Of a stretch of DNA of 32,267 bases, positions 1-32,267 are shown in pieces. Within the stretch, counting starts at the first letter, position 1; the number at the start of each line of letters is the position of its first letter. The translations under genes and the position numbers were made by a program. The notes under the pieces are model-generated. The model ran no database searches and was not told the origin of the DNA. It was given only the letters and a program-made list of their open reading frames with translations. Source of the DNA: Flavobacteriales bacterium (GTDB lineage: Bacteria > Bacteroidota > Bacteroidia > Flavobacteriales_D > Crocinitomicaceae); NCBI GenBank assembly GCA_947476955.1, contig CANJSS010000019.1, forward strand, positions 1 through 32,267, written 5' to 3'.

Positions 1-1717
1 AGCGCTCGATTTCTTCTGCAAAAGTTGCTGGTGGCGCTTGTACTTCCGGCGATCCACTATTGCTGTTCAAATGGCCCCAAGTGAGGTAATGCCATTCTTG
101 ACTTTCATTTACAAGGGCGGCAATCGAGTCAACTTTAGCATGCAGATACGGTAGACTTAAAATATTTCTTCGGAAATCTTCGTAACGGCAACGCACTTCA
201 TTGGCAAAAATCGTATCCTCTAATAAGCGGATGTACCAACCTGGTGCGTGCACATCTTGGTCTACACTTGTATACATAAACATAGAACCATCTTCCCAGC
301 CAGGAAAGAAATCTTTTAATGCCCAATCAAAATCCCAAACTGGTCCAGCTTTCAGTTTTTTTAACGTTCCATCTGCGGCGTCTTTATCTTTATAAAAAAA
401 GCGGCTTTTCTTAAATCCATCGGCATTTCGAGCAACTTCGTTAACGATAAAATAATCAACGAACGAAGTTGTGGAGATATACTTTCTGTAGCCGTTTATA
501 GGATCATCGAAATCCGGTGAATAGAGAGCCGTTTCAAAGTCATTTATAAAATTTTGCAGATACGTCTTTTGTTCCAAAACAATATCCTGTGGTTTTGGAT
601 AGTAGTAAACAAAATGAATATCCAATCCTGGATATCCTATCGGAGAGAAATTGGACTGCCACGAATTTGAATTATCCCAATAATCCACTTTAAAAATATA
701 GCCACCGGTAACATCCTGCCCAATTGTTTCAATCGGTTCTAATTTTGAAATGTCTACTCGATTTGAATCCCGCTTTATTTTTTCTGCCAACAAGTAAATT
801 CCTTGGTATTCGCCATCCAAAACAACATCTACGTGTTTTGAGCGAACCGCATAATGCCCCAGACTGTCAAATAATTCAAATGGAATAACATTCCTTGCAA
901 AGGATTTATCGTTGTAATTTGCCAGCAATAACCAGTCGTTTTCTGCTGGCATTCCCAAAATGGAGGAATCAATTGAATTTCCCAAAGCATCTGTCAATTC
1001 TATTGAATAGGGTTTTTGTGGCAGTGAAAGCGAATAATTCCCCCTGTATTCAATGCCAATCTTCCCATTGTATTCGTTGAAAACATCTGTTAAATAATTT
1101 CGATTGCCTATACCATTGTAAATGATTCCCATATCGGCCGAAATTTTAATATCGTTGCTAATAGTTAATCCATTTGTTTCAATTACAACGATTGGTAAAT
1201 CTGATTCAGAAAACTGGAAATAATCATTTGGATTACTGCCAAAAGTAATAGACCAATTTAAAACATTTCCTTCATCTGCACCTGCATTATCTGAAACACG
1301 TAATTTCCAGATGCCATTTGGATTTTGACCATTGTTCACAGCGCCCATTTGACTCATCGGCGCAAAAGTTCCAGAATATGGTGCACTTCCCGAAGTTATG
1401 GAGTTTCCTGCAAAACCATTAAAACACGTATTTAACATGTCATCATCTCCTCCACCAATTCCAGAAGAAAGAGTTTTTACTGTGCCATCTGGCGCAACTA
1501 ATTGCACACTAATATCACTTAAATAGGTATGTGTTAAATTGATGCAAACTGTTTCCAATCCAAACGTTGTTGTGTTAATGGAAGCTTGTGGAACACTCAC
1601 ATTTATGGGAATATCAACCGTTTGGTAATCTAATATCAAACCACTTCCTCCTGTAAAAGTTTGCGCATAATTAACACTAAATAACACAAGGAAATAAAAT
1701 AGTAGAAGACTTTTCAT
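1..1717 (-). CDS. Secreted CotH-kinase family protein with N-terminal proprotein-convertase P-domain-like region (3' end runs off the window)
   Basis: Reverse-strand open frame from ATG at 1717 (MKSLLLFYFLVLFSVNYAQTF signal peptide) to the window edge, absent from the supplied ORF list because it has no stop. P-domain-like segment VCINLTHTYLSDISVQLVAPDGT...NPNGIWKLRVSDNAGADEGNVLNWSITF. CotH-like segment IEYRGNYSLSLPQKPYSIEL...WLLLANYNDKSFARN...GPVWDFDWAL. Confidence 0.85.
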   Translation of the reverse strand, partial: MKSLLLFYFLVLFSVNYAQTFTGGSGLILDYQTVDIPINVSVPQASINTTTFGLETVCINLTHTYLSDISVQLVAPDGTVKTLSSGIGGGDDDMLNTCFNGFAGNSITSGSAPYSGTFAPMSQMGAVNNGQNPNGIWKLRVSDNAGADEGNVLNWSITFGSNPNDYFQFSESDLPIVVIETNGLTISNDIKISADMGIIYNGIGNRNYLTDVFNEYNGKIGIEYRGNYSLSLPQKPYSIELTDALGNSIDSSILGMPAENDWLLLANYNDKSFARNVIPFELFDSLGHYAVRSKHVDVVLDGEYQGIYLLAEKIKRDSNRVDISKLEPIETIGQDVTGGYIFKVDYWDNSNSWQSNFSPIGYPGLDIHFVYYYPKPQDIVLEQKTYLQNFINDFETALYSPDFDDPINGYRKYISTTSFVDYFIVNEVARNADGFKKSRFFYKDKDAADGTLKKLKAGPVWDFDWALKDFFPGWEDGSMFMYTSVDQDVHAPGWYIRLLEDTIFANEVRCRYEDFRRNILSLPYLHAKVDSIAALVNESQEWHYLTWGHLNSNSGSPEVQAPPATFAEEIER

Positions 1718-1769
1718 AAGAATGATAGTATTTTTGTACAACTAAGTTAATTATTTTGCCTTGTAGTCC

Positions 1770-3002
1770 ATGAAAAAAATTCTGATTAAAAACATTAAAG
1801 GCCTTGTCCAAGTTGGGGAGAATATCCCAAGTGTTTTAAAAGGCGCGGAAATGAAAGTTCTCCCAATTATTGAAAATGCCTTTTTGGCTTTGGAAGACGG
1901 AATGGTTGTGGCCTATGGATCGATGGAAGATTGGGGAGGAATTGACGACTGGAGAGATTTGGAAATTATAGATGCGGACGGAAGATTTGTATTGCCCGCA
2001 TTTTGCGATTCCCATACGCATACCGTTTTTGCCAAAAGTCGAGAAGAGGAATTTGTGGACAGAATCAATGGTTTATCGTATGAAGAAATTGCTTTAAAAG
2101 GCGGTGGAATACTAAATTCTGCAAACCGACTAAATGCACTTTCGGAAGACGAGCTTTTTGAGCAAGCGAGCGAGCGAATTAAAGTATTAATTTCTTATGG
2201 AACGGGAGCACTGGAAATAAAATCTGGCTATGGATTGTCCGTTGAATCGGAACTAAAAATGCTGCGCGTAATAAGACGCTTAAAAGATTCGTGTGGAATT
2301 GAACTAAAAGCTACATTTTTGGCGGCACATGCTTTTCCTACAGCATTCAAAGAAAACAAGCAAGCATACATTGATTTAATCATCCAAGATATGTTGCCAA
2401 TTGTGGCAGAAGAAAAATTAGCGGATTTTATCGATGTTTTTTGTGAACGCAACTATTTCTCCGTCGAACAAATGGAAGAAATTCTAGTGGCTGGCGCAAA
2501 ATATGGACTTGTTCCTAAAGTTCACGTGAATCAATTTACGGCCATGGGTGGAATAAAAAAAGCGGTTGAACTGAATGCTCTATCAGTAGATCATTTGGAA
2601 GAATTATCCGAAGTAGATATCCTTGCACTGAAAAACTCCAACTGCATGCCAACAATTTTACCAACTTGTTCCTTCTTTATTGGAATTCCATACGGCAATG
2701 CCCGCTTGCTATTGGAAAACGGTTTACCCTTAGCTTTGGCAAGTGATTACAACCCAGGAACAACGCCTTCCGGAAATTTGAATTTTGTTTGGTCGTTGGC
2801 GTGTATTCAATTGAAAATGACGCCGGAGGAAGCCTTCAATGCACTGACAGTAAATGCTGCCTACGCAATGGGATTAAGCGAATCGCACGGAAAAATTGCT
2901 TTAGGAAGACGTTCTCCGATTATAATTACAAAACCAATTCCATCTTTGGCATATATGCCGTATGCTTTTGGTGACCAACATATTGAACGAATTATTGCGT
3001 GA
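1770..3002 (+). CDS. hutI: Imidazolonepropionase
   Basis: Full-length 410 aa; amidohydrolase motifs FCDSHTHTVF, EIKSGYGLSVESELKML, HVNQFTAMGG, LASDYNPGTTPSGNL typical of HutI. Confidence 0.93.
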   Translation: MKKILIKNIKGLVQVGENIPSVLKGAEMKVLPIIENAFLALEDGMVVAYGSMEDWGGIDDWRDLEIIDADGRFVLPAFCDSHTHTVFAKSREEEFVDRINGLSYEEIALKGGGILNSANRLNALSEDELFEQASERIKVLISYGTGALEIKSGYGLSVESELKMLRVIRRLKDSCGIELKATFLAAHAFPTAFKENKQAYIDLIIQDMLPIVAEEKLADFIDVFCERNYFSVEQMEEILVAGAKYGLVPKVHVNQFTAMGGIKKAVELNALSVDHLEELSEVDILALKNSNCMPTILPTCSFFIGIPYGNARLLLENGLPLALASDYNPGTTPSGNLNFVWSLACIQLKMTPEEAFNALTVNAAYAMGLSESHGKIALGRRSPIIITKPIPSLAYMPYAFGDQHIERIIA

Positions 3003-3048
3003 TTTTTGACGAATTTTTTGTAATTTTAAGAAAAGGATAGAATTAATT

Positions 3049-4260
3049 ATGTGGAAATGGATTATTGGTTGTTTACTTTGCTCATCTGCTTGGGCACAAA
3101 CCATACAAAGTGAAAATGAATTATTGTGGGAGATTTCTGGTAATGGCTTGAAGAAGAAAAGTTTTCTTTTCGGGAGTTTGCATTCCAATGACAAAAGATT
3201 ATTTCGTTTTTCTGATTCGACCTACGTTGCTTTGGAAAAGGCGGAAGCGATTGTATTGGAAACAGATATCTTTTCTTTGTTTGAAGATTGGGATACACGG
3301 AAAGAAGAACTTACAATCCTTTACGATAATGCCGGAAATCCATATACTGCTTCCAATAAAGCAACCAAAACTATTTATGGAAACGAAGATGGGATGCCCC
3401 AATTTTTAGATGCCTATTTTCTGGAATATTGCTACAATGCAGATAAAAAATTCTTTGCTCTAGAAACCGTAGACAAGCAATTGGATTTAGCATCCGAATG
3501 GATTCAGCCTGATCTTGGCACTGTCGGTCAAAACCTTTTCAATCCGATGCAGGAAAAAATGATTGAACTCTACACAAAAGGCGATATTTATTCCTTGGAT
3601 AGAATGATGCGCGTTAGCCTAAGTTATTCTCCCGGAATGTATGAGGATTTCATCGTGGATAGAAATATCCAAATGGCTATTGGTTTGGATACCTTATTAA
3701 AAAATCAGAGTTTGTTTTGCGCCGTTGGAGCGGGACATCTTGCCGGTGAAAATGGCCTAATTAATTTATTGCGAAAGAAAGGGTACAAAGTAAGAAAAGT
3801 AAGCGCCACCTTTTCAGAAGAACTTTTCGCAGAAAAATCTGCTGTAAAATCCAAAAGAACGTATACGTATGTTAACGATACGGTTGGGATAAACGTAGAA
3901 TTTCCCGGTAAACCGATGGAATTGAAAATTTGGGATAACCACCCTTATTTGATTTACCGAGAAATGGGACAGGGGAATACGTATTCCATGGAAATTGTGC
4001 CTATTGAGGATGAAACTGGCTTGGATGAACACGCCGCAATTTATATCGCAAGTCCGGATGCCTCAAAAGTTAAACACATTTATTTGGATAATGGTACGGA
4101 GGTTTATGAAGGTTTATCGGATACCTATTCAGAAGGAATTCATTGGGTACGCGTCATTCAAAACGACAAATATTTACTCATTTTGAAAGCCTATGGCGGC
4201 AATAAATTTATGCATTCCAACCGTCCAAATTTGTTCTTCAGTAAAATCTGGTTCGAATAA
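3049..4260 (+). CDS. TraB/GumN family protein with C-terminal extension
   Basis: Signal peptide MWKWIIGCLLCSSAWAQ; FLFGSLHSND...ALEKAEAIVLETDIF and CAVGAGHLAGENGLINLLRKKGYKV match TraB/GumN (GxxH / GAGHLxG) signatures; about 130 extra aa after the TraB region. Confidence 0.85.
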   Translation: MWKWIIGCLLCSSAWAQTIQSENELLWEISGNGLKKKSFLFGSLHSNDKRLFRFSDSTYVALEKAEAIVLETDIFSLFEDWDTRKEELTILYDNAGNPYTASNKATKTIYGNEDGMPQFLDAYFLEYCYNADKKFFALETVDKQLDLASEWIQPDLGTVGQNLFNPMQEKMIELYTKGDIYSLDRMMRVSLSYSPGMYEDFIVDRNIQMAIGLDTLLKNQSLFCAVGAGHLAGENGLINLLRKKGYKVRKVSATFSEELFAEKSAVKSKRTYTYVNDTVGINVEFPGKPMELKIWDNHPYLIYREMGQGNTYSMEIVPIEDETGLDEHAAIYIASPDASKVKHIYLDNGTEVYEGLSDTYSEGIHWVRVIQNDKYLLILKAYGGNKFMHSNRPNLFFSKIWFE

Positions 4261-4330
4261 ATTTCGCAGAAATCACGATAATTAAGCGATAAATTGAATA
4301 ATTCTAGTAGATTTGTTTAAAATCAATACG

Positions 4331-5461
4331 ATGATCAAACGCTTGCAATTTGCCCAATTATCAAAAAATATTTCCCAAAGTAAAATCGTTCTGGTAACTG
4401 GTCCGCGTCGGGTTGGAAAACGAACTGCTGTGCATTCTGCCCTTCAAGAAATTGGGGAAGTTGCATTGGAACTTAATGCTTCGAATAAGACAGTTAAAAA
4501 ACAATTTGAATCGGTTACCTCTGAGACTATTCAAGCCGCTTTTCAGGGAAGCCGGTTTGTGGTAATTCACGAAGCCCAATATCTGGAGAAATTGCAAGAA
4601 ATGATCGAATTGTTGCTTTCCGGAGCAATCGAAACGACACTCATTTTATGCTGTTCCTATGAACCTGCGATGGATGAATTATTGCGAGAAGTGCTGCAAT
4701 TACAGGGGCTAGAAACTACCTTATTGCCAACCACATTTTATGAATTAGCGCAAAAAAACACCTTGCCAGAAGAGGAAAAGTTATTAGAGCAACGTTTGAT
4801 TTATGGGAATTATCCAGAAGTAACAGAAGATGTGGAGCATGCCGAGCTCGTTTTGCGCGAAATGGTGCAAGAGGTTATTTTTACAAATCTTGGTGTAACG
4901 GATCGCATCAATAAAGGAGATAAATTGCGCCGAATGCTACAAATTATTGCGTTCAACATTGGGGAACCAATTTCCTATAATGAGATTGGTGAAAAGTGCG
5001 ATTTGGACAATGAAACAGTAGAAAGATATGTCGATCTTCTGGAAAAATCGTTCATTCTTATTCGAATGCCATCGTTCTACAACGAGCACCGCTACGAACT
5101 TAAAAAAAGCCACGTTATCTATTTTGTAGACAATGGAATCCGAAATGTTTTGATTAGTAATTTCAACCCGCTTTTCCTGCGCAACGATATCGATCAGCTA
5201 TGGCGGAATTGGCTTATTTCTGAACGGATAAAGTGGAACAAATTGAATGGAAAACAAGCCGATTATCGATTTTGGAGGACGCATACCCGACAAACAATGG
5301 ATTTCCTGGAAATTCAAGATGGAAAGATTGCTGGCTATAAAACGGCTTGGGAAAAAAAGAAAAAACTTAAATTCCCCATTTCTTTCACAGAAGCTTATCC
5401 TCAAATTAGCACTCATACGTTGAATCGTTCCACCTATTGGGGCTTTTTGACAAAGAAATAA
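4331..5461 (+). CDS. AAA (DUF4143-type) ATPase-like protein, probably a degenerate enzyme
   Basis: The ORF track starts at 4313; internal ATG at 4331 (MIKRLQFAQLSKN) is the likelier start. VLVTGPRRVGKRTAVHSAL P-loop region, FVVIHEAQYLEKL Walker-B region, winged-helix and DUF4143-like C-terminus. Confidence 0.8.
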   Translation: MIKRLQFAQLSKNISQSKIVLVTGPRRVGKRTAVHSALQEIGEVALELNASNKTVKKQFESVTSETIQAAFQGSRFVVIHEAQYLEKLQEMIELLLSGAIETTLILCCSYEPAMDELLREVLQLQGLETTLLPTTFYELAQKNTLPEEEKLLEQRLIYGNYPEVTEDVEHAELVLREMVQEVIFTNLGVTDRINKGDKLRRMLQIIAFNIGEPISYNEIGEKCDLDNETVERYVDLLEKSFILIRMPSFYNEHRYELKKSHVIYFVDNGIRNVLISNFNPLFLRNDIDQLWRNWLISERIKWNKLNGKQADYRFWRTHTRQTMDFLEIQDGKIAGYKTAWEKKKKLKFPISFTEAYPQISTHTLNRSTYWGFLTKK

Positions 5462-5466
5462 AAACT

Positions 5467-8292
5467 ATGCATTTTACAGACCAAATTGCCGATTACATCT
5501 ACGAAAATGAGTTAGATTTAAAACATTTAACCATTGTTTTGCCTTCTGAACGTGCCAAAAAATATATTGCAGCCTCCTTGTATAGAAAGTTTCAAAAACC
5601 GATTCTTGCGCCGGAAATGGTTACAATTGACCGTTGGGTAAAAAATTTATCTGAAAAAACGGTTATCGATAAAACCCGCGTTCTCTTGCGCTTGTTCGAA
5701 GTTCAACTCGCAAATCTTACCAACGAGAAGGATGCTTCGTTTGACGAATTTCTTTCTTGGGGGAATATTATTTTATCCGATTACGACGAAATAGATCGGT
5801 ATCTTTTATCCTCCAAAGAAGTCTTTAAAAATTTGGCGGACATAAAGGAAATTGAAAATTGGAGTTTTGGAGGGGAAGATGAACTATCTGTCGGTCAGAA
5901 ACGGTTTATGGAATTTTGGGATCACTTGCCGGATTATTACCAGCGGCTGAATGAAGTTTTGGACAAAGAAAATGTTTGCTATATGGGAAAAGCTTACCGC
6001 AATGTAGCAGAAAATATCGACTTAGTTTTTCGTAAAGACAAAGACCAACATTTTCTTTTTGCCGGTTTTAATGCCTTATCTAAAACGGAAACAAATATCA
6101 TGAAACAACTGCGCACCATGGGGCGTGGTCATATTCTTGTTAATGCAGATGCGTATTATCTGCACAACAAAAATCACGAAGCAGGAAGGTTTTTACGCAA
6201 ATTTCTAACAGATCTGGATGTAAAATCTTTGCCATTTTGTGGGGACGAAATTGTACATGCCAAAAAGGAAATTCGAATAATAGAATGTGCGCAACATACA
6301 GGTCAAGTAAAAGCTGCAGCTACAATTCTTGAGAATTTCGAGGAACAGGAATTTAACCAAACGCTCGTTTTATTGGCCGATGAAAGTTTGATAGCGCCCT
6401 TATTGAAAAATCTACCAAAGAAAATCGGCAAAGCTAATATTACGCTCGGTCTGCCACTTCGGAACACTTCCTTGAGAACTTGGGTTGAATTGCTTTTTAC
6501 GATCCAAGAAAATAAAGTGCGATTTAAGTCGGAAGCGATTTATATTTATGATTTACAGCGCTTTTACAATCACCCATTTCTAAATGCTTTAATAACGAAA
6601 GAGGAAAAGGATGCCATCGCCGAGTTGGAATATAGATTAATAGAGAAAAATAGTATTTTTCAAGCCATTGCGAATATCAAAATCGGCGAACTTCCAGATA
6701 AATTGCTCGCTCTCGTCTCAAAAAACTGGAAGAACGATTGGCTTTCAGGAGTGCAAACTATTCGGGAAATTAACAATTTAGTTTTCCGTAATTTTCAGAA
6801 TTCTGAGTCTTTTGAAAAGGCAATTGTACAAGGTTTCGATCGCGCGCTAGTTGATTTTCAGAATATTCTAGAGGAGGGAATTCCGGAAATGTCGATCAAA
6901 AGTTTCAAGCATTTGTTCCAGCAGCATTGGAATACAAAATCTGTTGCTTACCATGGAAATCCGCTGGAAGGATTGCAAATAATGGGATTACTAGAAACCC
7001 GTTTACTGGATTTTAAAAATATCATTGTTCTTGGTATGAATGAGGGGAAAATGCCGCCAACAAATCCTGTCCAAACGATGATACCTATGGATTTGCGATC
7101 TTATTTTGATTTACCTACACCACGCGATAAACAAGGATTATTTGCGCATCATTTTTACCGACTTTTTCACAATTGCGAACAAATGTGGGTAACCTACACG
7201 AGTGCGCAAGAAAGTATTGGCAGTAATGAAGCAAGCCGTTATTTACTGCAGTTGGAATTGGAATTGTGCCGTATGAACCCAGAATTTAAGATGGAACGTC
7301 AATTCTACTCTATTCCGAATATAACGAGTGAAACCGAAGCCATTCAGGAAGCGCCAAAAACGCCAGATGTCATAAAGCGATTGGAGGAACTATTTGAGGC
7401 ACCAATTTCTGCTTCAGCATTAAATAAATACATGAAGTGCCCGCTGGATTTTTATTACCGAAATGTATTGGAATTTGGCGAGGAAGATACGATTGAAGAA
7501 GAAGTGGAAAGTAGTACCTTAGGAACATTCATCCACAATGTTTTGGAGGAATTATACATGCCTTTTGCGCGGTACAATAAAGATAAAACACTTAAATCTA
7601 CGCCACCGCCAAATATTACTTCTTTCGATATCGATAAAATGCTGAAGGAATATGTATACAAGATTGAAAAAGAATTTTTCGAGCATTTTAATCAGGATAA
7701 ATCAGCGTATAAGACTGGAAAAAACCTCTTGAGTTTTAAGATGGCGGTTGAATTGATGGAACGTATTTTGAAACAAGAAAAGAAGTTTCTAAGCGAACAA
7801 ACAGAACCTGTTTTTATTGAATACTTGGAAGCGGAATTGCATGCCGACATGGAAATAGAACTGGCTGGTGAAAAGAAAACCATCCATTTCAAAGGCTTTG
7901 TGGACCGAATCGATTCCATCGGCGGAAAAATTCGCATCATCGATTACAAATCCGGGAAGGTAAATCCAGGGGATGTGCAGATGAAAGAATTGAGGGAAGG
8001 AATGGATTTGGTAAAATATTTTGGGGATACAAAACATGCCTTGCAGTTATCGCTTTACAACTATTTGTACCTGAAAAATTTCCATATTTTACCCTATCAA
8101 GCTGGGATTTATTCCTTGATTAATATCTCAGAAGGGATTTTTCCATTTGAGGGAAAAAACAAAACAAACGAAGAATTAGTGCAGGTGTTTCAGGAATTCA
8201 TTGAACAACTCGTCAACGAAATTTACAACACCGAAGTGCCATTTGCACATAAAAAAACTGGGATGAAGAGTTGGTGTTTGTATTGTGATTGA
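5467..8292 (+). CDS. AddB-like helicase/PD-(D/E)XK nuclease family protein
   Basis: ATG at 5467 just after the upstream stop. LTIVLPSERAKKYI N-terminus; C-terminal Cas4/AddB-like nuclease: KYMKCPLDFYYRNVL...LGTFIHNVLEELY...FKGFVDRIDSIGGKIRIIDYKSGKV. Confidence 0.85.
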   Translation: MHFTDQIADYIYENELDLKHLTIVLPSERAKKYIAASLYRKFQKPILAPEMVTIDRWVKNLSEKTVIDKTRVLLRLFEVQLANLTNEKDASFDEFLSWGNIILSDYDEIDRYLLSSKEVFKNLADIKEIENWSFGGEDELSVGQKRFMEFWDHLPDYYQRLNEVLDKENVCYMGKAYRNVAENIDLVFRKDKDQHFLFAGFNALSKTETNIMKQLRTMGRGHILVNADAYYLHNKNHEAGRFLRKFLTDLDVKSLPFCGDEIVHAKKEIRIIECAQHTGQVKAAATILENFEEQEFNQTLVLLADESLIAPLLKNLPKKIGKANITLGLPLRNTSLRTWVELLFTIQENKVRFKSEAIYIYDLQRFYNHPFLNALITKEEKDAIAELEYRLIEKNSIFQAIANIKIGELPDKLLALVSKNWKNDWLSGVQTIREINNLVFRNFQNSESFEKAIVQGFDRALVDFQNILEEGIPEMSIKSFKHLFQQHWNTKSVAYHGNPLEGLQIMGLLETRLLDFKNIIVLGMNEGKMPPTNPVQTMIPMDLRSYFDLPTPRDKQGLFAHHFYRLFHNCEQMWVTYTSAQESIGSNEASRYLLQLELELCRMNPEFKMERQFYSIPNITSETEAIQEAPKTPDVIKRLEELFEAPISASALNKYMKCPLDFYYRNVLEFGEEDTIEEEVESSTLGTFIHNVLEELYMPFARYNKDKTLKSTPPPNITSFDIDKMLKEYVYKIEKEFFEHFNQDKSAYKTGKNLLSFKMAVELMERILKQEKKFLSEQTEPVFIEYLEAELHADMEIELAGEKKTIHFKGFVDRIDSIGGKIRIIDYKSGKVNPGDVQMKELREGMDLVKYFGDTKHALQLSLYNYLYLKNFHILPYQAGIYSLINISEGIFPFEGKNKTNEELVQVFQEFIEQLVNEIYNTEVPFAHKKTGMKSWCLYCD

Positions 8293-8310
8293 ATTATAAT
8301 TACAAAAAAA

Positions 8311-8375
8311 CCTGAAAAGAACTTTTTGAAGACTTCCATCCCAAATGAGACAAAAGTGGATAAGTTCTTTTCAGG
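8311..8375. repeat. Perfect 14-bp inverted repeat (CCTGAAAAGAACTT / AAGTTCTTTTCAGG) with 37-nt loop
   Basis: Left arm 8311-8324, right arm 8362-8375, exact reverse complements; 18 bp after the AddB-like stop codon. Confidence 0.85.
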
Positions 8376-8501
8376 TACCTGCAAGGGAAAATAAAACCAG
8401 TGTTAAACAATCGATTTTGTATAACACAAGTAAAAGACGGAAATAATTTAAAAAGGTTGGTTGGGCTGCTGTTTTTTAGCTAAGAAGAATTTTTGCGGGG
8501 G

Positions 8502-8519
8502 ACTGAATAATTATTCAGT
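8502..8519. repeat. 18-bp perfect palindrome ACTGAATAATTATTCAGT
   Basis: 8502-8510 is the reverse complement of 8511-8519, no spacer. Confidence 0.85.
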
Positions 8520-8527
8520 AAATAGGC

Positions 8528-8559
8528 AAAAAAAACACCCACTAGAAACTAGTGGGTGT
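8528..8559 (-). terminator. Rho-independent terminator of the 8585-8944 gene
   Basis: 11-bp stem ACACCCACTAG-AAA-CTAGTGGGTGT (8535-8559) followed on the minus strand by a run of eight T (8528-8535). Confidence 0.85.
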
Positions 8560-8584
8560 CCAATAAAATTAAAATTTCTATGGT

Positions 8585-8944
8585 TTAATACAAGATCAAT
8601 TTCAACGCTGTTCGGTAATCTTTTATTTCTTCTCGGTTGATCTTATGATCTGCATTTTTTAGCAAATTCAATAAATAAAGCAAGTTTTCCGTGCTTTCAA
8701 TTTCGATTGGATATTCATTTCCTTCTTCGTCTTCATCGTATTGTGCTTGAACATCAAATGATTCATTATCAGCAAGATACTCATATGTTAGACGCAAAAC
8801 TTTTGTCACCAAAGGATCTTGTTCCTTTAATGCATATTCTCTCAATTCTTTTAAATCCTCGATAAGTTTAGGAGCTTTCAAACCTTTTTTCTCAACTTTG
8901 GCAATAATCTCGTCTAACTTGGTATTTGCTGCTGCAATCTTCAT
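8585..8944 (-). CDS. Conserved-looking hypothetical protein, 119 aa, acidic and helical
   Basis: Intact ORF with its own terminator and promoter-like elements; MKIAAANTKLDEIIAKVEKKGLKAPKLIEDLKELREYALKEQDPLVTKVLRLTYEYL. Confidence 0.75.
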   Translation of the reverse strand: MKIAAANTKLDEIIAKVEKKGLKAPKLIEDLKELREYALKEQDPLVTKVLRLTYEYLADNESFDVQAQYDEDEEGNEYPIEIESTENLLYLLNLLKNADHKINREEIKDYRTALKLILY

Positions 8945-9000
8945 AATTCAATACATTTTCAAAAGAGTAACGAACACGTTTCGTGTGTCGCTTTAGAAGA

Positions 9001-9033
9001 CAAAGTTAAACATCTTATGAAATATTCGAACAA
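9001..9033 (-). promoter_or_regulatory. Bacteroidota-type promoter (TTG-N22-TAACTTTG) for the 8585-8944 gene
   Basis: Minus strand: TTG (9031-9033), 22-nt spacer, TAACTTTG (9001-9008), matching the established TTG / TAnnTTTG consensus. Confidence 0.55.
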
Positions 9034-9112
9034 TTTCATCGAAAACCTCACTATTTTTTCTAATATTTGAGGGTCAAGTTAGTTTTCTGGTTAATTTCCA
9101 ACTTGGAAAAAC

Positions 9113-9120
9113 TATTTTTG
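9113..9120 (+). promoter_or_regulatory. -7 element TATTTTTG upstream of the LysE-family gene
   Basis: Exact TAnnTTTG match, 21 bp upstream of the TTG start; no clear -33 element seen. Confidence 0.4.
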
Positions 9121-9141
9121 TAGAATAATATATAACACGGT

Positions 9142-9789
9142 TTGATAGATTTAATAATAAAAGGAATTGTCACAGGCTTTATATTGAGCATAATGATTGG
9201 TCCGGTTTTCTTCGTTTTACTGGAAACAAGCATTAGAAGAGGGGTTCGGTCAGCATTGGCTTTGGACTTGGGTGTTCTTTTGAGTGATTTGTTATATATT
9301 TTAATTGCCTACGTTTTCTATTCAGAGGTTTCTGCACTGAATTCCGGAGAAAAATCTGGACTGCTCAAAATTATTGGAGGATCCTTATTTTTGCTCTACG
9401 CTTTTAGTACGTTTTTTAAAAAAGTAAAGGAAATAAAAGTTGATGCTTTGGGTAAAATTGTTCAAAAGCCAAGCGATTATGTGATGCTTTCTTTGAAGGG
9501 ATTTTTGCTGAATCTTGCAAATCCGATGGTTATTTTTTACTGGTTTAGCGTGATGACTTTAGCCGAGAAAAATACAAATTCCACGGATAATCAGGATGGT
9601 TCCATTTTCTTTTTTATTTTGGTGCTTCTCATAACCTATTTTTCCATAGACATATTGAAGATTTTTGGCGCAAAAAAACTGCGGCCTTTAGTAACAGATA
9701 AATTGTTAGTTACCCTAAATCGCCTGATAGGGATTGTTTTTTTTGGGTTTGGTGTTTTTTTGATAATTCAGGGAACGCTTAAAATATAA
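9142..9789 (+). CDS. LysE family translocator (TTG start)
   Basis: 215 aa multi-pass membrane protein; GFILSIMIGPVFFVLLETSIRRGVRSALALDLGVLLSDLLYILIAY typical of LysE/RhtB. Confidence 0.87.
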   Translation: MIDLIIKGIVTGFILSIMIGPVFFVLLETSIRRGVRSALALDLGVLLSDLLYILIAYVFYSEVSALNSGEKSGLLKIIGGSLFLLYAFSTFFKKVKEIKVDALGKIVQKPSDYVMLSLKGFLLNLANPMVIFYWFSVMTLAEKNTNSTDNQDGSIFFFILVLLITYFSIDILKIFGAKKLRPLVTDKLLVTLNRLIGIVFFGFGVFLIIQGTLKI

Positions 9790-9845
9790 GCTTATCGGTG
9801 TAACCGAACGCGAAGTAAAAGTTATAGTATCTAAATATATTTCTA

Positions 9846-11555
9846 ATGAAAATTAGCTTAATTCTCCTCCAAATTCTTACTTTTTCTTCTGTTTTTTCGC
9901 AAGTTGTTTTCAAGGAAAATCTTACAAAGAAGACATCACTTTTTTGGGATTTCAATAAAATTCAGCTGCAGGCAATTGGTTCTTATTACCAAGATGACTT
10001 GGATGTTACCACGGAAAACCACGGAAAATGGTTGTATTATGATCGAAATGGTGTCTTGGAAGAAGAACGAAATTATTTTCGTGGAATGCTCCATGGGCGA
10101 GTAATCTTATACTATCCCAACGAAAAAAAGAAACAGGAAGGATATTTTTATCTTGACCAACAAGATAGCGTTTACCGCGAATGGTCGGACGATGGAAAAT
10201 TGAGCGTTGAAGGACAATACAATTTAAATGCACCAACTGGGAAGTGGACGTATTATTACTTAGACGGAAGAGAAAAATCGGTCGAAGAAGTTAAAGGCAA
10301 CGTGAACTACCTTGTTTCTTTTTGGCTTCCCGATTCATTGCATACTCAGACAATCGTCAATGGAACTGGCGAATTAGCGGTTTATTATTCCACTGGAACA
10401 CTGAAAGAATGGTACAATTATAAAGACGGCTTAAAAGACGGCCCATTTCAAGAAGTGAGTATTTATGGCTATAAAACGCTTGCAGGATTTTTTGAAAATG
10501 GCGAAAAAGACAGCACCTGGACTTTCGCATACTATACTGGAGACATAGAAAAAACAAGTAATTACAAAAATGGTGTCTTGAATGGAGAGTATAATTATTT
10601 CTACGATAGTGGCCAACTAAATGTGAAAGGTTTTTATGCTGACGGGAAAAAGGTTGGTCAATGGACTTGGTTTACCAATAAAGGAACGAAGGATATGGAA
10701 GGTACTTTTGAAAACGATATCCAGCACGGAGATTGGAAATACTGGCACCCAACAGGTGAAGTTTCGTATACTGCGCAATATGAAAATGGCTTGAAATCTG
10801 GGAAATGGACTTATTGGTACAAAAATGGAAAACTGTTCAAAGAAGGAACATTCAAAAACGATACGAAAGATGGCCTTTGGCAAACGTGGTACGAAAATGG
10901 TAAATTACTCATGAATGGCGTTTACGCTGACGGAAAAGAAACTGGAGAATGGATGAATTACTGGGAAAATGGTAAACTTAAAAATAAATCTACCTTTTCT
11001 AAAGGAGAATTAGATGGGGAATGGCTTTCTTATTTCCCTTCCGGAAAATTGATGCTGACCGGAGAATACGAAGGAAACCTTAAAGTTGGAGAATGGTCTA
11101 ATTATTTTGAAAATGGGAAACCCAAAGACTTGGTGACCTACAAAATTTTTAAGGATAAATCCAAAGTTGATTACGGTATAATGAAAGATCGAATCCATTT
11201 AGACAGTAAAAAAGATGGTTTGTCTATTTCTTATTCTAACAAGGATTTTGCAAAAACGGAAGAGGGAAGTTTCAAACAAGGACAAAAAGATGGCGAATGG
11301 ATTGCCTTTTATCCTGGTGGCCGAAATCCCGCTGTAATCTCCAATTACAAAGAAGGCGACTTAAATGGCACGATGAAGCAGTTTGATCGCAGAGGAAATC
11401 TTTTACAGGAAATAGAGTATAAAAAAGGAATGAAACACGGCCGATTTATCATTTATGGTAAAAATGGGGAAATTATTTCAGAGAAAAAATTCCAAGATGG
11501 TATGCAAGTAATCGAAGGTCAAAACAATACGCCCGGAAGTTTCTCACCAAGATAA
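9846..11555 (+). CDS. YwqK-type (MORN-like) repeat secreted protein
   Basis: Signal peptide plus many tandem repeats such as GKWTYWYKNGKLFKEGTFKNDTKDGLWQTWYENGKLLMNGVYADGKETGEW. Confidence 0.88.
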   Translation: MKISLILLQILTFSSVFSQVVFKENLTKKTSLFWDFNKIQLQAIGSYYQDDLDVTTENHGKWLYYDRNGVLEEERNYFRGMLHGRVILYYPNEKKKQEGYFYLDQQDSVYREWSDDGKLSVEGQYNLNAPTGKWTYYYLDGREKSVEEVKGNVNYLVSFWLPDSLHTQTIVNGTGELAVYYSTGTLKEWYNYKDGLKDGPFQEVSIYGYKTLAGFFENGEKDSTWTFAYYTGDIEKTSNYKNGVLNGEYNYFYDSGQLNVKGFYADGKKVGQWTWFTNKGTKDMEGTFENDIQHGDWKYWHPTGEVSYTAQYENGLKSGKWTYWYKNGKLFKEGTFKNDTKDGLWQTWYENGKLLMNGVYADGKETGEWMNYWENGKLKNKSTFSKGELDGEWLSYFPSGKLMLTGEYEGNLKVGEWSNYFENGKPKDLVTYKIFKDKSKVDYGIMKDRIHLDSKKDGLSISYSNKDFAKTEEGSFKQGQKDGEWIAFYPGGRNPAVISNYKEGDLNGTMKQFDRRGNLLQEIEYKKGMKHGRFIIYGKNGEIISEKKFQDGMQVIEGQNNTPGSFSPR

Positions 11556-11583
11556 GGTGAATCGACCACAAGGAACTTTCAAT

Positions 11584-12174
11584 TTAAAGTAATACTTGTA
11601 GATTTGTAGTGAAGAGTTTAATGGCAATCGCTAAAAGAATTATTCCAAATACCTTTTTAAGTATCGCAATTCCGCCTATTCCAAGAATATTTTCAATTCT
11701 ACGGGTTAGCTTCAGCACAATATAGACGATAATTACGTTGATGATAATAGCCAATAGAATGTTGATTTGTTGAAACTCTGCTTTCAACGACACTAAAGTT
11801 GTCATCGTTCCAGCTCCTGCAATAATTGGAAATGCCAGCGGAACTACACTTGCTGTTTTTCCACTCACCTCATCCCGAAATAAACGCACGCCCAATATCA
11901 TTTCCATCGCCATTGCAAATAAAATCAATGCTCCCGCAACGGCAAATGCTTCAATTGAAACGCCAAATAATTTTAAGATACTTTCTCCTAAAATTAAAAA
12001 CCCCAACATAATAAATAAGGAAACGATACTCGTCCTGGCTTCGTGAATCGAGCCAGCAGATTCCTTGATTTTAATAATTAATGGAATTGATCCTAATATA
12101 TCAATAACCGCAAAGAGCACTGTTGTTGCTTTAAAAAGTCCTCCCCAGTTAAATCCTTGAAAAAAATTATGCAT
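11584..12174 (-). CDS. MarC family protein (integral membrane)
   Basis: FAVIDILGSIPLIIKIK...AFAVAGALILFAMAMEMILG...VVPLAFPIIAGAGTMTTLV signature of MarC. Confidence 0.88.
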   Translation of the reverse strand: MHNFFQGFNWGGLFKATTVLFAVIDILGSIPLIIKIKESAGSIHEARTSIVSLFIMLGFLILGESILKLFGVSIEAFAVAGALILFAMAMEMILGVRLFRDEVSGKTASVVPLAFPIIAGAGTMTTLVSLKAEFQQINILLAIIINVIIVYIVLKLTRRIENILGIGGIAILKKVFGIILLAIAIKLFTTNLQVLL

Positions 12175-12751
12175 GCGTTTGATTTAGAATTGTTTGTTCG
12201 ATAACAACTGGAAAGTAGGCGTGTTCCAAGTGGTGAATTTTTTTCTTCAAGCTAGAAAGCGTTTCTTCTTCATCTACTTGGCAATAAAATTGTGCAAGCA
12301 TTCTTCCTTCATCAAAGTTTTCATCAACAAAATGAATACTAATTCCCGAATTTTTTGATTTAGCGGAAAGTACCGCAAGATGGACATTATCACCATACAT
12401 TCCTTTTCCTCCGAAATTAGGAAGCAAGGAAGGGTGAATATTGATGATTTTTTCTTTGAAATTTAGAATGAATTCTTTTGGAATTAAGCGTAAATAACCA
12501 GCTAGAACAACATACTTAATTTTATGTTCAGCACATATGTCCAAAAGAAACTGTCCTTCCGATACTTGCTGGTTATCCAAAACTAAAACAGGAGGAGCTA
12601 TAGTTTTTGCTGCTAAAACCAATGGAGATTCTTTACGATTTGTCATTAAAAATGCAACTTCGATGTGCGCGTTGTTCTCAAAATGGCGCAAAATATTTAG
12701 TGCATTACTGCCAGCTCCAGAAGCGAAAATAGCCAGACGAATTTTTAACAT
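12167..12751 (-). CDS. purN: Phosphoribosylglycinamide formyltransferase
   Basis: RLAIFASGAGSNALNIL, YVVLAGYLRLIP, NIHPSLLPNFGGKGMYGDNVH; overlaps the MarC-family start by 8 nt. Confidence 0.92.
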   Translation of the reverse strand: MLKIRLAIFASGAGSNALNILRHFENNAHIEVAFLMTNRKESPLVLAAKTIAPPVLVLDNQQVSEGQFLLDICAEHKIKYVVLAGYLRLIPKEFILNFKEKIINIHPSLLPNFGGKGMYGDNVHLAVLSAKSKNSGISIHFVDENFDEGRMLAQFYCQVDEEETLSSLKKKIHHLEHAYFPVVIEQTILNQTHA

Positions 12752-13073
12752 GCCGTAAAGTTACAAAGTATCGACTATAAATGGCTAGTGAAGCGATAAA
12801 AATCCAATAAATAGTTTAGAAGTTAAATTATTTTAAAATTCTATGAAAACGAGCGAAAAGGACATATTTAGTTGGACATTAGATGCTGGTTAAAAAGTAT
12901 TTTAGTCAGGCTAAAGCATAAAATTTAGGTTTTTGGAGCAACAAATGGAGATTTTCAACTGAATTTCATCCTCTTTAGATTCCTCCAATAATTTGATTTA
13001 ACTTAGTTAAACTGCTTGTTTACGAGCATTGAAAATAGAATTGTGTGCAACTTAATGAATTATAATAGGTAAA

Positions 13074-13081
13074 TAATTTTG
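13074..13081 (+). promoter_or_regulatory. -7 element TAATTTTG upstream of acpP
   Basis: Exact TAnnTTTG match about 58 bp before acpP; no convincing -33 TTG at the proper spacing. Confidence 0.35.
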
Positions 13082-13138
13082 TTTTTTGATGCATTGTTTT
13101 TTTCTTTGCAGCCTGATTAACCTTTAAAAAGAGAAGAA

Positions 13139-13375
13139 ATGTCTGATATCAAATCAAAAGTAATATCTATTATCGTAGATAAGTTGGGTGTTGAAGAAAG
13201 TGAAGTAACGAATGAAGCGTCTTTCACAAACGATTTAGGAGCTGATTCACTTGACACAGTAGAATTGATTATGGAATTCGAAAAAGAATTCAATATCGCT
13301 ATCCCAGACGATCAAGCAGAAAACATCCAAACAGTTGGTGATGCAGTTTCTTATATTGAAGAGAACGCAAACTAA
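13139..13375 (+). CDS. acpP: Acyl carrier protein
   Basis: 78 aa with phosphopantetheine site [20 protein letters not shown]. Confidence 0.97.
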
Positions 13376-13412
13376 TTGAAAAGATAGTTATTGTAGTCTA
13401 AAGAAGTTCTGT

Positions 13413-14666
13413 ATGGAATTAAAAAGAGTTGTAGTTACTGGAATGGGTGCGCTCACACCTATTGGAAACACATTAGGTGAATACTGGGATGCGTTGCTGA
13501 TGGGAAAGAGTGGAGCTGCTCCAATAAAACAATTCGATGCTTCTTTATTTAAAACACACTTTGCTTGTGAAGTGAAAAATTTCAATGTGGAAGATTTCAT
13601 TGATCGAAAAGAGGCAAGAAAATTAGATCAATTTTCACAGTATGCTATGGTTTCCGCAACGGAAGCCATGGCGGATGCTGCACTTTTGGAATCTAATCCA
13701 AATTTAGATCGAATCGGTGTGATTTGGGGATCAGGTATTGGAGGGTTAAAAACTTTTCAAGACGAAGCTCAAAACTTCTTTTCAGGAGATGGAACTCCCC
13801 GTTTTAATCCTTTTTTCATCCCAAAAATGATCGCAGATATTGCAGCAGGTCATATTTCTATTAAATTCGGATTGCGTGGACCAAACTACGTTACCGTTTC
13901 TGCATGCGCTTCTGCAACAAATGCAATTATTGATGCCTTTAATTTAATCCGTTTGGGAAAAGCCGATGCATTTGTAACGGGTGGTTCAGAAGCTGCTGTA
14001 AACCAGATGGGAATGGGAGGATTTAATGCATTGAAAGCGCTTTCTACACGAAACGATTCTCCAGAAACGGCGTCTCGTCCTTTTGATCTTGACCGTGATG
14101 GCTTTGTTCTAGGGGAAGGAAGTGGCGCATTAATTCTAGAAGAATATGAACATGCTGTAAAACGTGGCGCAAAAATTTACGCGGAAGTTATTGGCGGAGG
14201 AATGTCCGGCGATGCTTACCACATGACAGCTCCTCATCCAGAAGGACTTGGCGCAAGAAATACAATGATTGCTGCATTAGAAGATGCATATTTGGAACCT
14301 TCAGCAATTGATTATGTTAACGTACACGGAACTTCAACTCCTCTTGGAGATGTTGCCGAAGTAAAGGCTATTCAACACGTTTTTGGTGAACACGCTTATA
14401 ATTTGAACATTAGTTCTACAAAATCCATGACAGGTCACCTTTTGGGAGCCGCTGGAGCAATTGAAGCAATCGCTTGTATCATGGCGGTGAATCACGACAT
14501 TGTTCCTCCAACGATTAACCACTTTACGGACGACCCAGAATTGGATACTAAATTGAATTTTACCTTTAACACAGCCCAAAAACGCGTAGTAAATATTGCG
14601 CTTTCGAATACATTTGGCTTTGGAGGTCACAATACAAGTATTATTGTGAAGAAATTTAATGGATAA
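13413..14666 (+). CDS. fabF: Beta-ketoacyl-ACP synthase II
   Basis: RVVVTGMGALTPIGN, active-site VSACASATNAI, NVHGTSTPLGD, KSMTGHLLGAAGAIEA. Confidence 0.97.
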   Translation: MELKRVVVTGMGALTPIGNTLGEYWDALLMGKSGAAPIKQFDASLFKTHFACEVKNFNVEDFIDRKEARKLDQFSQYAMVSATEAMADAALLESNPNLDRIGVIWGSGIGGLKTFQDEAQNFFSGDGTPRFNPFFIPKMIADIAAGHISIKFGLRGPNYVTVSACASATNAIIDAFNLIRLGKADAFVTGGSEAAVNQMGMGGFNALKALSTRNDSPETASRPFDLDRDGFVLGEGSGALILEEYEHAVKRGAKIYAEVIGGGMSGDAYHMTAPHPEGLGARNTMIAALEDAYLEPSAIDYVNVHGTSTPLGDVAEVKAIQHVFGEHAYNLNISSTKSMTGHLLGAAGAIEAIACIMAVNHDIVPPTINHFTDDPELDTKLNFTFNTAQKRVVNIALSNTFGFGGHNTSIIVKKFNG

Positions 14667-15386
14667 TTGCAACTGAAATTCCCCTTCTTTAGAAAAAAAA
14701 GATCAAAAAATGAGTTAGAATTAATTCGATTCATTTTGCAACGGTTTGGTTACCATCCGTCTAATTTGTCCATATTTCAACAAGCAATTACCCATAAATC
14801 CCTTCGCAATTCAGGAGATGATTCATCCAATGAGCGACTGGAATTCTTAGGAGATGCAATTTTGGATGCTGTAATTGCAGAATATCTGTACCAACGTTTC
14901 CCGAATGAAGATGAAGGATATCTGACTAAAATTAAATCAAAAGTAGTAAGTAGAAAGACATTGGCCGACATTGCAGAAGCCATGAATCTGCGCGAAATCA
15001 TTCAATTTCATAAAGGACGTTCCATAAATTTCACTTCCATCGAAGGAAATGCACTTGAAGCTATAATGGGAGCTATTTATTTAGACGGCGGGTATAATGC
15101 AGTGAAGAAAAGTGTGCAACACCATATTTTCCGAAAATATGTCGATCTCAATAGAATTTTGGAAGAAGAAATAGATTTCAAGTCGAAACTATTTATTTGG
15201 AGTCAGAAAAAAAGGCTAAAATTAGAATACATCGTTTTAAACGAAGAAAATGTTGGCGGAATTTGGAAATATACTGTTATTGCACGTGTCAACGATATAC
15301 ATTACGGTAGAGGCATTGGAACATCAAAAAAAATCGCTGAACAAGCAGCCTCCAAAGAAACCCTGGAATTGATGGGCGAAATTTAA
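14667..15386 (+). CDS. rnc: Ribonuclease III (TTG start abutting the fabF stop)
   Basis: NERLEFLGDAILDAVIAEYLY signature, ALEAIMGAIYLDGGY, C-terminal dsRBD-like region. Confidence 0.95.
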   Translation: MQLKFPFFRKKRSKNELELIRFILQRFGYHPSNLSIFQQAITHKSLRNSGDDSSNERLEFLGDAILDAVIAEYLYQRFPNEDEGYLTKIKSKVVSRKTLADIAEAMNLREIIQFHKGRSINFTSIEGNALEAIMGAIYLDGGYNAVKKSVQHHIFRKYVDLNRILEEEIDFKSKLFIWSQKKRLKLEYIVLNEENVGGIWKYTVIARVNDIHYGRGIGTSKKIAEQAASKETLELMGEI

Positions 15387-15618
15387 TCTTCTAAAGCTAA
15401 ACAATACATCCTGCTAATCAAACTCATACAGCGACCAGTTACGTGCGATTGTATGGAAATAATTTCAAATCTTTTTCCATCGGATAGGATTGCGTAATCG
15501 AAAAAATAAAATCAAAGGAAAGGGATTGAATTAGATTTGATGCGACTACCTTGCAAAACGTTCATTTTTAAAAGTGACAAATTTTGCTTATTTTTAATAG
15601 AAACTAAACTGAATAAGC

Positions 15619-15978
15619 ATGAATAATATCGAATTAGGTGTTTTTGGGGAGGCACTCGCCGAAAGATTTCTTATCCAAAAAGGATACAAGATTCTAGAAA
15701 AAAATGTTCACTTCAAGCGCCTAGAAGCCGATATTATTGCCTTGTATGGCGATGTATTAGTCGTGGTGGAAGTAAAGACGAGACAAACATCCGAAATCGG
15801 TGAGCCATGGCGAGCGGTAACCCGTTCGAAACAAAAACAAATAATTCAAGTCGCAAATTACTACATCAGCAAAAACAATATCGATAAAGAAACCCGATTT
15901 GATATAGTTTCAATTGTACATAATTCCCATCGAACAAACATCGAGCATATTGAAGATGCATTTTATCCGCTGGTTTAA
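15619..15978 (+). CDS. YraN/UPF0102 family endonuclease-like protein
   Basis: GVFGEALAERFLIQKGYKILEKNVHFKRLEADIIALYGDVLVVVEVKTR typical of YraN. Confidence 0.92.
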   Translation: MNNIELGVFGEALAERFLIQKGYKILEKNVHFKRLEADIIALYGDVLVVVEVKTRQTSEIGEPWRAVTRSKQKQIIQVANYYISKNNIDKETRFDIVSIVHNSHRTNIEHIEDAFYPLV

Positions 15979-16022
15979 GGAATAGATTTTTAGCGTATCT
16001 TTGCAAAATAATTCTGCTCGTG

Positions 16023-17036
16023 ATGAACACAAAAAACACTGGAAGAGATAAGTCTCGCACCTCGAGATCAACTTCCTCAAGTAAAACAAAAGCTGGAAAC
16101 GCTCCAAAATCTCCAAAAAGAGAGGCTTCACCCTTCAGTAAAGGGTCAAACAAAGATACGCCAAGAGGCGCAAAGAAAGATTTTAAAAAAGACCCGAAAA
16201 CCGAAACGGTGAAATCTGCAAAAACAGATGATGTGAAACCAAAAGAGGTTTCTGCAAGGGACAAAAGAAAATACATCGATTTTAAGGACAAAGTAAAGAA
16301 AGGAGATCCACTTCCATCTTTCAATGAAGATGAGGTTCGATTAAATAAATATTTAGCAAATGCTGGTATTTGTTCCCGACGCGAGGCAGATGTTTTGATT
16401 GAAACGGGTGTTGTAACAATAAATGGTAAAGTTATCACGGAACTTGGGTACAAGATCAAACCGGGCGACTCTGTTCAATACGATGGCGAAACAATTAATG
16501 CAGAGAAGAAAAGATATGTATTACTGAACAAACCGAAAGGATTCATCACTACGATGGACGATCCGTTTGGAAGAAAAACAGTAATGACCTTGGTAAATAA
16601 AGCGTGTAGAGAACGAATTTATCCGGTAGGAAGATTGGATCGTGAAACAACTGGCCTTTTGTTGTTTACCAATGATGGAGATATGGCAAAGAAATTAACC
16701 CATCCGCGACACCGTGCAGCAAAAATTTACCATGCAGAATTGAATAAGCCAGTAAAAAGAGAAGATCTTGAGAAATTACTAGTCGGTTTGGATTTGGAAG
16801 ATGGGAAAACTAATTTTGATGTTGCAGAGTTTGTTAAAGATGGAAATTCACGCGAAGTAGGCGTAGAATTGCATTCCGGAAAAAATAGAATTGTGCGCAG
16901 AATGTTTGAAGCACTCGAATATGAAGTCGTAAAATTAGACCGCGTTCAGTTTGCCGGTCTAACGAAAAAGGATTTACCGCGTGGTATGTTTCGCCACTTA
17001 AGTGAAAAAGAAGTTGCATTTTTGAAAATGTCTTGA
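16023..17036 (+). CDS. RsuA/RluB-family rRNA pseudouridine synthase with long basic N-terminal tail
   Basis: S4 domain VRLNKYLANAGICSRREADVLIETGVVTING; catalytic YPVGRLDRETTGLLLFTNDG; about 100-aa K/S-rich N-terminus. ATG at 16023 preferred to GTG at 16020. Confidence 0.92.
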   Translation: MNTKNTGRDKSRTSRSTSSSKTKAGNAPKSPKREASPFSKGSNKDTPRGAKKDFKKDPKTETVKSAKTDDVKPKEVSARDKRKYIDFKDKVKKGDPLPSFNEDEVRLNKYLANAGICSRREADVLIETGVVTINGKVITELGYKIKPGDSVQYDGETINAEKKRYVLLNKPKGFITTMDDPFGRKTVMTLVNKACRERIYPVGRLDRETTGLLLFTNDGDMAKKLTHPRHRAAKIYHAELNKPVKREDLEKLLVGLDLEDGKTNFDVAEFVKDGNSREVGVELHSGKNRIVRRMFEALEYEVVKLDRVQFAGLTKKDLPRGMFRHLSEKEVAFLKMS

Positions 17037-17129
17037 TAAATAGGCGTTTATTTTCTAAGTCTACAGTATTAAAAATAGGCATAGAAATAAACGTTATAGA
17101 AAGACGATTACTAATTAAATTGTATTCTG

Positions 17130-17822
17130 ATGAAAATTGTGCTTAGTTGTATTGTTTTTATAGCGCTACTTGTTGTTTCTTGCTCAACAGATGTTAAACT
17201 CGATTCCAAAAACCCATATGCGGAATATTTCTACCCGCTCGACTCTGTTCCTGTAATTTATTTGTATCGCGACGTTGCAAATGGATTGGACGAGCAATTC
17301 CAACGCATTTATGCCATCACAGATTCGCAAGGGGACCATATTATTGTAGAGACTTATTCCGCGGATGGAAGAATTATAGAAGCATTCAATTACAACACAG
17401 ATTCGTTGGATATTATGGATCACATGGTTGTTGATCGTACAAATGAAAAGACAAAAGCCGAGGTTTTTAAAAACAAATTGATACCAATGAACGATTCAGA
17501 GGAAGTTTGGTTTGCTTCGCGCTTTCAAGGCTTTTTGGATTCAACACTTATTCTGAAAGAAATAAAGCGAACCGTTAGTGGTAAAGAAATTCAACACGAA
17601 GTTTTAGGGAAACAAGTTCCGACAATCGTACTGAAAGATAAAATTAGGATGTCTAATTTCAACCCATTCACAAAAAAAGAAAATGTTATGGAAGGTAATT
17701 CTGTGAATTATTTCTCGAAAGGGTATGGCTTGGTTGAATGGCATTCACCAGATAAAAAAGTGCACTATCGCCTAGAGAAAATAATGTCACAAAAAGAATT
17801 TCTCGATATAATTACACGGTAA
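17130..17822 (+). CDS. Hypothetical lipoprotein
   Basis: Lipobox-like VVSCSTD after a hydrophobic signal; 230-aa intact ORF. Confidence 0.7.
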   Translation: MKIVLSCIVFIALLVVSCSTDVKLDSKNPYAEYFYPLDSVPVIYLYRDVANGLDEQFQRIYAITDSQGDHIIVETYSADGRIIEAFNYNTDSLDIMDHMVVDRTNEKTKAEVFKNKLIPMNDSEEVWFASRFQGFLDSTLILKEIKRTVSGKEIQHEVLGKQVPTIVLKDKIRMSNFNPFTKKENVMEGNSVNYFSKGYGLVEWHSPDKKVHYRLEKIMSQKEFLDIITR

Positions 17823-17826
17823 AGGT

Positions 17827-18696
17827 ATGCGAATTGCGTTGGTAATTATTTGTTTTCTGCCGCTTTTAAGCAATGCACAATATGGTAGAAATAAAGCTAA
17901 ATTTTCTTCTTCGAAAGGAATTCTAACTGGTTATTGGGGATATAATCGTTCTTGGTACTCGAAAAGCGCAATTAATTTTGTAGGTCCTGGATATGATTTT
18001 ACCTTGAAGCAAAGTCGCGCAACAGATCAGCCAACTGCTTTATCCGGAAAAAATTATTTTACAAAAAAAACGGTATTGGAACCTCAGTTTTCGGCGGGAA
18101 TCGGCTATTATTTTCGAAGTAATTGGGCCGTTTCTTTGAATATTGACAGATTTAAATATGTCTATTCCGATAGCAACTCAGTGCTTTTATCCGGTATGTT
18201 AAATCCTGGAATTGACAATGTAAATGGCTGGTCTGGGACATATAATTTGAATGAAATAGTTACTGATCAAAGTACTTTTCGTTATGAAAATAAAGGATTG
18301 AACTATTTCAGATTGCAAGCCACTAGAACAGATCAAGTTTATTCCGTAGGTCAAAAAGACAAATTTGCTATTTCCACAAATTTTGGAGTTGGTATTGGAG
18401 CATTGGTTTCAAACAACACCTTTCTCTTTGCTGGGAAAAAAGACGAAGAAACTGTTTCCATGTCTGGTTTAGCTTTTTCTGGAAACGCTGGTTTTAGAAC
18501 TGAATTTTTCAGGAAGTTTTTCTTCCAGATTAATTTCACGTGTGGGTACATGAACCAATACCATGTGAATACACGAAGAAGTGAAACCAATGCAGTTGCA
18601 AAGCAGAAATTCGCTTATACTGCAATGGATGCCGGGATAGGGTTTTTTCTAAATATTTTTCCTGCCAACGACTGCAACAGTTGCCCAAAATGGTGA
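17827..18696 (+). CDS. Hypothetical secreted, beta-rich (outer-membrane-like) protein
   Basis: Signal peptide MRIALVIICFLPLLSNAQ; alternating aromatic/Gly pattern (FSAGIGYYFRSNWAVSLNIDRFKY); starts 4 bp after the lipoprotein stop. Confidence 0.7.
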   Translation: MRIALVIICFLPLLSNAQYGRNKAKFSSSKGILTGYWGYNRSWYSKSAINFVGPGYDFTLKQSRATDQPTALSGKNYFTKKTVLEPQFSAGIGYYFRSNWAVSLNIDRFKYVYSDSNSVLLSGMLNPGIDNVNGWSGTYNLNEIVTDQSTFRYENKGLNYFRLQATRTDQVYSVGQKDKFAISTNFGVGIGALVSNNTFLFAGKKDEETVSMSGLAFSGNAGFRTEFFRKFFFQINFTCGYMNQYHVNTRRSETNAVAKQKFAYTAMDAGIGFFLNIFPANDCNSCPKW

Positions 18697-18711
18697 TTAT
18701 TTTGCGGAAAG

Positions 18712-21138
18712 TTATTTCTTGTTGGCTATCTTAAAATCTATTTTATAATAAAATATAGGAAGAAATCCCAGTTGCTGTTTTTCAGCAAATGGTTCTGCAC
18801 TTGGGTTCTTTAAATTCGGAGCATACGCTAAACTCAGCAAATTCTTCGTATTGAATACATTCACTAAATCTAGACCAAATTCATGCGTCACTTTATCTGC
18901 GTTAAATTTCCAACTTATTTTAATATCCGCGCGGAAGTAATCTTTAAATTGCCGCTCATTAAAAGCAGAATCCTTAAAAATAACTTCGTTATAGAGCTTT
19001 GAAGCTACCAAGTCAGCATAACCGTATCTTTTCCCGCCAGCAACTGTAATTTTTGCCCCCAAGGAGATCGTTTGCTTTGGTCCAAGTTTAAATTCCTTCC
19101 CAGCTAAAGCATTAGCCACATACAAGCCATTGTAAGATGTGTTTCTTACCTTTCCATCGCTTCCTTTGTATTTGGAATCATATAAGGTTCCGGAGAATAA
19201 AAAGAAAAAGGATTTATCAAAAAATTTCTGCACGGTAAGTTCAATTCCATAATTGTAGCCAGTACCTGTATTCTTTAGGGAATCTGGGAAAAAACGAGCA
19301 AATCCACTTCCCATATTTATAAGGGAGAAGGAAGACGGTTGAACTGTAACAGGAATGGAATATAAATATTGGTAATATGCCTCTGTGCGAATTGTGAAAC
19401 TCTTTTTCAATGCTTTTTCATATCCAATCCCCGTATGAATACTGCGGGTGAAATCCATGTTTTTATTGTGGTAGATTTTATTGTTTTCCGCATCCAACTT
19501 ATGAAAAGTATACGTGTAAAGCGGCTGCGTTCCACTATGCATTCCAGCTCCAGCGAAAATAGCTTGCCCATTTTTATAGCGGTATTTCCAACCCAATCTT
19601 GGTTCAACATAGCTGATGCTTTTGCTTAATGTAAAATACTGGCTATGCAATCCGGCAGTGAAATCCATTTTCTCCGAAATTCTATATTTCCATTGTATAA
19701 AAGGCTGAATCAACATCGCGCTGCCCTTGTAGTCCCAGCGGATAACAAAATTTGTGTCCGTTACTAATGCACGAGCAGAATCCAGCTGGTTCATAAAAAA
19801 CGCGTCTACATTCAATCCAAATTTTATAAGATGCCTTCGGTTAATTTTATGATTAACGCTAAAATAGCCTGCGCTTTTTGTCGTGGAAAATTTATATCCC
19901 ATTAATGGATAGATGGAATCTATTCGAATTGTTACGTTATCGCTTTCTAATGATCTTTGCAGGTAGTTGTGATTGGAATGCTGCTCATCATAGGATAAAG
20001 CAAATGTTGCAGTAACGAAAGTTTTCTCATTCAAGGATTTCTTGTAGTTTAATCCGGTAGTTCCCATAGATGTTCCAAAGTATTGATCTCTGTCGCCCTC
20101 GCCGTAAAATTCTTCGGAGTATTTTTTTTGCTCTGAGATCATGATTGAAATAGTACTTTTCCCACCAATGCCATAAAAAGATAGATTCCCGCCATTTTTT
20201 AGAGACCAATTGAATTTAAAAGCAGCATCCCCATAAATTGGAACGGCATCCGTTCCCAATTTTATTCCCGCTTTTTGAAATAAACTCAAGGTGGAATACC
20301 TTCCCATTACAAGAAAACTAGATTTCTTGGATTTGGACAAAGGTCCTTCTGCCATAAATTCTGTTCCTAAAATACCAAATTGCGCTGTAAATTCTGTTTG
20401 GTTAGAATTACCATTACGCAGTTTCAAGTCAAACACTCCGGATGTACTATTCCCATATTCTGCCGGAAAAGCACTCATAAAAAAATCAGAATTTCCTAAA
20501 ATTTTATTATTCAAAATAGAAACAGGCCCGCCGGTACTTCCAGAAATAGCAAAATGAGACGGGTTTGGAATATCCACACCTTCCACTTTATATACAACAC
20601 CTAATGGCGAATTTCCGCGCACAATAATATCGTTTCTAGAATCATCGGCTCCTTGAACTCCTGCAAAATTGGAAGCCATTCGCGCAGGATCACTTCTAGA
20701 TCCAGGGTATCGATTTGTTTCTTCTACACTAAATTGTTGTGCGGATATTACTGCTAATTCATTGATTACTTCACCCTTTTTTCGGGCACTTACAGTAACT
20801 TCAGATTGTTCCTGATAACTTTCGCTCATCGGAATATTAGTGATTGTCTCTTTCCCAGAATTTACTTCTATTGTAACAGTTTTTGTATCGTAGGTTAAAA
20901 ACGATACAACCATTTGATGTTTTCCAATTGGAACTTGTGGAATAACAAAAGTACCTTCTAAGTTGGATAGAGCTCGGTATTTTTTTAGACTATCCGCTGT
21001 GAAAATTTCGATTTTTGCGCCATAAAGCGGGAAATTAGATTCACTATCGAAAATTTTTCCGCGAACAGATTGAGTTGGTTGCGCAAATGCAGCATAAACA
21101 GGCAATAAGAAACAAATTAATAATAGTAATCGCATCAT
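18712..21138 (-). CDS. TonB-dependent receptor with N-terminal carboxypeptidase-regulatory-like domain
   Basis: Signal peptide, VRGKIFDSESNFPLYGAKIEIF...FVIPQVPIGKHQMVVSFLTYDT, plug-like NDIIVRGNSPLGVVYKVEGVDIPNPSHF, long beta-barrel. Confidence 0.9.
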   Translation of the reverse strand: MMRLLLLICFLLPVYAAFAQPTQSVRGKIFDSESNFPLYGAKIEIFTADSLKKYRALSNLEGTFVIPQVPIGKHQMVVSFLTYDTKTVTIEVNSGKETITNIPMSESYQEQSEVTVSARKKGEVINELAVISAQQFSVEETNRYPGSRSDPARMASNFAGVQGADDSRNDIIVRGNSPLGVVYKVEGVDIPNPSHFAISGSTGGPVSILNNKILGNSDFFMSAFPAEYGNSTSGVFDLKLRNGNSNQTEFTAQFGILGTEFMAEGPLSKSKKSSFLVMGRYSTLSLFQKAGIKLGTDAVPIYGDAAFKFNWSLKNGGNLSFYGIGGKSTISIMISEQKKYSEEFYGEGDRDQYFGTSMGTTGLNYKKSLNEKTFVTATFALSYDEQHSNHNYLQRSLESDNVTIRIDSIYPLMGYKFSTTKSAGYFSVNHKINRRHLIKFGLNVDAFFMNQLDSARALVTDTNFVIRWDYKGSAMLIQPFIQWKYRISEKMDFTAGLHSQYFTLSKSISYVEPRLGWKYRYKNGQAIFAGAGMHSGTQPLYTYTFHKLDAENNKIYHNKNMDFTRSIHTGIGYEKALKKSFTIRTEAYYQYLYSIPVTVQPSSFSLINMGSGFARFFPDSLKNTGTGYNYGIELTVQKFFDKSFFFLFSGTLYDSKYKGSDGKVRNTSYNGLYVANALAGKEFKLGPKQTISLGAKITVAGGKRYGYADLVASKLYNEVIFKDSAFNERQFKDYFRADIKISWKFNADKVTHEFGLDLVNVFNTKNLLSLAYAPNLKNPSAEPFAEKQQLGFLPIFYYKIDFKIANKK

Positions 21139-21147
21139 AATTTTAGT

Positions 21148-22875
21148 TTATTTGGATGTGTGTAAATATTCATTTGTAGTCCATTCTTTTTTATATACTT
21201 CTTTAAAAATGAACCTATTCATTGCATTAAAGTGAAGGTTTCTGACGGAAAAATATACAAGTTGTATATCTCCGCTGTACCAAAGTGGAATGAATGGAGG
21301 ATCTTGTAAGAGAATCTTTTCTGCCTTGGCGTAATAATCAAAGGCGTCTGTTTTTTTTGTGCTATTTTTTGCCTGTTCAAATAAAATATCAAAAACAGAA
21401 TTTGAGTAGCGAGCAATATTGATGGTAGATATTTGTCCGCTATCGGAAGGGATATTTTTACTGTAAAAGTTAGCTAAAAATGTTTCTGGATCTGCATAGT
21501 CAGCTGTCCATGTGCTCGCAAATAGTGAGCCTTTTGCTTCGCCCGCTGCTTTATTTTTTTTCTCAAAAGAGGAACGGATTATTTTAACTTCAATATTTAA
21601 ACAGGCCTTTAATTGCTTTGATATTTCAGCAGCGACTGCAGCATGCAATGCGTTATTATTAATTCTTAGTTCTACTATTCCAAATCTTTTACCTTTTGGA
21701 TATCCCGCCTCGGCAAGTAATTTTTTTGCTTTTTCAGGTTGAAAAGTATAGCCATATTTATTGATTCCGGCATAGTCGTACCCTTTGAATGCTTCTGCAA
21801 TCGGAGGTAAAATCCCATAATATCCAAGTGCCGAATATTGTTTGTGCAACACTTCTTTATCTAAATTTTCTTTGTTCAATGCATAATTGAACGCTTGCCG
21901 AACTTTAGTATTCTGAAAACGATTATCCGTCAAATTGAAGGAGTAATAATTAGTTGTTAAAAGCGGATTATTATGCATTGCCAGAACAGGTGGTTTACTA
22001 TTGAAATCTTCAATTCTTCCCTCAAAAATTTTTGCGATACAATTTTCAGGGATTCCAATCATTAAATCAATTTGGTGCTTTTCAAATAAGGAAAGTTGTG
22101 CTGTTTTATCTGTTTGAACAACAAAATTTAAACGCTCTAAATAGGGTAAAGATTTTCCATCTATATCTTTTTCATAGTAATCTACATTCCGCAACAATTC
22201 AATTTTGTTTTGTTTTTTATAGGTTGAAAAGCAAAAAGGTCCTGTTCCAATAACGGAATTTTCAGCCTTACTTAAATGAACTTTTTTAGAGGATATTGCC
22301 GCGCAAACATTTCCAAGTTTATTTAAAAAATTGGCGTCTTTCGTTTTTAGTTGCAATGTTATGGTTTGGTCTTTAATTGCCATGCCAGAAATTGTATCTG
22401 CTTTTCCTTCAAAAAATTCAGCTGCTCCGATTAAATTGGTTTTAAAAAGAAAGGAATACGCATGAGACGCTTCCCCTTTTGCCCCTTTTGTGCATGCAAG
22501 TTCAAAAGTGTGACGAATATCGCTTGGTTGCAACAAACGGTCTTTTTTACTTTTAAATGCTTTGTGCTGGTGAAAATATATGTTGTTTCGGATTGCAAAA
22601 GTATATTGCAGACCATCGTCACTTATTTGCCAACTCGATGCGATTTGTGGTTTGATAGTTAAATCCTTTGGATCAATGGAAACCAATCCTTCCATAATTT
22701 GTGTTAAAACAATGGACGAATAATAATCGTTAACTTCCATTGAATTTAATGTAGCTGGAGGGTTGTCGATTGCCATAGTAAGGGAGGTACTATCAAAGAT
22801 GTACTCTTTTTTTGTTTCGCAGGAACTACAAAATAAGAGCAACAAAGCGAAAAGGAAAAAGTAATTTTTTTTCAT
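21148..22875 (-). CDS. Family 5 (peptide/nickel-type) ABC transporter solute-binding lipoprotein
   Basis: LLLFCSSCETKK lipobox; SSIVLTQIMEGLVSIDPKDLTIKPQIASSWQISDDGLQYTFAIRNNIYFHQ; NTKVRQAFNYALNKENL. Confidence 0.9.
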   Translation of the reverse strand: MKKNYFFLFALLLLFCSSCETKKEYIFDSTSLTMAIDNPPATLNSMEVNDYYSSIVLTQIMEGLVSIDPKDLTIKPQIASSWQISDDGLQYTFAIRNNIYFHQHKAFKSKKDRLLQPSDIRHTFELACTKGAKGEASHAYSFLFKTNLIGAAEFFEGKADTISGMAIKDQTITLQLKTKDANFLNKLGNVCAAISSKKVHLSKAENSVIGTGPFCFSTYKKQNKIELLRNVDYYEKDIDGKSLPYLERLNFVVQTDKTAQLSLFEKHQIDLMIGIPENCIAKIFEGRIEDFNSKPPVLAMHNNPLLTTNYYSFNLTDNRFQNTKVRQAFNYALNKENLDKEVLHKQYSALGYYGILPPIAEAFKGYDYAGINKYGYTFQPEKAKKLLAEAGYPKGKRFGIVELRINNNALHAAVAAEISKQLKACLNIEVKIIRSSFEKKNKAAGEAKGSLFASTWTADYADPETFLANFYSKNIPSDSGQISTINIARYSNSVFDILFEQAKNSTKKTDAFDYYAKAEKILLQDPPFIPLWYSGDIQLVYFSVRNLHFNAMNRFIFKEVYKKEWTTNEYLHTSK

Positions 22876-23139
22876 ATACGTAATAAATCCCTACACAAGT
22901 GTACTAAAAAATCAGTTATAGTTTAGTAAAAAACCACATAATCTTCTGAATGAGATAGCACTACCAACTCTCGAATCCTTAAAAAGTTTTGTTCCTACCT
23001 ATAATTTTTGAAGGATAAAAATAGTCAAAACTAGTAATGTATCATTTAGTGAAAAACCAACTTCTTTCTTTGAATATCCAAAAAATGCAGGTAATATTGT
23101 ATAGATAATTTGAGAGTTATATTCGTTTATTGCTGCTTC

Positions 23140-23940
23140 ATGAAAAATGTAATTTTTGCTTGCACCTTTGTTTTTTGCGTTTCGAATGCTTTCTGTGGCG
23201 TATTGTCTATCGAAGGAACTTACCAAGGCAAAAATCTATATATCCAAAATTCGATGGATGACGATGGCTTTGGTTATTGCGCGACAAAAGTAACGGTCAA
23301 TGGCGATATTATGTCGGGAGGTTTGAGCACGAACACCTTCGAAATCGACTTCGCAAATTTCAATATTGCCATTGGCGAACCTGTTTTTATTGTAATCGAT
23401 CACAACGATGGGTGTAAACCAAAAATAATAAATCCAGAAGTTTTATTGCCGAAAAGCACTTTTGAAATGGCAGCGATTAACATCAATGCAGCAGGGAAAC
23501 TGACTTGGAAAACTACTGGGGAGAATGGTAAATTACCCTATAATATTGAACAATTTCGTTGGAATAAATGGGTAATTGTTGGCGAAGTTCAAGGAAAGGG
23601 AACAAAAAGCACAAATTCGTATGAGTTTGCAGTTGCTCCACATTCTGGAATTAACATTGTTAGAATTTCACAAATTGACCATTCTGGTGAAAAAAGAAAA
23701 TCAAAGGAAGTAAAGTTTACATCAACTGTTCCGCAGGTATCTAAAAGTCCAATTAAAGTAAAAGATGTGATCAACTTCAGTTCCAAAGGTGTTTCAACGG
23801 AAACGCGCTACGAAATTTACGATGCTTATGGAAATATTGTTAAAAAAGGAGTTGGCTCAACCGTAAATTGTGTAAACCTTTTACGCGGAGCTTATTATAT
23901 AAATTATGACAATACGAACGAAGTCTTTATTAAAAATTAA
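23140..23940 (+). CDS. Hypothetical secreted protein with T9SS type-A-like C-terminal region
   Basis: ORF track starts at 23110; MKNVIFACTFVFCVSNAFC at 23140 is a better signal peptide. C-terminus RYEIYDAYGNIVKKGVGSTVNCVNLLRGAYYINYDNTNEVFIKN resembles a Por/T9SS sorting domain. Confidence 0.65.
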   Translation: MKNVIFACTFVFCVSNAFCGVLSIEGTYQGKNLYIQNSMDDDGFGYCATKVTVNGDIMSGGLSTNTFEIDFANFNIAIGEPVFIVIDHNDGCKPKIINPEVLLPKSTFEMAAININAAGKLTWKTTGENGKLPYNIEQFRWNKWVIVGEVQGKGTKSTNSYEFAVAPHSGINIVRISQIDHSGEKRKSKEVKFTSTVPQVSKSPIKVKDVINFSSKGVSTETRYEIYDAYGNIVKKGVGSTVNCVNLLRGAYYINYDNTNEVFIKN

Positions 23941-23979
23941 ACATAAAGCATTTAAAACGCTTCGCAAGCTAGTTTAAAT

Positions 23980-24384
23980 ATGGTAAAAAAAATAGAACAT
24001 TTGGGGATAGCGGTCAAAAGTATTGAAGCGTCCTTAAAAACATTTGAAACCTTATTGGGACAAAAATGCTACAAAACAGAAGAAGTAATTTCAGAAGGCG
24101 TAAAAACAGCATTTATTCAAATAGGCGATTCTAAAATAGAACTATTGGAAGCGCTCGATACAAATTCGCCGATTGCAAAATATCTAGATAAAAAAGGACC
24201 AGGAATTCATCATATCGCATTTGAAGTAGAAGATATCGTTGCGGAAATTGATCGACTCACACAGGAGGGATTTGTCCTAATTCATTCCAGTCCAAAGGAT
24301 GGAGCAGACAATAAAAGTATTGCTTTTTTGCATCCAAAATCAACAGAAAGTATTTTGGTGGAATTGTGTCAAGAGAAAAGTTGA
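23980..24384 (+). CDS. mce: Methylmalonyl-CoA epimerase
   Basis: 134 aa VOC-fold; IEHLGIAVKSIEASLKTFETLLG, GPGIHHIAFEVEDI. Confidence 0.88.
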   Translation: MVKKIEHLGIAVKSIEASLKTFETLLGQKCYKTEEVISEGVKTAFIQIGDSKIELLEALDTNSPIAKYLDKKGPGIHHIAFEVEDIVAEIDRLTQEGFVLIHSSPKDGADNKSIAFLHPKSTESILVELCQEKS

Positions 24385-24986
24385 AGCAAACTTTCGGAAG
24401 ATGTAGCATGAAAAGTTTGCAAGCCGTATCTTTCTGCCCCCTCTATATGTTGTATAGAATCGTCAATAAAAAGGGTTTTTTCTGGAATTAATTGCTGGTC
24501 ATAACATACAAATTCAAATATCTCTTTATTTGGTTTGCGCAAATGGATTTCATTTGAAAAATAGATTTTCGTGAAAAAATCCTCCATTGGTGCTTGCGTT
24601 GTTTTAGCCCATTCTCTTCGCACAACCGGAACGTGCAATTCATTGGTATTACTCAACAAATATATAGGGTACTTCTTTTTTAAACGCTTCAGAAGGTCCG
24701 TTTTTTGTGACGGAACATCAAGAATCATTTCATTCCACGCTTGAACAACTTTATTTGGAGAAGTTCCAGGTTTTAAAAATGGCAACAAACTATTGATAAA
24801 ACGCTGCGCAGATATATTTCCAGTTTCAAAATCATCGAAAAGATTGGTTTGTGCTGCCTGACTATATACAGAATTAAAATCCAACATGCCCAATTTTTCA
24901 AATGCATGAATGGTTTTTTCGTAATCAATAGAAATTAGAACACCTCCCAAATCAAAAATTAACGCTTCTATAGAATTGGATACCAT
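24369..24986 (-). CDS. HAD-superfamily hydrolase (subfamily IA-like)
   Basis: LIFDLGGVLISIDYE, LLSNTNELH, HLRKPNKEIFEFV, LFIDDSIQHIEGAERYGLQTFHA. Confidence 0.9.
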   Translation of the reverse strand: MVSNSIEALIFDLGGVLISIDYEKTIHAFEKLGMLDFNSVYSQAAQTNLFDDFETGNISAQRFINSLLPFLKPGTSPNKVVQAWNEMILDVPSQKTDLLKRLKKKYPIYLLSNTNELHVPVVRREWAKTTQAPMEDFFTKIYFSNEIHLRKPNKEIFEFVCYDQQLIPEKTLFIDDSIQHIEGAERYGLQTFHATSSESLLQLFS

Positions 24987-25063
24987 TCGGTAAATTAAAG
25001 TAAATAAATGCCCAGATGCAAGTTTTTTAATCGTTCAACTTTTAAGACAATCTTAATTTTTTG

Positions 25064-25095
25064 TAAAAAAAAGGATGAGTTAAAACCCATCCTTT
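25064..25095 (-). terminator. Rho-independent terminator of the YceI gene
   Basis: AAAGGATG (25070-25077) / CATCCTTT (25088-25095) hairpin followed on the minus strand by a T run. Confidence 0.7.
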
Positions 25096-25114
25096 AACGG
25101 TATTTTAAAATAAC

Positions 25115-25705
25115 CTATTTTTTGTTCAATGTCAGATTCAATTCATACGAAACAACACTTAGTACTTTTTCTCCAGATTCTGGATCAGGTTGCATTCCAG
25201 CTAATTTTAATGCTGCAAAGTCAAGATCAAATTTCCCATTGATTGTTACTTTTTTGTCGTCGCTTTTCACTTTTACAGGTATACTTTGTTTCATTTCTTG
25301 TCCCAAAACAGAAATAATAGTTGCTAATTTCCCATTTTCATAACCACTAACCGTAACAGTTACATTCGGATTTTCTGCAGTAAAAAAGAAAACAGTGTCT
25401 TTCAAATGGCCAGTTAAATATGCTTTTTTGTCCTCAGGTAATGTTTCGTCTTCAGCAACGATCGAGTTCATGTCAATTGTAAATGCGCCAGCCACAATGT
25501 TTTCACCTTCCATATCAATTGATCCTTCGGTAAATTTAACAGAACCAACGTGGAAGTATTCTGGGCTTTTACTTCCTTTCCACTTCAAAGAAGAGGTTTC
25601 CGTATCTAAAGAGTAGGTTGTTTTTTCAGCTACTTTATCGGAACCTCCGCAAGATGCTACTGTAATTGCTACTAAAGCAATAAATAAAAAGTTTAATTTT
25701 TTCAT
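25115..25705 (-). CDS. YceI family lipoprotein
   Basis: MKKLNFLFIALVAITVASCGGSDK lipobox; YSLDTETSSLKWKGSK...GSVKFTEGSIDMEGENIVAGAFTIDMNSI. Start at 25705 rather than 25735, because a TATATTTG promoter-like element lies within the longer ORF. Confidence 0.88.
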   Translation of the reverse strand: MKKLNFLFIALVAITVASCGGSDKVAEKTTYSLDTETSSLKWKGSKSPEYFHVGSVKFTEGSIDMEGENIVAGAFTIDMNSIVAEDETLPEDKKAYLTGHLKDTVFFFTAENPNVTVTVSGYENGKLATIISVLGQEMKQSIPVKVKSDDKKVTINGKFDLDFAALKLAGMQPDPESGEKVLSVVSYELNLTLNKK

Positions 25706-25722
25706 ATAAGTTGTTTTTTTCA

Positions 25723-25730
25723 CAAATATA
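25723..25730 (-). promoter_or_regulatory. -7 element TATATTTG upstream of YceI
   Basis: Exact TAnnTTTG match on the minus strand, 17 bp before the ATG at 25705. Confidence 0.45.
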
Positions 25731-25830
25731 GGCAAATAAATATACCGTGGTAAATAAATTAATTATTTTTTTTAAATCTAACTTTTAGCAGTATACATTT
25801 TTTAAAAAGCACTATCTTCGAAAGAAAAAA

Positions 25831-26592
25831 ATGAAACTTTACTTGAATAGTTCTGAGTACTTCGAAACCAATTCCGCCATTGATATTTCAATACCAATGG
25901 TGGCGGGAGAGGGTAATTTGCGCGCTTGGTACTTAGATGCACCAACAATGGAACCGGTGCGCGCAAATGGATATATTGGTTCTGTCAAGGAGGGTGGCTC
26001 GGTTAATTTCAGAAATATTTTTTTTAATCCGCACGGACATGGCACGCATACAGAATGTTTAGGCCATATTACAGAAGAGGTATATTCAGTAAATAAAGTC
26101 CTGAAAAATTATTTTTTTAAAGCGCAGGTTATTACAATTACGCCAAACCAGTTATTCAATGAGGAATACAAGGAATTGGACCAATGTATAACATTAGATC
26201 AATTACAGGAAATTAGGTTTGAAATTGGCATTCAGGCTTTGGTAATTCGCACCTTACCAAATGCCGTTGTGAAAGCGCATAAAAATTACTCCGATACGAA
26301 TCCTGCATACTTGCATTTGGAATGTCTAGAATTGATAAATCAACTTGGCATAAAACATTTGCTTTTGGATCTACCTTCAGTGGATCGGGAAACGGATGGC
26401 GGGAAACTTATTTTTCACCACGCATTTTGGGGGGTGCCCGATAATCCGGATTTTGAAAGAACTATCACTGAATTGATTTTTGTAGAGGATAGTGTTTCGG
26501 ATGGCCTTTATGTATTGGAAATGCAACTTGCTTCCTTTGAAAATGATGCGGCGCCATCTCGCCCAGTTCTATATGCAATAGAAAAAGTATGA
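25831..26592 (+). CDS. Cyclase (kynurenine-formamidase-like) family protein
   Basis: DISIPMVAGEGNLRAW, FNPHGHGTHTECLGHI metal-site region, LLLDLPSVDRETDGGKLIFHHAFW. Confidence 0.82.
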   Translation: MKLYLNSSEYFETNSAIDISIPMVAGEGNLRAWYLDAPTMEPVRANGYIGSVKEGGSVNFRNIFFNPHGHGTHTECLGHITEEVYSVNKVLKNYFFKAQVITITPNQLFNEEYKELDQCITLDQLQEIRFEIGIQALVIRTLPNAVVKAHKNYSDTNPAYLHLECLELINQLGIKHLLLDLPSVDRETDGGKLIFHHAFWGVPDNPDFERTITELIFVEDSVSDGLYVLEMQLASFENDAAPSRPVLYAIEKV

Positions 26593-26596
26593 AAAC

Positions 26597-26628
26597 AAAA
26601 AAAAGGTTGATCCCCATCAACCTTTTTT
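26597..26628. terminator. Bidirectional rho-independent terminator
   Basis: AAAAAAGGTTGAT-CCCC-ATCAACCTTTTTT: T tract on either strand. Serves the cyclase gene (+) and possibly the small minus-strand ORF. Confidence 0.8.
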
Positions 26629-26819
26629 CACACTGTTAGTAGTAAATTAATTTTCGTTAGTGTAGTATTCAACAAACTTCCAAAGTAGTAATCTGGAAGA
26701 AAACCAGTAGAGAATTCAAGTAACTTCTTACCTGTATACGAGATACAAAAATCAGTATCGAATTGACAAGAACTGTTAAACTCTTTTATCAAACTAGAAA
26801 ATGAAAACTGCCTCTCCAA
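26628..26819 (-). CDS. Candidate orphan small protein, 63 aa (TTG start)
   Basis: TTG-initiated ORF MERQFSFSSLIKEFNSSCQFDTDFCISYTGKKLLEFSTGFLPDYYFGSLLNTTLTKINLLLTV; TGA stop immediately abuts the terminator hairpin; not antisense to another gene. Confidence 0.35.
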   Translation of the reverse strand: MERQFSFSSLIKEFNSSCQFDTDFCISYTGKKLLEFSTGFLPDYYFGSLLNTTLTKINLLLTV

Positions 26820-26977
26820 GCAGCATGTCTTTCCAATACCTCAATTTCCTTAGGAAAATTACTTGAATCCCCTCCTTAGCTCTAAAATAAATTTACTTTT
26901 TTTTAACAAACAATTTTGAGACAATGAATATTTTAGTCGAATGGCTGAATAAATAGTGCTTTTCAGTTATTTTTGAC

Positions 26978-27721
26978 TTAAAGGTTCTCAATAATTTTGA
27001 AGAAAATATCTCTTTTCGCAGGGGAAAGTGGAACTTCGGATTTATCTTTCATTACAACAGATCCTCCATTCCCTTTGTCGTAGCGATCCACATAATCTAA
27101 ATTAATCAAATGCGATTGTTGTATGCGTAGAAAATTATGCTGCGACAAGAGCGTTTCGTATTCTTTTAGTGTTTTTGAAACCAAAATTTTCTTCCCGCCA
27201 ACTAAAAAGAACGAAGTATAGTTTCTGTCTGCTTCACAACGAATTATTTCGTGTAATTCGACAACATGCACGCTTTCTTGTGTTTTAAGCACTAAACGAC
27301 GTTTCTGATTCGGCTGCATATTATGCTGCAATGCATCAAATTGAATGTCTTCGTGTTTTTCATTCACCGCCTTGATTGCTTTTTCTACAGCGAGCTTTAA
27401 TTCGATAGGATCAATAGGTTTCAATAAATAATCCAAGGCACTAAATTTTATTGCTTTTATTGCGAATTCTTCATGCGCCGTAATAAACACAACTTCGAAG
27501 TTTTTATTTTTCACTGCCTTTAAAACATCAAATCCAGTTCCATCTGGCATTTGAATATCTAAAAATACTATGTCCGGGCTCATTTCCTCAATTGCTTTTA
27601 TGCCAGATTGTACATTTTCGCCTATCGGAAACGCTTCGATATTCAAGCCGAAAGAATTGATCATTTTTGCAATCAAATCTCTAGTTCTATTCTCATCATC
27701 AATAATTAATGCTTTTTTCAT
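26978..27721 (-). CDS. LytTR-family response regulator
   Basis: Receiver KALIIDDENRTRDLI...DIVFLDIQMPDGTGFDVL; LytTR domain VHVVELHEIIRCEADRNYTSFFL...FLRIQQSHLINLDYVDRYD. Confidence 0.93.
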   Translation of the reverse strand: MKKALIIDDENRTRDLIAKMINSFGLNIEAFPIGENVQSGIKAIEEMSPDIVFLDIQMPDGTGFDVLKAVKNKNFEVVFITAHEEFAIKAIKFSALDYLLKPIDPIELKLAVEKAIKAVNEKHEDIQFDALQHNMQPNQKRRLVLKTQESVHVVELHEIIRCEADRNYTSFFLVGGKKILVSKTLKEYETLLSQHNFLRIQQSHLINLDYVDRYDKGNGGSVVMKDKSEVPLSPAKRDIFFKIIENL

Positions 27722-29943
27722 ACGGATATAGATTTTAGATTTTCTTCTTTGTACGGTAACGAAATTAAAACTTTTGTTCCTGTTTTTAATACTACATTAT
27801 AATCTTCTATTAATAAGAAGCCTTCTGTTTTATTTTTTTTATTCAAGTTATCAATTCTTTCTTTGGTAATTTTCATGGCCATACTTTTGTGGTCCTTGCT
27901 TTTCTTATTGAGCTCAGATTCTTTCCGACCAATACCGTTGTCTTCAATTAATATTTGCAACATATTATCTACTCTTGCAAATGAAACATGTATAAATCCG
28001 CCATCAATTTTATGTAATTGCCCATGTTCAATTGAATTTTCAATAAATGGCTGGGTAATCATAGGCGGAATCACGACTTGTTCTTCGATTATGTCTTCCG
28101 AAACATCAATGCAAAATTCAAATCGATCTTCAAAACGCAATTTTTGGGTTTCCAAGTATTTCTGTAAAATTTCTACTTCTGTTTCGATTGGAATAAATTC
28201 TTTTGGCGAATTCTCTAGTATTAATCGCATAAGTCTTGAAAAATTAACTAAAAACTTGGACGAATTAACCGTGTCATTTTCATAAATATAACTTTGAATT
28301 ACCGACATCGCATTAAATACAAAGTGCGGGTTCATTTGCGCGCGTAAGAGGGTTTGAGACATTTCCGCTTCCTTCCGTTGCTGCTTAATCTTTGTTTGAT
28401 TCCAGCGGTAAAACCCAATAATTCCGGCCAACACAATTATTATAAGAAATGCAGCAATAATGTAAGTTTGAAAATCATTCCGTAAATTACTGTTTTCCAG
28501 CTTTGTAAATGTTAATGCCTTCTCTTGTTTTTGCCGTTCGATTGAATCTGCCTGCTGCACAATCAAACGATCGCGCTGCTCTGAGCGATACGATTCACTT
28601 AATTCTGCAATTTTAGTTGCTGCTTGAAGTGTTGTATTACTATCCATATAATCTAAATACAGTTGCATGTATTTTAAGGATTCTCTAACTTTTCCAACAT
28701 CTTTATAGACGCTAGACATCACGCGATACGTATTGAAAATTTGATTTTTAGAACCAAATTGCTCGCGGATAATAATGGAACGTTGTAAATAATTCAGTGC
28801 ATTTTTGTATCTTTTTTGCTGCTGAAATACAGTTCCTACATTATGGAACACGCCAGCAATTTTTTCTTTATTTCCAGTAGATTCGTAAAAAACGAGTGCT
28901 TGGTTGAAATTACTCAATGCCAAATTATACACTTTTTGTGTTCGATAGATTAACCCTAAATTGTTATGCGCCTCCCCTAATCCATTAAAATCATTAAGTT
29001 CCGTCAATATTTTAATCGCTTTTCGCGTATTCTCGATTGCTTTTTGAAACTCCTTTCGCTCAAAATAAACAGTACCTAAGTTGGACAGTGCCAAGCCCAT
29101 CTGACGCCGATCGGAAATCATTTTGGCATACTCGTAAGATTGCTTGAAATAATATTCTGCATCGTCTAAGTTTAAAATTGAGCGTTGCGATTTTCCCAAT
29201 TCTCGCTGGTATTTTGCTAAATGGTATAAGTCATTTAGTTCACTTGCCAATTCTAAAGCGATGATGTTTTTTGCAACGCTGAGCTCCACTTGTCCAAAGT
29301 AATCGTAAATTCTAGCTTGTGTATTAAAAGTTTCGGATAAAACATCTTTCTTGGAAGTTCTTCGAGCATACTGTAGCGCCCGATCAGTATAGACCAAAGC
29401 AGAATCTTTCATGTTTTGAAACATAAAATTCAACGCTAGGTAATTATAGGTTTCCGCAATTTTGGCATTATTCCGTTTTTTCTTTGCGATTTTTTGAGCG
29501 GAACGAAGATAGGAGTCAGCCCTTTTAAATCCCATGGAATAGCTGTGGTAGTATCCCAAATGACGGTAAATTGCAAAACGAACCTCAAAACTGTTTAATT
29601 TTTCAAGATATGGTTCAATAGCCAAAACATCTTTAAAATATTCTTCCTGGTTTCCCTGAATTTCGTTTATTTCAGCATTAAACATTAAGGCACTGTAACG
29701 AATTGAATCGCCTAATCCACGACTCCGGGATAGAAGCACTTGCTTCATCGAATCGGCACGATAGATATTTTTAATTTTATACAGCTCGCCAAGCGAAAGT
29801 TGAAGTAAATATTTTTTCGTTTCGTTCTTCTCACGCTTTATGGATTCAATTATTATTTTTTCGCTAGAAATTTGGCAAAAGCAAGCTGATGGAGCTAGAA
29901 AAACAGCTGATAGCACAACAAGAAATAGAAAACGCAAAATCAT
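27718..29943 (-). CDS. TPR-containing LytS-type sensor histidine kinase
   Basis: Signal peptide, multiple TPRs, TM segment YIIAAFLIIIVLAGIIGFY, His_kinase motif LLRAQMNPHFVFNAMSVIQSYI and HATPase PPMITQPFIENSIEHG; 4-nt overlap with the regulator. Confidence 0.93.
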   Translation of the reverse strand: MILRFLFLVVLSAVFLAPSACFCQISSEKIIIESIKREKNETKKYLLQLSLGELYKIKNIYRADSMKQVLLSRSRGLGDSIRYSALMFNAEINEIQGNQEEYFKDVLAIEPYLEKLNSFEVRFAIYRHLGYYHSYSMGFKRADSYLRSAQKIAKKKRNNAKIAETYNYLALNFMFQNMKDSALVYTDRALQYARRTSKKDVLSETFNTQARIYDYFGQVELSVAKNIIALELASELNDLYHLAKYQRELGKSQRSILNLDDAEYYFKQSYEYAKMISDRRQMGLALSNLGTVYFERKEFQKAIENTRKAIKILTELNDFNGLGEAHNNLGLIYRTQKVYNLALSNFNQALVFYESTGNKEKIAGVFHNVGTVFQQQKRYKNALNYLQRSIIIREQFGSKNQIFNTYRVMSSVYKDVGKVRESLKYMQLYLDYMDSNTTLQAATKIAELSESYRSEQRDRLIVQQADSIERQKQEKALTFTKLENSNLRNDFQTYIIAAFLIIIVLAGIIGFYRWNQTKIKQQRKEAEMSQTLLRAQMNPHFVFNAMSVIQSYIYENDTVNSSKFLVNFSRLMRLILENSPKEFIPIETEVEILQKYLETQKLRFEDRFEFCIDVSEDIIEEQVVIPPMITQPFIENSIEHGQLHKIDGGFIHVSFARVDNMLQILIEDNGIGRKESELNKKSKDHKSMAMKITKERIDNLNKKNKTEGFLLIEDYNVVLKTGTKVLISLPYKEENLKSISV

Positions 29944-30050
29944 TACCTGTTAAAAATACTATTTTGTTGGTAAAATGCAATATTCCAAGCAATAAATGTC
30001 TGATTCATACCATTTTTAATGCCGAAAGTGTAAATCTTTCAACTGCCAAA

Positions 30051-30082
30051 TTGTTGATTCTCTTTTCAATTCCTTAACTTAG
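30051..30082 (+). promoter_or_regulatory. Likely promoter of leuS (TTG-TTG ... TAACTTAG)
   Basis: TTG at 30054 with 18-nt spacer to TAACTTAG (30075-30082), one mismatch to TAnnTTTG; 27 bp before the ATG. Confidence 0.4.
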
Positions 30083-30108
30083 CCGCTTTGTTAAATAGAG
30101 GGTAGAAC

Positions 30109-32267
30109 ATGGAATACAATTTTCAAGACATAGAAAAAAAATGGAGAAATTTTTGGGCAGAAAACAAAACGTTTAAAGTAACAGAAAACACTTCAAAGCC
30201 AAAGTATTATGTATTGGATATGTTTCCTTATCCTTCGGGCGCAGGATTGCACGTTGGACACCCACTTGGATATATTGCTTCAGATATTTATGCGCGTTAC
30301 AAAAGATTGCAGGGATTCAATGTGTTGCATCCGATGGGTTTCGATTCTTTTGGTCTTCCAGCTGAACAATATGCGATTCAAACTGGCCAGCATCCAGCGA
30401 TTACTACCGAAGAAAATATTGCGCGTTACCGAGACCAATTGGATAAAATTGGTTTTTCCTTTGACTGGGATCGAGAAGTTCGAACTTCATCGCCTGAATA
30501 TTACAAATGGACACAGTGGATTTTTAAACAATTATTTGATTGCTACTACGATAATTCTACGAATAAAGCAGAGCGAATTTCAGCGCTAATCGCTCAATTT
30601 GAAGTACATGGAAATGTTGGAGTAAATGCCTGCTCCGATAGTGAAATGGTTTTTTCCGCTTCGGATTGGAACAATTTTAAAGAAACTCAAAAAGAAGAAA
30701 TTTTACAAGAATACCGTCTAGCTTACCTTGCGGATAGTTGGGTAAATTGGTGTCCTGCACTCGGAACGGTTTTGGCGAATGATGAGGTTGTAAATGGCGT
30801 TTCAGAGCGCGGTGCTCACCCAGTAGTGCAAAAGTTAATGCGCCAATGGTCGATGCGAATTAAAGCTTACGCAGAACGATTATTATCCGGATTAGAATTA
30901 ATTGATTGGACGGACTCAATCAAAGATCAACAACGCAATTGGATTGGAAAATCTGTCGGCTGTAGCCTTCAATTCGGAATTCCGAATTCAACATTACAAA
31001 TTGAAGTGTTTACAACGCGACCAGACACAATTTTTGGGGTTTCTTTCATGGTTTTAGCGCCAGAACATCCATTTGTAGATCAAATTACAACTTCTGAATT
31101 TGCTGAGGGGGTTGCGAATTACAAAAAGGAGGCATCACTTAAATCTGAACGCGATCGCCAAGCTGACGTGAAAAATATTACAGGACAATTCACAGGTGCG
31201 TTTGCAATTCATCCGTTTAATGGCGAAAAAATTCAAATTTGGATTGGTGATTATGTTTTGGCTTCCTACGGAACAGGTGCTGTAATGGCGGTTCCTTGCG
31301 GCGACCAACGCGATTACGATTTTGCGAAACATTTCAACTTAGAAATTAAAAATATTTTTGCTGACGTAGATATTTCGGAGGCTGCCTACACAGAAAAAGA
31401 TGCAATCCTTGCGAATTCTGATTTCCTGAATGGTTTGGAAGCCAAAATGGCAATTATAAAAGCAATTGCTGTAATTGAATCCGAAGGGATTGGAAAAGGA
31501 AAAATTAATTACCGATTACGCGATGCTGTTTTTAGTCGCCAACGCTATTGGGGAGAACCATTCCCAGTTTATTTTGAACATGAATTACCACAATTGGTGA
31601 ACGATGATCAATTGCCAATTCGTTTGCCAGAAGTAGATAAATATTTGCCAACAGAAGAAGGTGAGCCGCCATTAGCACGAGCAACCAAAGAGGCTTGGAA
31701 AGAACAATTCCAAGGCGATCGAATGGATTATAACACGATGCCAGGTTGGGCAGGAAGTTCATGGTATTTCTTGCGTTACATGGATCCAAAAAATGAAGCG
31801 GAATTTGTTTCGAAAGAAAAAGCGGATTACTGGAAACAAGTGGATTTATATATTGGTGGTTCTGAGCACGCAACGGGTCACTTATTGTACGCACGTTTCT
31901 GGACAAAATTCTTGTTCGACCAAGGATACATTTCGTTTGAGGAGCCATTCGCAAAAATGATCAACCAAGGGATGATTTTGGGAAGAAGTAGCTTTGTGTA
32001 TCGTGTTAAGAATTCAAATAAATTCGTTACGAATTCATTGAAAGATAAATATGAAGTAGCTGCTCTTCACGCAGATATTTCTATGGTCGACAACGACAAA
32101 TTGGACATTAAAGGATTCAAAGCTTGGCGCTCGGAATTTGCGAATGCTGATTTCATTTGTGAAGAAGATGGTTCGTATATCTGTGGATACGAAGTCGAAA
32201 AAATGTCGAAATCTAAATTCAACGTGCAAACGCCTGATGAATTGGTAGAGAAATTTGGAGCAGATAC
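30109..32267 (+). CDS. leuS: Leucyl-tRNA synthetase (3' end runs off the window)
   Basis: Open from ATG at 30109 to the edge, not in the ORF list. MFPYPSGAGLHVGHPLGY (HIGH-type), editing domain TTRPDTIFGVSFMVLAPEHP, GYEVEKMSKSKFN (KMSKS). Confidence 0.97.
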   Translation, partial: MEYNFQDIEKKWRNFWAENKTFKVTENTSKPKYYVLDMFPYPSGAGLHVGHPLGYIASDIYARYKRLQGFNVLHPMGFDSFGLPAEQYAIQTGQHPAITTEENIARYRDQLDKIGFSFDWDREVRTSSPEYYKWTQWIFKQLFDCYYDNSTNKAERISALIAQFEVHGNVGVNACSDSEMVFSASDWNNFKETQKEEILQEYRLAYLADSWVNWCPALGTVLANDEVVNGVSERGAHPVVQKLMRQWSMRIKAYAERLLSGLELIDWTDSIKDQQRNWIGKSVGCSLQFGIPNSTLQIEVFTTRPDTIFGVSFMVLAPEHPFVDQITTSEFAEGVANYKKEASLKSERDRQADVKNITGQFTGAFAIHPFNGEKIQIWIGDYVLASYGTGAVMAVPCGDQRDYDFAKHFNLEIKNIFADVDISEAAYTEKDAILANSDFLNGLEAKMAIIKAIAVIESEGIGKGKINYRLRDAVFSRQRYWGEPFPVYFEHELPQLVNDDQLPIRLPEVDKYLPTEEGEPPLARATKEAWKEQFQGDRMDYNTMPGWAGSSWYFLRYMDPKNEAEFVSKEKADYWKQVDLYIGGSEHATGHLLYARFWTKFLFDQGYISFEEPFAKMINQGMILGRSSFVYRVKNSNKFVTNSLKDKYEVAALHADISMVDNDKLDIKGFKAWRSEFANADFICEEDGSYICGYEVEKMSKSKFNVQTPDELVEKFGAD

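Follow-up and report, generated by a model that had tools for sequence, protein, structure and literature searches.

What becomes of an ATPase–nuclease when all of its recognisable catalytic motifs have degenerated and its reading frame has not? The question is raised by an open reading frame, here called psAAA, in the window (the whole stretch of 32,267 nucleotides that was analysed) from a Flavobacteriales bacterium. The first-pass annotation of this DNA had proposed a pseudoenzyme of the AAA/DUF4143 type with a binding or regulatory role, rather than a gene in decay. The protein matches both Pfam families above their curated cut-offs (AAA_14, E 1.1e-9, 38.9 bits against 27; DUF4143, E 3.3e-26, 92.4 bits against 28.1), and its ATG start is consistent with the orthologues. 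The frame, given earlier as 377 intact codons, is indeed full length, the last of these codons being the stop. The features discussed below are collected in Table 1.

Table 1. Features of the psAAA locus, in window coordinates
Feature	Position	Strand	Basis
TraB/PrgY/GumN-family gene, frequent upstream neighbour of psAAA	3049–4260	+	domain match; synteny
Candidate operator (no binding data), palindromic core TCGC-N18-GCGA at 4264–4289	4262–4291	+	upstream of 63/68 orthologues
TAGATTTG, resembles a −7 element	4308–4315	+	conserved in relatives of several genera
psAAA, degenerate AAA_14–DUF4143 protein, 376 aa	4331–5461	+	Pfam above cut-off; orthologues
AAA_14-like domain, residues 17–139	4379–4747	+	Pfam match; modelled at pLDDT ~85–90
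Degenerate Walker A GPRRVGKR, without Ser/Thr	4400–4423	+	alignment with intact relatives
Degenerate Walker B VVIHE, without Asp	4559–4573	+	alignment with intact relatives
Altered sensor, CCSY where active relatives have GSS	4649–4660	+	column comparison
Lost arginine finger, LQLQ replacing LTGR	4694–4705	+	column comparison
DUF4143 region, residues 192–334	4904–5332	+	Pfam match
Predicted wHTH recognition helix, residues 224–235 (DLDNETVERYVD)	5000–5035	+	high orthologue conservation; repeat tracking in active relatives
E292R, first nuclease carboxylate now basic	5204–5206	+	94% of orthologues have R/K; active relatives always E
D324, nuclease Asp kept, invariant	5300–5302	+	column comparison
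Lost E-x-K (K337, T338, A339)	5339–5347	+	column comparison
C-terminal tail LNRSTYWGFLTKK, conserved, diagnostic of the psAAA clade	5420–5458	+	orthologue alignment
addB-like gene (PDDEXK_1), 5 nt 3′ of psAAA, likely cotranscribed	5467–8292	+	Pfam, NCBIfam

Three substitutions had been suspected, namely Walker A Thr to Arg, Walker B Asp to His and loss of the nuclease E-x-K pair. All three are seen in an ungapped alignment with intact relatives, as T31R, D80H (VVIHEAQ) and the change of YEFKW to YKTAW (E337K/K339A); since the alignment is ungapped, the possibility that the conserved residues have merely shifted to adjacent positions is ruled out. The same comparison reveals further losses that had not been noticed: LWEN has become LWRN, and both the sensor and the arginine finger are altered. 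The protein therefore fails the Walker A pattern GxxxxGK[ST], at a position that is variable clade-wide, the Walker B pattern hhhhDE, and the PD-(D/E)XK arrangement E (LWEN)...D...E-x-K, of which E292 and E-x-K are gone and D324 is kept. It also fails at the arginine finger, which is R in 28/28 active relatives and in approximately none of the psAAA orthologues; the finger corresponds to LTGR in the AAA_14–DUF4143 family, with its role assigned by analogy.

Some elements of the active sites persist. Walker A G24, G29 and K30 and Walker B E81 are mostly retained among the orthologues, the nuclease core keeps D324 and E327 without exception, and GKT is present in a few members of the clade. These residues are what an ATPase or nuclease still working through unconventional residues could draw on, but we regard such residual activity as highly improbable: the protein no longer has its Mg-binding Ser/Thr and Asp, its arginine finger or either nuclease glutamate, and several of the positions drift freely. 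Active relatives show little or no variation in the columns for the Ser/Thr of Walker A, the Asp of Walker B and the Lys of E-x-K; in the dead clade these columns stand at the 95th, 92nd and 81st percentiles of variability. Where active relatives have the two nuclease glutamates, the clade mostly has basic residues (R/K at 292 as in Table 1; K/R at 337 in 78%).

The pattern of losses is common to 67 psAAA orthologues, and the 28 intact relatives are invariant or nearly invariant at those columns; judged from the alignment alone, the shared losses exceed chance. The check that the annotation had suggested, whether orthologues share the losses, comes out positive for the whole orthologous clade. 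In the phylogeny a branch with an SH-aLRT support of 100 sets the dead proteins apart from the rest, and their stem is long, at 1.35 changes per site. A genome search places a single-copy orthologue in ~93 of 150 sampled Crocinitomicaceae genomes from 11 genera, a number obtained from 97 matches at E ≤ 1e-70 by subtracting 4 in which an intact relative was the sole match. Scores from an order-wide profile search are bimodal, with psAAA orthologues at or above 452.9 bits, all in Crocinitomicaceae, and everything else at or below 363.7; that search found no orthologue beyond this family. The named records likewise belong to Crocinitomicaceae, Flavobacteriales (e.g., Taishania pollutisoli), and many of the related sequences derive from MAGs.

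The annotation had also named a dN/dS well below 1 as something to check. For close psAAA pairs the whole-gene value is 0.02–0.12, and in most of these pairs it is 0.01–0.05 across the winged-helix part and the middle of the gene. Selection holds the winged helix more strictly than any other part, and its conservation is high. The dead clade has acquired invariant residues of its own (R192, N194, N227, R232, Y255 and T319, with E228 at 97%) and has gained constraint in the C-terminal tail. As far as sequences can tell, such a pattern of columns marks a protein whose chemistry is lost and whose binding function is retained. An internal stop occurs in 2 of ~95 copies, a single TAA in each (G120:C123 and G150:C74), which may be real or an assembly error. 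Plain decay could appeal to these two copies and to the loss of the gene from some lineages, but the dN/dS values and the full-length frames in 11 genera contradict it for the clade as a whole, and it is barely tenable. A single clade with shared losses, purifying selection, variable former catalytic columns and a conserved winged helix is not one in decay. The pseudoenzyme reading is therefore supported, by the clade-wide losses, by dN/dS and by the conserved palindrome described below, and a probable role can now be specified in testable form. Separately, two DUF4143 proteins (L163 in G081:C11 and L166 in G095:C29) have GKT or GKS and no clear E-x-K, and are perhaps a second degenerate line.

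Structural comparison added little to this picture. A sequence search gave no useful homologue of solved structure, and no psAAA relatives were found on viral contigs, where they were sought to deepen the alignment. The AlphaFold model, built on a 10-row alignment, has a mean pLDDT of 58 and is confident in the AAA domain only; with it, Foldseek returns AAA+ proteins of a generic kind, among them RuvB and SSO1545.

What the protein might bind is suggested by the DNA in front of its own gene. Alignment of upstream regions shows a conserved element common to two genera whose upstream genes differ. Adjoining its palindrome is TAGATTTG, which resembles the −7 element of Bacteroidota (consensus TAnnTTTG). 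The pattern NCGC-N18-GCGN lies at −95 to −35 in 33/68 psAAA orthologues; 500 Markov-shuffled trials average 0.21 such cases and never exceed 2. A 30-bp profile (attCGCAAaAtTcAAntaAaTtaaGCGaat) finds the site 30–90 bp 5′ of the gene in 63/68, with scores of 12–34 for the orthologues, a maximum of 10.0 for shuffled sequence and a same-strand maximum of 8.0 upstream of active relatives. This profile was fitted to the psAAA orthologues themselves, which are related, and the counts are not independent. Within the window there is no second CGC-N18-GCG site. In 1.1 Mb of loci, nearly all strong sites lie 5′ of psAAA or of the active sister genes L124 and L125, and none was found in 20 loci that carry addB without psAAA. 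Genome-wide counts, which are based on a composite pattern search for the site together with its adjoining −7-like element, show the combination to be about unique per genome, with extra matches at about the rate of a reversed-pattern control. In genus g33 (with Taishania; L057, L058 and L090) and in L021, no upstream site is recognisable, although the usual recognition helix is kept.

The active relatives carry arrays instead. In the nearest active lineage (L124 and L125), several related units with a spacing of 32 bp lie directly upstream of the gene. Across 31 loci, self-similarity at a lag of 32 within 200 bp upstream of active genes gives a z of 5.5, and a phylum-wide set of 30 loci, two of which repeat earlier ones, gives 5.5 as well. 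In the latter set 32 is the best lag upstream of 14/30 genes, compared with 1/30 in the downstream control and 0/29 in the far-upstream control. It is also the best lag for plasmid- or phage-borne relatives (Desulfosarcina, Treponema and a faecal phage contig), each of them individually weak. Against Markov shuffles, a significant 32-bp array precedes 49/63 active genes, 0/68 psAAA orthologues and 0/100 control promoters, and the other periods tested upstream of active genes yield 0–7 significant cases. The units are palindromic (20.5 of 32 positions, against 16.05 ± 0.24) and their sequence is gene-specific. A generic AT-rich artefact is ruled out by the control promoters together with the downstream and far-upstream controls. 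A universal half-site spacing is unsupported in the active arrays, where every even span is raised; we therefore restrict the N18 claim to the dead clade and to examples like L206. The arrays end ~0–60 bp 5′ of the start codon, as at L124:5230–5405 and upstream of L241, L206, L120, L256, L258 and others. In the distant DUF4143 subtypes L161, L162, L171, L176, L177 and L049, the upstream repeat has a lag of 22–23 bp, about two helical turns, rather than 32. We found no description of such arrays in the searchable literature, which excludes most subscription papers, and DUF4143 is mentioned there only in a table of one paper. Compared with the role of psAAA, the array preceding active genes is the more general result.

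The repeats and the protein vary together. Along the proteins of the active relatives, 61 windows of 12 residues were scanned, and the window at 223–234, in the recognition helix, is the best correlate of repeat-unit similarity, both raw and after removal of overall protein similarity; for the helix at 224–235 the partial Mantel r is 0.24 (p 0.0005, 46 loci). By eye, helices with SKNTV go with half-sites GACT, those with DKNTV go with CACC or CACT, and those with DNETVERY go with CGCAA. The last pairing is exemplified by L206, which comes from another family and is active as judged by its motifs (GKT, DEAQ, LWEN and YEFKW), and whose upstream region contains the CGCAA-type repeats TTCGCAAAATTCAA..., CCGCAATATTT...TTTTGCGG and TCGCAAATTT...AAATTTGCGA. 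The dead clade and L206 share an identical helix, DNETVERY, and identical half-sites. It is mainly from this co-variation, without binding data, that binding of the upstream site by dead psAAA is inferred.

Our main reading is that psAAA is a pseudo-ATPase and pseudo-nuclease retained as a sequence-specific DNA-binding autoregulator of an operon that often includes addB, to which we assign a probability of roughly 0.6; both binding and regulation are inferred. Its origin would lie in an AAA_14–DUF4143 enzyme that recognised palindromic repeats in front of the gene encoding it. The residues needed to hydrolyse ATP and cleave DNA would then have disappeared in the ancestor of the Crocinitomicaceae clade; that they are missing is visible in the alignments. 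A single palindrome in place of the 32-bp-phased array is likewise observed, and its descent from the array is inferred. The winged helix is predicted to bind CGC-N18-GCG, probably as a dimer, with half-sites 22 bp apart, or about two helical turns. By this means psAAA may control its own transcript, including addB where the two genes adjoin. The dead nuclease lobe, with Lys or Arg in place of two metal-binding glutamates, could plausibly hold DNA without cutting it. Support for autoregulation comes from the conserved winged helix and the conserved palindrome at the gene's own promoter, from which binding and promoter control are putative extrapolations. Counting against it are the lack of binding or expression data, the absence of the site in g33 and L021, the frequent location of addB elsewhere and the poor model outside the AAA domain.

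A further objection is that another regulator is possible. If a different transcription factor occupied the palindrome, psAAA would be a scaffold or nucleic-acid-binding protein of other function; its own binding is unmeasured, and the lineages that keep the helix without the site are compatible with this. We consider it quite unlikely, however, considering that the site vanishes along with the gene, is near-unique per genome, and has a counterpart in active relatives in which helix and repeat covary, the CGC type included.

Two other possibilities involve protein partners. The usual order is hutI–traB–psAAA–addB–orf119–lysE, and addB adjoins psAAA in 39 of ~62 orthologous loci. The gap between them is −4 to +13 nt in 38/39 of the adjacent loci, even where the upstream genes differ, and such tight coupling would suit a psAAA that serves the AddAB (RecBCD-type) helicase–nuclease as a DNA clamp or as an accessory subunit without catalysis of its own; any autoregulation would then be secondary. 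AddB itself is a RecBCD-type nuclease subunit that neighbours psAAA in many lineages and is not homologous to it. The distribution of the two genes makes the subunit idea unlikely, though not negligible: addB is present in 138/150 Crocinitomicaceae genomes, compared with ~93 for psAAA; psAAA is conserved apart from addB in g2, g10, g11, g34, g35 and g38; and it has been deleted from intact traB–addB operons, as in g41 and g8 species, where only psAAA is missing. Alternatively, psAAA might modulate those DUF4143 paralogues that are active, pairing with them as a dominant-negative or regulating them in the manner of an antitoxin. Active paralogues do exist in many psAAA genomes, including the window's own, but psAAA is the sole DUF4143 protein in 14/44 genomes that are at least 90% complete, and we find this very unlikely. 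The near-universal addB, the separate loci, the losses of psAAA and these 14 genomes together rule out an obligate role for psAAA, whether as AddB subunit or as partner of active paralogues.

Several loci show variations on this arrangement. In L140, L141, L142, L144, L148 and L146, psAAA is cleanly absent from hutI–(traB–)addB–orf119–lysE, mostly in genomes of 2.2–2.6 Mb. In L126 (G103:C10), an active DUF4143 copy of 35% identity is inserted between psAAA and addB, just 3′ of psAAA. A 119-aa open reading frame beside addB (window 8585–8944, minus strand) has no Pfam match above cut-off and is 61–87% conserved family-wide. The addB gene is found as two matches in G034:C18 and G166:C3, and one of the G034 pieces has an in-frame TGA.

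The family to which psAAA belongs is also a candidate for phage defence. PDC-S01 is a PADLOC candidate single-gene defence system, an ATPase fused to PD-(D/E)XK, and this AAA_14–DUF4143 candidate is reported as the fourth most common across prokaryotes (PMC12988326). No description of its mechanism was found in the searchable literature. Although psAAA shares its sequence family and domain order with PDC-S01, it lacks the catalytic residues, is inherited vertically at a stable chromosomal locus among housekeeping genes, and has a single upstream site rather than an array. The synteny of this locus does not meet the expectation of a mobile or defence-island setting, and the only relatives on the plasmid and phage records listed have no more than ~35% identity. 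The active proteins L124 and L125, which are nearest in the tree, and L206 resemble it in fold and winged helix, but they have intact Walker A and B motifs, an intact E..D..E-x-K and several upstream repeats. A functional analogue, not a homologue, is RptR, a 9-kDa autorepressor of a defence island with measured binding to 6-bp palindromes (PMC12255303). RptR acts on palindromic repeats of the promoter that drives it, and its recognition helix and site are conserved jointly. The same kind of action is proposed for psAAA, though its binding is inferred and it is an unrelated, former ATPase–nuclease.

The psAAA case separates DNA binding from catalysis in the AAA_14–DUF4143 family, and the helix-matched 32-bp array offers a testable DNA target for active PDC-S01 proteins. 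It is an even bet, in our estimation, that these proteins and their own arrays constitute a module that recognises itself, with a readable code from helix to repeat, and that was domesticated in Crocinitomicaceae, with the enzyme dead, as a one-site regulator of a chromosomal operon often containing addB. Finally, the PADLOC profile for PDC-S01 (PDLC04789) matches psAAA at E 1.5e-111, and 26/26 representatives match it as well. Since the profile accepts this catalytically dead clade, the prevalence counts for PDC-S01 may include dead members.
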